A stretch of 64,000 bases of DNA from Bacillota bacterium (GTDB lineage Bacteria > Bacillota > Clostridia > Oscillospirales > Acutalibacteraceae), in assembly GCA_021771115.1 (NCBI GenBank), contig JAETPP010000002.1, positions 1 through 64,000 of the forward strand, in the 5' to 3' direction. Each line of letters opens with the position of its first letter. Within the stretch, counting starts at the first letter, position 1. A program made the translations under genes and the position numbers. Positions 1 through 64,000 of this stretch are shown piece after piece. A model generated the notes under the pieces. That model did not search any database. It was not told the origin of the DNA and worked only from the letters and a program-made list of their open reading frames with translations.

Positions 1-737
1 GTGATGCAGCTTCCCGCCTGAGAGGTGGTGCCGGTTTTCAGGCCGGTAATACCGGAATAGGAGCGGATCAGCTTATTGGTGTTCACCAGCTGGGTGGCCC
101 CATCCCGCACATAGTCGATCCAGGTCAGAGTGTAATCGAAAATTTTCTCGTGGGTGATCAGCTCCCGGCTCATCAGAGCCACGTCAAAGGCGCTGGTCAC
201 GTGGCCTTCCTCGTCCAGGCCGTTGCAGTTTTTGAAAACCGTATCGTTCATTCCCAGCTCCGCGGCCTTTTCGTTCATTCGCTGCACAAAGGCGGCCTCG
301 CTGCCCGCCACATTTTCCGCCAGCACCACCGCCGCGTCGTTGGCGCTCATGATCACGGTGGCCTTCAGCAGATCGTCCACCGTCATGGTTTCCCCTTCCT
401 TCAGCCAGATATCCGAGCCGCCCATGGAAGCGGCGTGGGCGGAGGCTGTAAGGGTATCCGTCAGGGCAAGCTGACCACCCTCGATGGCGTCAAAGGTCAG
501 GCACAGGGTCATCACCTTGGTAATAGAGGCGCAGGGCCGCACCTCGTGGGAGTTTTTTTCAAACAGCACCTGGCCGGTGGAGGCCTCCATCAGCACCGCG
601 GCCGGGGCGGTAAGGGACAGCGCGCCGTCTGTCTGCTCCGTTTCGGTTTCTCCCCGCACCGAAATGCCGGGAAGCAGCACGGCAACCGCCAGCAGCAGCG
701 GAAAGAGCAGCAAAAGCTTTTTCTTCAATGAAATCAT
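1..737 (-). CDS. D-alanyl-D-alanine carboxypeptidase (penicillin-binding protein 5/6, DacF-like), 3' end outside window
   Basis: Minus-strand reading frame runs off the window start; ATG at 737 followed by a hydrophobic signal peptide (MISLKKKLLLLFPLLLAV); contains a KTG-type motif (TGLKTGTTSQAGS-like) near the window edge. Confidence 0.85.
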   Translation of the reverse strand, partial: MISLKKKLLLLFPLLLAVAVLLPGISVRGETETEQTDGALSLTAPAAVLMEASTGQVLFEKNSHEVRPCASITKVMTLCLTFDAIEGGQLALTDTLTASAHAASMGGSDIWLKEGETMTVDDLLKATVIMSANDAAVVLAENVAGSEAAFVQRMNEKAAELGMNDTVFKNCNGLDEEGHVTSAFDVALMSRELITHEKIFDYTLTWIDYVRDGATQLVNTNKLIRSYSGITGLKTGTTSQAGSCI

Positions 738-979
738 CCTTTCTTCCCGGAGAGCTCCGCAGCAGCCGGGCTCTTCCGTTACAAAGGTATGCCCTTGTAC
801 TTCAAAACAGACGCTTTGTAAAGAATTTTATAAGGAGAAGAAGCATTTATGGAAGAGGCAGCGATGGGTTCGTTTGACAAGAAAAACAAGAAAGAGGCCG
901 GAAGTTATTCCAACCTCTTTCTCCATATTTTGCGTTCATTTACAATTAATTTACAAGAAGCTGTGGTATCACGTCACGG

Positions 980-1001
980 TTCGACAAAATATTCTGTCGA
1001 A
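980..1001. promoter_or_regulatory. Inverted pair of 0A-box-like sites TTCGACA-N8-TGTCGAA
   Basis: Two exact matches to the Spo0A box core TGTCGAA in opposite orientations, between spo0A and the dacF-like gene. Confidence 0.5.
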
Positions 1002-1020
1002 TCATGATAAACTGGCCTTG

Positions 1021-1785
1021 TCATGAAGCGCTGGCCATCTGCAGGCACAGTTTGTCGGCGATCATGGCAATAAATTCACTGTTTGTGGGCTTGCCCCGGG
1101 TGTTGTGGATGGTATAGCCGAAATAGGAGTTCAGCACATCCACATCACCCCGGTCCCATGCGACCTCAATGGCGTGCCGGATCGCGCGTTCCACGCGGGA
1201 GCTGGTGGTATTGTAGCGCTTTGCCACATTGGGATACAGCTGCTTTGTCACAGCATTGATGATCTCCGGATTTTCAATGGCCATAATAATGGAATCCCGC
1301 AAATAATGATAGCCCGTTATATGTGCAGGCACGCCGATCTGATGAAGGATCTCCGTGACCTGCATTCTTATTTCGGGATGGTAGGGCTCCGACTCAAAGT
1401 GCTTGCCCCGAGCGGAGTAAAGGGAAAGCATGCGGTTGATCATTTCGCCCTTATCATAAGGCGTCAGGGCAAAATAGGAGGCGCCCGCGTTTATTACTTC
1501 CCGCTCCAGCATAGGGGTGGTGTAGGACGCCGTAACTATGTACATAGGCCTGTCAATGGAAGGATCCTGCGCGACGGCATGGATCACGCCAATAGCATCC
1601 AATCCCGGCATAAATAATTCCATCAACACGATCTGAGGGCGTTCTTCCTTGATTTTTTCCAAAAGCAGATTGCCGTCTCTGGGGATCACGATCGCCTTCC
1701 CGCTTTTCTGCAGCAGCTTTTGCGCCGGTTCACGGCTCCATTCGCCGTCTTCCGTACTAATCACAATTTTTGCTTCTTTTTCCAT
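1021..1785 (-). CDS. spo0A: Sporulation transcription factor Spo0A (non-canonical receiver)
   Basis: Highly conserved C-terminal effector domain ([41 protein letters not shown]); start [10 protein letters not shown] at 1785 preceded by AGGAGG. Confidence 0.96.
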
Positions 1786-1935
1786 GTCGACCTCCTGAAA
1801 AATTATTGGCGTGAGCAAATTTTACTATAGTATGAGGAGTATCGCAAGAGGTTTAGCGGAAAAATCTAGAAATTTATCCTGACGAAAGAAGGAGAATTTT
1901 GGCCCAAAATCAGAGAATATTGTATTTCGATTTGA

Positions 1936-1942
1936 TTCGACA
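1936..1942. promoter_or_regulatory. Single 0A-box-like site (TTCGACA) upstream of spo0A
   Basis: Exact 7-mer match about 150 bp upstream of the spo0A start. Confidence 0.35.
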
Positions 1943-2054
1943 CACTACATCTTGCGATTTTAATCAAATATGATGAGCCGTAATTTTTTACAACGCAAAA
2001 TAATTTTGCGCAAGAAACTTTACTTTTTTTGTCAATTTTTTGCGAAAAAGAATG

Positions 2055-2092
2055 GCAAGCACCCAAAGCTCCAGGTGCTTGCGCTTTTCAAA
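2055..2092 (-). terminator. Intrinsic terminator after the PfkB kinase gene
   Basis: GCAAGCACC/GGTGCTTGC stem with T-run on the minus strand (ATTCTTTTT). Confidence 0.75.
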
Positions 2093-2106
2093 ATACCTTT
2101 TTTGAA

Positions 2107-3084
2107 TCAAAATTGCCGCTCCAGCAGCGGAATATTTTTTCTGCATGCCTCGATCGCCTCCGTATGAGGCAAAGCGGGAATGGCCCCTGCCTTTGTGGCG
2201 CATACCGCGCCTGCGGCATTGGCAAAATCCACATATTCGGAAAGCTCCTGCTCTGTCAGCTTTGCAGGGTGCTTCCCGGAGGCCACGATTTTTGACAGCA
2301 GCGCGCCGAAAAAGCTGTCGCCGGAGCCGGTGGTATCGCACACCTTAGTATCATAGGTGTGCTTTCGCAGAGAAAACTCTTTCGTAAACGCGGCGCAGCC
2401 CTCCGGTCCAAGTGTGACCGTTACCAGGGAAACGCCCTGTGAGAGGAGCTCGGCGGCTCCTTCCTCCATGCTTTCCCGGTTTGTCAGCAAAAAAAGCTCC
2501 TCCTCAGATACCTTCATGATATCCGCCTGCCCAACTAAACTGCGCATTCTGGCGATCCCCTCCGCCTGATCCTTCCACAGCGGCGGCCGCCAGTTGGGGT
2601 CATAGGCGGTGATCTTCCCCCGGCTTTTCGCGTATGCCACCAGCTTCTCCACCGCCGAGCGGGAAGGCTCCGCAGTCAGCAGAAGGGAGCCAAAGCACAA
2701 AAGCTTGCAGCGGTCGATGAGAGAAAGATCGGTCTCTTCAAAGGAAAGCCTGGTATCCGCGCCGGGATCCCGGTAAAAGCTGAAATCCCGGTCTCCCGTT
2801 TCACTGAGCTGTACAAAGGCAAGGGTGGTGGCATAGCTTTCATCCTGAGAAAGCCCCGCCGTTTCCACGCCGCATTCTGTTAAAGTGGAAGCGAGAAAAT
2901 CTCCGAACATGTCCTTTCCCACACGGCCCAAAAAGCCCGCTGTTACCCCTGCCCGCACCGCCTGCACCGCCACATTGGCCGGGGCGCCGCCGGGATTTCT
3001 GGCAAACAGCAGCCTGCCGTCCTCTGTGGTTCCCGCGGGAGTAAAGTCAATGAGCAGCTCCCCCATGGATAAAAGCTCAGCCAT
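2107..3084 (-). CDS. PfkB family carbohydrate kinase (fructokinase-like)
   Basis: GELLIDFTP, NPGGAPANVAV, GRVGKDMFGDFL and DTTGSGDSFFGALL motifs of the ribokinase/PfkB family; start at MAELLSMGELL. Confidence 0.92.
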   Translation of the reverse strand: MAELLSMGELLIDFTPAGTTEDGRLLFARNPGGAPANVAVQAVRAGVTAGFLGRVGKDMFGDFLASTLTECGVETAGLSQDESYATTLAFVQLSETGDRDFSFYRDPGADTRLSFEETDLSLIDRCKLLCFGSLLLTAEPSRSAVEKLVAYAKSRGKITAYDPNWRPPLWKDQAEGIARMRSLVGQADIMKVSEEELFLLTNRESMEEGAAELLSQGVSLVTVTLGPEGCAAFTKEFSLRKHTYDTKVCDTTGSGDSFFGALLSKIVASGKHPAKLTEQELSEYVDFANAAGAVCATKAGAIPALPHTEAIEACRKNIPLLERQF

Positions 3085-3156
3085 CTCCGTTTCCTCCTGT
3101 TTTCCATGAGATTTTTTCTTGGAACCTATCATACTGCATTCCGGTTTATTTGGCAA

Positions 3157-3273
3157 GCTAGTTGTTAGCTATAAGTAGTTAGTTGTTAGACAAAGACCGT
3201 CCCAAAAGGGGCGTGCACCTTTTTCTTTTACGCTCTTTTCTAAGCAATTAACTACTAACCACTAACAACTAAA
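3157..3273. repeat. Imperfect inverted-repeat intergenic element (TTAGTTGTTAG arms)
   Basis: Left arm CTAGTTGTTAGCTATAAGTAGTTAGTTGTTAG and right arm CTAAGCAATTAACTACTAACCACTAACAACTAA are near reverse complements. A related motif (CTAACGACTAACAACTAATATCTAACAACT) occurs near 43934-43964. Confidence 0.6.
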
Positions 3274-3278
3274 CAGTT

Positions 3279-3312
3279 CCCGCCCCCACGGCAAAATTGC
3301 GTGGGGGCGGGG
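3279..3312 (-). terminator. Strong GC hairpin downstream of the giant surface protein gene
   Basis: CCCGCCCCCACG/CGTGGGGGCGGG perfect stem; weak T-run. Confidence 0.55.
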
Positions 3313-3337
3313 CTCTGCTGAAATAAAATCAGTTTTT

Positions 3338-6300
3338 TTACTCTGCTTTGCTGTATGCTTCCTGGAAGCGCTTGATCAGGGAAGCAGCTTCGCCGCGGGT
3401 GATCCTGCCTCCCGGTACGAGGGTCGTGGCAGTTCGCCCTACCATCAGACCTTCGCCCACAGCCCATTCCACATCCGCGCGGGCCCAGCGGCTCACCTTA
3501 TTCTGGTCGGAGAAGCCGCCGAGGCCGCCCTTGGCGCTCATATCATAGCCGCAATGCCGGCCATAGCGGCGCAGCATGGCCACGGCCTGCTCCCGGCTGA
3601 TGCGGGTCATCGGCGCGAAGGTGGAGGCGGTCATACCGGCTACAATGCCGTTAGCCTTCCCCCAGGCGATGGCTTCGCTGTACCACTTGCCCTCCGGCAC
3701 ATCGGTAAACCCGCTTTTACCGTTTCCTGCAGGCGAGCCTGCCATTCTCCACAGGATCGTGACCAGCATGGCCCGGTTCATGGGGCCGTCCGGCACGAAC
3801 CGGGTGGCGGATTCTCCCACCATCAGGCCGTTCTCATAGACATATTGGACCGCTTCCCTGCTCCAGTGGCCTTCGATATCCACGAAGGGAAGCTCCGGGT
3901 CCGGCGAAATGAGGCCGCCTCCGGCACTGGGGTCCTTTGTCCAGTCAGCCGTATAATAGAAGAGTATCTCATCGCCTTGGGCAATCGTATAAGAGGTGAT
4001 CCCCACCTTGGGCAATACCCGGTTGACCTGATAGAGCCAGCCGGAATTTTTTCCATCCGTGAATTCCGCCAGAGTCGTGCCCTGATAGGTCATGGCCTTT
4101 ACATATCCCTGCTCGGCCCCCTCCTGGGTGATCCCGCTGTCCTTCAGCGCTTCGATAAAGGCGTGGTAAACCGTGGAGCCCTGCTTTACAGCGACCCTTT
4201 TCCCGCTGAGCCAGGAACCGGCATCGCTTTGGATGCTCACCGTTACGGTGATATCCGGGTTTCCGGGGTTCGGATCGGCGGGCTTTTCCACCTGGCCCTC
4301 TCCCGTAGCGCGGCCCGGAACCGCCTGGTTCCCGCTGAAATCGTAAATATTGCAGGCCGTGCCCTGGAACTTTGCCAGACCGACCAGGGCCCGAAAAGCC
4401 TGCTCTGTGGCAAGGGCGTTGTCTTCCCCGGCAAACTGGAAACGGCTCGTTTCCAGGTTTACATAAGATAGAAGCCCATCTATCAAAGAGGCTCCCGATA
4501 CGCTGCTGCGGTACTCTGCAGGATCCTCACCCAGCGCCAGCAGACCCAGGATCGCCATAGCGTTGGAATTGGCGCTGCCCAGAGAGCCGTTGGCATCCAG
4601 GGCATCCGGAATTGCGGCCAGGATCTTATCGGCCAGTGCCTTCGCCTCCTCGCTGTTTTCACAGAAGCGGGCCAGCGCGGCCAGGGCGGCTCCGGCGGTA
4701 TCGGGGTCCGTATAGGTGACGCCGCCATAGGTGTAGCCGAAGAGCCCCTCTCCCACGCTGCTGCCGAGCAAATCGATCAGCGCGCTTCTCTGCGCTTCCC
4801 GCAGGGTCCCATCCCGCTGCTGGTCTGCCAGCAGGATCCAGGGAGCGCCGTAATATCCGCCCGCCGTCAAATTCATACCGGCAAGCTTTTCCGCGTTGTT
4901 TATGGGGGTGTTGCTGTTAGCGGGATACAGCCTGGTGCTGTCGATCCCCATCGCCCGTAAAACAATCTCAAGGCGGGCTCGATCGCTGGCGGAGGCGGTG
5001 GTTTTTGCCGCCTCTGAAATCAGCAGATTTAAGGCGTTCTGCCATGCCTCCTTTGAGGTTTTCGCCGTCTTTCCGGGCAGACCGGCATATACCGCCATAT
5101 CCATAACCGTCCAGCTGTCGCTGCTTTCCACACAGGAGGCCGCGATCGCGTCCATCAGGTCGGAGACCGCCGCCTGGTTGGCGGGAAGCAGCACGGTCAC
5201 CGTTTTATGGCAAATGTTCCCCTCTGAGTCTGTCAACGTGATTATCACCGGGATAGAACGGGTTGCCGCCGTATCGTTTTCCTCTGCCAGCGTCAGGCTG
5301 CTTCCGCCGGTAAGCAACTCATCGGACGCCTCTATGCTTACCGTAATATCGGCATTCGCCGTTTCTCCTTGCTTCAGCAGGGAGATCACATCTCCCGCCG
5401 CGGTATCGGGGGCGATCCGCACGGTGTCCGCGTACTTGGCGGCTTCCTGGGCCAATTCCTCGGAAACGGGCAAATCTACCCCAAACATTTCAAAGAGCTT
5501 ATCGGCGGTTTCTCTCCAGGTTTTCAGAACCATCTCTTCCAGCACGGCTTTTTGCGCGTCGCTGGGATACTCTGTGGCGTTGCCGATCAAGTTTATCAGG
5601 CTTCCATCGGGCTGTGTGCAGTTTCCATAGGCATTCCGGATGGTGATTTGATTGTCTACCCCGGTCAGCGTGCCGTTCAAATGCCCGGCAAAGCCGCCGT
5701 TATAGCCTGTGGAGCTGCTGCCCGTGACCGTAACCTGCCCGGCGCTTGCCACGTTTTCCGCCTGGCTGATGGAACCCGCGAAGCCGCCTGTATAGGATTC
5801 TCCGGAAACATCTCCCAGGCTGTAGCAATCTTTTATCACCCCGCCGCTGGTTCCCGCGAAGCCGCCAACGGTGCTTTTTCCTGCCACATCGCCTTCGGCA
5901 TGGCTTTCATAGATGCTTCCGCTGTAGGAGCTTCCCACTAAGCCGCCTACCGCCACGGCGTTTTCCCCGCTCACTGTTCCCAGGGCGCTGCTTCTGGTGA
6001 TCACGCCGTTGTTTTCTCCTACCAGGCCGCCAATGTTGGCATCGGTACCGGAAACCGCCACATCTGCCGTACATTTGTCGATAGAGGAGGAAATGGAGAA
6101 CAGGGTATCGCTGTCATAGGCGCCATCGTTCAGGCCCACCAGGCCGCCTACGGAGGAGCTGCCGGATACCGTACCGGAAACAGTGCAGCCGCCGATCAGG
6201 CTTGCCACATTGTCCCCCATGTTTTCCGTATCCAGCGCGGCCTGGGCCCAGCCTGCCAGACAGCCTACATTTTTTGAACCGGAAACAGAGCAATCCTTCA

Positions 6301-9300
6301 AGTTCAGGTTTTTCACAACGGCTCCCCGCAGCACCCGGAAAAACCCGGTGTTGTCGGAAGTGCCTGTCATGCTCAGGTTGGAGATGGTATGGCCCTGTCC
6401 GTCGAACACTCCGGTAAAGGGAGCTTCGGCAGAGCCGATGCCGGCAAAGGATATCCCCGCAAGATCCAGATCCGCCGTGAGGCGGTAATTTGCCGAGAGA
6501 TCGGCCCCGGGGCGGGTCAAGTTTAGCAGCTTTTCCACGGAATCGATCTCGATCCACACGTTTTCCGTGCCGGACAGCTCCTCTTCCGTGGGAGGCAGGA
6601 ACCGGTTTTCCGTTGTGCCCTCAAACCAAAGGATGCTGTCGCCGTTTTTCACCGCCGCCAGCGAGGCGCTGACATTGGAAAGCTCCCCGTTCACCGTGAA
6701 CATCCAGCCATCGGGAGGATCCACGGAATAGCCGTTGATGGTGCGGATATACCGCCCAAAGCTGGGGGTGGTATCAAAGGAGTAGCTCAGAAGCCCCTGC
6801 TCCGCAGCGGCGTCCATCAGGTCTACCAGGCGGGTGTTGCCGGTGCTTTCCATGGTGACGGTAAGCTTTTCTCCCAGCGGGTAGAAGCGGTACTCTGTCT
6901 TATCGTACCGCGCCAGCAGAATGGTGGCGGTAAGCTGTTCCGAAGCCGGAGCCTGCGGTGCCGGCATTCCCACCAGATAGGGCAGCCCGCCGTTCTTTTC
7001 CTCGGAACGCGTCCATACCACATCCACAAGGCCCAGCGTCTTCAAAAAGTCTTCCGTTTTCATCTGCTCCAAGGTTCTTCCCTTGGCGCCGTAGTCGTGA
7101 GAAGAGGCGGTTTCGGCGTTGTAATAGCAGTTTCGCACCCCTTCGGACTGGTCGTACTGGAACCCGGAATCGGGCTGGTTTCCGCCGATAAAGCCGTTGC
7201 CCTCTTCCTGCGTGACAGTAACTGTTCCAGCGGCATAGCAGTTTTCATACACATTACCGGAGAACACAGAACGGCCCGCAAAGCCGCCGGAATATCCCCG
7301 GGCGGACACATTGCCCAGGGCAAAGCAGTTCCGTATGGCCCCGCCATAGCCCAGGCCCACAAAGCCGCCGGAATACTCGCTTTGCGTGCTGACCTCCATG
7401 GAGGTCCAGCAGCTTTCGATAAGCCCGTTTTCCTCATTTGATCCCACAAAGCCCGCGTGCCCGGTGGCGGTAGGAGAATTGGAAATCAGGCTGCCGCCCT
7501 GTACATAGCTTTTGCGGATCACACCGTAATTCCGGCTGACCATGCCGCCCAGCACCGCTCCGGTATCGGCGGTGATATTGCAGTTTATCACCCCGCAGTT
7601 TTCCACCGTTCCGAAATTATTGTGTACCAGCACTGCGGCGTTATCGGAAAACAGCACGTTGGCGTTTTCCACTACCAGGTCGTGCACATAGCCGGTGCTG
7701 CCGGTATATTGGAACAGGCCGGAATCCAGATTGCTCAGGGTAAGCCCCAGGATCCTGTGGCCCTGTCCGTCCAACTCGCCCATGAAGCGGTTCATCACAT
7801 TTCCAATGGATTTCGTGCGCACCTGGTCGGCGGCGGACAGGTTGGAGAAATCAATATCCTTTGTCAGCCGGTAATTCTTTCTCCACTCAACGGCCTGCTG
7901 GCTCTCCGAATCCACCCCGGCGGAAGGGGTATCCTTCACGTTTGCCAGCTCCAGCCAATCCTCCGCAGAGGAAATATCCACCCATTCCTTATCCTCCGGC
8001 CTCTGTGTGGAGGGGATATAGACCGGGCTGTAGCCGGAGGGCAGGCTGTCGGTAAAGAAGGAGCCGTCCGGCACCGCCGTAACGGTAAAGGCGTAGCTCA
8101 TCCCGGCGGCAAAGGCATTGCCCAGCGGCGCGGAGGTAGCTGTCCCGCCTATCAGGAACCGGCGAGACAGCGTATAGTTCCCCTTGGACACCGTGTAAAG
8201 ATCGAGCAGATAATACCCGTTTTCCGTAAGCCCGGATTTTCCCTCCCACACGGCGGTGGCGCCGTGGAAGGCAAGCCCGGTCACGGGCTTCATCCGGTTA
8301 TAGGGGGATTGCAGTCCGTACACGTTTTCCTGTACGTACTTTTCATCCGGCAGGGAGAATTTTCCCGCCTCGTCCACCGCTGAAACGGTGGCGAAATACA
8401 CGCCCTCTTCCATGGCGGAAAGCCGCTCTGTACAGTCATAAGTAGTTCCGGAAACATTGGGGATCGTCCCCGCCTGCTCAAGCTCAGAAACATAGTACCC
8501 CAGCGGCAGGCCGCCCTTTGCGATCTCCGCTGCCAAAAAGCTGTCTCTTGCCCGCTGTGCCTCCTGGACCTGCTTGTCGGCTTCCTTGAATTCCTCAAGC
8601 GTCGTGGCCTGGTTTGCCAGGGCCTTCTTCTGCGCCAGCATGTCCTCCAGGGGTGCAAGCTGTTCCCGCTGCCCGGCGCTCATGGCCGCGATCAGGGCAT
8701 CGCTGTCGATCAGCATAATCTTCCGCACGGGGTCGCTTTCGCTGTCGAATTCCAGCTTTTCCTCTGCGGTGAGCTCGTGCCACACCTTATCACAGCGCCA
8801 CAGGGCGATCACATAGGCGGAAGCATTTTCCACCGCTTCCCAGGAAAGAATCGGAGTAGGCACGTCAATAAGGTTGTCCTCGTCAGCCGAAGGGGCCATT
8901 TCCCGGCCGAACTCCACGTTTTCCGCCAGGGCCAGCTTTCCCGCCGGTTCCTCGGTTTTCTGCCATACCAAAATGGGAAGCTCCTGGTTCACGCCGGGAA
9001 CGGTTTTCCAGCCCTCCCCCAGTTTCCCCAGCAGCTCCGCCTGCATGACCGCCAGGGTCATGGCGCCGCTGCCGCTTTCACCCAGGTAATAGCTGCCGTC
9101 GATCTCGCTGCCGCCCGCCTGGATGGGCCCGGAGGTACTGCCGGAAACTGTGCCGGTATTATAGCAGCCGGTGATGGCGCCGATCATGCTGCCCGCCTGT
9201 CCCCGAATGCCGCCTGCATAGCCGCTTCCGGTAACCGTACCGGTATTATAGCAGCGCTCCACGGCAGCTTCGTCATTGATATAGGCCAGGATGCCGCCGG

Positions 9301-12300
9301 CCCGGGCGCCGGAAATCGCCCCGGTGTTATAGCACCCGGTAATGCGCAGGGGCGAGCCGTAGCTGAACTGCCTGCCCACAATGCCGGCGGCGTTTGTCCC
9401 GCCGGTGACAGACGCCTCATTGCCGCAGCTTTCAAAAGTGGTATTGTCCGCTCTGCCCGCAATTCCACCCACATCGTCGGTGCCGCTGACAGTTCCCTGC
9501 ACCACCAGGTTTTTCACTACGGCGTTTTGAGCGGAGCTGCCTTTCAAATAGCCGAAAAGCCCGGCGTAATTGACTCCGCTGACGGACAAACCGGAAACGG
9601 TAAAGCCGCCGCCGTTGAAGCTGCCGGAAAAAGGCTTTGAGCTGTTCCCGATGGGCGTCCAGGCTTCCCCGCCCAGGTCGATATCGTCAGTCAGCAGGAC
9701 GGCGTAATTTGCCCCCGTACCGCTGTTTACCATGTCGGCAAACCAGGCAAGCTCCGCGCCGCTGCCGATCTCATACGCGCCGTCGCCATTGGGGGAAACC
9801 TCTTCCCTACTTTCCCCATCCCACTGGGTGCTGGCCGTCAAGGTTACGGAAATGCTCTGTGTGCCGCTCTGGCCGCCATCCACGGTAAAGCTGCCCGTTT
9901 CCTTTGCGTACCCCTTTGCCTTTACCGTGTAGGAATAGCCGCCGGAGGGCAGGCTGTAGGTATGTTCAGACTGAGCGGGAACCGTATGCCCATCGGCGGT
10001 ATAGGTCACGGTGACCTGCGCCTGAGCGCCGGCGGGGGCAATGGAAAAGACCACCGTTCGCCGGCCGGCCTCCCGCAGCGTTACCGTTTCAGCGGCCGCC
10101 TGCCCGTTTACCGTGATCGTGCCGCGCGCCTCCTCATAGCCGAAGGCGGCGGCGGTGTAGGAATACTCCCCATCGGGAAGGCGATAGGCATACACGCCGT
10201 TTTGCGCCGATACCGGCGGCACAGCGCCGCCCTCCCCGTCTGTCAGGGTCAGGGTGGCCTCTTCCACGCTCAGCGTGATCGTCACGTTATATTTGGGGGT
10301 AGGATCCTGGAAGGTCAGGATCGGATAACCCCGGTTAACCGGGGTTACGGCGGAATCCCGCTGGAAATCCGCCCCCAGCAGCACAACAAATTCGGGAGCT
10401 TTCATCTCCGCTTCCGTTTTTGCCGTGGCGTTGGCGTCTGTCACGGAACCGTCGGAAAGGTAGTAAACACTGTTTTCCACCGTACCGCTGCTCTTGCTGC
10501 CGAAGGCCGGGTTCACATCCCGGCTGCCGGTCACAGCCCCGGCGGTGTAGCAATTTCTGACAACGGCATAGCTGCTGGAAAGATAGGCGGTAATTCCGCC
10601 GGAGCGCCAGCCGCCGCCGCTTATCGCGCCGGTATTGTAGCTGTTTTCCAGCGTGACCTGACCGCTGATCGAGCCCACAATGCCTCCGGCGTTGTTCCCG
10701 GTGGCGGAAACCGTGCCCAGGTTAGCACAGCGGTTGATGGCTTTTGTGGCGGTGGAATATCCGCTGGAAACATAGCCCACCACACCGCCTACATTCTGTC
10801 CGCCGCTGACGGCGGCAATGTTGGCACAATTCTCAACACTGCCGGAGTTCCCCGAAAGCTGCCCCACAATGCCCGCAATGCCGTAGCTTGTGCCGCCGCT
10901 GCCGGTCAGGGAGACCTGGCCCTCCACCGTCAGGTTTTTCACCGTGCCGTCCTCCACGTAACCAAACAGGCCGTAGTTGCCGCTTACCGAGCCGGTAATG
11001 CGCAGCCCGGATACCGTGAAGCCCTGGCCGTCAAACACCCCGGAATACCGGGTGCCATACGCCTGGCCGATGGGCGTCCACTCCTCATCGCCCAGATCGA
11101 TATTCTTCGTCAGCACAGCGGAGTATTTCGTTCCCCGCCGGGCGTTGACCTCCTGGGCAAGCCAGGCAAGCTCCGCGCCGCTGCCGATTTGGTACACGCC
11201 GTCGCTCTCCCGGGGCTCGGCAATATCGTCCGCGCCGCCCCAGGCGGTCTTCACTACCATGGGCAGCGTCACAGTGCCGCTGCCCTCGGCGGTTTCGCCG
11301 CTGAGAGAAATGGTGCCGCTCTGCTTTGCAAAATTGGCGCTTTTGAACACCCAGTTATAATCATAGCCCACAGGCAGGCTATAGCTGAGCCCGCCCTCCA
11401 CAGTGGGAGACATGGTGTGCTCACCATCCGCCGTGGTAACGGTCAGGCTGCCGTTCTCCACCTCGCCCTCATGAGGGGCATAAGAGAACGTGATCTCATG
11501 GGCCGGGTTCTTTTTCAGGGAAACGTCTACCGCCTGGGCGGCGCCGTTTACCGTGACAAGAGCGCCTCCGTCCTCATAGCCGAAGGCGGAAGCGGCCCAG
11601 ATGTAATCGCCGTTTTCCACTGTATAGGTATACTTCGTGCCGCTGTCCGGCGTCAGCAGGACCGGGCTGCCGTCGGTCACCTGAGATACGCCGAACACCG
11701 CATCTGCCGGGGTAACGGTAAAACGCAGGGGATAAACTGCCGCCCACACCGCGTAGAGATCGGTATCCTCCGTGATGGTGATCTCGCCGCCGTCCTCATA
11801 AACCACAGCGCCGCCGGCTTCGGTGGCCCAGCCCTTAAAAGTATGCCCGGCATAGGAAAAGCTGTTTGCTTCCAAAGTCCCTGTGCCGAAAATTCCCTGG
11901 GCGCTTGTATTCTCTGTGCCGTTATTGGCGTGGAAGATCACCTGGCTGGGCAGAGAAGCCTGAAAATTCTTCACCCAAAGGCGGTCGCTGCCGATGTCTC
12001 CGCTGGAGTCCTTGTGGTAGACAATGGTGACCACATCTCCCGCCTGGGCATTGACAGCAGCCGTACCGCTGGTTTCCCCGCTGCACCCCTTTACGGCGCT
12101 CGCGGGCGTTCCATAGCTGCTGGTGCTGTAGGTATAAAGCACTGTGCTTCCGTTTTTCACCAGCATGCCATCGTAATTACTTTCCGAGCTGACGCGCCAA
12201 TCGAAGGTCAGCGCGGCGGCCTGCCGGAAGGTCAGTGTAATGGCGGGGTCGGTTGACCCCTTTTTGGCGTTGGACGATCCCAAGAAGGGACCATCCGCGG

Positions 12301-12478
12301 CTTCTGTATCCACCAGAAAGGGATACGCGCCGTCATTTTCAGCGGTCAGGATGCTGTCGAGACCGTTGAAAAAATCCTCGAACGAAGCTTCTCCCGCCGC
12401 GGACGCGGGCATGGGAAAAGCGCCCAGCACCAGCAAAACCGCCAGCAGCAGGGACAGGACTTTCTGTTTCATTTTCAT
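3338..12478 (-). CDS. Giant (3046 aa) secreted surface protein: signal peptide, Listeria-Bacteroides repeat, multiple GLUG-type repeats, two DUF4430-like domains, alpha/alpha-barrel (prenyltransferase-like) domain, three C-terminal SLH domains
   Basis: Signal peptide MKMKQKVLSLLLAVLLVLGAFPMPASAA; repeated GGIVG/GGLVG-type motifs; GWMFTVNGELSN...GDSILWF and GWLYQVNRVLPKVGITSYTIAQGDEILFYYTADW as DUF4430-like segments; C-terminal SLH repeats (FVDIEGHWSREAVQYVYENGLMVG, GFTDVPEGKWYSEAIAWGKANGIVAG). Confidence 0.9.
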   Translation of the reverse strand: MKMKQKVLSLLLAVLLVLGAFPMPASAAGEASFEDFFNGLDSILTAENDGAYPFLVDTEAADGPFLGSSNAKKGSTDPAITLTFRQAAALTFDWRVSSESNYDGMLVKNGSTVLYTYSTSSYGTPASAVKGCSGETSGTAAVNAQAGDVVTIVYHKDSSGDIGSDRLWVKNFQASLPSQVIFHANNGTENTSAQGIFGTGTLEANSFSYAGHTFKGWATEAGGAVVYEDGGEITITEDTDLYAVWAAVYPLRFTVTPADAVFGVSQVTDGSPVLLTPDSGTKYTYTVENGDYIWAASAFGYEDGGALVTVNGAAQAVDVSLKKNPAHEITFSYAPHEGEVENGSLTVTTADGEHTMSPTVEGGLSYSLPVGYDYNWVFKSANFAKQSGTISLSGETAEGSGTVTLPMVVKTAWGGADDIAEPRESDGVYQIGSGAELAWLAQEVNARRGTKYSAVLTKNIDLGDEEWTPIGQAYGTRYSGVFDGQGFTVSGLRITGSVSGNYGLFGYVEDGTVKNLTVEGQVSLTGSGGTSYGIAGIVGQLSGNSGSVENCANIAAVSGGQNVGGVVGYVSSGYSTATKAINRCANLGTVSATGNNAGGIVGSISGQVTLENSYNTGAISGGGWRSGGITAYLSSSYAVVRNCYTAGAVTGSRDVNPAFGSKSSGTVENSVYYLSDGSVTDANATAKTEAEMKAPEFVVLLGADFQRDSAVTPVNRGYPILTFQDPTPKYNVTITLSVEEATLTLTDGEGGAVPPVSAQNGVYAYRLPDGEYSYTAAAFGYEEARGTITVNGQAAAETVTLREAGRRTVVFSIAPAGAQAQVTVTYTADGHTVPAQSEHTYSLPSGGYSYTVKAKGYAKETGSFTVDGGQSGTQSISVTLTASTQWDGESREEVSPNGDGAYEIGSGAELAWFADMVNSGTGANYAVLLTDDIDLGGEAWTPIGNSSKPFSGSFNGGGFTVSGLSVSGVNYAGLFGYLKGSSAQNAVVKNLVVQGTVSGTDDVGGIAGRADNTTFESCGNEASVTGGTNAAGIVGRQFSYGSPLRITGCYNTGAISGARAGGILAYINDEAAVERCYNTGTVTGSGYAGGIRGQAGSMIGAITGCYNTGTVSGSTSGPIQAGGSEIDGSYYLGESGSGAMTLAVMQAELLGKLGEGWKTVPGVNQELPILVWQKTEEPAGKLALAENVEFGREMAPSADEDNLIDVPTPILSWEAVENASAYVIALWRCDKVWHELTAEEKLEFDSESDPVRKIMLIDSDALIAAMSAGQREQLAPLEDMLAQKKALANQATTLEEFKEADKQVQEAQRARDSFLAAEIAKGGLPLGYYVSELEQAGTIPNVSGTTYDCTERLSAMEEGVYFATVSAVDEAGKFSLPDEKYVQENVYGLQSPYNRMKPVTGLAFHGATAVWEGKSGLTENGYYLLDLYTVSKGNYTLSRRFLIGGTATSAPLGNAFAAGMSYAFTVTAVPDGSFFTDSLPSGYSPVYIPSTQRPEDKEWVDISSAEDWLELANVKDTPSAGVDSESQQAVEWRKNYRLTKDIDFSNLSAADQVRTKSIGNVMNRFMGELDGQGHRILGLTLSNLDSGLFQYTGSTGYVHDLVVENANVLFSDNAAVLVHNNFGTVENCGVINCNITADTGAVLGGMVSRNYGVIRKSYVQGGSLISNSPTATGHAGFVGSNEENGLIESCWTSMEVSTQSEYSGGFVGLGYGGAIRNCFALGNVSARGYSGGFAGRSVFSGNVYENCYAAGTVTVTQEEGNGFIGGNQPDSGFQYDQSEGVRNCYYNAETASSHDYGAKGRTLEQMKTEDFLKTLGLVDVVWTRSEEKNGGLPYLVGMPAPQAPASEQLTATILLARYDKTEYRFYPLGEKLTVTMESTGNTRLVDLMDAAAEQGLLSYSFDTTPSFGRYIRTINGYSVDPPDGWMFTVNGELSNVSASLAAVKNGDSILWFEGTTENRFLPPTEEELSGTENVWIEIDSVEKLLNLTRPGADLSANYRLTADLDLAGISFAGIGSAEAPFTGVFDGQGHTISNLSMTGTSDNTGFFRVLRGAVVKNLNLKDCSVSGSKNVGCLAGWAQAALDTENMGDNVASLIGGCTVSGTVSGSSSVGGLVGLNDGAYDSDTLFSISSSIDKCTADVAVSGTDANIGGLVGENNGVITRSSALGTVSGENAVAVGGLVGSSYSGSIYESHAEGDVAGKSTVGGFAGTSGGVIKDCYSLGDVSGESYTGGFAGSISQAENVASAGQVTVTGSSSTGYNGGFAGHLNGTLTGVDNQITIRNAYGNCTQPDGSLINLIGNATEYPSDAQKAVLEEMVLKTWRETADKLFEMFGVDLPVSEELAQEAAKYADTVRIAPDTAAGDVISLLKQGETANADITVSIEASDELLTGGSSLTLAEENDTAATRSIPVIITLTDSEGNICHKTVTVLLPANQAAVSDLMDAIAASCVESSDSWTVMDMAVYAGLPGKTAKTSKEAWQNALNLLISEAAKTTASASDRARLEIVLRAMGIDSTRLYPANSNTPINNAEKLAGMNLTAGGYYGAPWILLADQQRDGTLREAQRSALIDLLGSSVGEGLFGYTYGGVTYTDPDTAGAALAALARFCENSEEAKALADKILAAIPDALDANGSLGSANSNAMAILGLLALGEDPAEYRSSVSGASLIDGLLSYVNLETSRFQFAGEDNALATEQAFRALVGLAKFQGTACNIYDFSGNQAVPGRATGEGQVEKPADPNPGNPDITVTVSIQSDAGSWLSGKRVAVKQGSTVYHAFIEALKDSGITQEGAEQGYVKAMTYQGTTLAEFTDGKNSGWLYQVNRVLPKVGITSYTIAQGDEILFYYTADWTKDPSAGGGLISPDPELPFVDIEGHWSREAVQYVYENGLMVGESATRFVPDGPMNRAMLVTILWRMAGSPAGNGKSGFTDVPEGKWYSEAIAWGKANGIVAGMTASTFAPMTRISREQAVAMLRRYGRHCGYDMSAKGGLGGFSDQNKVSRWARADVEWAVGEGLMVGRTATTLVPGGRITRGEAASLIKRFQEAYSKAE

Positions 12479-12644
12479 GTTCTCCTCTTTTCATTGGCAG
12501 CGAACTCGGCTGCAGGATCAAGGCAGGGCAAGAGGAACCACAGGGCACGAAAAACAAAAAAGCGCACCGATTTGCATGACAAATTCGCATGACAAATCGA
12601 TGCACCCGTGTTTGTGCATTCCTTTCGTTCCCGGCCTGCCGGAA

Positions 12645-12860
12645 CATTGGGAGATCGTAAGTCTTCTGACTCACGCTAGGAAAAGCGTCCTCCAGGGCGG
12701 AGAGCTCTTTTCTGCGTCCGTTTCCTACCTTCCCACAGCGCTTTTTACAGCAGCCGCAGTGGCGGCCTTTCGGCTCACATCATATGGATGCTTCGGAACG
12801 GTCTCGCGCTTACAGCGCCGGTCGCGCGGGGCTTTTCACCCCATTCCATCTACGCAGCTC
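12645..12860 (-). ncRNA. Cobalamin riboswitch (minus strand) in the 5' UTR of the giant surface protein
   Basis: Reverse complement carries GGAATGGGGTGAAAAGCCCC, GGCGCTGTAAGCGCG, GAGCCGAAAGGCCGCCACTG, TGGGAAGGTAGG and GAGTCAGAAGACTTACG, i.e. the ordered conserved blocks of the AdoCbl riboswitch including the B12-box GCCACTG. Confidence 0.9.
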
Positions 12861-12963
12861 CTGGCTTTCGGCAGATCGGCGATCTCTCAAAAGCGGTACG
12901 GCAGCGGCGACGATCTCCGTTTTTACGGTACCGATACGGCGACAGCCCGCCGTATCTGCCAAC

Positions 12964-12992
12964 AGTATAGTACAGCGGTTTTCAAAATGCAA
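12964..12992 (-). promoter_or_regulatory. SigmaA-type promoter, TTGCAT-N17-TATACT
   Basis: Located upstream of the minus-strand riboswitch with 17-bp spacing. Confidence 0.6.
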
Positions 12993-13176
12993 GCCCCTAA
13001 AAATATCATTTTTTTGATATCTGTATCTGCTGCAAACACGTTCCCGCCCCCTCATCCCCTTTCGAAAGGCTTCTGGTCCGCTTTTTAAACTTCAATAAAT
13101 CACAGGCTTTTCACGTTGGTATCGGCCAGACTTTTCAAAACCTTTCCAGCTTTCAAAAAAAGAAGCGTGATATCCA

Positions 13177-13205
13177 TTGACAGAGTGATTTTTATGGTAT
13201 AGAAT
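13177..13205 (+). promoter_or_regulatory. SigmaA-type promoter, TTGACA-N17-TAGAAT
   Basis: Located upstream of the plus-strand riboswitch. Confidence 0.7.
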
Positions 13206-13269
13206 GGAGGCACAATTTCATATGCTCCGGCTTTTGTGGCAAATACGCGACCTCAAATATAAGGCACGT

Positions 13270-13510
13270 ATTCTTGTTCGCTGAACAAGGGAATCAGGTG
13301 AAAAACCTGAACACGGCTTTGCCCGGCGCTTTTCGTTTCTTTTCGGAAGGCGGCTGATCCGGCAGGGCGGTGCTGTAAGCATGGAGCGGGCTTTCTTTCT
13401 GCGAAAGCAGGTCACTGGCTCTTCTTTTCGGGCTGGGAAGGCGGAAAGCCCGCGTTGGCCGTAGGCCTGAACATGCCAGTCAGAAGACCTACAACAAGGG
13501 GACTGATTTG
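13270..13510 (+). ncRNA. Cobalamin riboswitch (plus strand)
   Basis: GGGAATCAGGTGAAAAACCTGAACACGG, GGTGCTGTAAGCATGG, GCGAAAGCAGGTCACTGGCTC, GGGCTGGGAAGGCGG and GCCAGTCAGAAGACCT in correct order. Confidence 0.92.
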
Positions 13511-13567
13511 GTGGCGGCATATCCTCCAGGAGGGGATAGTCTGCCTCCTCTCGGCTATGTACACACA

Positions 13568-13598
13568 AAAGCGGACGCCTTTAGGCGTTCGCTTTTTT
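13568..13598 (+). terminator. Riboswitch expression-platform terminator
   Basis: AGCGGACGCC-TTTA-GGCGTTCGCT followed by TTTTTT, between the riboswitch and the first gene. Confidence 0.8.
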
Positions 13599-13653
13599 CT
13601 GCTGACCTGCCGCTTTGCCTGAGTGTTACGGAAAGAAAGGGGCAGATCTCACA

Positions 13654-15288
13654 ATGAAACAAAAATTTACAGCACTGCTGCTGGCGATCCTCTTGCTGTG
13701 CGGCAGTACCGTCACGGCCACAGCGGCAATGTCGGACAGCACAGTAAACGAGGCCATGCTGAACACCGCGCAGTATCTTACCCGCACGGTGAAGAACCCT
13801 CAGGTCGGAACCGCCGGCGGCGAATGGGCTGTGCTGGGGCTGGCCCGCTCCGAAAGCAATGTACCTTATGACTATTATCCCAATTATTACGCCGCGGTGG
13901 AAAGCTATGTGCGGGGCTGCGACGGCATACTGAGTGACAAAAAATACACGGAATACTCCCGGGTGATCCTGGCCCTGGCCTCCTTGGGGAAGGACGCGCG
14001 GAATGTGGCGGGCTATGACTTGACAAAGCCCCTTGGCGATTACGAGAAAACCGTATGGCAGGGCTTAAACGGCCCTGTTTGGGCCCTGATCGCACTGGAT
14101 TCCAGAAATTACCCCATGCCCCAGGCCCCCGGCGCGAAGACTCAGGCGACCCGCCAGCTCTATGTGAATTACATTGTAAAAGCACAGCACAGCGACGGAG
14201 GCTGGAGCCTGCAGGAAACAAGCTCCGCTTCCGAGGTGGACATCACCGCCATGGCTCTGCAGGCCCTGGCAAAATACCGGGATCAGCCTGCGGTCAGCCG
14301 GGCGGTGGAAAAGGGGCTTACCTGTCTTTCAAAAAAACAGAACAGCAGCGGCGGCTTTTCCCAGGACGGCGCTGTCAACGCGGAAAGCTGCGCGCAGGTG
14401 ATCGTCGCCCTTTGCGAGCTGGGGATCTCCCTGGATGACCCCAGGTTTACAAAGAACGGGAAAACCGCCGTGGACGAGCTGCTGACCTTTTACCGCAGCG
14501 GCAGCGGCTTTTCTCACACCAAAACAAAGTTTTTCTCCAACCAGATCGCCACTGAACAAGGGCTTTACGCCCTTGCGGCTGTGCAGCGCGCCCGAAGCGG
14601 CAGAAACAGCCTGTACCGCATGGGGGACGCCCGCATGGTCGATCTTTCCGGCGGCAGCCTGACCACCGGCTCCGGGCTGCCGGGCAAGCACGCCGACGTC
14701 AGTTACCGTCCTGTAACGGCCCCCGGCACGACCTTTTCCGATATCGATACTTCCCCCAACCTTTCCGCCATTGAAAGCCTTGCCTCCCGGGAGATCGTAG
14801 TGGGAAAGGGCGCCGGAAAATTTGGTCCCGCCGCCAATATGACCCGGGCGGAATTTGCCACCATCGTGGTGCAGGCGCTGGGTCTGCCCAAAATGGAAAC
14901 CACCGTATTCAAGGACGTTCACGGCGGGAAATGGTATTCCGGCTATATCGGCTCGGCTTACAATTACGGTATTGTAGCCGGGGTATCCAAGGACCGGTTC
15001 AGCCCGAACGGCACGATCACGAGACAGGAGGCCGGGGCAATGGTAGCCCGCGCCGCCCGGCTCTGCGGGCTGGAGAGCGACCTGGACGACAGCTCTGTGC
15101 GGGATATCCTGGCACAGTTTTCCGATTATCCGAAAATCGAGCGCTGGGCCAGAAAGGATATGGCCTTCTGCTACCAGCTGGGGCTTCTGGACGCCTCCGC
15201 CCTGACCGTTCAGCCGCGCACCGCCATCCAGCGCCAGGAAATGGCCCAGATGATCTATAATCTTTTGGGCGTGGCCAATCTGCTGTAA
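13654..15288 (+). CDS. Secreted alpha/alpha-barrel (prenyltransferase/squalene oxidase repeat-like) protein with C-terminal SLH domains
   Basis: Signal peptide MKQKFTALLLAILLLCGSTVTATAA; repeats such as GGWSLQETSSASEVDITAMALQALAKY, SSGGFSQDGAVNAESCAQVIVALCELGI, ATEQGLYALAAVQR; SLH segments TFSDIDTSPNLSAIESLASREIVVGKGAGKFGPAANMTRAEFATIVVQAL. Confidence 0.9.
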   Translation: MKQKFTALLLAILLLCGSTVTATAAMSDSTVNEAMLNTAQYLTRTVKNPQVGTAGGEWAVLGLARSESNVPYDYYPNYYAAVESYVRGCDGILSDKKYTEYSRVILALASLGKDARNVAGYDLTKPLGDYEKTVWQGLNGPVWALIALDSRNYPMPQAPGAKTQATRQLYVNYIVKAQHSDGGWSLQETSSASEVDITAMALQALAKYRDQPAVSRAVEKGLTCLSKKQNSSGGFSQDGAVNAESCAQVIVALCELGISLDDPRFTKNGKTAVDELLTFYRSGSGFSHTKTKFFSNQIATEQGLYALAAVQRARSGRNSLYRMGDARMVDLSGGSLTTGSGLPGKHADVSYRPVTAPGTTFSDIDTSPNLSAIESLASREIVVGKGAGKFGPAANMTRAEFATIVVQALGLPKMETTVFKDVHGGKWYSGYIGSAYNYGIVAGVSKDRFSPNGTITRQEAGAMVARAARLCGLESDLDDSSVRDILAQFSDYPKIERWARKDMAFCYQLGLLDASALTVQPRTAIQRQEMAQMIYNLLGVANLL

Positions 15289-15299
15289 GGAGAAAAAAC

Positions 15300-16112
15300 A
15301 TGTGGTGGAAAAAACACAAATGGAAGGTACTTGCTCCGGCGGCGGCAGTTCTGCTGCTGGCAGCCGCTTTTTTCCTGGGCGGCTCCTCTGAACCGAAACC
15401 GGCGGCGCCGAAGCGGCCTGCTCTGTCTTCCGCTGCCCCTGCCCAAACGCCCGCTCCCGCCCGGCAGGAAAAGGCAGCCGCTGCCTCGCCTTCTCCGAAA
15501 GCGGAGAAAAGCACGGCAAAACCCAGTTCTCCCTCGCCCACTCCCACAGCGTCTCCCACGCCGGAGGCTACGCCCACGCCGGAATTGGACGAGCCTACCG
15601 CCCAGCCCTCTGCTCCGGACAAGGAGCCGGACCGCTATCAGACCGATCCCGTTCCGGAGGGCCGGCCTGAGCCGGTGGAGCCGGAGGATGTGGAAATTAC
15701 CGAGGAAAGCCACACCTGTACCCTATCCATTTCCTGTAAAACGATTTTAAACAACATGGATCGATTAGACCCTGACAAGGCGGAGCTTGTTCCGGCAGAC
15801 GGCTGGATCCTGCAGCCCATCACCGTTACGTTCTATCGGGGAGAAAGCGTTTTTAACGTTTTACAGCGCACCTGCAAGCAGCAGGGCATTCCCATGGAGT
15901 TTGAAAATACGCCGATGTATCATTCCGCCTATATTGAAGGCATTTCCAACCTCTATCAGTTCGACTGCGGAGAGCTTTCCGGCTGGGTGTACAAGGTAAA
16001 CGACTGGTTCCCCAACTATGGGTGCAGCCGTTACCAGCTTCACGAAGGGGATGTGATCTGCTGGGAATACACCTGCGACCTGGGCGCTGATCTTGGAAGG
16101 GCCGTAGACTGA
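15300..16112 (+). CDS. Membrane-anchored DUF4430 (transcobalamin C-terminal-like) protein with Ala/Pro/Thr-rich linker
   Basis: N-terminal TM segment (VLAPAAAVLLLAAAFFLGG), low-complexity linker (PTPTASPTPEATPTPE), C-terminal domain ESVFNVLQRTCKQQGIPMEFENTPMYHSAYIEGISNLYQFDCGELSGWVYKVNDWFPNYGCSRYQLHEGDVICWEYTCDLGADLG. Confidence 0.88.
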   Translation: MWWKKHKWKVLAPAAAVLLLAAAFFLGGSSEPKPAAPKRPALSSAAPAQTPAPARQEKAAAASPSPKAEKSTAKPSSPSPTPTASPTPEATPTPELDEPTAQPSAPDKEPDRYQTDPVPEGRPEPVEPEDVEITEESHTCTLSISCKTILNNMDRLDPDKAELVPADGWILQPITVTFYRGESVFNVLQRTCKQQGIPMEFENTPMYHSAYIEGISNLYQFDCGELSGWVYKVNDWFPNYGCSRYQLHEGDVICWEYTCDLGADLGRAVD

Positions 16113-16129
16113 TTCAGAAAGGAGAAGCC

Positions 16130-17068
16130 ATGGAACACAGAGACGCGTTTTCCGGCTATCACCCTGCCGTGGCGCTGCTGTATTTTGCCGCGGTTTTGAT
16201 ACTGTCCATGTTTCTTCTGCACCCTCTCTGCCTGGGGATCTCCTTCTGCTCGGCGCTGCTTTACAGCGGCTCTCTAAACGGCTGGAGCAGTGTGAAAAAG
16301 CAGCTTAGCTTTCTGCTGCCCATGTCTCTCCTTATGGTTGTGATAAACGCCGCCTTCAGCCACGCGGGCACCACGATCCTGGTCTATCTGCCCTCCGGCA
16401 ACGCGCTGACGCTGGAAAGTATTTTGTACGGCGTCGGCGCGGCGGCCATGCTTTCCACGGTGGTTCTGTGGTTTTCCTGCTTTCACCGGGTCATGACCTC
16501 CGACAAGCTGATGTATCTGTTCGGCAAGGGCGTTCCGGCGCTGTCGCTGACCCTTTCCATGACCCTGCGGTTTATTCCCCGGCTGCAGGGGCAGCTTCAC
16601 CGCATTTCTGATGCACAGCGCTGTATTGGAAGGGGCGTTTCCGACGGCACCCTCCGGCAGCGCGCGAAAAACGCCATCGCCATGCTGTCTATCCTCATCA
16701 CCTGGGCGCTGGAAAACGCCATGGAAACCGCCGACAGCATGAAAAGCCGGGGCTATGGGCTGCCGGGGCGCACTGCCTTTTCCATTTACCGCTTTGACAG
16801 CCGGGACAAAAGCGCCCTGCTGTGGCTGCTCCTTTCCGGGCTGAGCGTCCTTTCCGGCTGGGCCTCCGGCAGCTTTTCCTGGCGGTATTATCCCAGTATA
16901 AAGGGATCTCCCTTTACAGTGAAGACCTTTTGCTTTCTGCTGTTTTACCTGGCCCTTTGCCTGACTCCCGTGGCCATGGAGGCATATGAAGCCATGCTGT
17001 GGAAACGGCGGGCCGGTAAGCTCTCTGATTCTGAGAAAGGAGGCGCATCCTGTGAAAAAGGCCGCTGA
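16130..17068 (+). CDS. ecfT: ECF transporter transmembrane component (EcfT)
   Basis: CbiQ/EcfT-like polytopic protein with coupling-helix region (LRFIPRLQGQLHRISDAQRCIGRG; ALENAMETADSMKSRGYGLPGRT). Confidence 0.92.
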   Translation: MEHRDAFSGYHPAVALLYFAAVLILSMFLLHPLCLGISFCSALLYSGSLNGWSSVKKQLSFLLPMSLLMVVINAAFSHAGTTILVYLPSGNALTLESILYGVGAAAMLSTVVLWFSCFHRVMTSDKLMYLFGKGVPALSLTLSMTLRFIPRLQGQLHRISDAQRCIGRGVSDGTLRQRAKNAIAMLSILITWALENAMETADSMKSRGYGLPGRTAFSIYRFDSRDKSALLWLLLSGLSVLSGWASGSFSWRYYPSIKGSPFTVKTFCFLLFYLALCLTPVAMEAYEAMLWKRRAGKLSDSEKGGASCEKGR

Positions 17069-19694
17069 GCTGTTTCAGATTTCCCACCTGTCCTTTTCTT
17101 ACCCGGAGGCGGAAAAAGCCGCGCTTTCCGACCTCTGCCTCACCATTGGGCAGGGGGAATTTCTTGCCCTGTGCGGGCCCTCCGGCAGCGGAAAGTCCAC
17201 CCTGCTGCGGCAGCTGAAGCCTGTTCTTGCCCCCCATGGCGATCTCACCGGAGAGCTTCTGTTCCACGGCGCTCCGCTGAAGGCGCTGGACCACCGGGAG
17301 CAAAGCCAAAAAATCGGCTTTGTTCTCCAATCTCCGGAAAACCAGATCGTCACGGATAAGGTTTGGCACGAGCTGGCCTTTGGGCTGGAAAGCCTGGGCT
17401 GTGAGACCCCGGTGATCCGCCGCCGGGTGGCGGAAATGGCTTCCTTTTTCGGTATTGAGCACTGGTTTGACCGGGCCGTTTCAGAGCTTTCCGGCGGGCA
17501 GAAGCAGCTTTTGAACCTGGCTTCTATCCTGGTGCTGCAGCCGGATGTGCTGATCCTGGACGAGCCCACCGCCCAGCTTGACCCCATAGCGGCTTCCGAT
17601 TTTCTCAGCACACTAGGGCGCGTGAACCGGGAGCTGGGCACAACTGTGATCCTCTCCGAGCACCGGCTGGAGGAGGTGTTTCCCCTGGCCTCCACCGTGG
17701 CGGTGCTGGATAAAGGCAGCCTGCTCTGCACCGGCACGCCGGAGGAGGTGGGAAAACAGCTGCAAAAGCAGCACCACTCCATGTTTCTCGGCATGCCCAC
17801 CGCCATGCGGGTATGGGCGGCGACAGCTTCCGAACTGCCCTGTCCTGTCACCGTGCGGGAGGGCAGGCGCTGGCTGGCCGACTTTTCGGCAGGCACTCCG
17901 CTTTCGCCCCTGCCGCCGGAGCAGGTACGCTCCTACCCCGAACGGCCTGTTCTGGAAGCGGAGGAGCTGTGGTTTCGCTATGAAAAAAACGGGGCGGATA
18001 CGGTAAAGGGCGTTTCCCTTTCTCTGAAGCGGGGAGAATTTACCGCCCTGCTGGGAGGCAACGGCGCGGGAAAAACCACTACCTTAAAGCTTCTTGCCGG
18101 GCTGCTGGAACCCAACCGCGGCACGGTGCGAAGGCAGGGAGCTCTGGGAATGCTGCCCCAGGATCCGCAAACGCTGTTTGTGAAAAAGACAGTGCGGGAG
18201 GATCTTCTGGAGCTTCTCAAGGGGAAAAACCTTCCTCCGGAAGCCCTGGAAGGCAGGGTATCTCAGGCCGTTTCCCTCTGCCGCCTGGGCGGATTGCTGG
18301 ACCGCCACCCCTACGACCTGTCCGGGGGAGAGCAGCAGCGGGCGGCGCTGGCAAAAATACTGCTGAACGAGCCGGATATCCTCTTGCTGGACGAGCCCAC
18401 CAAGGGCCTGGATATGGAATTTAAGGAAATATTCGCCCAGATCCTGGAACAGCTTCTGGAGCAGGGGAAATCCATTCTGATGGTCAGCCACGATATTGAG
18501 TTCTGCGCCCGGTATGCTCACAGCTGCGCCCTGTTTTTTGAGGGCGGCATTGCCGCCCAGGGCACGCCCAGAGAGTTTTTTTCCGGCAACAGCTTTTATA
18601 CCACTGCCGCAAACCGTATGGCACGGGGCTTTGTCCCCGGCGCCGTCACCGCGGAGGAGTTGATTTTTGCCTGCGGCGGAGAGCTTCCCCCCGTCCCCGA
18701 TCTGCCCCCGGCGGAGCCCCTGCCGGAGGCGGCGGAGCCGGCCGGCAGAGACCGGCGGAAAAAGCTGCCCCTGTGGCGGAAAGCACTGGCGGCCCTTTCC
18801 GGTACGGCCCTTATTTTGCTGCTTCTGGAATTTATGGGGAAGCTGCAGCTGCCCTTCCTCGCGCCGCTCAGGGCTTATTCCCAGCTTCCCCTGTACGGCG
18901 TTTGGATCCTGCTGCTGTTCGTCTTTGCCGCCGCTGTCATCAGGCGTTCGGAAAAGGCTACGCCCTCCCCTCTGCCGTCTTTGGAAAAACAACAAGGGCC
19001 TTCCCGGCGAGCGCTGCTTGCCGCGGGGATCATCCTGCTGCTGATCCCCGTCACGCTGTTTTGCGGCGTGTACTTTTGGAACGGCAGAAAATATGCCTTC
19101 TTGTCCCTTTTGATCCTGCTGGAAGCCATGCTGCCCTTTTTCCTCATCTTTGAAGGGAAAAAGCCCAGCTCCCGGGAATTATCGGTCATTGCCGTACTGA
19201 GCGCGCTGGGCGTGGCGGCCAGGGCGGTCTTCTTCATGCTTCCTCAATTTAAGCCGGTGATCGCCATTGTCATTCTGGCGGGAACCGCCTTCGGCGGGGA
19301 AACAGGCTTCCTGGTGGGCGCCCTCACCATGCTCTGCTCCAATATGCTTGTGGGCCAGGGCCCCTGGACGCCCTGGCAGATGTTTGCCATGGGGCTGGTA
19401 GGCTTTCTGGCAGGCGTCCTGTTTCGGCGGGGGCGGCTCAGCCGGAGCCGGATCATGCTGTGCGTTTACGGCGCGTTCTCCGCTGTTCTCATTTACGGCG
19501 GCATCATGAACCCCGCCTCCCTGCTCATGTTCAGCTCGGAAATCAACTGGGAAATGGTGCTTGCCTATTACGCCTCCGGCTTTCCCTTCGACTGCGTTCA
19601 CGCCGCCGCGGCCTGCTTTTTCCTCTGGTTCGGCGGAGAGCCCATCCTGCAAAAGCTGGAACGCGTCAAAACAAAATACGGTCTTGGAGGATAG
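17052..19694 (+). CDS. ECF transporter fusion: two EcfA ATPase domains plus C-terminal CbrT-like S-component
   Basis: Two Walker A (GPSGSGKST, GGNGAGKTT) and two signature/Walker B sets (LSGGQKQLLNLASILVLQPDVLILDEPTAQLD; LSGGEQQRAALAKILLNEPDILLLDEPTKGLD), then a polytopic region containing GGETGFLVGALTMLCSNMLVGQGPWTPWQMFAMGLVGFLAG. GTG start at 17052 with AAAGGAGG, overlapping the ecfT 3' end. Confidence 0.9.
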   Translation: MKKAAELFQISHLSFSYPEAEKAALSDLCLTIGQGEFLALCGPSGSGKSTLLRQLKPVLAPHGDLTGELLFHGAPLKALDHREQSQKIGFVLQSPENQIVTDKVWHELAFGLESLGCETPVIRRRVAEMASFFGIEHWFDRAVSELSGGQKQLLNLASILVLQPDVLILDEPTAQLDPIAASDFLSTLGRVNRELGTTVILSEHRLEEVFPLASTVAVLDKGSLLCTGTPEEVGKQLQKQHHSMFLGMPTAMRVWAATASELPCPVTVREGRRWLADFSAGTPLSPLPPEQVRSYPERPVLEAEELWFRYEKNGADTVKGVSLSLKRGEFTALLGGNGAGKTTTLKLLAGLLEPNRGTVRRQGALGMLPQDPQTLFVKKTVREDLLELLKGKNLPPEALEGRVSQAVSLCRLGGLLDRHPYDLSGGEQQRAALAKILLNEPDILLLDEPTKGLDMEFKEIFAQILEQLLEQGKSILMVSHDIEFCARYAHSCALFFEGGIAAQGTPREFFSGNSFYTTAANRMARGFVPGAVTAEELIFACGGELPPVPDLPPAEPLPEAAEPAGRDRRKKLPLWRKALAALSGTALILLLLEFMGKLQLPFLAPLRAYSQLPLYGVWILLLFVFAAAVIRRSEKATPSPLPSLEKQQGPSRRALLAAGIILLLIPVTLFCGVYFWNGRKYAFLSLLILLEAMLPFFLIFEGKKPSSRELSVIAVLSALGVAARAVFFMLPQFKPVIAIVILAGTAFGGETGFLVGALTMLCSNMLVGQGPWTPWQMFAMGLVGFLAGVLFRRGRLSRSRIMLCVYGAFSAVLIYGGIMNPASLLMFSSEINWEMVLAYYASGFPFDCVHAAAACFFLWFGGEPILQKLERVKTKYGLGG

Positions 19695-19780
19695 CCGGAA
19701 GGCAACTCCCAACAATTCTAAGCAGCATATGGCGTGAGCCTTGAATTGTGGGGTGTTGCTTTAGGGCTATCTTCCTTTTT
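19686..19780 (+). terminator. Unusually long imperfect hairpin terminator after the ECF operon
   Basis: About 37-bp imperfect stem (GGAGGATAGCCGGAAGGCAACTCCCAACAATTCTAAG / CCTTGAATTGTGGGGTGTTGCTTTAGGGCTATCTTCC) followed by TTTTT; left arm overlaps the stop codon. Confidence 0.7.
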
Positions 19781-19796
19781 CTTCGCCGAAACCTGC

Positions 19797-19823
19797 ACCG
19801 AATTCGGAAAATTTCATACAATA
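19797..19823 (+). promoter_or_regulatory. SigmaK-like promoter AC-N16-CATACAATA
   Basis: Exact match to AC-N16-CATANNNTA upstream of the 267-aa Cys-rich protein gene. Confidence 0.45.
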
Positions 19824-19893
19824 GGGAGAAAGCAGCGTTACGCCAGAAAATACAGACATAGTGACGCCGCCATGAAATAAAGGAGGAGATTTC

Positions 19894-20697
19894 ATGCCCG
19901 AAAACGAAGGCACTCCCGAATTCGATTGCCGGGATTATTTCAAAGAAGCAGTCTGTATCGACGCCATGCGGATCTACGATTCCTGCAGCGACAAGGACTG
20001 TCTGGAGGACATAAGGGTACTGTTTCCCGCGGACCGGCAGGCGCTGGTGGACAACGCCACAAATGTGCGGATCAGGGATGTAAGCGTCATCACAGTGTAT
20101 CTGGATCTGCAGCCCATTCCGTTTAATAAGGGCTTCTACTCTGTGGATATGACCTTTTTCTTCGATGTAGCTCTGGATCTGTTCGGCAATTCCGCTTCCT
20201 GCCCGATCCCGGTATGCGGCGTGGCCATCTTCAACAAGAAAGTGGTCCTGTACGGCAGCGAGGGCAACGTGAAAATGTTCTCCTCGGATCAGTGCGAGGA
20301 AAGCTGCGATCCCCAGGATTCCACGGTGCTGCCCAAGGCCACCGTGCAGGTGGCGGAGCCGGTTGCCCTTTCCGCCAAGCTGTGCGACAGGCCGCTGTGC
20401 AGCTGCGAGCCTTACTGCCGCATTCCCGAATGCATCTGCCGCAGGTACGGCGGCGAGTTTGAGTCTGCCCCCCAGCGGAACAATGTGTACGTCACCATCG
20501 GCCTTTTCACCATCGTGCAGATCGTGCGCAATGTGCAGATGCTGATCCCCGCCTACGATTTCTGCGTGCCGGAGAAGGAATGCGTGACCTCCAGCGACAA
20601 TCCCTGCGAGCTGTTCCGCCGCATCGACTTCCCCACCGACGAATTCTTCCCGCCCAGAGCCTCTGACCTGGGCGACGGCGGAAAATGCTGCAAATGA
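19894..20697 (+). CDS. Cysteine-rich protein of unknown function (possible spore coat/exosporium protein)
   Basis: 267-aa ORF with RBS AAAGGAGGAG; many Cys (CSDKDC, CEESCDPQ, CDRPLCSCEPYCRIPECICRRY, CC terminus). Confidence 0.75.
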   Translation: MPENEGTPEFDCRDYFKEAVCIDAMRIYDSCSDKDCLEDIRVLFPADRQALVDNATNVRIRDVSVITVYLDLQPIPFNKGFYSVDMTFFFDVALDLFGNSASCPIPVCGVAIFNKKVVLYGSEGNVKMFSSDQCEESCDPQDSTVLPKATVQVAEPVALSAKLCDRPLCSCEPYCRIPECICRRYGGEFESAPQRNNVYVTIGLFTIVQIVRNVQMLIPAYDFCVPEKECVTSSDNPCELFRRIDFPTDEFFPPRASDLGDGGKCCK

Positions 20698-20718
20698 TCC
20701 AACCGCTCTAAACAGAAA

Positions 20719-20755
20719 AACGGTCCCTCGGCTTTTCTGCCGAAGGGCCGTTTTC
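20719..20755 (+). terminator. Intrinsic terminator
   Basis: AAAACGGTCCCTCGGC-TTTTCT-GCCGAAGGGCCGTTTT. Confidence 0.85.
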
Positions 20756-20842
20756 TCATGGGGAAAAGAATTGCTTCCTTACCTTTCAGGATAAGGTTTG
20801 ATTTTTTGGAAAACATTTCCAGGAAAAATGGCGTAAATAGGG

Positions 20843-20871
20843 TTGACTTTTTTAGAAAATATCCATATAAT
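20843..20871 (+). promoter_or_regulatory. SigmaA promoter TTGACT-N17-TATAAT
   Basis: Near-consensus hexamers, about 90 bp upstream of the 20963 ORF. Confidence 0.7.
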
Positions 20872-20962
20872 TTCACACAAGATAAGTGCTTTTCGCCTGC
20901 TGGGCTGCATTTCTGCTTCAATGCCCCAAAAGCCTTGATCCCCAATGAAAGGAGAGCGTGTT

Positions 20963-21232
20963 ATGGCAGAATACTGTGTGGATTGCTGGAATAAAATTCA
21001 CGAGATCGATCCGCCGAAATCGCCGGAGCAGTTCATTCTGTCAAAAACGCCGGAGCTCTGCGAGGGCTGTGGAAAATACCGTCCCACGGTGATCCTGGAG
21101 CGAAGCGGTTACTACCGGCATAAGCTCCGCTTTCTGCTTCTGCCCGTCAAGCTGCTGCGTGCCCTGTGGAATTTACTCACCGCCCCCTACCGCCTATACC
21201 GGATTAAAAAAAGCGGCTCCCGCCGAAGCTAG
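20963..21232 (+). CDS. Small CxxC-motif (zinc-ribbon-like) protein of unknown function
   Basis: MAEYCVDCWNKI...ELCEGCGKYRP, RBS AAAGGAGAG; promoter upstream. Confidence 0.65.
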   Translation: MAEYCVDCWNKIHEIDPPKSPEQFILSKTPELCEGCGKYRPTVILERSGYYRHKLRFLLLPVKLLRALWNLLTAPYRLYRIKKSGSRRS

Positions 21233-21345
21233 CGGGAACCGCTTTTTGATTGCAAAAATTGCTGAAGGGCAGCACAACATTTCTCATTTTTCATCGGTGC
21301 GGCCCGCCAGGTAATCCAAAGAAACATGAAACAGCTCGGCGATCC
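21208..21345 (+). repeat. Left 138-bp direct repeat (hairpin terminator plus 3' end of an XRE-type gene)
   Basis: About 96% identical (5 mismatches counted by eye) to 31208-31345; offset exactly 10,000 bp. Confidence 0.9.
21284..21345 (-). pseudogene. 3' fragment of an XRE-type regulator gene (remnant RIAELFHVSLDYLAGRTDEK)
   Basis: Same C-terminus as the intact 88-aa ORF at 31284; homology stops abruptly at 21345. Confidence 0.75.
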
Positions 21346-21458
21346 TGCTCGGAAATGGCTGTATTTCACTTGATCCGTCCGGATCGCAAACCCAAAAGAG
21401 AATTCGCTTTTTTACATAGTCTTTCCTTTTACGTGCAATCATTTTGACGCTCTTGCCA

Positions 21459-23309
21459 TCACCGTCTTCTGCGATAATACTCATAGAAGATGTAGGTGTC
21501 AAACCATCGCTGAGTGCCGGGCTCATGTTGCCACAGAAAGGTGGAAAGCTGTTGGAATTGCTGTTGTCCTTTCTCTGCTGTACCGCAGGTTTGGGCCAGG
21601 AGGTAGTTATTCATTCTGTACAGCAGCCTCCAGTAAAACCGCAGCGCGTCCGCGAAAGGGCAAGATGATTTTTCTTGGCGGCAGAGGAACCGGTAACGGA
21701 AGAGAAGCTTTCGGATATTCAAATAGTGTTCCTGATAAGCAGCCCATTTCTCATGGCGATCTCTGGAAAGGTATTCCATGGGGAAGAGGCGACTGGCCTT
21801 TTCCAGAAAATTCTGAACATCTCCGGCACGATCCCCAAAAGCCTGCCGAAAATAGAGTTCTTTTTCCTGAGCGTAATCCAAAGCAGCGTCCCAAAGAACA
21901 CGACCGGACATCCATCCCAAAAAATTGTGTGGAATGCCGACTCGCTGTACCTGACAGTGGATCAGACCGTGAAGGCCGAGACTTGCAAGGGCCTGAATAT
22001 CCTGATATAGTACCCGGCCTGTAATTTCCAATCCCAAATCATACTGTAAAGGCGAGATCAAATGGTAATCGTAATCAAAGCTATCCCCGGAGAAGGAACT
22101 TTGCCACGCCTTTAAATAAGCCAGGTTTTCTTCTACATCCCGGGGAAAGGAAAGCTGGTTCTGCCGGTAGGGCGGCAATTCGGGAGTTTGCTTCAAAGGA
22201 TGCAGCGGCTTTGAAAATGTTCGGGTAATTGGAGCAAACATCAGGAGAAAACGGTCCTGGTTTTGTATTTTTTCTCTTTCCGGCGGCCAAAGCAGATCAA
22301 AATACAACAGAAAGACCACCTTAGTTGGCAATCCCCGAGAGGAAAGCTTCTCATCTAAAAGGTTCAGCATTTCTACATAAAAATCAGAAGGCCGCGCTTT
22401 TTGGCAGTCTTGGCACTCACACTGATTATTGGCGTCATCGGCCAACCAGAAATGCAGCACGTCTATTTCCGGGTGCTGCTGGGCATATCGGGCGATATAT
22501 TCGGTGATAAGCTCCCTGGTTTCGGCATTGCCGTAGCAGAGGTTCGTATTTAGCGGTATCCCATTCCAAAGCCCCCTATTCCCGTTTACCAGGGCCATGT
22601 GCTTGGTTTGTTCCGGAGTAGGAGTCAAGGCGACCGGCTCCCATCCCCGCCCGGAAATTCCCAGGGGTTCACAAGTCCATCCGTGGCCCACCGCGTGGTA
22701 GAGCATTCCCCGCCGCTTTACGGCTTTCGCAATTTCCCCCATGTAAGTCCGGCATTTTTCACCGGAGATTCCTTCCTTGTCCCGAAAGGGGTTTTGGGAG
22801 TGATCATACCAACGCTCAAAAAAGGTATAGCCTTCCATAAATTGGGTGAAATAGCTATTATATCCTACCTTAGGCGCCCAATCGATCAGATCCAGCACAT
22901 TTTCCAGAGAAGCCGCGCCTTCCAGGCAAATGCCCCGGTGGCGGTAGGAGGCTTCCTCCTTCAGGTGTACGGAAACTGATCTCCAGTCCACGTGAGGGAA
23001 AAAAGTGTGTCCCGGGCGAAGGAAAGAACATCCTGCCTCTGTGAGAAGGCGGTAAACAGCCAGCAAAAGACTTCGAGAGTTGCTCCCTTGCAGGATCCCC
23101 CGTCCATTTTCCACAGAGATTTCATACCCATCGTCCCAAAAGGGGTCCTTACCCGGTGAAAGGGGGAAGCCTAGCCGCAGTTCTATACACAGCGTCTCGT
23201 CCTGCTGCTGGATCATTGGGTGCATCTTCACAATCCCGTTTTCCAATTCTTTCGCGGCAAATTCACCGGTGGCTCCCGCGTTTTCATCATAGCAAGCCAG
23301 AAAAGCCAT
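21459..23309 (-). CDS. DUF4838-like / glycoside-hydrolase-related protein
   Basis: 616 aa; GNAETRELITEYIARYAQQHPEIDVLHFWLADDANNQCECQDCQKARPSDFYVEMLNLL pattern; located with sugar ABC genes. Confidence 0.75.
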   Translation of the reverse strand: MAFLACYDENAGATGEFAAKELENGIVKMHPMIQQQDETLCIELRLGFPLSPGKDPFWDDGYEISVENGRGILQGSNSRSLLLAVYRLLTEAGCSFLRPGHTFFPHVDWRSVSVHLKEEASYRHRGICLEGAASLENVLDLIDWAPKVGYNSYFTQFMEGYTFFERWYDHSQNPFRDKEGISGEKCRTYMGEIAKAVKRRGMLYHAVGHGWTCEPLGISGRGWEPVALTPTPEQTKHMALVNGNRGLWNGIPLNTNLCYGNAETRELITEYIARYAQQHPEIDVLHFWLADDANNQCECQDCQKARPSDFYVEMLNLLDEKLSSRGLPTKVVFLLYFDLLWPPEREKIQNQDRFLLMFAPITRTFSKPLHPLKQTPELPPYRQNQLSFPRDVEENLAYLKAWQSSFSGDSFDYDYHLISPLQYDLGLEITGRVLYQDIQALASLGLHGLIHCQVQRVGIPHNFLGWMSGRVLWDAALDYAQEKELYFRQAFGDRAGDVQNFLEKASRLFPMEYLSRDRHEKWAAYQEHYLNIRKLLFRYRFLCRQEKSSCPFADALRFYWRLLYRMNNYLLAQTCGTAEKGQQQFQQLSTFLWQHEPGTQRWFDTYIFYEYYRRRR

Positions 23310-23328
23310 GGTATCGCTCCTTTCCTTT

Positions 23329-24195
23329 TCAGCCTTTTACGGCGCCCAGCATAATACCGCTGGAAAAATATTTTTGCAAAAAGGGATACACTGACAGAAT
23401 GGGAATCATGGTCAGCACGGTATTGGCCATTTTCACTGTGCTGGAGAAAACAGAAGCCTCCCCGCCGGCAAGCTGCGTTCCGCCCACATTGGCACTGGAG
23501 GCGGCATTGATCATGGAATACAAATAGTGCTGCAAGCTGCGCTTATCCCTGCTGGTGATAAAGTACAGGGATGGCTGGAAGATATTCCAATAATCCACCA
23601 GCAGGAACATCCCTACCGAAGCAATAAGGGGCTTTGAAAGGGGAAGTACGATACGCAGGAAAATTTTGAAGGCGGAGCATCCGTCCAGCATGGCGGATTC
23701 TTCCAAGGCCACGGGGAAATCTCGAAAGAAAGTGCGCACGATCACAAGGTAATAGGCGTTTACCAGAGTGGGGATAATGTATACGGAAAGGGTATCCAGA
23801 AGCCCCAGCTGCTTGTTAACAACGTATTCAGGGATCACACCGGCGTATACAAACAAAGTGAGAACCAGCATCCCCGAGATCACCCGCGCTCCGGGGAATG
23901 ACTTGGAGAGAGCGTAGCCGCCCAGGGTGGTAACAAACAGGTTGCACAAAGTTCCGACTACGGTGACAAACAAAGTGACTAACAGCGGCGAAAAGATCTC
24001 GCCCTGTTCAAAAATATACCGATATGCCTCTAAGGTGGGCTGTTTAGGCAAAAGCACTACTTGCGTCTGCATATACTCGCTGTAAGACATGAGCGAGCCC
24101 GCCAGACAATACCAGAGAGGATATAACATAAAAAGTGATATCAGAAAAAAGAAAAGGATCAGCATCCCTTGGCCAATGCGGATTTTTTGTTTCAT
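23329..24195 (-). CDS. Carbohydrate ABC transporter permease (MalG/LplC-like)
   Basis: Polytopic protein with EAA-like loop (EESAMLDGCSAFKIFLRIVLPLSKP). Confidence 0.93.
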   Translation of the reverse strand: MKQKIRIGQGMLILFFFLISLFMLYPLWYCLAGSLMSYSEYMQTQVVLLPKQPTLEAYRYIFEQGEIFSPLLVTLFVTVVGTLCNLFVTTLGGYALSKSFPGARVISGMLVLTLFVYAGVIPEYVVNKQLGLLDTLSVYIIPTLVNAYYLVIVRTFFRDFPVALEESAMLDGCSAFKIFLRIVLPLSKPLIASVGMFLLVDYWNIFQPSLYFITSRDKRSLQHYLYSMINAASSANVGGTQLAGGEASVFSSTVKMANTVLTMIPILSVYPFLQKYFSSGIMLGAVKG

Positions 24196-24218
24196 AGAGC
24201 AACCTCCTTCCGGCTTTA

Positions 24219-25145
24219 CTAGAACAGGCCTTCTTCACCCAGTGCTTTGGAGAACCTGTCCGCCAAAAACAGCATCAGCGCCGCTACCGCGGATTTAAAT
24301 ACGCCTGCCGCCGTAGCGATGGAATATCGTCCCTGTTGGATGCCTATACGGTACACAAACGTATCCAAAATATCCCCTGTCTCCAAGGTCATATCATTTA
24401 CCAGAGTCTGCACTTGCTCAAATCCCACATTCAGTAGGTTGCCGACCCGCATAATGAACAACACCACAATAATACTTTTAATTCCTGCCAAGGAAATGTG
24501 CCAAATGCGCTGGTACCAGTTGGCGCCATCTACCTTTGCCGCATCATACAGCTCGGGATCCACCCCGGCAAGAGCGGCAAGGTAAACGATCATACTCCAG
24601 CCGGTTTCTTTCCAAATATCTGTAAGCACTAGGATGGGGCGAAACATCTCTTTCTCTCCCAGGAACATCACAGGCTTCTGGCCCAACGCCCTCAACAGGT
24701 TGTTAAACAGCCCACCGTTTAGCGCCGTAAGGTTTGCCAGAACAGATCCGACAATAACCCAGGAAAGAAAATGGGGCAAGTACAGAATGTTCTCATATAC
24801 CCGCTTCAGTCGATGGCTGCGCATTTCAGAGAGCAGCACTGCCATAAGGATGGGAATAGGAAAACAAAACGCCAATTTATACAGGCTGATCAGAAGGGTG
24901 TTGCCGAGAGCCTGCCAGAACCCGGGCGTTTTTATCAGGATTTGAAAATTCTCCAGATCTACCCATTCGCAGGCTTCTATGCTCCTAGTTACACGGTAGT
25001 CGCGAAAGGCAATTTGGGTATAATACAGTGGAAAAAGCTTAAAGATTAGAAAATACAACACCAGCGGCAGCACAAACAAATACCACATTCTGGCGCGGTA
25101 CAACGTTCGGAGCCAGCCGTGGCGGCCGGTATTTGCTTCTTTCAT
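24219..25145 (-). CDS. Sugar ABC transporter permease (UgpA/LplB-like)
   Basis: LYDAAKVDGANWYQRIWHISLAGIKSIIVVLFIMRVG permease loop. Confidence 0.93.
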   Translation of the reverse strand: MKEANTGRHGWLRTLYRARMWYLFVLPLVLYFLIFKLFPLYYTQIAFRDYRVTRSIEACEWVDLENFQILIKTPGFWQALGNTLLISLYKLAFCFPIPILMAVLLSEMRSHRLKRVYENILYLPHFLSWVIVGSVLANLTALNGGLFNNLLRALGQKPVMFLGEKEMFRPILVLTDIWKETGWSMIVYLAALAGVDPELYDAAKVDGANWYQRIWHISLAGIKSIIVVLFIMRVGNLLNVGFEQVQTLVNDMTLETGDILDTFVYRIGIQQGRYSIATAAGVFKSAVAALMLFLADRFSKALGEEGLF

Positions 25146-25232
25146 GAAACATGCGCCCCTTTTAAAAAATTTCGAAAAACAAATGGGGGAGGGCTGCGGC
25201 CCTCCCCCAACAGCTGTTCTGGTTTTGTGCGC

Positions 25233-26765
25233 TTACCGGCGGCTGAGATACTCAGTCACTTCAGACCGATATTGCTCCAGCCCGGCCTCATTCATCTCCT
25301 GCAGGTATACATCCCAATTTTCGTCTATGTCCTTTTCTCCCGTGAGGAAAGACACCAGCCATTTTCGGAACACCTCCTCAATATTGGTGGAAAGTTCTAC
25401 AGAATCATCGGTAAGCATGAACGCAGCTGGGTTAGCTACGCCAGCCTGATCCTGATACTCACTGAATTTGATGACCTGTTCGTTCCTGGTAAGCAGATCC
25501 AGGGTGCCATAGCTGGTCATTTCCCCCAGGAAATTGATCTGAGATCCCCAATTTTCCCGGGCAGCATCGCTATTCTGGACGATTTCTCCGTTTTCCTCCA
25601 TCTTAAAGGTATCGTCCACGCCGTAAAGGGTGAGCTCTTTTCCCTCGTCGCCGGCAAGGTAATCTATGATCTGGAAGAGCTTTTCCCGTTTGTCTTCTGT
25701 AGTGGCGGCGGGAATATAGGTATACCCATAACCGGGATAAAGCATCAGCACATCACCTTCCGGCCCCTGGGGGAAGGGTACCAGCGCGTAGAGCTCCGCA
25801 TTGGGATCATAGGCTTCCAAAGCAGTTTCCACTGTGCCATACCAAGATTCGTTGATGTTCCGGAAAAGGACGGCCGCTCTACCGGTAGCCACCTTCTCAA
25901 TGGCCTTTTCATAGTCGTTGATGGCCAGCTCCGGGTCTAACAGGTTGTTTTCAAACAGGTCGTTAAAGTAGTGCAGGCCTTCTTTAAACCCATCTGTAGT
26001 GCGGGAATAAACCGCTTCCCCGTTTTCAAGCTTCCAGGTGTTGAATCCGGTAAATCCGATCATCATGTACTCCACAGAACCTACCCAATCGCAGGTGATG
26101 CCGATAGTGCCTTTGCCATCCAAATCGGCCTCCACCATTTTCTGCAGTACATCCCGAAATTCCTCCATGGTGGTAGGCACTTTCAAGTTTAATTTATCCA
26201 GCCAATCCTTGCGGATGTAATACCCATTGGCCAAATGGCCGTTGTAGTTTGGGATCCGGTAAAAGCCATCCTGCTCAGAAAGCAGTTCCGCGTTGGGTGT
26301 TTCCAGCAGGGAAGGAAGATTTTTCAGTCCCAGTTTGTCAATATACTCACTGACATTTACCAGTTTCCCATCTTCCAAAAGCTGGGCGTACAGCAGATCT
26401 TCCGAATTTCGCAGCCAATCGGGGTAATTATCTGCCGCGATCCGCATCTGCACGGCTTCGGCATAACCATCGGTGCTTACGATAGTGGGGTTGATCTTTA
26501 CGTTGAACTTTTCATTGATAAACTGAATGACCTCATCGTCAGCTGAAACATTGTTGTCGTAAAATCCCATAATCTCCAGTTCAACGGGCTTCTCGTTTTT
26601 CTGAGAGACCTGAGACGCCGGGCTGGAAGGTGTTTTGCCGTCTTCAGAGGCCGAAGATCCATTACGGGGAGCGCCCCCCTCTCCGCATCCTGTACAGGAC
26701 AACGCTAACAGCGCGGCTAAGCTGAAAGCCGCCACTGCTTGGAGCTTTTTTCTCATGGTTGACAT
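25233..26765 (-). CDS. Extracellular solute-binding lipoprotein (family 1, LplA-like)
   Basis: Lipobox ALLALSCTGCGEGG; solute-binding domain; adjacent to two permeases. Confidence 0.93.
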   Translation of the reverse strand: MSTMRKKLQAVAAFSLAALLALSCTGCGEGGAPRNGSSASEDGKTPSSPASQVSQKNEKPVELEIMGFYDNNVSADDEVIQFINEKFNVKINPTIVSTDGYAEAVQMRIAADNYPDWLRNSEDLLYAQLLEDGKLVNVSEYIDKLGLKNLPSLLETPNAELLSEQDGFYRIPNYNGHLANGYYIRKDWLDKLNLKVPTTMEEFRDVLQKMVEADLDGKGTIGITCDWVGSVEYMMIGFTGFNTWKLENGEAVYSRTTDGFKEGLHYFNDLFENNLLDPELAINDYEKAIEKVATGRAAVLFRNINESWYGTVETALEAYDPNAELYALVPFPQGPEGDVLMLYPGYGYTYIPAATTEDKREKLFQIIDYLAGDEGKELTLYGVDDTFKMEENGEIVQNSDAARENWGSQINFLGEMTSYGTLDLLTRNEQVIKFSEYQDQAGVANPAAFMLTDDSVELSTNIEEVFRKWLVSFLTGEKDIDENWDVYLQEMNEAGLEQYRSEVTEYLSRR

Positions 26766-27011
26766 TTCAATTCCTTCTTTCCTTCATATTTTTTCTTTGT
26801 CAGAGCGAACAGACCCATTGACTGGACCGTCCCGTTCTACCGTGTTTCCAGTATAACAAAAGTCCGTTTCCGTAAAAATAGTCTATTTTTTGAATTTCAG
26901 TGGAGTATTTTTCGATCCATCCCAAGACAGATTGACAGGATAAATACCCGGACCTATAATGAAGTCGAAATGGGCATACTAAGATGTGCTGTTTTGAGGA
27001 CGGGGGCTAGT

Positions 27012-29645
27012 ATGAAATCTTACCAGACAACATTGCTGCGCGCCGCAGTGAGCCTTTTGGGAGCTATGTTAGGGCTGTGTGTGCTCTCCGGCTATATTCT
27101 CGCGGTAGGGCTTACGTACCAACGGGAAATACAGGCCAGGGATGGGTATCTTCTATCCGTGACGGAGTCTTTAGACTATCAGCTTTCCCAAATGGAAAGC
27201 AGCCTGCAGATGAATGGTGACAGTGGAAGCTGGGAGAAAAGGGCACAGGAACTGAATCAGGCCACCGGTACTTATGACAAAATGCTTGTCCTCCAAGAGA
27301 TTCGCACAAAGCTGGGAGTACAGATGGCCAACCAGCTCCAAGCGGACGACTTGTATTTGCGGGTGAGTTCTTTCCTGATTTCTTCCCGCCACATTTTTCA
27401 GCTGACCCCCCAGGAACAGGACAAATTGGAAAAGACGGGAGATCTGACAGAAGCATATCGCCGTCTTCTGATAAGCCGGAATGATCTCTCCTCCCAAACC
27501 TTACCGGAGGGGATGGCCGCGATCCGTTTTTCCTCCTTTGACCTGATAGGGGCAAAGGATATTCTAGGGGAAATAGAAAATATCAGCCAGGAGCTTTATG
27601 TGTTCCGGCAGGGGGAAATGCTTTTTGGTCCCAACCGAAAACTGGGGGAACAGATCCTGACTGGCGGCATGGAAGAAACTGCATCTTTTGAAGGAGACCT
27701 CTACGCTCTGTGTTCCGCCACAGAGCGAGGGATCACTCTCTGTTCTCCGGTTTCCTTTATGGCGCTGCAAAGACGGCTTTGGCAGCCACTGACTGTCTCT
27801 CTTCTGTCAGCACTGTTGGTCTTTTTCGCATTTTCCGCTATTTTGAAAAGAACTATCCAACGGATGTTTGCCCCCATTAAGGATTTGCACCATTGTCTTT
27901 CCCCGGAACACATGCCGTTTTCTTTGCAAAAGCTGCGAAAATTTTTACAGCGCCGTGCAGGCCAAGGGTCCATTTATCACAGATTGTTTCGGATTTTTAT
28001 GTCCACGATAATCCCGCTGTTCTGCATGGCGTTTTTGGAATTTCTTCTGTTTTATACGGAAGTACAGCAGCAGTCGGTGTCTGCGTATCTGCAAACAATG
28101 GGACAAACGGCCAGCTATCAGGAAGGGGAATTGGTCAACCTGCTCTATCTTTCCCGGGAGATCGCCTTTTCGCCGGAAATTCAGGAGGACTTGGCCAGAA
28201 ACGCTTCTCCTGAGGAATTTGAGCAGGAGATGAACCGCTATCTGCAGCGCGCCTTAACTGAAAAAAGCGTGGTTTCTGTACGCCTCTTGGGAAAAGATGG
28301 CGTTACGGTGCTGTACGATTCTCTCCCCTCTTCCCATCTGTCTCTTTCCAAGCCACCCTCTTACTTTGAAGACGCTGCTGTAGACTGGGATCTTTTCTCC
28401 CCAGATAGAAAACAGTCCTTGACATTTCGTATTTGTTATCTTCAGGATCACGTGGAGAGGCTGCCTTATTTATCAGTGGCCGGCTATGTGCAGTTTGGCC
28501 TGGATCAAGTGATAGGACGCTCGCCTCACATTCAAAGCCCCCGCTTTATTTCCGCCCTGCTCAATACAGGCACCGGAGAAACTCTCTTTTCCCAAACAGC
28601 CACACAGCAAATGAGGTCCCTGCTGTCTGAGAGCCTTTCTCTGTTTGCCTCAGAGGGAACCAGCACAGTCCTTTCCCGCGGGCTTTCCCGTACCCTCCTG
28701 GCGGCATTTCCGGTGGAAAACACACCATTCCAGATCCTTTATGCCGTGGAGCTGGACAATGCACTTCTCAACCCGTTCAGCTTTTTATATATGGTTTTTC
28801 TGTTAGCCGCTGTGCTGCTCACCACTTTTTTGGCAAACTTTTTCCACCAAAAATTGCTGCAGCCCCTGCTTTCCCTGGAGAGCGCAGTTTCTTGCGGCAA
28901 TCCGGCTTCTCAAGCCCTGCGGCCCTGTCACGGGGAAATCTATGAATTAGGGCAAGCCTTTACCACCCTGCTGGAGAAGACAGAAGAACTGCAGGAGAAC
29001 ATCCATCAAAAGGAGCTCTCCCTGCTGCGCATGGAAAAGAAACAGCAGGAAACGGAAAAAATCGCTTTGCAACAGCAGGTAGATCCTCACTTCCTTTGCA
29101 ATATCCTACTCTCCATTGACATGATGATACGGAACGGTCAAACAGAACAGGCGGAAACCACCACCCGTATGTTGGGAAAGTATCTGCGCGGTCTTCTGGG
29201 CTCTTCTTTTGACACCACCATTGAAGAGGAATTTCAGCGGATCGAGACATATTTGGAAATTCAAAACATCCGTTTCGGGCAAAACCTTTCTTACCATTTT
29301 CAGCAGGATGGAGATGGAGTGGAAAAAATTAAAATTCCTCGCTTTCTTATCCAGCCGTTGGTGGAGAATTCTCTGATCCACGGCGCCCCGGGAAACCGTC
29401 CCTTGGATATTTACATTTCGGCGCGCCGCCGGGAAAACACAGTTTGCATAACCGTTTGCGATAACGGCAGAGGGATGGATGCGGAAAAGCTAAGAGAGAT
29501 TCAGGGATATTTGTGCGAAGAAGGAACACATATCGGTCTGCGGAATGTCCGGGACCGGATCCAGCTGCGATGGGCGGAATCCGGCTTAGAGCTGCAAAGC
29601 ACTCCCGAACACGGGACAAAAGCAGTGGTTTGGTTTCGGTTGTAA
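27012..29645 (+). CDS. YesM-type sensor histidine kinase
   Basis: Two TM segments, HAMP-like region, LQQQVDPHFLCNILLSIDMMIRNGQ His-kinase motif, N/G boxes (PLVENSLIHG, VCDNGRGMD). Confidence 0.93.
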   Translation: MKSYQTTLLRAAVSLLGAMLGLCVLSGYILAVGLTYQREIQARDGYLLSVTESLDYQLSQMESSLQMNGDSGSWEKRAQELNQATGTYDKMLVLQEIRTKLGVQMANQLQADDLYLRVSSFLISSRHIFQLTPQEQDKLEKTGDLTEAYRRLLISRNDLSSQTLPEGMAAIRFSSFDLIGAKDILGEIENISQELYVFRQGEMLFGPNRKLGEQILTGGMEETASFEGDLYALCSATERGITLCSPVSFMALQRRLWQPLTVSLLSALLVFFAFSAILKRTIQRMFAPIKDLHHCLSPEHMPFSLQKLRKFLQRRAGQGSIYHRLFRIFMSTIIPLFCMAFLEFLLFYTEVQQQSVSAYLQTMGQTASYQEGELVNLLYLSREIAFSPEIQEDLARNASPEEFEQEMNRYLQRALTEKSVVSVRLLGKDGVTVLYDSLPSSHLSLSKPPSYFEDAAVDWDLFSPDRKQSLTFRICYLQDHVERLPYLSVAGYVQFGLDQVIGRSPHIQSPRFISALLNTGTGETLFSQTATQQMRSLLSESLSLFASEGTSTVLSRGLSRTLLAAFPVENTPFQILYAVELDNALLNPFSFLYMVFLLAAVLLTTFLANFFHQKLLQPLLSLESAVSCGNPASQALRPCHGEIYELGQAFTTLLEKTEELQENIHQKELSLLRMEKKQQETEKIALQQQVDPHFLCNILLSIDMMIRNGQTEQAETTTRMLGKYLRGLLGSSFDTTIEEEFQRIETYLEIQNIRFGQNLSYHFQQDGDGVEKIKIPRFLIQPLVENSLIHGAPGNRPLDIYISARRRENTVCITVCDNGRGMDAEKLREIQGYLCEEGTHIGLRNVRDRIQLRWAESGLELQSTPEHGTKAVVWFRL

Positions 29646-29656
29646 GGAGGAAAGGT

Positions 29657-31036
29657 ATGTTCCGTTTGACGATAGTAGAGGATGAGGAGATCATCCGGAA
29701 GGGCCTGCTGACCACCATAGATTGGGAAAGTTTGGGCTTTACCGTGGTAGGCGAGGCAAGCAACGGGAGGGAAGCCCTTTCCCAATGGGAGCAATGGCAT
29801 CCCGATGCGGTTCTAACTGATATTCAAATGGCTGATATGGATGGTATCGGGCTTTTGGAAGAAATCAAGAAGCGCTCCCCACAGGTGGAAGTAGTCCTTT
29901 TAAGCGGCTACGCCAAATTTTCCTATGCTCAGAAAGGGCTGGCGTTGGATGCCTTTGCCTATATTTTGAAGGTAGACCTCTACGAGGAAGTGGAAGACGT
30001 GTTCACTCGCCTGCGGGAAAAGTTGGAAAATCAGGCGGTTGCCGCTTGTCAACCGCATCTTGTGGAGGAGTGGGTGCGAAAAGGAGAAATTCCCGCCAGA
30101 GCAGCAGGCAGTTCCTTTCAGGTGTGGATCTTTCCCACATTCCCCAAAGAGCTTCCGCCGGCCTGGGATAAGCCGCCCCAGAATATCTACCATGGTGTCA
30201 TTGGAAAGTATGAGGTATATTTGAAAACTTTCCCCAACCTTGTCAAGAGCGAGCCTGGGATCTGGAAGGGGCTGGGATTTTACAGCAGCTGCCGTCATAA
30301 CTTTCAGGAGCTTCGAGCTGCCTATGACCAGGCCCTCCTGCTGACAGAGCGAACCCACCTGAAGCCTCTGCTTTCCACCGTGCGCCCTTTGCCCAGTGCC
30401 AACGACTTGTGGAAATGGGCCCTGTATGACAGTGAAGAGGCGTTCAGTAATTCCGTATCCCAAAGCTTCTTATCAGCCTTGACCTGTCAGGACTGGAGCG
30501 GGGGAATCACAGAATACCGAAACATCTTACTGCGGTCTGTGGAGAGTATGGCCTCTCTTTCCGGCGGGGATACTGGGGTAAGCGTCCTGGCAGAAGCAAT
30601 TGGAGAGACGGACCGGATGCTCTCTTACCTAGCCGTAGCGGAAGCGCTCCGGCAGCGAATGGTGCGGATGTACCAAGCTATGAAGACACGGAGGAGGCAA
30701 TCGTCTCACTATATTCAAAACGCGTGCGCTTTTATCGATAAGAACCTGAACCTGGATCTGGGTCTTACCGAAGTGGCTCAGTATTTTTACCTTTCCCCCA
30801 GCTATTTTTCTTCCCTTTTTAAAAAAGAAACTGGAAAATCATTTTCTTTGTATGTTCAGGAGAAACGGATCCGGAAAGCTGCCTCATTGTGCTCTACCAG
30901 CCGTCTTCACAATCAGGAAATTGCCCAGCTGTGCGGTTTTAAAGACGAGCACTATTTGGCTCGTTTATTCAAATTATATTATGGTATTACCATTTCTGAG
31001 TATCGGGATTCTCATGCATCCGCCTTAACTCCCTGA
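29657..31036 (+). CDS. YesN/AraC-type response regulator
   Basis: Receiver start FRLTIVEDEEIIRKGLLTTIDW, VLTDIQMADMDG; AraC HTH at C-terminus (YLSPSYFSSLFKKETGKSFSLYVQEKRI). Confidence 0.94.
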   Translation: MFRLTIVEDEEIIRKGLLTTIDWESLGFTVVGEASNGREALSQWEQWHPDAVLTDIQMADMDGIGLLEEIKKRSPQVEVVLLSGYAKFSYAQKGLALDAFAYILKVDLYEEVEDVFTRLREKLENQAVAACQPHLVEEWVRKGEIPARAAGSSFQVWIFPTFPKELPPAWDKPPQNIYHGVIGKYEVYLKTFPNLVKSEPGIWKGLGFYSSCRHNFQELRAAYDQALLLTERTHLKPLLSTVRPLPSANDLWKWALYDSEEAFSNSVSQSFLSALTCQDWSGGITEYRNILLRSVESMASLSGGDTGVSVLAEAIGETDRMLSYLAVAEALRQRMVRMYQAMKTRRRQSSHYIQNACAFIDKNLNLDLGLTEVAQYFYLSPSYFSSLFKKETGKSFSLYVQEKRIRKAASLCSTSRLHNQEIAQLCGFKDEHYLARLFKLYYGITISEYRDSHASALTP

Positions 31037-31207
31037 AAGTTTGGAAATATCCTCCGCAATGGGTAACAAAAATTCTTCGTTATGAAACTGTTTCACAGAA
31101 TCTGCGGAGGCCAAAAGGCCCTCTCCGGCCAGAACATATTCGCATTTATTGATTATGAGCGAATTCAGGCTGGCTCTTTCTGGAGAACCAAGAATCTTCT
31201 TCAGTCT

Positions 31208-31345
31208 AAAAAGCGGCTCCCGCCGAAGCAAGCGGGAACCGCTTTTTGATTGCAAAAATTGCTGAAGGGCAGCACAACATTACTCATATTTCATCGGTGC
31301 GGCCCGCCAGGTAATCCAAAGAAACGTGGAACAGCTCGGCGATCC
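31208..31345 (+). repeat. Right 138-bp direct repeat
   Basis: Near-identical to 21208-21345. Confidence 0.9.
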
Positions 31346-31496
31346 GAACCAGAATTTCCAGCCTTGGCTCCCGGGTCATAAGCTCATAGTTTTGATAGGC
31401 TGTTTCCGTAATGTCGCAGTAAATCGCTACCTGCTGCTGTGTCAGTCCCGCGTCCTTTCTGCATTGCTTTAACCGCTGCGCTAAAATTTCCCGCAT
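31284..31496 (-). CDS. XRE-family HTH regulator
   Basis: MREILAQRLKQCRKDAGLTQQQVAIYCDITETAYQNYELMTREPRLEILVRIAELFHVSLDYLAGRTDEI. Confidence 0.92.
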   Translation of the reverse strand: MREILAQRLKQCRKDAGLTQQQVAIYCDITETAYQNYELMTREPRLEILVRIAELFHVSLDYLAGRTDEI

Positions 31497-31699
31497 CCTT
31501 ACACCACCTACATCTGTAATGAAACAAATCCAAAAGCAAAAATTTTGCATTTTTCTATTTTATTTGATAAAATAGGATCGTGCAAAAATGCACAGGAGTC
31601 TGCCATAACGGTGGACGGCTGACCTTTTACGGAAGGTCTGAAACTTCCGAGTACATAGAAACTCATTTACTGAGAATCTACTGGAAAGAAGTTGAGCTT

Positions 31700-31786
31700 A
31701 TGAGCGATTATGAGCTGTTAGTCATTGTGTTGATGATTTTTGCGATCATCATACCACTGATCATAGCTTTGAACGCAAAAAAGTAG
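31700..31786 (+). CDS. 28-aa hydrophobic peptide, putative holin-like/type I toxin
   Basis: MSDYELLVIVLMIFAIIIPLIIALNAKK; RBS GGAAAGAAG; single TM with charged C-terminus as in Hol-Tox/Fst-type peptides. Confidence 0.7.
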   Translation: MSDYELLVIVLMIFAIIIPLIIALNAKK

Positions 31787-31868
31787 TCGCCCCCGACCAA
31801 GGATAGCGACTGCTTTTTAGTAATTGCTAATCGGGTCAGCCGTTCATCGGCAGACTCTTTTTTATGAT
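31778..31868 (-). ncRNA. Putative antisense antitoxin RNA converging on the toxin mRNA
   Basis: Consensus promoter at 31872-31900 on the minus strand; bidirectional terminator AGTCGC...GCGACT flanked by A/T runs at 31780-31818. Confidence 0.6.
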
Positions 31869-31871
31869 TTT

Positions 31872-31900
31872 ATTATAGCGCCGGGAAAAGGATTTGTCAA
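31872..31900 (-). promoter_or_regulatory. SigmaA promoter TTGACA-N17-TATAAT (minus strand)
   Basis: Both hexamers are perfect consensus with 17-bp spacing; directed into the toxin 3' region. Confidence 0.8.
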
Positions 31901-31956
31901 CGGAAAACATGACAAAAACAGGTTTACTTTCCTTGCTTTCCGCATGGCCAACTCTC

Positions 31957-33033
31957 TTACAGCAGCCCGGCAACGATATCTCCCATTTCGGTGCAGGAAA
32001 CCTTCTTCGCGCCGCAGGCTTCGGTGTAGATATCCGGAGTGCGGGCCTGTTCCAGGGCTTTGGCGGCCGCCGCTTCTATGGCGTCGGCTGCTTCGGGTTC
32101 GTTTAGGGAATACCGCAGCATCATGGCGCCGGAAAGAATGGTGGCCAGGGGGTTCGCGATATTCTGCCCGGCAATGTCCGGGGCGGAGCCATGAATGGGC
32201 TCATACAGGCCGAAACCGCTGTCGCCCAGGCTGGCGGAGGCAAGCATGCCGATGGAACCGCTGATCATGGAGGCCTCATCGGAAAGGATATCTCCGAACA
32301 TGTTGGAGGTGACGATCACATCGAACTGCGCGGGGTTTCGCACCAGCTGCATGGCGCAGTTATCCACATACATATGGCTGACCTGCACCTCGGGGTATTC
32401 TCCGGCCATTTCGTCCACGGTTTTTCTCCACAGGCGGGAGGTATCCAATACGTTTGCCTTATCCACGCTGCACAGGCGCTTATTCCGCTTTTGGGCCATA
32501 TCGAAGGCCACCCGGGCAATGCGCTGGATCTCTCCTTGGCTGTAGCGCTCCGTATCATAGGCGGAAACCACGCCGTTTTCTTCCGCGGTACCCCGGTCGC
32601 CGAAATAAATGCCTCCGGTCAGCTCCCGCACCACCATGATATCCAGGCTGTCGCCGATGATCTCCTCCTTCAGGGGAGATGCCTCCCGCAGGGGCGGAAA
32701 AATCACGGCGGGCCGAAGATTTGCGTAAAGTCCTAAGGCTTTACGGATCCCCAAAAGCCCCTTTTCCGGGCGGTTCTGGCCAGGCTGAGAATCCCATTTG
32801 GGACCGCCTACGGCGCCCAGCAGCACGGAATCGGACTCTTTGCAGATCTTTACGGTTTCCTCCGGCAGGGGAACGCCGGTTTCATCAATGGCGGCGCCGC
32901 CCAGCAGAGCTTCTGTAAATTGCAGGCCGAACCCAAATTTTTCAGCGGCCTTTTTCAGGACCTTCACGGTTTCCCCCACGATCTCAGGGCCGATCCCATC
33001 GCCCTTCAATACAGCAATATGATAGGTTTTCAT
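31957..33033 (-). CDS. leuB: 3-isopropylmalate dehydrogenase
   Basis: [36 protein letters not shown]. Confidence 0.97.
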
Positions 33034-33082
33034 GGCAAGCTATTCTCCTTTACACTACAGGTTTCTTCTGTTCAAAAGCCCA

Positions 33083-34774
33083 TTATTTCCCGCTTGCCTT
33101 TTCACAGCGGTTGATGGCGCCGATAATTCCCTTGACAGAGGCAATGCTGATGTTGCTGTCCATGCCCACGCCGAAGACGATCTTCCCATTATGGCGCAGC
33201 TGGATATAGGAAACCGCCTTGGAGTCCGCCCCGGTGGATACGGCATGCTCGCTGTAGGAAACAAACTCATATTCCGTGAGGCCGATGGTGCGCAGGGCGT
33301 TGAAGAAAGCGTCAATAGGGCCGTTTCCTTTGCCGGACACCGGCTGGGTATTATGATCGTACCGGATGGTGCCTTCAAAATCCACCACGACTTTGCCGTT
33401 CCCGCCGTCCTCTTCGAAAATCTTATAGGTCAGCAGATGATAGGGCTCTGTGACCTCCAGGTATTCCTTTCGGAAGATCTCGAACACTTCGCCCGGGGTG
33501 ATTTCCCTGCCGCAGCTGTCGCAGGCGTGCTTAATGAGATCGCCGAATTCCGGGTGCATGGCCTTGGGCAGGTCATAGCCGAAGCTCTGCCGCATGACAA
33601 AGGCCGCGCCGCCCTTGCCGGACTGGCTGTTGATGCGGATGATCGGCTCATACTGGCGGCCCAGGTCCGCCGGGTCGATAGGCAGATAGGGCACCTCCCA
33701 ATACGGGGAATTTTCCTTTTGCAGGAAGTTAATACCCTTGTTGATGGCGTCCTGGTGAGAGCCGGAAAAGGCGGTGAATACCAGCTCGCCCGCATAGGGG
33801 TGGCGTTGGTGCACCTTCATCTGGGTGCATTCCTCATAGACTTTCCGAATGTGGTTCATGTGGGTGAAATCCAGCTCCGGGTCGACGCCCTGAGAATAGA
33901 GGTTCATCGCCACATTCATGATATCCGTGTTTCCAGTGCGCTCGCCGTTTCCAAACAGCGTTCCCTCCACACGGTCCGCCCCGGCCATCACGCCCAGCTC
34001 GGTGGCGGCCGTGCAGGTACCCCGGTCGTTGTGGGGATGGATGCTGAGAATGGCGCAATCCCGGTGCTTCATATTCCGGTGGCAGTACTCCACCTGGTCC
34101 GCGTAGGTATTGGGGGTGGACATTTCCACGGTATTGGGCAGGTTTATGATGACCTTGTTTTCCGGGGTAGCGCCCAGCTCCTCTAAAATTTTATCGCAGA
34201 TCAGCACGGAATTTTCCACCTCTGTGCCGGAAAAGCTTTCGGGGGAATACTCGTAGCGGATCTTGATATCGCTCTTTGCCGTGATCTCCTCGGTCAGCTG
34301 CCGGATGAGCTTTGCTCCGCTGACGGCGATATCGATGACGCCCTGCATATCTGTATTGAAAACTACCTTCCGCTGCAGGGTGGAGGTGGAGTTGTAGAAA
34401 TGGACGATCACATTTTTCGCCCCGTCGATGGCCTCAAAGGTTTTGCGGATCAAATGCTCTCTGGCCTGCACCAGCACCTGCACCGTTACATCCTCCGGGA
34501 TCAGGTTCTGCTCGATGAGCGCCCGCAAAATTTCATATTCCGTTTCGGAGGCGGAGGGAAAGCCCACCTCGATCTCCTTAAAGCCGATATCGCACAGAAG
34601 CTGAAAATACTCCAGCTTCTGCTCCAGGTTCATGGGGTTTACCAGCGCCTGGTTGCCATCCCGCAGGTCTACGCTGCACCAGATGGGGGCTTTTGCGATC
34701 ACCTTGTCCGGCCAGGTACGGTCCGGCAGAGAAATGGGCTGAAAGGGTTTATACTTCTTGTAGCCTTGGTTCAT
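33083..34774 (-). CDS. leuA: 2-isopropylmalate synthase
   Basis: FQPISLPDRTWPDKVIAKAPIWCSVDLRDGNQALVNPM; full-length type-2 LeuA. Confidence 0.97.
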   Translation of the reverse strand: MNQGYKKYKPFQPISLPDRTWPDKVIAKAPIWCSVDLRDGNQALVNPMNLEQKLEYFQLLCDIGFKEIEVGFPSASETEYEILRALIEQNLIPEDVTVQVLVQAREHLIRKTFEAIDGAKNVIVHFYNSTSTLQRKVVFNTDMQGVIDIAVSGAKLIRQLTEEITAKSDIKIRYEYSPESFSGTEVENSVLICDKILEELGATPENKVIINLPNTVEMSTPNTYADQVEYCHRNMKHRDCAILSIHPHNDRGTCTAATELGVMAGADRVEGTLFGNGERTGNTDIMNVAMNLYSQGVDPELDFTHMNHIRKVYEECTQMKVHQRHPYAGELVFTAFSGSHQDAINKGINFLQKENSPYWEVPYLPIDPADLGRQYEPIIRINSQSGKGGAAFVMRQSFGYDLPKAMHPEFGDLIKHACDSCGREITPGEVFEIFRKEYLEVTEPYHLLTYKIFEEDGGNGKVVVDFEGTIRYDHNTQPVSGKGNGPIDAFFNALRTIGLTEYEFVSYSEHAVSTGADSKAVSYIQLRHNGKIVFGVGMDSNISIASVKGIIGAINRCEKASGK

Positions 34775-34823
34775 GAAAAATTCAATCCTTTCCGATGATT
34801 TATACTCTCAAACATTTTTACAT

Positions 34824-35603
34824 TCAGGCCTTCGCCGTAAAAAACAGCCTGGGAAACCGGAAGATCACTTCATTGTTTTCCTGAATCGGATACGCCTCCC
34901 GGACCTGCCGGAAAATTTCCTCAAAAAACCGCTGCCGGGTTTTCTCGTCCACCGCCGCCTCCAGATAGGGCCTGAGCCCGGTGGAGCTGTACCAATCCAT
35001 AATGGCCTGGTGTGAAGGCATCCTGTGCAGGTAGGTGGTCTCCCACATGGTAAAATCGGAAGAACAGGCGGCCAGCAGATCAAAATACTCTTCCGGAGAA
35101 AGGGTGTAAAAGCTTCGCTGATAGGGGATCAGTTCCCGCCACTCCGCTTTGGAAACGGTGCGTTCGATGATTTGGTGGATCGGCTCCCGGTAGTTTACGG
35201 GGATCTGCACCGCCAGCATTCCGCCCGGCTTTAACAGCTTCATCAGCCGGGGCAAAAGCTTTGCATGCTCCGGCACCCATTGCAGGCAGGCGTTGGAAAA
35301 GACCAGGTCGAAATCGTGGGGCAGGAGATCCAGCTCACAGCTGATATCGCACCGAAGGAAGCTCATTTTCGGGTGCTCCTTCCGGGCCGCTTCAATCATG
35401 GCCTCGGAGGAATCCACCCCCAGAAGCTCGGCCTTTGGAAAGCGCTCTTTCAGCACGGCGGTGCTGTTTCCCGGGCCGCAGCCCACATCCAGCGCTTTTA
35501 CGGGGCACAGCTCCAGCCGGGCGGCCAGATCCCGCGCAGGCTGGGTACGTTCCTTTTTGAATTTCAAATACAGCTGTGGATCCCAACCGGACATACGTTT
35601 CAT
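34824..35603 (-). CDS. Trans-aconitate 2-methyltransferase-like SAM methyltransferase
   Basis: WDPQLYLKFKKERTQPARDLAARL, LDVGCGPGNSTAVL, IMDWYSSTGLRPYLEAA; Tam-like architecture. Confidence 0.85.
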   Translation of the reverse strand: MKRMSGWDPQLYLKFKKERTQPARDLAARLELCPVKALDVGCGPGNSTAVLKERFPKAELLGVDSSEAMIEAARKEHPKMSFLRCDISCELDLLPHDFDLVFSNACLQWVPEHAKLLPRLMKLLKPGGMLAVQIPVNYREPIHQIIERTVSKAEWRELIPYQRSFYTLSPEEYFDLLAACSSDFTMWETTYLHRMPSHQAIMDWYSSTGLRPYLEAAVDEKTRQRFFEEIFRQVREAYPIQENNEVIFRFPRLFFTAKA

Positions 35604-35643
35604 CCTTTCTTTTTTTGGAATCCCGCTTCCGCTCCGGCAAAAA

Positions 35644-35950
35644 AGCCCCGGATACAGAAGCGATCTGCATCCGGGGCGAAAATCTGCAAAGATTACCGCG
35701 GTACCACCCGTGTTCAGCGCGGGATCACGCCCGCGCCCTCAAAAGGTCTCTTCAGAGAAACCTCTGGCGAGTAACGCCGCCATACGTCCTTCCCTACAGC
35801 CCACAGGCCTTCAAAAAGGAGACTCCGGGATCAGCATACACGCCGCGCCGCACACCCGCTTGCACCGTGGAGAAGCATCTGCTTTCTCCCCGCGGGCTCT
35901 CTGAAGAACAGCTACTGCGTCTTCTTCCCATCACAGTCTTTTTTAGGGAT
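35644..35950 (-). ncRNA. T-box leader upstream of methyltransferase-leuA-leuB
   Basis: Reverse complement carries CAGAGAG AG-box, GGGTGGTACCGCGG T-box motif and terminator CCCCGGATGCAG...CTGTATCCGGGGCTTTTTT. Confidence 0.9.
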
Positions 35951-35959
35951 ATAGTACGC

Positions 35960-35988
35960 ATTATAAGCGGAAATAAAAGGTTTGTCAA
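35960..35988 (-). promoter_or_regulatory. SigmaA promoter TTGACA-N17-TATAAT for the T-box operon
   Basis: Perfect consensus hexamers with 17-bp spacing. Confidence 0.85.
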
Positions 35989-35993
35989 GTCTG

Positions 35994-37205
35994 CTAAAAC
36001 AAATTGGAAAGGTCGTTTACAAGCTCTTCGTTCCGGGTCATGGAAATGTTATTGAGCAAAATGACATCCTCAGAAAGGGTTTCCGCAGCCAGCTCCGCCA
36101 CATCCCCTTCGTAATAGCGGTAATCCACCACATAAATTTGGCGGTAGTGGTTTACTAAAAACGGTATGAAAGCGTTCCCGAAGGATTCTTTCACCACTAC
36201 GCAGGAAGGGCCGTCGGGCAGATCGTAGTTTACGATCTCTTCATAGGGCTGGTCGCCTGCGGCAAAGATCAGATACAGCAGTTCGGAAGCATACACGCTG
36301 CCGTCCTCAATCAGAGCCTGGCTGTAGGTTTCCCCATCTGTGCCGGTATAGCTGAAAGAAATATCCGCCCGGGGAAGATAGGCTTCCACCACATCGGGAT
36401 TTGCCTCCATCGCCTCGTTAGGGGCGTCGCTGTAGAAGCTTCCCAGAAAGCCGGGATATTCCTTTTTATCGAACTGAGTCAGGGGCACGGGGTCTACGCC
36501 CTTTGCCTTGCAGAATTCCACATAGGCGTAATAGGCCCCCAGCTGTGTCCAATGGTGGTCAGTGCGGAAATAGATGTATTCATCGGCATGGGCCCGCAGG
36601 GGATCGAACAGGGAAACTGTTTTCACGTTCGGGTTTAATCCGTTGATAGAGGGGTACAGATATTCTTCGATTGCCTTCCGCTGGTCAGAGCTGTTGATTC
36701 CGTGCTGCTCAATATAGCTTTCAGGCAGCATCACGCTCATGCTGGTGGGGATCACCAAATCGTAAAGCGTTCTGCCGCCCAACTGTTCCCCGGCCCGGGC
36801 AACGGTGGAAATATATTCATTGGCATAGTCCGTAACGAAATTATAATATTCATATCCCGTATCGCCGATCTTCAGAAGAGCGCCCAGCTGCTCCGGGTCG
36901 CCTGCCGGCGGCTTCCGCTCGGGGATGGGCGTGGGATTCGCTTCCTTTTCCGGCACGGAGGAGACCGGCGCGGAAGAAGCCTGGGAGATTTCCGGCGCGG
37001 AGGGTACGGAAGATACCGTTTTGGAAACAGAGCCGGACGGCGCGGGATCCTTCTGCCCTTCTTTTCCGGAAAACAGGAAAAGCCACAGGGCGGCGGCCAA
37101 AACAGCCAGCAGCAATAGGAGCCACAGCCAAAACGGCGGCCCATTCTTTTTTGCGGAGTGCTTGGGACGCCCGGACGACACGCGCCGGGAAGAGTGTTGT
37201 TTCAT
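35994..37205 (-). CDS. DHHW-family (AlgJ/SGNH-like) exported protein
   Basis: YFRTDHHWTQLGAYYAYVEFC motif; N-terminal TM; start MKQHSSRRVSSGRP at 37205. Confidence 0.85.
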   Translation of the reverse strand: MKQHSSRRVSSGRPKHSAKKNGPPFWLWLLLLLAVLAAALWLFLFSGKEGQKDPAPSGSVSKTVSSVPSAPEISQASSAPVSSVPEKEANPTPIPERKPPAGDPEQLGALLKIGDTGYEYYNFVTDYANEYISTVARAGEQLGGRTLYDLVIPTSMSVMLPESYIEQHGINSSDQRKAIEEYLYPSINGLNPNVKTVSLFDPLRAHADEYIYFRTDHHWTQLGAYYAYVEFCKAKGVDPVPLTQFDKKEYPGFLGSFYSDAPNEAMEANPDVVEAYLPRADISFSYTGTDGETYSQALIEDGSVYASELLYLIFAAGDQPYEEIVNYDLPDGPSCVVVKESFGNAFIPFLVNHYRQIYVVDYRYYEGDVAELAAETLSEDVILLNNISMTRNEELVNDLSNLF

Positions 37206-37235
37206 AAATCCATCCTCTTTTCTGTTTGAGAGCTT

Positions 37236-37409
37236 GGGAAGCACTGAATAAATCTGGTGTGCATATCGCGCAGTCAGATTTTTCGTCAGAGTGCACAGCT
37301 TGAGCGCAGCCAATCTGGCGATTGGCAAACGAAAGCTGTGCGCTATGACAGAAAAGATGCAAGCGAGATGTGCATAAAGCCGTTAGGCGTGATTTAATCA
37401 GTGCTTCCC
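37236..37409. mobile_element. MITE-like 174-bp palindromic element
   Basis: Terminal inverted repeats GGGAAGCACTGAATAAATC / GATTTAATCAGTGCTTCCC (18/19); internal arms (GCACAGCTT...AAGCTGTGC, CCAATC-TGGC-GATTGG) continue the palindrome. Confidence 0.75.
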
Positions 37410-37516
37410 TTGTACTCCATCAGCTTCTGATCGCCGGTCTGCTTGGAAAACAAGGACAGCAAAAAGCCTGACGCGCGTTAACAGCAATCTCTTAGAGACT
37501 GTTCTCACAAAGCCGC

Positions 37517-39385
37517 TCACTCTGTCCCGCTGCCCCGGCGCTTTTTGCGCTTTCGGATAAAATGTATGGGAAGCCAGATGAAAAAGGCTGCCAAAAGTAA
37601 GATCAAAATCAACAAAATCGCCGCCGTAACACGGATAAAATGAGAGGGGAGCCACCCGCTGCCTTCCAGCTCAAACACGGCGCTTGGCGGGATCTCTTCC
37701 CGATCCAGCGCCCGCTCCGCCGGAAAGACCAAATCGCCCCCGGGGGCCTTCAGGGAAATACCGTCCAGCTCATAAGGCTGAGCCTTCGGCAGCCCCAGCT
37801 GAAACCAGCCGTTTTCCTTTCCTTCCACCTGATAAAGCTGATACACATAGCGCATCGACCCGGCTTCGTAAGCCATCACCTTGATAAACCGGCTCTCTTT
37901 GCCGATTGGCAGCAGCGACAGCACATAGTCCTCCCCGGCGGGGATCGTCAGCATTCGGGTATTTCCCAAAACTGCTGCACAGGGGGAGGCCACCGGCTGT
38001 TCCATCCCATCTGTCAGCAGGTATTCCGTATCCAAAGGAAGGAAGATCCGCCGATAGCTTGTATCGGAAACAAACAGCTTTTCAGGCTGGTCCTGAGACA
38101 TCACCCAGGAAACGTACACCTCCGGACAGTGCTCGTAAAAGAGCTGACTGGTCAAGGGAAGCCTTCCCAATGTGTTTTTTTCAAAGCCCAGCTTTTCCAT
38201 GGAAAGGTCATACAGGAACACGGAAAGCAGCGTATCCGCCGTGGGGGCTTCCCCCAAAAGCATATGATCTATCTCCGCATCCTGCGACAGGATCCGGCAA
38301 ATCTCCCGCAGAAGCGTGTAAGTGCTGGAATTCTTCTCCCAGGCGGGGTCGATCACGCCTTCCACCTCTGCCTGGTAATGCTCCGCCGTGCCGATCATAT
38401 CATACAAAAGCTGATAGAGCTTTTGGATAAACCAGTTGCATTCCGGACTGCTCTCATAAATGCCTCCGGTGATTTCCCGGTAAACCTTTTTTACAGGCTC
38501 ACAGCGGGCTTCATAGTCCGGCGTTGTTTCCCGGGCCGGAAGCCGAAGGGTGGTGCCCAGCTTTCCGTACCCCCACTCCGAAAAAGGAATGGAGGGAATG
38601 GGGTCAAACATTCCCACGATATTGTAAACAGAGGAATAATCGTATTCATCACCGAATTTTTCCGCCTGGGCATTGTTCGGCGTGGCAAAGGTATAGACAA
38701 AAAGATCCTCCGGAGCGATCTGCTCCGCCGTCAGCATCAGCACGGCGGCCATATTGCTTACAGCCGCGGCCCGGCTGTAGCCCCCCATCCAGATTTTCAC
38801 ACGCTTTCCGGCGGCATATTGATCCACATAGTCAAACACCCGCTCAAACACTGTAAAGCCCGCGGAGAAAAAGCCTTCGTGAACGCTCTCGTCCCCAAAG
38901 GAAAAATTGCTGAGCCATTCGTCCTGATACCCTCCGCCGCTGACCGCCACGGCCAGAAGCACATATTCCCCTTTCCTGTCCTTCAGGGTTTTTGAGGCGA
39001 TCAGGGTGGCGATGGTTTTTGCGGTAGGGCGCTCGTTGAACTCCCGGCTTTCCATTTGAGAAAAGCCTGCCTGCGTAAAGTATTCCCGAATGTTCTGATC
39101 CTTCCTGTCCAGCTCCTGATCCGCGCTGCGAAAGGCGGACACCGCCATGCCCAGCGTACATTGGGCCAATCCGTGCCGGTACTCGGCGGCGGACCCGGAA
39201 AAATAGCTGTCCCGATAAGGGAATTGATAGGAAAGCTCTTCGGAATAGGCCGCCGAATCAAATCGTCCCGTCAATAAAATGGGCTCCTCATATTCCGCCG
39301 CAGATGCGTTCAGGGAAAACAGGTTCACCAAAATAGACAGCGTAAAAAAGAAAGACAGTATATTCCGGATACTTCGGTTCCGCAC
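37517..39385 (-). CDS. Exported class-3 lipase-like alpha/beta hydrolase with C-terminal TM
   Basis: Signal peptide, GGYSRAAAVSNMAAVLM nucleophile elbow, C-terminal ILLILILLLAAFFIWLPIHF then basic tail; likely GTG start. Confidence 0.7.
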   Translation of the reverse strand: MRNRSIRNILSFFFTLSILVNLFSLNASAAEYEEPILLTGRFDSAAYSEELSYQFPYRDSYFSGSAAEYRHGLAQCTLGMAVSAFRSADQELDRKDQNIREYFTQAGFSQMESREFNERPTAKTIATLIASKTLKDRKGEYVLLAVAVSGGGYQDEWLSNFSFGDESVHEGFFSAGFTVFERVFDYVDQYAAGKRVKIWMGGYSRAAAVSNMAAVLMLTAEQIAPEDLFVYTFATPNNAQAEKFGDEYDYSSVYNIVGMFDPIPSIPFSEWGYGKLGTTLRLPARETTPDYEARCEPVKKVYREITGGIYESSPECNWFIQKLYQLLYDMIGTAEHYQAEVEGVIDPAWEKNSSTYTLLREICRILSQDAEIDHMLLGEAPTADTLLSVFLYDLSMEKLGFEKNTLGRLPLTSQLFYEHCPEVYVSWVMSQDQPEKLFVSDTSYRRIFLPLDTEYLLTDGMEQPVASPCAAVLGNTRMLTIPAGEDYVLSLLPIGKESRFIKVMAYEAGSMRYVYQLYQVEGKENGWFQLGLPKAQPYELDGISLKAPGGDLVFPAERALDREEIPPSAVFELEGSGWLPSHFIRVTAAILLILILLLAAFFIWLPIHFIRKRKKRRGSGTE

Positions 39386-39904
39386 GGCTGTATCCCCTTT
39401 CAGGTTTTTTCTTTTCTCACAAGGATCTGCCCGTTTCCGGTCACCGCAATCAAACCGCAAAGTCAAGAGTCGGGCTCCAGCGCATAGTTTCTTACAGTAA
39501 GTGAGCATTTGCTTTCTTAAAAATTATATCGCGCTATTTTTCATAACGCAACTGAAAATTCCTTTTCTCCCTAAAAAATCAGGGAAGCATTTTTCGGACC
39601 CTGCTTTGAAAAAAGGAGCTGCCGCTTTTCATCCGAAGCAAGTGGTTTCGGCGCCCGGGCTCTTTCCAATCAGATCCCTTTCCCGGCTGCTGTTTTGAGC
39701 GGAGCCGGTCCTGCAAGAGCTTTCTTTTCCCCTTTTTTACACAAAGCCCATCCGCGGAAAACTTTCGCTTTTGCAGATTGCTCTTTTTTCGTTTTTATAC
39801 TATACTGAGTATCGGCCAATATCCGCCGGATATGATATGGTACAACAGAACCTGGAAAAGACAGAAAGCTCTTCCTCGTTTTCCGAAAATGAAAGGGATC
39901 CGTT

Positions 39905-40891
39905 ATGAAAAAAATCACTGCTTCAATGCTTCTATGCTGCTTGCTTTTGTGCGGCTGTGCTGCCGAAAACGCTTCTTCTGCCGGTACACCGGAAAGCGCT
40001 CCGGTTTTCTCCAACTCTTCAGAGACCTCAGCTCTCCTGCTTACCGATTCTAACGGAGACACCCTGGAGGTACCCGCTGACCCCAAAACAGTATGCTTAT
40101 ACGGCTCCTATGCCGACGCCTGGCTCTCCGCCGGCGGAAGCCTTGTGGGGACCACTGAGGACGCGGTAGAGGAGCGGGGGCTGGACGTGGGAGACGCCGC
40201 CATAGTGGGCACGGTCAAGGAGCCCAACACCGAAAAGATCATCGCCCTGGATCCTGAGCTTGTGATCCTTTCCTCCGATATCGCGGCCCACAACGACATT
40301 CGGGATGTGCTGGAGGCCGCCGGGCTTTCCTGCGCCTATTTCCGGGTGGATACCTTTGAGGATTACGCCGCCATGATGAAAGAGTTCTGCGCCCTTACCG
40401 GGCGGGACGACCTGTACCGGGAAACAGTGGAGCAATCCCAGGCCCTGATCAGTTCCGTTACCGCCGCCGTTCAAAAACAGCAAACGGAAGCTCCCCGGCA
40501 GCCTTCTGTGCTGCTGATCCGCGCCTTTTCCTCCGGCATCAAAGCGAAATCCGACGAGGAGCTTGCCGGAGCTATCTTAAAGGAGTTGGGCTGCCGGAAT
40601 ATTGCCGACGACCACCCCTCTATGCTGGAGGACCTGAGCCTGGAGGAAGTGATCGAAACAGATCCGGACTTTATCTTCGTCACCACCATGGGCAGTGAAA
40701 AGAAAGCGCTAAACTACCTGGATTCCCTGATTTCGGAAAATCCCGCCTGGCAGGAGCTTTCCGCCGTAAAAGAGGGGCACTACGTGATCCTGCCAAAGGA
40801 CCTGTTCCACTATAAGCCCAACGCGCGCTGGGGGGAAAGCTATGCGTACCTCGCCGAGATCCTTTATCCCGGTATCGATTATGAAAAATAA
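39905..40891 (+). CDS. ABC transporter substrate-binding lipoprotein (iron-chelate/B12-type)
   Basis: Lipobox LLCCLLLCGCAAE; PBP-like class III fold sequence (CLYGSYADAWLSAGGSLVGTTEDA). Confidence 0.9.
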   Translation: MKKITASMLLCCLLLCGCAAENASSAGTPESAPVFSNSSETSALLLTDSNGDTLEVPADPKTVCLYGSYADAWLSAGGSLVGTTEDAVEERGLDVGDAAIVGTVKEPNTEKIIALDPELVILSSDIAAHNDIRDVLEAAGLSCAYFRVDTFEDYAAMMKEFCALTGRDDLYRETVEQSQALISSVTAAVQKQQTEAPRQPSVLLIRAFSSGIKAKSDEELAGAILKELGCRNIADDHPSMLEDLSLEEVIETDPDFIFVTTMGSEKKALNYLDSLISENPAWQELSAVKEGHYVILPKDLFHYKPNARWGESYAYLAEILYPGIDYEK

Positions 40892-41921
40892 GACCTGGGC
40901 AAAGCTGCTGCTTGCCGGAGCTTTCACCCTGCTCTGCACTTTTTTGGGGCTGAGCCTGGGTTCCTCCTCCCTGCCCTTTTTTCAGAGCCTTGGGAAGCTT
41001 TTTGGGGGGGATTTTTCCTCCCCTGAAGCCCGCATTCTCTTATATGTGCGCCTGCCTCGGGTTTGCGCTTCTCTGCTGGCCGGGGCGGCCCTTGCAGTCA
41101 GCGGCGTGCTGATCCAGGCGGCCTTAGGCAATCCCCTGGCCGCGCCCAATGTGATCGGCGTCAACGCCGGGGCGGGCTTTTTCACCTTTCTCGCCATGGC
41201 GTTTCTTCCCGGGCTCCACTGGGCCGCCCCTTTGGGCGCTTTCCTGGGGGCGCTGCTGGCCACTTTGATCATTTACGCCGTTGCCGCCGCGGCGGGCGCG
41301 GGAAAGCTCACCATTATTCTGGCGGGCGTGGCGGTCAGCAGCATTTTCACCGCCGGAATCAACACGGTAAAAACCTTTTTTCCCGATACGCTGTATAATG
41401 GCAGCACCTTTCTGATCGGCGGATTTTCCGGCGTTTCCCTGGGGGATATCACTCCTGCCTGGGGTCTGATTTTGGCGGCGCTCCTTGCGGCGCTGCTCCT
41501 TGCCCGCCAGACCGATGTGCTGTGTCTGGGAGAGGAAACCGCCCGCAGCCTGGGGCTGCCTGTGAATGAGGTGCGGTTTGGGCTGATCCTTACCGCCTGT
41601 GTGCTGGCCGGGTGCGCGGTGAGCTTTTCGGGGCTTCTCAGCTTTGTAGGGCTGATCGTTCCCCACATTGCCCGTAAGCTGTTCGGGACCTCTCACCGCG
41701 TTCTGTGCGCCGCCAGCTGTCTTTTGGGCGCAGGCTTTGTCACCCTTTGCGATCTGCTGAGCCGTGTGCTCTTTGCCCCGTATGAAATTCCGGTGGGCAT
41801 TCTGCTTTCTTTGATCGGCGGCCCCTTTTTCCTTTTCCTTCTGCTGCACAGCCGGAAAAGGAGCTATCCCCTTCAAAAGAGAAGCGCCGCCTCCGCAGGG
41901 AAGGGAGGAGAGCCCCAATGA
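40881..41921 (+). CDS. FecCD-family ABC transporter permease
   Basis: RLPRVCASLLAGAALAVSGVLIQAALGNPLAAPNVIGVNAGAGF; GLIVPHIARKLFG. Confidence 0.95.
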   Translation: MKNKTWAKLLLAGAFTLLCTFLGLSLGSSSLPFFQSLGKLFGGDFSSPEARILLYVRLPRVCASLLAGAALAVSGVLIQAALGNPLAAPNVIGVNAGAGFFTFLAMAFLPGLHWAAPLGAFLGALLATLIIYAVAAAAGAGKLTIILAGVAVSSIFTAGINTVKTFFPDTLYNGSTFLIGGFSGVSLGDITPAWGLILAALLAALLLARQTDVLCLGEETARSLGLPVNEVRFGLILTACVLAGCAVSFSGLLSFVGLIVPHIARKLFGTSHRVLCAASCLLGAGFVTLCDLLSRVLFAPYEIPVGILLSLIGGPFFLFLLLHSRKRSYPLQKRSAASAGKGGEPQ

Positions 41922-42688
41922 CAGCCATACTGGAATGCGCCGGAGTGCGGGCCGGGTACGGCTCCCGGGAGATCCTGCACGGCATCGACCTCACCGTAAA
42001 CCGGGGAGAGATCGTTTCCCTCATCGGCCCCAACGGCTGTGGGAAAACCACCCTGCTCCGGGCTGTCTGCGGGCTTTTGCCCCTTTCCGCCGGAGAGATC
42101 CGCTTTTTGGGCCGAAGGCAGGCAGAGCTTGGGCGCAAAGAATTTGCCCGGCTGGCGGCATTTCTGCCCCAGGTGCGGGATGTTCCCGCCATTCGGGCGG
42201 ATAAATTCATTGCCCACGGCAGATATCCCCATCTCTCCTTTGGCCGCAGTCTGACGGAAAAAGACCGCAGGGCCATAGAGCTTGCCATAGAGCAGACCGG
42301 CGTTTCCGGCCTGCTGGAAAAGGAGCTTCCGGAGCTTTCCGGCGGCGAGCGCCAGCGGGTCTACCTTGCCATGACCCTGGCCCAGGACGCGGAGATCTTT
42401 CTTTTGGACGAGCCCACCACCTATCTGGATATCGGCCAGAAATACGAAATGCTGGAGCTGATCCGCAGGATCCGGGCGCTGGGGAAAACCATTGTTATGG
42501 TGCTGCACGACCTTTCCCTGGCCTTTTCCTACAGCGACCGGGTAGCCCTGCTGGAAAGCGGCGATCTGCTGACCTTCGGCCCCGCCGGAGAGGTATTCGA
42601 CAGCGGTCTCCCCGCCAAAGTTTTCGGCGTTTCCTCCCGCCGGGTAGAGCTGGATGGGAGAACAGAATATCTGTTTTTCAGGAAATAG
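41918..42688 (+). CDS. ABC transporter ATP-binding protein (FepC/FhuC-like)
   Basis: GPNGCGKTTLLRAVCGLL, LSGGERQRVYLAMTLAQDAEIFLLDEPTTYLD. Confidence 0.95.
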   Translation: MTAILECAGVRAGYGSREILHGIDLTVNRGEIVSLIGPNGCGKTTLLRAVCGLLPLSAGEIRFLGRRQAELGRKEFARLAAFLPQVRDVPAIRADKFIAHGRYPHLSFGRSLTEKDRRAIELAIEQTGVSGLLEKELPELSGGERQRVYLAMTLAQDAEIFLLDEPTTYLDIGQKYEMLELIRRIRALGKTIVMVLHDLSLAFSYSDRVALLESGDLLTFGPAGEVFDSGLPAKVFGVSSRRVELDGRTEYLFFRK

Positions 42689-42772
42689 ATCCTGTTTACA
42701 TATAGCGCATAATCGTTAAAATTCAGATGTTTGAAAGAATGAGTTGAAAATAGCACAGAAGGGAATATTCTT

Positions 42773-43837
42773 ATGCCGAAAAAGAAAACACACCAAATAA
42801 CAATTCGTTCCAGTGCAGCAGAATATCTTACTTATGCTGCTTCAATCGGCGGAGAAGAAAGCAGCGTAGAAATGCGGTATGAAGATGAAAACATCTGGCT
42901 GACTCAAAAGATGATGGCTACTTTATACGATGTATCGGTTTCCGCCATCAATCAGCATTTAAAAAGAATTTTTGACGACGGAGAGTTAGTTGAGAGCGCA
43001 GTTATTAAGAAATACTTAATAACTGCCGCCGATGGAAAGAACTACAAGACAAATCATTATAATCTTCAAGCCATTATTGCTGTAGGCTTTAAAGTAAATA
43101 ACGACCGTGCTGTACAATTTCGTAAATGGGCAGGACAGATTGTCAAAGACTATACCATTCAAGGCTGGGTAATGGATGTCGAGCGCTTGAAAAAAGGAAC
43201 CCTGTTTTCCGATGAATATTTTGATCGTCAACTAGAAACTATCCGGGAAATTCGGCTTTCCGAAAGAAAATTCTATCAAAAGGTAACAGACCTATATGCC
43301 ACAGCTTTTGATTATGATAAAGACGCTAAAACCACAAGAGATTTTTTCAAGACTGTTCAAAACAAAATGCATTATGCTACCCATCGTCATACGGCAGCAG
43401 AGCTCATTGCCGAACGTGCCAACGCAGAAAAAGAACATATGGGATTAACTTTTTGGGAAAATGCTCCTGATGGAAAAATTGTGAAAAGCGATGTAACCAT
43501 AGCAAAGAACTATCTGACCGAAAAGGAAATGTCTTTTTTGGAAAGAATTGTTTCCCTTTATCTCGATTATGCTGAGCTTCAGGCGGAACGCCATATACCG
43601 ATGAGTATGGAAGATTGGGCAAAACGATTGGATGGTTTTCTCGAGTTTAACGGTACGGAAATTTTGATTGGACCCAGCAAAATAAGCGCAGAACAAGCCA
43701 AGCTTCATGCCGAAACCGAATTTGAAAAATACCGTGTAATCCAAGACAGGCTTTTCCTATCAGACTACGATAAATTTATGTTAGAGCTTGAAAAACAAGC
43801 TAAAAGCCTATCCGAAGACAAAGAAACTTTGAAATAA
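42773..43837 (+). CDS. RhuM family protein
   Basis: VEMRYEDENIWLTQKMMATLYDVSVSAINQHLKRIFDDGEL...NYKTNHYNLQAIIAVGFKVNNDRAVQFRKWA. Confidence 0.93.
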   Translation: MPKKKTHQITIRSSAAEYLTYAASIGGEESSVEMRYEDENIWLTQKMMATLYDVSVSAINQHLKRIFDDGELVESAVIKKYLITAADGKNYKTNHYNLQAIIAVGFKVNNDRAVQFRKWAGQIVKDYTIQGWVMDVERLKKGTLFSDEYFDRQLETIREIRLSERKFYQKVTDLYATAFDYDKDAKTTRDFFKTVQNKMHYATHRHTAAELIAERANAEKEHMGLTFWENAPDGKIVKSDVTIAKNYLTEKEMSFLERIVSLYLDYAELQAERHIPMSMEDWAKRLDGFLEFNGTEILIGPSKISAEQAKLHAETEFEKYRVIQDRLFLSDYDKFMLELEKQAKSLSEDKETLK

Positions 43838-43893
43838 AAATTGTCAGATTGTATAACCATAATTCTGTTTTCATCTATAGAAACATACGCAAA

Positions 43894-43930
43894 AGAGCCT
43901 GAGAACTAGGTACTTCGTTCTCAGGCTCTT
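43894..43930 (+). terminator. Intrinsic (bidirectional) terminator
   Basis: AGAGCCTGAGAAC...GTTCTCAGGCTCT followed by T-run. Confidence 0.85.
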
Positions 43931-43967
43931 TCTAACGACTAACAACTAATATCTAACAACTGCTCCC

Positions 43968-44498
43968 CTATCCCCGGAACAGCTTTGCGGCTACCATGGT
44001 ATTCACCAGCGTGTACACGCCGTCGAAAATGAAGCCGAAACCGATAAACATCACCAGGGAAGCCATGGTTCCGAAGGGGTTGAAGATCATCACCGCGCCG
44101 AACACCGCCAGCGCCAGGGCGGTGAGGACGGAGATCCACCACTTTTCAAAGCCCAGGGCCTTCATATCCAGCGCCTTTTTCAGTGCGGCAAAGCTGTCCA
44201 CCAGAATATAGATGCCCAGGGCAATGGGGATCAGAGAAACGATAAACTGGGGGCAGAGCAGCAAAAACACGCCCAGCACCGCCAGGATCACGCCTAAAAA
44301 CAGATCGAAGCGGTTTCCGTAAGTGCCGCCGTTTTGGAAATAGGAGGCGATCCGAACTCCCCCATAGACCAGTGTGACCACACCGATCAGGGCGCAGGCA
44401 AGCTTCAGAGAGGAATCGGGAAAGGCCATCAGCACCACGCCCAAAATCACATAGAGCACTGAAGTGAGCACCAGGCTGTTGCGAATGCTTTTTAACAT
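43968..44498 (-). CDS. HdeD/DUF308-like membrane protein
   Basis: Six-TM protein with repeated GVVLMAFPD/GVILAVLGVFLLLCPQ and FGAVMIFNPF segments. Confidence 0.85.
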   Translation of the reverse strand: MLKSIRNSLVLTSVLYVILGVVLMAFPDSSLKLACALIGVVTLVYGGVRIASYFQNGGTYGNRFDLFLGVILAVLGVFLLLCPQFIVSLIPIALGIYILVDSFAALKKALDMKALGFEKWWISVLTALALAVFGAVMIFNPFGTMASLVMFIGFGFIFDGVYTLVNTMVAAKLFRG

Positions 44499-44542
44499 GA
44501 CAAATACCAGCTTTCCTTTGGGTTATTGACGTTCCAGGAAAC

Positions 44543-45103
44543 TCAACGGTTCCCTATCTTTCTGACCATCATGTACTCGTTTAATAGCGTGCCGTCCTTT
44601 CGGCGGATGGCATCGGGCCGCATACCGGTAATGCGAAAGCCCATTTTTTCATACAGGCCCCGTGCCCGGGCATTGCCCTCCACGAATTCCAGCTCCATTT
44701 GGGAAACATCTTCCCAGCCTTCCGCGATACGGATCATCTCCTGAAACATTTTCGTACCGATCCCCTGGCCCCAGAACTCGCTGAGCAAAGCAATGCCCAC
44801 CGTGGCCCGGTGGCGGGTCTTCATCGAGCCGTGCCGTTTCACCTCGCAGTTTCCGGCGATTGTACCGTTTACCTCGCAGACCAATGTAACGGCATCCTTT
44901 GAGGAATTCATCTGCTCGATCCACTGGGCCTCCCCCTCCGGGGTGTATTTTGCGCACTCCTCCGGATACCGTATGATAAAATCCGTCTCTCCGGCGGAAA
45001 CCACAAGATAGTTCAGCAGCCCCGGAATATCTTCGTTTCTTGGGCAGCGCAGCAGCGCCTGCCGCCCGTCCTTCAGTATGAAAGCTTTTTCTTCTACCAG
45101 CAT
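44543..45103 (-). CDS. GNAT family N-acetyltransferase
   Basis: RATVGIALLSEFWGQGIGTKMFQEMIRIA...GNARARGLYEKMGFRITG. Confidence 0.92.
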   Translation of the reverse strand: MLVEEKAFILKDGRQALLRCPRNEDIPGLLNYLVVSAGETDFIIRYPEECAKYTPEGEAQWIEQMNSSKDAVTLVCEVNGTIAGNCEVKRHGSMKTRHRATVGIALLSEFWGQGIGTKMFQEMIRIAEGWEDVSQMELEFVEGNARARGLYEKMGFRITGMRPDAIRRKDGTLLNEYMMVRKIGNR

Positions 45104-45206
45104 GGGTATTTCTCCTTTCTCAGCGAAACGGGAAAATACCATAAAAACAGTATAATCTCTTTTCTGTCGCTTTTCAAGCGCCTTTCCTTACTGATTTCTG
45201 AAGCTT

Positions 45207-47507
45207 TCATCCTCTCAGCTCAGTTCTTCTGATCTTGCCGCTGATGGTCTTGGGCAGGTCGTCCCGGAATTCCACGATGCGGGGATATTTATAGGGGGCG
45301 GTGTGCTTCTTCACATAGCCCTGGATCTCTTTTTTCAGTTCCTCCGTACCCTCGGTACCCTTGGTCAGCACGATAAACGCCTTGACCACCTGGCCGCGGA
45401 TTGGGTCGGGCGCCGCGGTGACGGCACATTCCAGCACATAGGGCAGCTCCATGATGACGCTTTCGATCTCGAAGGGCCCGATACGGTAGCCGGAGGACTT
45501 GATCACATCGTCGGTGCGGCCCACATACCAGAAATAGCCGTCCTCGTCCCGCCAGGCGGTGTCGCCGGTGTGATACAGCCCATCGTGCCAGGCCTCCTTT
45601 GTCAGCTCCTCGTTCTGATAATAGCCCTTGAAGAGGCCGCAGGGCACATGGTTTTCCGTATGGATCACGATCTCTCCCGTTTCGCCAACGGGAGCCGGGG
45701 TGCCGTCCGGCAGTACAAGATCCACATCGAACAGGGGGTTCGGCACGCCCATGGAGCCGGGCTTCGGCACGGTTCCAATGGGGTTATAAATGGCAAGGGT
45801 GGTCTCCGTCTGCCCGAAGCCCTCCATCAGGGAAAGGCCGGTAGCCCGCTTCCACTGCTCGTAGACCTCCGGGTTCAATGCCTCTCCGGCGGTGGTGGAA
45901 TATTCGATGGAGGAAAGATCGTACCGGGACAGATCCTCCTTGATGAAGAAGCGGTACATGGTGGGCGGGGCACAGAAGGTGGTGATGTGGTATTTCGCAA
46001 ACATGGGCAGGATATCGTGAGCGTCGAATTTATCGAAATCATAGGTGAAGATAGCCGCCTCACACATCCACTGGCCGTAATACTTGCCCCACATGGCCTT
46101 GCCCCAGCCCGTATCGGAAATGGTGAAATGCAGCCCCTCCGGATTCACGTTGTGCCAGCATTTTGCCGTGGTGTAGTGGCCCAGGGCGTATTTGTAGCTG
46201 TGCTCGGCAATTTTGGGATAGCCCGTGGTGCCGGAGGTAAAGTACATCAGCATGGTGTCGTTTCCGCAGGGAGAATCGGGCCTGCGCTCATACACATCGG
46301 AGAAGGGTTCTACCTCCTTGTCAAAATCGTGCCAAGAAAGGCGGTTTTCCCCCACCATGATCTTCACCTGTACGGTATCGCATTTTTGGGCGGCCCGGTC
46401 GGCTTCGTCGGCGGTTTGGCCGTCTGCCGTGCAGAAAATGGCCTTCACCCCCGCCGCCTTGTAGCGGTAATCGAAATCGTGCTCCATCAAAAGATTGGTG
46501 GCGGGAATGATCACCGCGCCGATTTTATGCAGGGCAGTGATCACATACCAGAACTGGTAGTGGCGTTTTAACACCACCATGACCTTATCGCCCTTTTTGA
46601 TCCCCAGAGATTCCAGATAATTGGCGGTTTTATTGGACAGGCGCTTGATATCGCCGAAGGTAAAGCGGCGCTCCGTTTTATCCCTTGCAACATGGAGCAT
46701 GGCAAGGCGCCCCGGCTCCCGTTCGGCCAGCTTATCCACAATATCGAAAGCAAAATTAAATTTGTCCTCATTGGGGAATTCGATGTGCTTCAGCACGCCG
46801 TTTTGGTCCATCTCCATCTTCACAAAGGGCGTGGCAACAGTTTCCCGCTCCTGCCGGGCCAGCTTTTGATCGATGAGCTTCTGGAAGCGGTCCTGCTCCG
46901 GGGCAAATTCCTCCGCGCCCTTCAGTACAATGGCGTAAAACTCGCAATCCGCTCCCCCGGTGGCGATCATGCCGTGGGGCGTTCCGGAATTGTAATAAAT
47001 GGAATCCCCTTCCCCCAGCTCCTCCACATGGGAACCCACCTGTACCTTCATGGAGCCCTTTATGACAATATCAAATTCCTGGCCCACATGGGTGGAAAGC
47101 TTAATGGCCACATTCTGCTCGGCCTCGGAATAGGGCATGGTAACATAGAAGGGCTCCGCCGTTTTATTTTTAAAAAGCGGCGCCATGTTGAGATACTTAA
47201 AGCCCTGGCGCCGGGTAATGGGCAGGCCGTCTCCCTTTCTGGACACAGTATAACTAGACAGGGTAGGGCTTGCCCCCTTGATCAGGTCTGTGGGGTCGAT
47301 GCCGAAGCGGCTTGCGCACTTGTAAATAAAGGTAAAGCTGAAGTCAGCCTCGCCGCTTTCACAGCGCAGATATTCTTCCTTTGACACACCGGTACATTTT
47401 GCCATTTCTTCCTCAGACAGGCCCATAATTTCCCGCATGGTGCGGATCCGCTCCGCCACCTCGGACAATTGGGCTTTCAGATCGGTTTTTTCTACTGCTG
47501 TTTCCAT
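45207..47507 (-). CDS. XRE-HTH/cupin/AMP-dependent acyl-CoA synthetase fusion protein
   Basis: N-terminal HTH (IRTMREIMGLSEEEMAKCTGVSKEEYLRCESGEAD), cupin (GQEFDIVIKGSMKVQVGSHVEELGEGDSIYYNSGTPHGM), ANL core (MLMYFTSGTTGYPK, GFGQTE, YHTGDTAWRDEDGYFWYVGRTDDVIKSSGYRIGP, KTISGKIRR). Confidence 0.93.
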   Translation of the reverse strand: METAVEKTDLKAQLSEVAERIRTMREIMGLSEEEMAKCTGVSKEEYLRCESGEADFSFTFIYKCASRFGIDPTDLIKGASPTLSSYTVSRKGDGLPITRRQGFKYLNMAPLFKNKTAEPFYVTMPYSEAEQNVAIKLSTHVGQEFDIVIKGSMKVQVGSHVEELGEGDSIYYNSGTPHGMIATGGADCEFYAIVLKGAEEFAPEQDRFQKLIDQKLARQERETVATPFVKMEMDQNGVLKHIEFPNEDKFNFAFDIVDKLAEREPGRLAMLHVARDKTERRFTFGDIKRLSNKTANYLESLGIKKGDKVMVVLKRHYQFWYVITALHKIGAVIIPATNLLMEHDFDYRYKAAGVKAIFCTADGQTADEADRAAQKCDTVQVKIMVGENRLSWHDFDKEVEPFSDVYERRPDSPCGNDTMLMYFTSGTTGYPKIAEHSYKYALGHYTTAKCWHNVNPEGLHFTISDTGWGKAMWGKYYGQWMCEAAIFTYDFDKFDAHDILPMFAKYHITTFCAPPTMYRFFIKEDLSRYDLSSIEYSTTAGEALNPEVYEQWKRATGLSLMEGFGQTETTLAIYNPIGTVPKPGSMGVPNPLFDVDLVLPDGTPAPVGETGEIVIHTENHVPCGLFKGYYQNEELTKEAWHDGLYHTGDTAWRDEDGYFWYVGRTDDVIKSSGYRIGPFEIESVIMELPYVLECAVTAAPDPIRGQVVKAFIVLTKGTEGTEELKKEIQGYVKKHTAPYKYPRIVEFRDDLPKTISGKIRRTELRG

Positions 47508-47587
47508 TGGGTAGATTCCCCCTTTTCAGAATTCTTATGCGGCAATATGCCGCAACAGCTTGCCGGATAAACCTTTTGTGGGATAAA

Positions 47588-47945
47588 AAAACGCCTCAAA
47601 GAATTTTATCAATTCTTTGAGGCGGAACGTATCCCGCGGTACCACTCAAATTGTGCTTTACGCACCTCTCATCGGGCGCAAGCACGCCCTATGCATTAAC
47701 GCAGCATACACGGGAGACGTCTACTACCCTTGCGGATCTGTGTCAAACTGCCACAGCATGCTCCGCCATCGGGATTCGGATCTCCGGCTCAGAAGGGATG
47801 GGCAACGCCTTTTGCCATTCGGCAAAAGACCTGGAAACCGCCGCGCTGGCTCGCACCTGCCGCCAGCTCTCTGAAGCGGGAAAAGCTTCCTGCCGTCTTC
47901 GTCACAGCCTTTTTTGACCTCGGCCCGAAACGCCCGGCCTTGGCC
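47588..47945 (-). ncRNA. T-box leader upstream of the acyl-CoA synthetase fusion
   Basis: Reverse complement carries CAGAGAGCTGG AG-box, GAGTGGTACCGCGGG T-box sequence and terminator CGCCTCAAAGAATTGATAAAATTCTTTGAGGCGTTTTTTT. Confidence 0.9.
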
Positions 47946-47967
47946 TATTCAATTTAGAACGATACCA

Positions 47968-47996
47968 ATTCTACATCACGTTTTGCAGGATGTCAA
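47968..47996 (-). promoter_or_regulatory. SigmaA promoter TTGACA-N17-TAGAAT for the T-box
   Basis: 17-bp spacing, upstream of the leader. Confidence 0.75.
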
Positions 47997-48128
47997 GAAA
48001 AAATTGCAAAAAGCTTTTCGTTATTTATGCACGCTTTCTCCCACGCCCAAAGGCTTATCGCCTTCGCCGGGCGCAGGCTGTTCCGGGAGGAAAAGCCTGC
48101 GGTCGTTTTTGCGCATCCATACCATACC

Positions 48129-49487
48129 TTAAGCGAAATTTTCCTTCAGCTTTGCCACGATCTCATCGGTTTTCATGCTGCGGGAACCCTTCACCAGCAC
48201 CGCGTCACCGGGCTGAAGCGCCTCCTTCAAGAAGGCAAAGGCTTCTTCGTTGGTCGCAAACCAATGGGCGCTTTGGCCATATCCGGCGGCAGTCTCCTTG
48301 GAAAGCGGCCCGATGGCCACCAGGAGCTCCACGCCCTTTTCCCTGGCGTATTTTCCCACGGTGAAATGGCCCTCCCGGGCAAACTCTCCCAGCTCCAGCA
48401 TATCGGCCAGAACGGCTGCCTTTTTCCCTGGGTTTTTCCGGGAGGCCAGCACATCCAAGGCGCTGCGCATGGAATCGGGGCTGGCGTTGTAGCTGTCGTC
48501 GATCACGGTAAGGCCGCCCGTTTCCCCGATCTGCTGGCGCATGGCAGGGGCTTTGTACGCCCCAATGGCCCGCGCGGCGTTTTCGGCGGGCACCTTGAGA
48601 TAGCGGGCCACCGCCATAGCGGCCAGGGCATTGCGGACATTGTGCTGCCCGGCGGCGGGAACAAACAGCTCCTGCCGCTCTCCCCCCGGCCCCTCGCAGG
48701 TAAAAAAGGTGCCCTTATCCGCTTCCCGCAGGGCGGAAGCACGCCAATCGCACTGGGGGCTCAGGCCGAAGGTAATGACCCTGTGTCCGCAGGTCTGCTT
48801 CAGAGAAGGCAGGAGATCATCGTCTCCGTTCACAAAAAGCGCGCCGTCTTCCGGAAGATAGTCGGCGATATGGGCCTTCTCGGCTAAAATGTTCTCCCGG
48901 CTTTTCATGTATTCGATATGGGAAACGCCGATATTCGTCATCACGGCGCAGGTGGGCTTTACCACAGCGGCGATCCGGGCCATTTCTCCCGGCATGCTCA
49001 CGCCCATTTCTATGACGGCGGCGGTGTGCTCCTTCCGCAGGCCGCAAACGGTGATGGGGACCCCCACCTGGCTGTTCTGGTTGCCGGCGGTTTTGTGCAC
49101 GCTGTATTGGGCCGTAAGCGCCTGGGCCACCATTTCCTTGGCAGTGGTTTTCCCCACGCTGCCGGTGATACCCACAATAGGAATGGAAAACTGGCTTCTG
49201 TACCAGGCACCCACCCTCTGCAGGGCCCCCCGGCAATCGTCCACCAATACCAGCGGGCCGGTTTGGGGCGCGGCCTCTTCCTCTGTAAAGGAGGCTGCCG
49301 CCCCATTTTCAAAGGCCATGCCGATATATTTGTGCCCGTCTGTTTTCTCCCCACGAATGGGAACGAACATGACCCCAGCCTTCATTTCCCGGCTGTCTGT
49401 GGAAAAGGTGGTGACCAGGGTGTTCTCATCGCCGCAAAGCAATTTCCCTTCCGCGGCTTTGACGATCTCAGAAAGCTTCACTCGCAT
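48129..49487 (-). CDS. murF: UDP-N-acetylmuramoyl-tripeptide--D-Ala-D-Ala ligase
   Basis: VGITGSVGKTTAKEM, DDSYNASPDSMRSAL. Confidence 0.96.
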   Translation of the reverse strand: MRVKLSEIVKAAEGKLLCGDENTLVTTFSTDSREMKAGVMFVPIRGEKTDGHKYIGMAFENGAAASFTEEEAAPQTGPLVLVDDCRGALQRVGAWYRSQFSIPIVGITGSVGKTTAKEMVAQALTAQYSVHKTAGNQNSQVGVPITVCGLRKEHTAAVIEMGVSMPGEMARIAAVVKPTCAVMTNIGVSHIEYMKSRENILAEKAHIADYLPEDGALFVNGDDDLLPSLKQTCGHRVITFGLSPQCDWRASALREADKGTFFTCEGPGGERQELFVPAAGQHNVRNALAAMAVARYLKVPAENAARAIGAYKAPAMRQQIGETGGLTVIDDSYNASPDSMRSALDVLASRKNPGKKAAVLADMLELGEFAREGHFTVGKYAREKGVELLVAIGPLSKETAAGYGQSAHWFATNEEAFAFLKEALQPGDAVLVKGSRSMKTDEIVAKLKENFA

Positions 49488-49522
49488 AAATTACCTCTCC
49501 TGACGGTGTGCTGAAAAGGCGC

Positions 49523-50857
49523 TCAGGCCAGCGACCCCATAGGATCCCAGGGCTCCAGCCCAATCGGCTCCTGCTCCAGCTCTTTCCGCTGTTCAGCAGT
49601 GAGATACTTCTGATGTACTACGACCTGATAGGTGTATTCCGTGAACCAGTCGTCGCTCATCACATAGTAGCCTTCCTCGCCCGCGTCCTTGCCCCAGCTG
49701 TTTTCCACTCTCCAGCGGGTGGGGTTTCCCATTTCGTCTAGGTTTACGCCCTGGAACACCATGGCGTGGGTCATCAGGCTTTCGCCGTAATCCAGGCGCT
49801 GAGCCTTGTTCATGCCGAAGGTGGTGCCGAAAAGCTCATCGGCACGCAGAGCCTCCAGATCCATAATGCCGCCCTCTCTGCTGGAGGACTGGCCCACATC
49901 GCAGCCAAACCACACGGGTTCTCCGGCCTTTAATTGGGCGATGGCCGCTTTTTTCAAGTCTTCCGCCGGCAAGTTTAAGTACTTTACAGGCCTGCCTTCC
50001 TTCACATTCCCCAGCATCTTCACGGTATAGGTTTTGTGATAGGGCTTATCGGCGGTGGGGGCGTTTATCAGGCTCACATACTGGCTCATATCCCAGCCTA
50101 TGTACTTTTGGAAAAATTCTTTTCCGGTGAGATTTTCCTCCCGGATAAACTTTTTCTCTTTATCCCGTACTTCCAAGGTAAAGGTTTGAGGCGGGTTTCC
50201 GAAAGCGATACACAGCATATTGTAAATATCGCGGAGCATTCCTTCCTTTTTCTCCCGCAGCTCTTCGGCGGTTTTTCCGGCCGCGTGGGCCTCCCGCAAA
50301 TTACAGGCAAATTCCCGCAGCCGCCGGGTCATATAGGAGGTGACCTCACGGGTGGCGGAGGAACAGGCGGTTTCCGGCATAGCGTCCTTGGGGACCACGC
50401 CGTACTTTTCGATGAGGTTGCAGAGCATATCCCACTGTCCGCCGTCTCCCAGGGGGTCCCGCAGCAGATGGGCGATCAGCCTGCCGTCGGTGGGCTCCTC
50501 CAGCGTATCCAGAATGTTTTCCAGAAAATAATTGGCTTTTTCCAGCTTGTCATAGAACAGCGTGTAGTTCTGGGACAGCTCAAAATGCTCCAGGTTCAGC
50601 TTGTGCATGACCTCCACCCGCATGGTGTTCAGGGCGGCGAACATCCAGCACCGGCCCGAAGCCTTCTGATTGGTGATTTTTCCCGTTTCCAGCTGAATGG
50701 AAAACTGATGTCTGATCTCCCGGCGCGCAAAGGGATTCGTGGCCGATTTGTTCACGCCGTTGGCCGTAACGGCAAGCTGCGCCACCCGCTTCGCGGGATC
50801 GGCGGCAAAATCCTTTTCAAAGGCCGCAAGCTGTTCTGCTGTGATCTTTTTTTCCAT
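49523..50857 (-). CDS. pepC: Aminopeptidase C (C1 peptidase, bleomycin hydrolase-like)
   Basis: KASGRCWMFAALNTMRVEVMHKL; THAMVFQGVNLDEMGNPTRWRVENSWG. Confidence 0.95.
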   Translation of the reverse strand: MEKKITAEQLAAFEKDFAADPAKRVAQLAVTANGVNKSATNPFARREIRHQFSIQLETGKITNQKASGRCWMFAALNTMRVEVMHKLNLEHFELSQNYTLFYDKLEKANYFLENILDTLEEPTDGRLIAHLLRDPLGDGGQWDMLCNLIEKYGVVPKDAMPETACSSATREVTSYMTRRLREFACNLREAHAAGKTAEELREKKEGMLRDIYNMLCIAFGNPPQTFTLEVRDKEKKFIREENLTGKEFFQKYIGWDMSQYVSLINAPTADKPYHKTYTVKMLGNVKEGRPVKYLNLPAEDLKKAAIAQLKAGEPVWFGCDVGQSSSREGGIMDLEALRADELFGTTFGMNKAQRLDYGESLMTHAMVFQGVNLDEMGNPTRWRVENSWGKDAGEEGYYVMSDDWFTEYTYQVVVHQKYLTAEQRKELEQEPIGLEPWDPMGSLA

Positions 50858-50931
50858 GGTACTCTCCCTTTCCCTTCTTTGTGAAATCATGAAAAGGCCG
50901 AAATGAATTCCGGCCCATGTACTGCCTGGGC

Positions 50932-52392
50932 TTATGACCGCTTCCCGCTTTCCAGAAGCTCCCGGATCACGACCCGTTCGTCAAAGGGGTACTTTACCCC
51001 TTCGATCTCCTGATAGTCTTCATGGCCCTTTCCCGCCAGAACAACAATATCTCCATCCTCCGCGTTTTCAAGGCACCAGCGGATGGCCTCCCGGCGGTCC
51101 GGTATTTCAAGATATTTTCCCTCTGTCTTTTTCATGCCCTCTTTGATATCCCCGATGATATCCAGCACATTTTCAAACCGGGAATTATCCGCCGTGAGCA
51201 CGGAAAGGTCCGCAAGCCTTCCGCTGACCTCGCCCATTTCGTACCGGCGCACCTTGGGGCGGTTTCCTCCCGCGCCGAACATACAGATCAGCCTGTGGGG
51301 CTTATACTCCCGCAGGGTGGTAAGAATATTTTCCATGCCTACGCCGTTGTGGGCGTAATCCAGCAGCAGGGTGTAGTTTCCCGGCACCGGCACCGGCTCT
51401 ACCCGGCCCTTTACCTTGACTGCCAGCAGCCCCTGCTTCATGGCTTCCTCTGAGATCCCCAGCACCTTGCAGCACGCCATGGCCGCCAGGGCGTTATAGG
51501 CGTTGAATTTTCCGGGAATTGCCACCTCGGCGGTAAATTTCATGGCCCCCGACACCTCAAAGGCGATGCCCAAAAGGCCGGGCCGGTTCAAATGGCGGCA
51601 GTTTTCTCCCCGCAGCCAGGCGTTTTCCAAAAAGCCGAAGGTCTTTACTTCACAGGTATGCCCCTTTAAGATCCCTTCCAGGCTGGGGTCGTCCAGGTTT
51701 ACCACCCCGGTCTCGCACATGGAAAACAGCAGCGCCTTGCTTTCCAGATACTCCTGCATATCCTTGTGCTCCACACCGCCGATATGATCCTCGGAAAAAT
51801 TGGTAAACACCCCCACGGTAAAGGGAAAGCCATATGCCCGCTTCTCCTTCAGGCCGATGGAGGAGGCCTCTATCACACAGTATTCACAGCCCTCGTCCGC
51901 CATTTGGCGCAGGTATTTCTGCACCTCAAAGCTGGCCGGCGTGGTATTCTCCGTTTTGATCAGCTTTTTTCCTATGGCCACACCGATGGTGCCGATGATC
52001 CCGGTTTTATGCCCGGCAGCCTCCAGAATGGAGCGCACCATGTAGGCGGTGGTGGTTTTCCCCTTTGTGCCGGTAATGCCGATCACCTTGATATCCTTCT
52101 GTGCGGGGTTCCCGAAAAAAGCGGCGCTCACCAGGGCCAGCGCGGCCTTGGTGTCCGGCACCAGCACCACCTGGGCCCCGCCGGCCTCCACCGGCTCCTC
52201 CGCCAGAATGGCAGCGGCCCCGGCAGCCCCGGCCTGTGCGGCATACTGGTGCCCATCGGAGGACGCCCCCCGCAGACACACAAACACACAGCCGGGTCCC
52301 GCCTTTCTGGAATCATAGACCACGTCTGTCACTTCCACATCCTGAAAGCCGCCCTCCACCTGCAAAGGGGCCAAAAGCTCTGACAACAGCAT
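50932..52392 (-). CDS. murE: UDP-N-acetylmuramoyl-tripeptide synthetase
   Basis: VIGITGTKGKTTTAYMVRSILEAAG; true start MLLSELLAPLQVEGG at 52392. Confidence 0.95.
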   Translation of the reverse strand: MLLSELLAPLQVEGGFQDVEVTDVVYDSRKAGPGCVFVCLRGASSDGHQYAAQAGAAGAAAILAEEPVEAGGAQVVLVPDTKAALALVSAAFFGNPAQKDIKVIGITGTKGKTTTAYMVRSILEAAGHKTGIIGTIGVAIGKKLIKTENTTPASFEVQKYLRQMADEGCEYCVIEASSIGLKEKRAYGFPFTVGVFTNFSEDHIGGVEHKDMQEYLESKALLFSMCETGVVNLDDPSLEGILKGHTCEVKTFGFLENAWLRGENCRHLNRPGLLGIAFEVSGAMKFTAEVAIPGKFNAYNALAAMACCKVLGISEEAMKQGLLAVKVKGRVEPVPVPGNYTLLLDYAHNGVGMENILTTLREYKPHRLICMFGAGGNRPKVRRYEMGEVSGRLADLSVLTADNSRFENVLDIIGDIKEGMKKTEGKYLEIPDRREAIRWCLENAEDGDIVVLAGKGHEDYQEIEGVKYPFDERVVIRELLESGKRS

Positions 52393-52579
52393 ACTCCGCC
52401 ATCCTTTCCGAAAAGTCCACCAAATCGTTTTCATCATACGCTTTTCCCGAAGAAAAGTCAACAAAGCCACCGAGAGCGGAAGGCTTTGCTTTTTCAATGT
52501 TATAGTATGCCAATAAGAGGGAAGTTCAAGACTAATTCTGGAAAAGAGAAAATTTATGTTTGACGGGCGGGAGCAAGGA

Positions 52580-52975
52580 ACAATGAGAAATGAGCAATGA
52601 AGGCGGCCTTGCTGCCGCAAGGCAAAAAAGGGATGAGAAATTATAGTTTGGCGCTCACCCCTTGGCTCCCCTGAAAGGGGAGCTGTCAGCCGATAGGCTG
52701 ACTGAGGGGTTCCGTGTGGCACGAGGTAAACTATGGGATTTACACAGTCTGCAAGCGAGCTAGAACCCTTCCACCATGCAAAGCATGGTCCCCCTCCCCT
52801 TTCAGGGGAGGCAAGGGTTTCTGCCTTTCTGTTGGTGCGACAATTCCAATTTAGCGCACTAACTCCCCCTACTCTTTTCATTCTGAACGAAGTGAAGAAT
52901 CTCGACTAGCGGCTGCCAGCGAAAAAGCCCTGTCCGTAATTGCTCATTCCTAATCTCTAATCACTCATTGCGCTA
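52580..52975. repeat. Composite intergenic repeat cluster upstream of murE
   Basis: CTCCCCTGAAAGGGGAG, GCTGTCAGCCGATAGGCTGACTGAGGGGTT, CCTCCCCTTTCAGGGGAGG, CATTCTGAACGAAGTGAAGAATCTCGA; ATGAGCAATGA-type arms at both ends. Confidence 0.6.
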
Positions 52976-54128
52976 AACTTTCACTGCCAATCACCAGCCG
53001 GTACAGTGTGGGGTCTACATGAAATTCCTCTATGGCGCGTTTCGCTTCCTCCAGGGCTTTTTGCCGGGCTTTTTCGGAAAGCTCCGGGGCCTTTACCGCC
53101 CGGATCAGGATGTTTTTCGGCGTGTGGGCCAGGTCTACAAATTCCAAAAGCTGAGTGCGGTACCCGGCGTATTCCAGCAGGTTTCCCCGGATCGCGTCTG
53201 TGAGCAGGGCGGAAAAGCGTTCTCCGATGATGCCGTACCGGGTCAAAAGAGAAAGCTTTTCGGTGTGCAGCTGGCTGTTCAGCTCATGCTGGCAGCAGGG
53301 CACGGAAAAGATCATTTTGCTCCCCCAGGCTATGGCGTTAGATAAAGCGTAGTCCGTTGCCGTATCGCAGGCGTGAAGGGTGATGACCATATCTACAGGG
53401 AAGGGGCACTGAAAGCCGCCGATATCTCCCACCTGAAAGGAAAGGCCCTCATAGCCGTATTTTTTCGCCGCCTGATTGCACTCCGCGATCACATCCTCCT
53501 TCAGGTCCAGCCCGATCATGCGCACGGAAAGCCCTCTGACCTTTGTGAGATAATAGTACACGATAAAGGTGAGGTAGGATTTTCCACAGCCGAAATCGAT
53601 GATGTTCAACTGGGTAAGCTCCTGCTTTCTGACCGCGTCGTCAATGATCTCCAGAAAGCGGTTGATTTGCTTATATTTATCGTACATGGGCTTTAATACC
53701 TTTCCCTCCTTGGAAAAAATGCCCATGTCCACCAAAGGCTCGATCACCTGCCCCTCGGGCAGCAGATAGTTTTTCTTTCTGTTGTGGGAAACAGGGGGCA
53801 AAGCCGCCGCCTCACTGCTTTTCCGACGGCTGTAAAGTACTTTCCCTTTCCGGGTGACCCGCACCGCCATTTCATACCCCTGCGCCCAGGCGTTTAATTG
53901 GTGATAGGAGGTTTCCATGGCCTCCCGGCAGACCTCTCCCAGCCTTTCCGAGCCTATGTTCTCGTGAAACACCTGCTTTTCGGTATACCTTGCCACCTGA
54001 TAGCCGGTTTCCAGCTTCTGGATCACGGCCTTTTGATAGCGCGTTTCAGTCTGGGCCGGGGCGCTCAGTACGATTTTTGAAGGCTTTTCCGCCGCGATTT
54101 TTTCGATATATTCCCGTAGGATATCCAT
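52965..54128 (-). CDS. Class I SAM-dependent methyltransferase
   Basis: LNIIDFGCGKSYLTFIVYYYLTKVRGLSVRMIGLDLKEDVI; FPVDMVITLHACDTATDYAL. Confidence 0.88.
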   Translation of the reverse strand: MDILREYIEKIAAEKPSKIVLSAPAQTETRYQKAVIQKLETGYQVARYTEKQVFHENIGSERLGEVCREAMETSYHQLNAWAQGYEMAVRVTRKGKVLYSRRKSSEAAALPPVSHNRKKNYLLPEGQVIEPLVDMGIFSKEGKVLKPMYDKYKQINRFLEIIDDAVRKQELTQLNIIDFGCGKSYLTFIVYYYLTKVRGLSVRMIGLDLKEDVIAECNQAAKKYGYEGLSFQVGDIGGFQCPFPVDMVITLHACDTATDYALSNAIAWGSKMIFSVPCCQHELNSQLHTEKLSLLTRYGIIGERFSALLTDAIRGNLLEYAGYRTQLLEFVDLAHTPKNILIRAVKAPELSEKARQKALEEAKRAIEEFHVDPTLYRLVIGSESLAQ

Positions 54129-54156
54129 AGAAGCCGCTTTCCTTTCTTAGAAACTT

Positions 54157-54831
54157 TTAGAACCAATAGACTGAAGAAAGCAGATACAGCGCCAGCCAAT
54201 AGAGAAGCATAATGGGCTTTTGCAGCTTTTCCCCCAGCTTGGAAAATTCCGATTTCGCCACCATCATATCGGAGACAAAGAAGCTCAGCATTCCCACGGA
54301 AAACAGGAGCTGCCACGGATCTTTCCAAATCACCGGCAAGGGCAGGGCGATCGCCAGAGAAGCGGATAACACACCGACATACAGGCAGCAGAATACCGCC
54401 TGCACTCCCATTTTCGGAAGCTCCTTTCGAAACAGCAGAAGCGCCGCCAGCATGGCAAGGGCCCAGATGGGCAGGCTCCACCGTTTGCTCAGCGGGATGT
54501 TCTGCAGCATTTCCACGATCCAGCACACATGGGCGGCGCCGAACAGCAGCATGCCGGAAAGAAAGTGGATCTCCAGCAGCGCGTCCGCCACCATGCACAG
54601 CAGGAAAAACCAGAAGGGAAGGCGGAGAAAGGGGTTCTCTCCCCGGCAAAGCCAGAAGGCGAGCCCGGCGGAGCCCACCGCCAGAAAGGTCCCCCCGCAC
54701 TTGGCGATCAGGCTGGGGCGGAAAAGCTTATGCCGCCGCAGAATGAAATACAGGGCAAAAAACGCGCCCCAAAGCGGCAGGGCCAGGCAGGAATACAGTC
54801 CGAATGACATAGGGAAAGCCTCCTTTTTCAA
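54157..54831 (-). CDS. YhhN/TMEM86-like (lysoplasmalogenase family) membrane protein
   Basis: Eight-TM-like pattern, FLLCMVADALLEIHFLSGMLLFGAAHVCWI. Confidence 0.7.
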   Translation of the reverse strand: MKKEAFPMSFGLYSCLALPLWGAFFALYFILRRHKLFRPSLIAKCGGTFLAVGSAGLAFWLCRGENPFLRLPFWFFLLCMVADALLEIHFLSGMLLFGAAHVCWIVEMLQNIPLSKRWSLPIWALAMLAALLLFRKELPKMGVQAVFCCLYVGVLSASLAIALPLPVIWKDPWQLLFSVGMLSFFVSDMMVAKSEFSKLGEKLQKPIMLLYWLALYLLSSVYWF

Positions 54832-54871
54832 TGTTTTTCTATGCGGCAGCCCGAAGCCCTTATGAGAAGCT

Positions 54872-55342
54872 TCAACCCTGCTCTAAGGCGATCGCTCCTG
54901 TCCGGGTGACCTCCTTTACACCGAAGGGCCGCACCAGATCAAACAGCGTATCGCACTTTTCCGGGTCTCCGGCAAATTTCAGGATCACCGAGCCCTTGCT
55001 GACGCTTGCTACCTCGGCCTTCATCAGGGCGGCGATTTGATTGATTTCCCCGAAATTCTGGGTATCGCAGCCAATGCGCACCAGCATCAGCTCCGCCTGG
55101 ACCGCGTCTGTCCCCAGAGACCGCACCTTGATGACGGGAATGATCTTATTGAGCTGCTTTTCCATTTGCTCCAGAATATAATCGTCTCCCTGTCCCACAA
55201 TGGTCATGCGGGAAACGCCGGGATTTTCCGTTGCTCCCACCGCCAGGCTGTCGATATTATACCCCCGCCGGGAAAACAGGGACACCACCTTTGACAGCAC
55301 GCCGGGCCGGTTTTCCACCAATACGGAAAGCGTATACTTCAT
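54872..55342 (-). CDS. ilvN: Acetolactate synthase small subunit
   Basis: ACT domain: YTLSVLVENRPGVLSKVVSLFSRRGYNIDSLAVG. Confidence 0.96.
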   Translation of the reverse strand: MKYTLSVLVENRPGVLSKVVSLFSRRGYNIDSLAVGATENPGVSRMTIVGQGDDYILEQMEKQLNKIIPVIKVRSLGTDAVQAELMLVRIGCDTQNFGEINQIAALMKAEVASVSKGSVILKFAGDPEKCDTLFDLVRPFGVKEVTRTGAIALEQG

Positions 55343-55387
55343 AAACTATCACTCCATTTTTCGGATACAGAGCTGAGAAGGAGCTCC

Positions 55388-57040
55388 TTACACGCTGGGG
55401 GTTTCCGGGTCTACCCGGCAAACCAGCACATAGGGCGTAGGGCTTGCCAGCATTTCCCTGGCCAGTTCCTCCGCCTGGGCGTTATTTTCCGCCAGGGCCG
55501 CCGGGATCCCGTAGGCCCTGCACAGCGCCACAAAATCCGGGTTGCCGTCCATGTGGGTGGCGATATGCCGCCCGCCGTACCGGATATTCTGGTATTCTCT
55601 GACCATGCCCAGCCTGCGGTTATCCATCACGATGAGCTTCAGCTGCGCGTGGCAGGCGCGCACGGTGGCAAGCTCATTAAGGCTCATTTGGAAGGCCCCG
55701 TCCCCGCAGACGGCTACCACCTGCCTCCGGGGCTTCGCCAGCTTCGCCCCCAAAGCGGCGGGCAGCGCGTAGCCCATGGTCCCCAGGCCGCCGCTGGTGA
55801 GAAAACGGCCGGAGCGCTGGGTAAAATTGATGGCCGCCCAAATCTGGCACTGGCCGGGGTCGGCGGCCAAGATCGCATCCTCGTCCATCAGGCGGGAAAG
55901 GGTGCGCAGAAAGGAGCGGGGCTCTACTGCGTCCTCCCGGTCCTCCCCCCTGGGGACAAACTGGTTCTTATATTGCAGCACCTGCCGCCGCCATTCCCGG
56001 AAATTGCCGGGGCTTACCTGCTCTGTCAGGGCGCCGAGTACCTGCCGGATATCCCCTACAATGGGAATATCCACCCGCATGTTTTTCCCGATCTCCGCCG
56101 GGTCCACATCAATATGGATGATCTTTGCCTGTTCCGCGATCTGATTGGGCAGGGCGATGGCCCTGTCCCCTACCCGGGCGCCGCAGAGCAGGATCAGATC
56201 CGCCTCGCCGATGGCGCGGTTCGCATAGCTTCTGCCGAATTTTCCGATCATGCCCAAATAGGCGGGCTCCTCCTGCTCCGGAAGCAGGCCCCAGCCGCCT
56301 CCGGCGTTGGACATGGCCCCCAGGCCCATCATGGTGGAAACCACCGGAATTCCGGTTTTTCCGGCGAAAGCGTTCATTTCCTCCCGGGCTCCGGCCAGCA
56401 CCACGCCGCCTCCGCAGCAAATCACCGGACGCTCTGCCTCTCCAATGGCCTTGACCGCCTTTTTGATCTGCATGGGGTGGCCGGCCAGGTTGGGCTTATA
56501 GCCGATGATATCCGCTTTTTCCGGGTACTGGAACCGGGGAAGAAGCTGCTCCTGCACATCCTGGGGAACATCGATGAGCACCGGGCCGGGCCGCCCGGTG
56601 GAGGCAACGTGAAAGGCCTCCCGAAAGACCCGGGGCAGCTCCCCGGCAGAGGTCACAAGATAGCTATGCTTCGTAAAGGACTGGCAGGCCCCGGTGATAT
56701 CCGCCTCCTGAAACACATCCCGGCCCAGCTGCTCTAAATTCACCTGTCCGGTAATGGCGATGATGGGGACGGAATCCATATACGCTGTGGCGATCCCGGT
56801 GATCAGGTTGGTGGCGCCGGGGCCGGAGGTGGCAATGCACACGCCGGGTCTCCCCGCCGACCGGGCATAGCCCGAAGCCATATGGGCCGCGTTCTGCTCG
56901 GAACGCACCAGCACATGGCGGATGGAAGAGCTGTATAAGGCGTCATAAAAAGGGCAGATCGCGGCGCCCGGATAGCCGAAGGCGATTTCCACCCCTTCCG
57001 CTTCCAGGCATTTTACCATGACTTCCGCTCCGTTTATCAA
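55388..57040 (-). CDS. ilvB: Acetolactate synthase large subunit
   Basis: NGAEVMVKCLEAEGVEIAFGYPGAAICPFYDAL, ThDP-binding GDGAFQMSLNELATV. Confidence 0.96.
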   Translation of the reverse strand: MINGAEVMVKCLEAEGVEIAFGYPGAAICPFYDALYSSSIRHVLVRSEQNAAHMASGYARSAGRPGVCIATSGPGATNLITGIATAYMDSVPIIAITGQVNLEQLGRDVFQEADITGACQSFTKHSYLVTSAGELPRVFREAFHVASTGRPGPVLIDVPQDVQEQLLPRFQYPEKADIIGYKPNLAGHPMQIKKAVKAIGEAERPVICCGGGVVLAGAREEMNAFAGKTGIPVVSTMMGLGAMSNAGGGWGLLPEQEEPAYLGMIGKFGRSYANRAIGEADLILLCGARVGDRAIALPNQIAEQAKIIHIDVDPAEIGKNMRVDIPIVGDIRQVLGALTEQVSPGNFREWRRQVLQYKNQFVPRGEDREDAVEPRSFLRTLSRLMDEDAILAADPGQCQIWAAINFTQRSGRFLTSGGLGTMGYALPAALGAKLAKPRRQVVAVCGDGAFQMSLNELATVRACHAQLKLIVMDNRRLGMVREYQNIRYGGRHIATHMDGNPDFVALCRAYGIPAALAENNAQAEELAREMLASPTPYVLVCRVDPETPSV

Positions 57041-57072
57041 ATGAGATCCCCCCGTTACAGTTCCAACAAGAT

Positions 57073-57543
57073 TCAGGAACGCTCTTCCTCTGTCATCACA
57101 TAAAACTTATTTTTGAAGTAAGAATTTGTGACCTCGCGCTCCACAGCAAAGCCGCAGCGCTCATAGACCTTGACGGCCCTTTTGTTAAAGCAGGCCACCG
57201 ACAGCCGAAACCGCCGGGCGGAAAAGGTCTGTCTGCCGAATTCCATTCCCAGCCGGACAAATTCTTCCCCCAGTCCCTTCCCGCAAAGCTCCGGGCGCAG
57301 GCCCAGGCCGAGGTCCAGATACCCCTCCTGATAGACATTTTCTTCCACCGTGGGGATCCTGGCGTCTTCTCCGAAATGGAAAAAGCCAACAACCTCTCCC
57401 GCTTCGTTCAGGCAGGCAAAAGCCTCCCCTTCCGGGTAATCCGTTTCCCCGTTTCGGTCATAAAAGGAATATTCTCCCCCGTATTTCCAAAACGCTATTT
57501 CACCGGCATACGCCGCCGTCATCGGTACGATCTTCAGGTGCAT
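57073..57543 (-). CDS. GNAT family N-acetyltransferase
   Basis: LGLGLRPELCGKGLGEEFVRLGMEFGRQTF...FNKRAVKVYERCGF; start overlaps the tsaD stop. Confidence 0.9.
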   Translation of the reverse strand: MHLKIVPMTAAYAGEIAFWKYGGEYSFYDRNGETDYPEGEAFACLNEAGEVVGFFHFGEDARIPTVEENVYQEGYLDLGLGLRPELCGKGLGEEFVRLGMEFGRQTFSARRFRLSVACFNKRAVKVYERCGFAVEREVTNSYFKNKFYVMTEEERS

Positions 57544-58574
57544 TACACTCTCCTCCCCAACGAGAAACGCCCCGCAATATCGCATTGCGCCGCGGCATTT
57601 AAGTCCATGCCCGCCGTATTCCCCGCAAGAAATTCATAGTACCCCTGGGAAGCGATCATGGCGGCGTTGTCTCCGCACAGGCTCAGCTCCGGCATATAGA
57701 GCTTTTTCCCTGTTTTTTCGCAGAGCGCGGCAAGCTCTCTGCGCAGCAGACGGTTGGCGGAAACACCCCCGGCGATCACCAGCTTGTCCGCCCCGGTCTC
57801 CTGTGCGGCCTTTTGGAAATTCTCCACCAGGCAATCCACCACAGCCCTGCGGTAAGAGGCGCACAGATCGGGAACGCTTACTTCTTCTCCCTTTTGCGAA
57901 GCGTTGTGCAGCAGGTTTATCACCGCCGTTTTCAGCCCGGAAAAGCTGAAATCCAGCGGCGCGCCCTCCACCCTGGGGTGAGGCAGCCGGTAGGCCTTGT
58001 CGTTGCCGCCCTCCGCGATTTTATCCAGCTCTACCCCGCCGGGGTAGGGGATCCCCATGGCGCGGGCCGCCTTATCGAAGGCCTCGCCTGCCGCGTCGTC
58101 CCGGGTGCGGCCCAGTACATGGAGCTCCGTATAGCTTTTCACTTCGATGATGTGAGAATGCCCGCCGGACACCACCAGGCAGAGAAAGGGCGGCTGGAGC
58201 TCCGGCGAGGTGAGATAATTTGCGGCGATATGCCCCCGCAGATGATGAACGGGAATGAGGGGAAGCCCGGTGGAAAGGGAAAGCCCCTTTGCGAAATTCA
58301 CCCCCACCAGAAGCGCCCCAATGAGCCCCGGCGCGCAGGTGACGGCAATGGCCCCCAGATCTTCCCAGGTTTTCCCGCTTTGCGCCATGGCCTCCCGCAC
58401 CACGCCCACAATGGCCTCGCTGTGGCGGCGGGAAGCGATCTCCGGCACTACGCCGCCATAGATGCGGTGTTCCTCCACCTGAGAGGCGATCACAGAGGAA
58501 AGTATTTTCCTGCCGTCCTCCACCACCGCGGCGGCTGTTTCGTCACAGGAGCTTTCTATTCCTAATATCAGCAT
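57543..58574 (-). CDS. tsaD: tRNA N6-adenosine threonylcarbamoyltransferase
   Basis: MLILGIESSCDETAAAVVEDG; PGLIGALLVGVNFAKGLS; VSGGHSHI. Confidence 0.97.
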   Translation of the reverse strand: MLILGIESSCDETAAAVVEDGRKILSSVIASQVEEHRIYGGVVPEIASRRHSEAIVGVVREAMAQSGKTWEDLGAIAVTCAPGLIGALLVGVNFAKGLSLSTGLPLIPVHHLRGHIAANYLTSPELQPPFLCLVVSGGHSHIIEVKSYTELHVLGRTRDDAAGEAFDKAARAMGIPYPGGVELDKIAEGGNDKAYRLPHPRVEGAPLDFSFSGLKTAVINLLHNASQKGEEVSVPDLCASYRRAVVDCLVENFQKAAQETGADKLVIAGGVSANRLLRRELAALCEKTGKKLYMPELSLCGDNAAMIASQGYYEFLAGNTAGMDLNAAAQCDIAGRFSLGRRV

Positions 58575-58591
58575 ATATCCATCTCCAACTT
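58538..58591 (-). repeat. Copy A of a 54-bp duplicated tsaD start region (attached to intact tsaD)
   Basis: TTTCGTCACAGGAGCTTTCTATTCCTAATATCAGCATATATCCATCTCCA. Confidence 0.9.
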
Positions 58592-58602
58592 AAAATTTGT
58601 GC

Positions 58603-58722
58603 TCAGTAAGCCGCCGCGGTATTTTCAATCGAGAAATTCCCGCAGGGAATTTCCAAGAAAGAACCCGCAGGGTTCTTTTTGCGGTTTTCGTCACAGGAGC
58701 TTTCTATTCCCAATATCAGCAT
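58603..58722 (-). other. 39-codon ORF made from a duplicated tsaD start fused to hairpin-rich repeat sequence
   Basis: MLILGIESSCDENRKKNPAGSFLEIPCGNFSIENTAAAY; overlaps rimI stop as ATGCTGA. Confidence 0.6.
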
Positions 58723-58739
58723 ATATTCATCTCCAGTTT
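58686..58739 (-). repeat. Copy B of the duplicated tsaD start region (abuts rimI 3' end)
   Basis: TTTCGTCACAGGAGCTTTCTATTCCCAATATCAGCATATATTCATCTCCA; 148-bp offset from copy A. Confidence 0.9.
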
Positions 58740-59186
58740 GTGATTGTGTTCCGAAAAATATTTCGTAAAGATCAGGCCGTCCTCCCGCGGGGCGGTGTAG
58801 AAATTTTTTCTGCGCCCGGCTTCCTGAAACCCCATAGCCTGATATAAGGCGATGGCTCCTTGGTTGGAAGCGCGCACCTCCAGGGAAAGGAATTCTCCGT
58901 TTTGCCGCCTTGCCGCTTCCTCCAATGCGAGAAGCAGCGCCTTGGCGACGCCCTGCCTGCGATGCGCGGGAAACACCGCGATATTATCGAGATAACATTC
59001 CCCCCAGGCGCAGTGCATTCCGGCATAACCCAGGATCTCCTGTCCCTCCACGGCTGTCAAAAAAACGGCGGCCGGGTTTTGGAGCTCCTCCAAAAGCGCC
59101 TCCCTGCTCCAGGGGCGGGAAAAGCAGAGCCGCTCCAGCTGTGCAAGCTTTTCCGTATGCTTTTCTTCCATGGGAATGATCTTCAT
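58716..59186 (-). CDS. rimI: Ribosomal-protein-alanine N-acetyltransferase
   Basis: LERLCFSRPWSREAL, YLDNIAVFPAHRRQGVAKALL, LEVRASNQGAIALYQAMGFQEAGRRKNFY. Confidence 0.93.
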   Translation of the reverse strand: MKIIPMEEKHTEKLAQLERLCFSRPWSREALLEELQNPAAVFLTAVEGQEILGYAGMHCAWGECYLDNIAVFPAHRRQGVAKALLLALEEAARRQNGEFLSLEVRASNQGAIALYQAMGFQEAGRRKNFYTAPREDGLIFTKYFSEHNHKLEMNIC

Positions 59187-59213
59187 CCTTGATACCCGCT
59201 TTTCCAAAAATAC

Positions 59214-59669
59214 TCAGGAAGCTTCCTGCTCAAAGGAAAGAAGCCGCTGCACGCAGTCCGTAAAAAAGCGCTCCAGCTCCTCCCGCAGCTTGTCCCGGCA
59301 GGCCCGATAGGCCTCCAGGTCCTGCCCGAAGGGGTCCGCTATGTAGCTGGGGAGATAGATCTTTTGCGCGGGCACTCCCGCCTGCTCCAAAATATAGCCG
59401 TGAGTTTTGGACATGGTGAAAAACAGATCCCAAACGGGGATCTCCTCGCCGGTCAAGCGCCTGGCTTCATGCCCCTCGATGGAAACGCCGATCTCCCGGC
59501 AGGCCTTTACGGCGTTTTCCGCCGCCGGGTCGCCCTCCACCGCGGAAAGCCCCGCGCTTTGGCACAGTACCTTTTCCTCCAGGCCCTTTTCCTGCATCAT
59601 CTGGCGGAAGATCCCCTCCGCCATAGGGCTTCTGCAGGTATTGCCCGTGCAGACAAACAATATTTTCAT
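59214..59669 (-). CDS. Low-molecular-weight protein-tyrosine phosphatase family protein
   Basis: MKILFVCTGNTCRSPMAEGIF P-loop; DPFGQDLEAYRACRDKL. Confidence 0.92.
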   Translation of the reverse strand: MKILFVCTGNTCRSPMAEGIFRQMMQEKGLEEKVLCQSAGLSAVEGDPAAENAVKACREIGVSIEGHEARRLTGEEIPVWDLFFTMSKTHGYILEQAGVPAQKIYLPSYIADPFGQDLEAYRACRDKLREELERFFTDCVQRLLSFEQEAS

Positions 59670-59886
59670 GGCTCGCTGAACCTTTCTGCTTTGCATCAAA
59701 TTTACTTTCCCCCATGGGGTGATGTTCTTATCAAGTATACCATTATCTTCTCCGGCTTTCAAGGCTCAGTAGAAAGGGAGAAATTGTTTTTGGGGGGCTT
59801 CTAAGGACCCGGGCGGCGGCATATAACTTGTCTATCACAGCATCATTTTTAGGAAAGCGAGGTGAGCTGCCATCGAAGCACTGACA

Positions 59887-60102
59887 TTGGCAGACGGCGA
59901 GCTGTTTATTTCCGACCTGGGAGAGGATAAGACTATCTCCGTGGACGGGCAGCCCGCCCAGCTCGGCAGATACGCCGCGATCAAACGCTCTTCCGGCGGG
60001 CAGTTCCGCGTTGTGGAGGTAAGCTCAGATCTCCGGCATCTGCTGAAAAAATACGGACTTGAAAAACAATCGATAGGAAGGGTCGTACCTACATGGAAGT
60101 AA
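59887..60102 (+). CDS. Small protein of unknown function, first gene of a DUF2589-type operon
   Basis: ORF MADGELFISDLGEDKTISVDGQPAQLGRYAAIKRSSGGQFRVVEVSSDLRHLLKKYGLEKQSIGRVVPTWK; TTG start listed, but the RBS (GAGGTGA) lies further upstream. Confidence 0.6.
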   Translation: MADGELFISDLGEDKTISVDGQPAQLGRYAAIKRSSGGQFRVVEVSSDLRHLLKKYGLEKQSIGRVVPTWK

Positions 60103-60536
60103 CATTTCAGGATCTGATCACTTCGATCGGCGTTTCCGTTCAGGAAGCCAGAAGAGCCATAGAAGACGCCGCTATGGAGCTGTATTTTCAGGGGTATGAA
60201 AAAGACAGCGCGGATCAACCGGTCTATACCCCCATTCAAAGACGCATTCGACTGCCTCTGGGAACGGCCTCCGGGAAGATCCTGGAGGTCCCCGTTACCG
60301 CGTTGTATCATCACAATGTGATGGAGCTGGACAATGTGACCGTCAAGCTGAAATTTCTGCCCTGCGGAGTGTCCCAAAGCGGCGAAAAGAAAGGTTTGCT
60401 GCTGGACGTTCAGCCTTCGGAAAACGAGGAACACCCGGAGCTGCCTTACAGCGAGCTTTCCCTCTCTTTTCAAAGCTCCTCCGCCCCGGAGGGAATGGCC
60501 CGGGTCAACGAGCACTCCCTCAAGCCGCTTTCTTAG
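60093..60536 (+). CDS. DUF2589-like protein of unknown function
   Basis: FQDLITSIGVSVQEARRAIEDAA, LEVPVTALYHHNVMELDNVTVKLKF; overlaps the upstream ORF. Confidence 0.65.
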   Translation: MEVTFQDLITSIGVSVQEARRAIEDAAMELYFQGYEKDSADQPVYTPIQRRIRLPLGTASGKILEVPVTALYHHNVMELDNVTVKLKFLPCGVSQSGEKKGLLLDVQPSENEEHPELPYSELSLSFQSSSAPEGMARVNEHSLKPLS

Positions 60537-60603
60537 CCGGACGGCGTGAATTTCAGAAAGCTTTTTCCGCAAACAACAACCTTGAAGGAAGGAACAAAAC
60601 CGC

Positions 60604-61197
60604 ATGCCAAACCAAATGACAACACCCGGAACCAACGATGTGACGGAAGCCTTTGCCGGACTGCCCTTGGGCCTTCTGGTCTGCCAGCCCATTTTAGAAG
60701 TTGCGAAGGGTCAGCTTGCCCTGTGCCGGGTCTACATCGACCAGCTTTTAGAGCTTGCGTATATTGACCCCAATGATCCCGACAAGGGCACCCGCACCAT
60801 TTCCTTCACCTTTGACCGGCTGATCGTCGACAAGGTCACCGGCAAGGAGACCACCAAGCCCATGACCCTGAACGTGCCGCTGATCTCTCTGGTGCCCATG
60901 CCCGCCTTCACCATGGATGAAGCCACCGTGGATTTCAACATGGAGGTCAAGGAATCCACAGTGGATACCAGCGATTCCTCTTCCGGGTTTTCCACCACCG
61001 AATCCTTTAATTTCTGGGGCTGCAGCGCTTCCATTACCGGAAATGTTTCGGCGAACAATTCCCATACCAGAAGCACAGATAACACCGCCAAATACACCAT
61101 TCACGCCAGGGCCGTGCAGCAGCCGCCCACAGAGGGCATGGCAAAGCTCACCTCACTGTTCGCTTCCAGCATAGAGCCCTATGAAAAAAACCAGTGA
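60604..61197 (+). CDS. DUF2589 domain-containing protein
   Basis: AFAGLPLGLLVCQPILEVAKGQLALCRVYIDQLLELAY; LNVPLISLVPMPAFTMDEATVDFNMEVKES. Confidence 0.75.
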   Translation: MPNQMTTPGTNDVTEAFAGLPLGLLVCQPILEVAKGQLALCRVYIDQLLELAYIDPNDPDKGTRTISFTFDRLIVDKVTGKETTKPMTLNVPLISLVPMPAFTMDEATVDFNMEVKESTVDTSDSSSGFSTTESFNFWGCSASITGNVSANNSHTRSTDNTAKYTIHARAVQQPPTEGMAKLTSLFASSIEPYEKNQ

Positions 61198-61227
61198 GCT
61201 TTTCTGAAAGCAGTTTAGGAGAACAAC

Positions 61228-61872
61228 ATGCATTTCCCTCCCATCAGCGGCTTTCCCCCTGAATGTGACCCGGCGCGCGCCAACTGGAAAAACCTGTTTT
61301 CTTTTCCCAGCCAGCCCAGCGTCCCCCAGGCACAGAGCACACTGCTTGGCGCCGATGAGCTTTACCGGTACATGTACCCCATCGATCCCCGCAAAAATGA
61401 CCGCATTGTGATCGGTGTATACACTTCGGGAACGCGGACCACTTCCAAAAAGGAGCTAAAGCCCATTTATGACCTGGCGGGGATCCCCCTTTGCTGCCAC
61501 AGCTGCGGCGCGCCGATCCCGGAGATCATTGCCAATGTGGGAGGCCGCCCTACCCCCACTGGTCTCTATTCCCTGATCGGCGACCATCAACCGCCCACTG
61601 TTTTATACGAGCTGTTGTCAGACATTGGAAAGCTGTCAAACGCGATCTTTGGAAAGCTGGGCCACGCGGCCTTTCGGATCCAGAACAGCGGCCCGCCCCT
61701 GACACTTTACGAATTTAAGGTAAATAACATTCTTTTTCAGACCAAGTCCCGTGATCTGGCGGTAAGGCTCTCCCACCAGGAGCCCCTGGCCGTTTCCTAC
61801 GGCTACTCCAGCCAGTTCCTGTACCCCCACTGCGAAGCATGCAGCAACACCCAGGGCAGGCTGCTCTGGTAG
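61228..61872 (+). CDS. Unknown protein, fourth gene of the DUF2589-type operon
   Basis: 214-aa ORF co-directional with DUF2589 genes; GVYTSGTRTTSKKELKPIYDLAGIPLCCHSCGAPIPE; ends at a terminator. Confidence 0.65.
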   Translation: MHFPPISGFPPECDPARANWKNLFSFPSQPSVPQAQSTLLGADELYRYMYPIDPRKNDRIVIGVYTSGTRTTSKKELKPIYDLAGIPLCCHSCGAPIPEIIANVGGRPTPTGLYSLIGDHQPPTVLYELLSDIGKLSNAIFGKLGHAAFRIQNSGPPLTLYEFKVNNILFQTKSRDLAVRLSHQEPLAVSYGYSSQFLYPHCEACSNTQGRLLW

Positions 61873-61892
61873 ACTCAGGCACGCACAGGCAA

Positions 61893-61932
61893 AAGGACCG
61901 TCCTGTTCCTTAGAGCAGGACGGTCCCTTTAG
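61893..61932. terminator. Bidirectional intrinsic terminator
   Basis: AAAGGACCGTCCTG...CAGGACGGTCCCTTT between convergent genes. Confidence 0.85.
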
Positions 61933-62774
61933 TTTTTCTCTTTCCGGTTAACCAAAAAATCAAAGGAGATCTCTGTGGAAAAGCCCTTTGTTTCCCGCAG
62001 TCTTCTGCCGCCTGCCACATCGGTTTTCCAGTAATAGGGCGTCATGGAGAACAGGTCCAGGGCCGTTTGGGCGTCCGGGATCCACAGCTCTTTTTTTACC
62101 TCCCGGCGGGAGACAAAGGAAAAGCCGGGGTATTCCGTATCCTGGCGCTCGTTTTCATAGGGCTTCTCGTACAGGATCTCCTTGAGGCCCATCAGGTGCC
62201 GTTCTCCCGGCACGGCATAGAGGAAAAAGCCGCCGGGCTTTGTTACCCTGGCAAATTCCTCCTGCGCCAGGGGAGAAAACACATCGATCAGCAGGTCGCA
62301 GAAGCTATCCGGCACGGGGATGGAAAAGCTGCTTGCCACGGCAAAGGAAATGCCCTTGTACTTCCCCGACGCCGCTTTTACCGCCGCCTTGGAAATGTCA
62401 AAGGCGTAAAGCTCCGCCCGGGGAAAGGCGTTTCGCAGAGCCCCCGTATAATAGCCCTCTCCGCAGCCGGCGTCCAGAAGTACGGCGTTTTCCGGGCTGA
62501 TTTTTCCTTCCTTCAGGCAATCGGCCGCAAGGCCGCACAGCGCTTCCCGAAAGCATTCGTAATAGCCCCCCTCCAAAAACCGGCGGCGGCTTTCCACCAT
62601 TTCTTTCGTATCGCCGGGAAGCTTTGAGTGCATTTTATGAGAGGGCAGCAGATGAAAATACCCCTGCCTAGCTCGGTCAAAGCCATGGCCCAGGGCGCAT
62701 ACCGCCCCCAGCCCTTCCGGCTGCAGCGCCCCGCCGCAGACAGGGCAGCAAAATCCGATTTTCTGCGAGTCCAT
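61929..62774 (-). CDS. 23S rRNA (guanine-N1)-methyltransferase RlmA-like
   Basis: N-terminal zinc-finger FCCPVCGGALQPEGLGAVCALGHGFDRARQGYFHLL, LLDAGCGEGYYTGAL. Confidence 0.9.
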   Translation of the reverse strand: MDSQKIGFCCPVCGGALQPEGLGAVCALGHGFDRARQGYFHLLPSHKMHSKLPGDTKEMVESRRRFLEGGYYECFREALCGLAADCLKEGKISPENAVLLDAGCGEGYYTGALRNAFPRAELYAFDISKAAVKAASGKYKGISFAVASSFSIPVPDSFCDLLIDVFSPLAQEEFARVTKPGGFFLYAVPGERHLMGLKEILYEKPYENERQDTEYPGFSFVSRREVKKELWIPDAQTALDLFSMTPYYWKTDVAGGRRLRETKGFSTEISFDFLVNRKEKN

Positions 62775-62781
62775 AGCCGCC

Positions 62782-64000
62782 TTATCCCTTCGCGTCGTAC
62801 CAGGTTTTCCCGGCATGGGCGTCCGCCACCATGGGAACGGAGAGATCCACCGCCCGTTCCATTTCCTCGGTGAGCAAAAGCTTTACCTGCTCCGCTTCCT
62901 CCTCCGGGCATTCCACGATGAGCTCGTCATGTACCTGTAAAATCAGCTTTGCCTGAAGCTTTTCCCGCTCCAGCCGGCTGCTGACACGGATCATGGCGAT
63001 TTTGATGATATCAGCGGCCGCGCCCTGAATGGGCATATTCCGGGCCACCCGCTCCCCGAAGGCACGCATATTGAAATTGGTGCTGCGAAGCTCCGGCAGA
63101 TAGCGCCTGCGCCCGAAAATGGTCTCCACAAAGCCGTTTTCTCTGGCCTCCTCCGCCACCCGCTTCATATAGGCGTCCACACCGGAATAATTCTTCAAAT
63201 ACTCCTTGATATATTCCCCCGCCTCCTTGACGGAGACCCCGATATCCTTGGAAAGGGAAAAGGCGCCGATGCCGTACACAATGCCGAAATTTACGGCCTT
63301 TGCGTGGCTGCGCATTTCCGGCGTGACCATTTCCTGGGGCATGTTGAACACTCTGGCGGCGGTGGAGGAATGGATATCCCTGCCCGCCAAAAAGTCCTCC
63401 CGCATGGCGCTGTCGTTTGCCACGTGGGCCAGCACCCGCAGCTCGATCTGGGAATAGTCCGCGTCCACCAGCACCCCGGTTTCCGCGGCGAAAAATTTTC
63501 TGAGCTCTCTGCCGATGGCGGTGCGCACCGGGATATTCTGCAAATTCGGCTCCGTGCTGGAAATGCGGCCGGTGCGGGTCTCTGTCTGGTTAAAATTGGA
63601 ATGGATGCGCCCATCCGGGCCGATCACCTTCAACAGCCCGTCGCAGTAGGTGGATTTCAGCTTTGCCACTGTGCGGTAGCGCAGCACCTCGTCCACCACC
63701 GGGTGAAGATACCTTACTTCCTCCAGCACATCGGCATTGGTGGACCAGCCGCTTTTCGTCTTTTTTCCGTGGGGCAGGCCCAGCTTGTCAAACAGCGCCT
63801 CCCCCAGCTGCTTGGGAGAATTGATATTGAATTCATAGCCCACCTGCTCCACAATGGAATCGTGCAGCGCGGCGACTTCTCTTTCCAGTTCCTTTCCATA
63901 GGTCTCAATGCTGTTTTTATCCACGTAGAAGCCCACGTGCTCCATCTGCGCCAGCACATAGGCAAGGGGGATCTCAATATTTTCCAAAAGCTCCCTTTGC
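62782..64000 (-). CDS. polA: DNA polymerase I, C-terminal part (5' end outside window)
   Basis: DADYSQIELRVLAHVANDSAMREDFLAGRDIHSSTAARVF; LQVHDELIVECPEEE; reading frame runs off the window. Confidence 0.96.
   Translation of the reverse strand, partial: QRELLENIEIPLAYVLAQMEHVGFYVDKNSIETYGKELEREVAALHDSIVEQVGYEFNINSPKQLGEALFDKLGLPHGKKTKSGWSTNADVLEEVRYLHPVVDEVLRYRTVAKLKSTYCDGLLKVIGPDGRIHSNFNQTETRTGRISSTEPNLQNIPVRTAIGRELRKFFAAETGVLVDADYSQIELRVLAHVANDSAMREDFLAGRDIHSSTAARVFNMPQEMVTPEMRSHAKAVNFGIVYGIGAFSLSKDIGVSVKEAGEYIKEYLKNYSGVDAYMKRVAEEARENGFVETIFGRRRYLPELRSTNFNMRAFGERVARNMPIQGAAADIIKIAMIRVSSRLEREKLQAKLILQVHDELIVECPEEEAEQVKLLLTEEMERAVDLSVPMVADAHAGKTWYDAKG

Follow-up and report, generated by a model that had tools for sequence, protein, structure and literature searches.

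Two outward-facing cobalamin riboswitches between a giant surface protein gene and a CbrT-like ECF importer operon: a probable B12 control hub

A scan of the whole 64-kb stretch of DNA that was analysed (the window) with Rfam cmscan returned exactly two matches at gathering level (31.5 bits for RF00174), both of them full-length cobalamin riboswitches (Table 1). The copies point outward from a single intergenic region that separates the gene for a giant surface protein on the minus strand from an operon on the plus strand. A preliminary description of the locus had claimed two divergent and complete cobalamin riboswitches in one intergenic region and had called for a covariance-model check of both strands, and the scores obtained on the plus (51.6 bits) and minus (40.6 bits) strands bear the claim out. 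In the covariance-model alignment the RF00174 core is ordered on both strands, with P5 GGUG-AAA-CC, CUGUAA and the B12 box AGUCAGnAGAC. As DNA, both aptamers read GGTGAAAA..CC in the P5 loop, CTGTAA and AGTCAGAAGAC in the B12 box. Both resemble other members of RF00174 in matching the full model above gathering and in being followed by intrinsic terminators, but differ from the usual case in forming an outward-facing pair that shares an intergenic region and in carrying long peripheral insertions. A recent duplication was rejected as the origin of the pair, as the two aptamers are no more similar to each other than to a third copy in the genome.

Table 1. Features of the locus, with positions in the window
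Feature	Position	Strand	Evidence
Giant surface protein, 3046 aa	3338-12478	-	Pfam, family HMMs, translation
Intrinsic terminator, minus leader	12605-12550	-	13-bp stem (12605-12562), 18-nt loop, then TTTTTTGTTTTT
Candidate antiterminator hairpin ATGCAC/GTGCAT	12619-12600	-	Uses 5' arm of minus terminator; putative role
Cobalamin riboswitch aptamer, minus arm	12899-12639	-	RF00174, 40.6 bits, E 8.1e-7, model 1-189
Promoter-like TTGCAT-N17-TATACT	12992-12964	-	8/12 consensus matches
Promoter-like TTGACA-N17-TAGAAT	13177-13205	+	11/12 consensus matches
Cobalamin riboswitch aptamer, plus arm	13257-13510	+	RF00174, 51.6 bits, E 5.9e-10, model 1-189
Intrinsic terminator, plus leader	13567-13598	+	AAAAGCGGACGCC-TTTA-GGCGTTCGCTTTTTT; fold -20.2 kcal/mol
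Alpha/alpha-toroid protein, signal peptide and SLH repeats, 544 aa	13654-15288	+	
Membrane-anchored DUF4430 (transcobalamin C-terminal-like) protein, 270 aa	15300-16112	+	PF14478, E 3.3e-18
EcfT (CbiQ-like), 312 aa	16130-17068	+	PF02361, E 1e-9
Fusion of two EcfA ATPases and CbrT-like S component, 902 aa	16986-19694	+	

The terminator described earlier as obvious in the plus leader was confirmed. For the minus leader no clear T-run had been reported and a different mechanism, for example a translational one, had been raised; a T-run is in fact present, and the suggested difference in mechanism was not supported. In the minus leader GTGCATCGATTTG (12605-12593) pairs over its full length with CAAATCGGTGCGC (12574-12562), G-U pairs included, and the stem is followed by TTTTTT (12561-12556), one G and TTTTT (12554-12550). 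The fold, at -25.6 to -26.6 kcal/mol, was below that of 300 out of 300 shuffles (-11.9 +/- 2.7 kcal/mol, lowest -23.0 kcal/mol). This hairpin was overlooked by the terminator scan because the scan permits loops of up to 8 nt and the loop here spans 18 nt. The Shine-Dalgarno sequence of the minus arm lies roughly 60 nt further downstream, and translational control was dropped as the leading idea for this arm on account of a terminator of such strength ahead of it. The hairpin predicted to compete for the 5' arm of the terminator is the minimum free energy fold of the minus leader while the 3' arm is untranscribed, and may act as an antiterminator; no clear antiterminator pairing was seen in the predicted folds of the plus arm. 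As the terminators of both leaders precede the start codons and are well separated from the Shine-Dalgarno sequences downstream of them, transcriptional control is the simplest reading, and from their sequences both arms look like transcription-terminating OFF switches. Cobalamin riboswitches are OFF switches (PMC11477304), and from knowledge of this family both leaders would be expected to respond to ligand.

A near-consensus sigmaA promoter had been claimed for each arm. This stood for the plus arm, whereas on the minus arm the -10 element is good (5/6) but the -35 element matches at only 3/6 positions, and the minus-arm sequence is absent from the list of the promoter scan. A perfect palindrome, ATATCA-TTTTTT-TGATAT, is found just upstream of the minus -35 element (13003-13020) and is possibly an operator.

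The giant protein encoded on the minus arm comprises a signal peptide, GLUG repeats, a DUF4430 domain (residues 1870-1952), an alpha/alpha toroid (2444-2716), a second DUF4430 domain (2753-2843) and three SLH repeats. Its toroid-DUF4430 block spans 400 residues, with the order found in intrinsic factor and transcobalamin, and is followed by the SLH repeats. The protein is mostly GLUG and other repeat sequence, which is typical of adhesins, and its main role might be that of an adhesin or S-layer protein with no link to B12, the minus aptamer having decayed or serving another corrinoid, so that only the importer arm works. The lower score of the minus aptamer, its several non-standard pairs and the poor -35 element would fit such a reading. 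We nevertheless consider it unlikely: the minus aptamer scores above gathering, retains the core motifs and is followed by a strong terminator, while the protein combines a toroid with two DUF4430 domains and has large homologues elsewhere that are also found behind cobalamin riboswitches (L064, L065 and L126).

On the plus arm, the DUF4430 protein has one N-terminal membrane segment, and the genes that follow have the make-up of a CbrT-type ECF transporter, with an S component homologous to CbrT, an EcfT and two EcfA. When 12 S components of such operons were combined into a profile, its best PDB match was 6FNP chain A (E 2.6e-20), which is ECF-CbrT, a proven vitamin B12 transporter with a solved structure (PMC5997447). 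This match, together with the match of DUF4430 to transcobalamin and the lack of any match to CbiM or CbiN in the plus operon, argues against a system that binds or imports another molecule (cobalt, cobinamide or another corrinoid precursor, or a different tetrapyrrole) and uses cobalamin as a feedback signal only. In favour of another ligand, the EcfT resembles CbiQ, cobalamin riboswitches also control cobalt ECF operons, cobinamide is also bound by CbrT (PMC5997447), and other ligands were left open by Burroughs et al. 2007 and the reviewers of that paper (PMC1796856). On balance we find it improbable and favour cobalamin as the cargo. Because the giant protein and the importer operon both carry transcobalamin-like domains and the S component is CbrT-like, the two belong together, and their proposed co-regulation from one hub is supported by the divergent RF00174 pair and by the gene content. 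Downstream of the ECF operon, a 267-aa cysteine-rich protein without a Pfam match is encoded on the plus strand (19894-20697).

DUF4430 domains in the window scored 85.8 and 66.3 bits, relative to a Pfam cut-off of 23.8. Searched against 177,635 PDB sequences, a profile of 25 DUF4430 domains taken from these loci only matched human transcobalamin-2 best (E 9e-4), and intrinsic factor had an E of 0.32. Signal-peptide-like N termini, SLH repeats and an alpha/alpha-toroid partner, which are traits of the transcobalamin-like SLBB (DUF4430) clade, were also found. The toroid profile matched squalene-hopene cyclases (2e-17) and gave no sequence match to transcobalamin, and PF01122 (Cobalamin_bind) was unmatched in all 13 toroid domains at E 5. 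No homology of the toroid to transcobalamin was thus found by sequence, and kinship between the two is a matter of architecture. AlphaFold models made without an alignment, both for the toroid with DUF4430 segment and for the toroid on its own, reached a pLDDT of 39, which is too poor for fold comparison. The likeness to animal intrinsic factor and transcobalamin thus consists of a toroid followed by a beta-grasp domain over about 400 residues and of the DUF4430 sequence match, whereas the bacterial toroid is not matched in sequence and the bacterial parts are anchored to the wall and in part distributed over separate proteins.

Riboswitches and DUF4430 genes were then counted in 120 genomes of the family, which gave 83 cobalamin riboswitch matches and 131 DUF4430 matches. 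For 54 of the 83 riboswitches, in 51 genomes, a DUF4430 gene follows on the same strand at a distance of no more than 6 kb, and for 35 of them at no more than 700 nt; these are counts among the matches listed, as stricter filters were used in surveys of more than 40 genomes, and second copies may be missed. None of the 83 riboswitches had a same-strand DUF4430 gene in the 10 kb upstream of it. The chance expectation for such adjacency is well under one, at about one DUF4430 per 2-Mb genome. DUF4430 as a family is not specific for B12 because it is also found away from riboswitches (54 of the 131 matches are the nearest match behind a riboswitch). A further DUF4430 domain in the same genome (L116, G000:C16, 5248-5484, plus strand) lies in a 1790-aa open reading frame on a contig for which no cobalamin riboswitch was reported. 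Two layouts recur. The first, a riboswitch followed by DUF4430 and a CbrT-like S component, is seen in most genomes of the same genus and at the third riboswitch of this genome; the second, in relatives, runs riboswitch, toroid, DUF4430, EcfT, EcfA, EcfS. At that third riboswitch (L063, G000:C295, 6496-7889, minus strand) the small DUF4430 gene is accompanied by a CbrT-like S component without a Pfam family.

Divergent cobalamin riboswitch pairs recur in the family and order. At least six others were found (G077, G146, G212, G247, G234 and G255), all in cobalamin biosynthesis clusters and most with a coding gene between the two riboswitches, and the divergent pair was therefore discarded as a unique feature of the window. 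A surface protein and an importer that share one intergenic region were observed, among the matches listed, only in the window and in one other genus (G038). In the latter a minus riboswitch of 33.3 bits, detected only with laxer filters, precedes DUF4430-EcfA-EcfS-EcfT, and a plus riboswitch of 92.9 bits at a distance of 80 nt precedes a beta-propeller surface protein; terminator-like hairpins are present for both. The surface protein (L062, G038:C17, 8867-11640, plus strand), directly behind the 92.9-bit riboswitch, has about 890 residues and combines a beta-propeller of the PQQ type with a sortase-like C terminus; in its logic it may be a Gram-positive counterpart of BtuG, a beta-propeller protein that binds B12. 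In G364 the giant protein has a 2613-aa homologue, whose gene diverges from DUF4430-EcfT-EcfA-S; of these two arms, only that of the homologue has a riboswitch. G043 has a single riboswitch operon that opens with a GLUG surface protein and also contains toroid, DUF4430 and ECF genes. The hub in the window looks like a split version of this capture-and-import unit found elsewhere as one operon, which would be its putative history. A small open reading frame with a GR-P-K-DF motif adjoins the riboswitch of the giant protein in G364 (L126, G364:C58, 11272-11472, plus strand), and something like it is seen again near another such locus (L127, 10065-10436, minus strand).

The possibility that the contig is a contaminant was rejected, given that the TsaD it encodes shares 92% identity with that of two genomes of the same genus. 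The ECF fusion had no match above 32% identity in 28 other members of the genus that were sampled, and this suggests that the fusion was gained by this species or lost in others. A 3.4-kb contig of the genome carries cbiD together with a cobM-like and a cbiG-like gene, the last two named by eye from sequence, and strict B12 auxotrophy of the genome is therefore not established.

We regard the region as a probable B12 control hub in which two riboswitch-terminator arms control SLH surface capture proteins and a CbrT-like ECF importer. When cobalamin is plentiful, the two riboswitches, which are independent and have separate promoters and intrinsic terminators, would shut off both divergent transcripts; when B12 is scarce, both would be expressed. 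The minus transcript would then yield the giant SLH-anchored surface protein with its transcobalamin-like toroid and beta-grasp (DUF4430) module, and the plus operon the SLH-anchored toroid protein, the membrane-anchored DUF4430 protein and all parts of an ECF importer, its CbrT-like S component being fused to the ATPases. Within the cell wall, the surface toroid and DUF4430 proteins may capture corrinoids, which would presumably be handed over to the ECF transporter. Whether in Gram-positive gut-type bacteria these parts form a wall-anchored relay, from the giant protein to the membrane-anchored DUF4430 protein and on to the CbrT-type ECF transporter, built from intrinsic-factor-type parts and with a double riboswitch that sets receptor and importer separately in response to one signal, is a question on which we put even weight either way.

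The transcobalamin-like SLBB domain (DUF4430) was described in Gram-positive bacteria by Burroughs et al. 2007, fused to toroids and in operons with CbiO- and CbiQ-like genes, for which B12 scavenging was predicted (PMC1796856). The window shares with these operons the secreted DUF4430 proteins, the alpha/alpha toroids and the CbiO- and CbiQ-like genes. The word "riboswitch" is absent from the text of that paper and CbrT-like S components do not feature in it, whereas the window adds a 3046-aa SLH protein and a statistical riboswitch association. Later papers on bacterial transcobalamin-like DUF4430 proteins were not found in the open-access literature. The link between riboswitches and DUF4430 makes the 2007 sequence-based prediction a directly testable B12 system, and it bears on the proposal that animals acquired the transcobalamin-like domain, and with it intrinsic factor, from such bacteria (PMC1796856). 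In addition, the hub brings two natural B12 switches together in a single promoter region, where they can be compared side by side.

Extracellular B12 capture by Gram-positive gut bacteria is, as far as we could find, largely unstudied, unlike that by BtuG and BtuH of Bacteroides. No kinship between these two proteins and the DUF4430 or toroid proteins is known to us. BtuG and BtuH are Gram-negative surface lipoproteins that bind B12 and work with BtuB (PMC6143338, PMC8941943), and the logic shared with the window is that of surface B12 binders, here putative, which feed a B12 importer in gut bacteria. Relative to ECF-CbrT (PMC5997447), to which the window is linked by the homology of its S component, the T, A, A and S components form a dedicated operon in which S is fused to the ATPases and cell-surface proteins are added.
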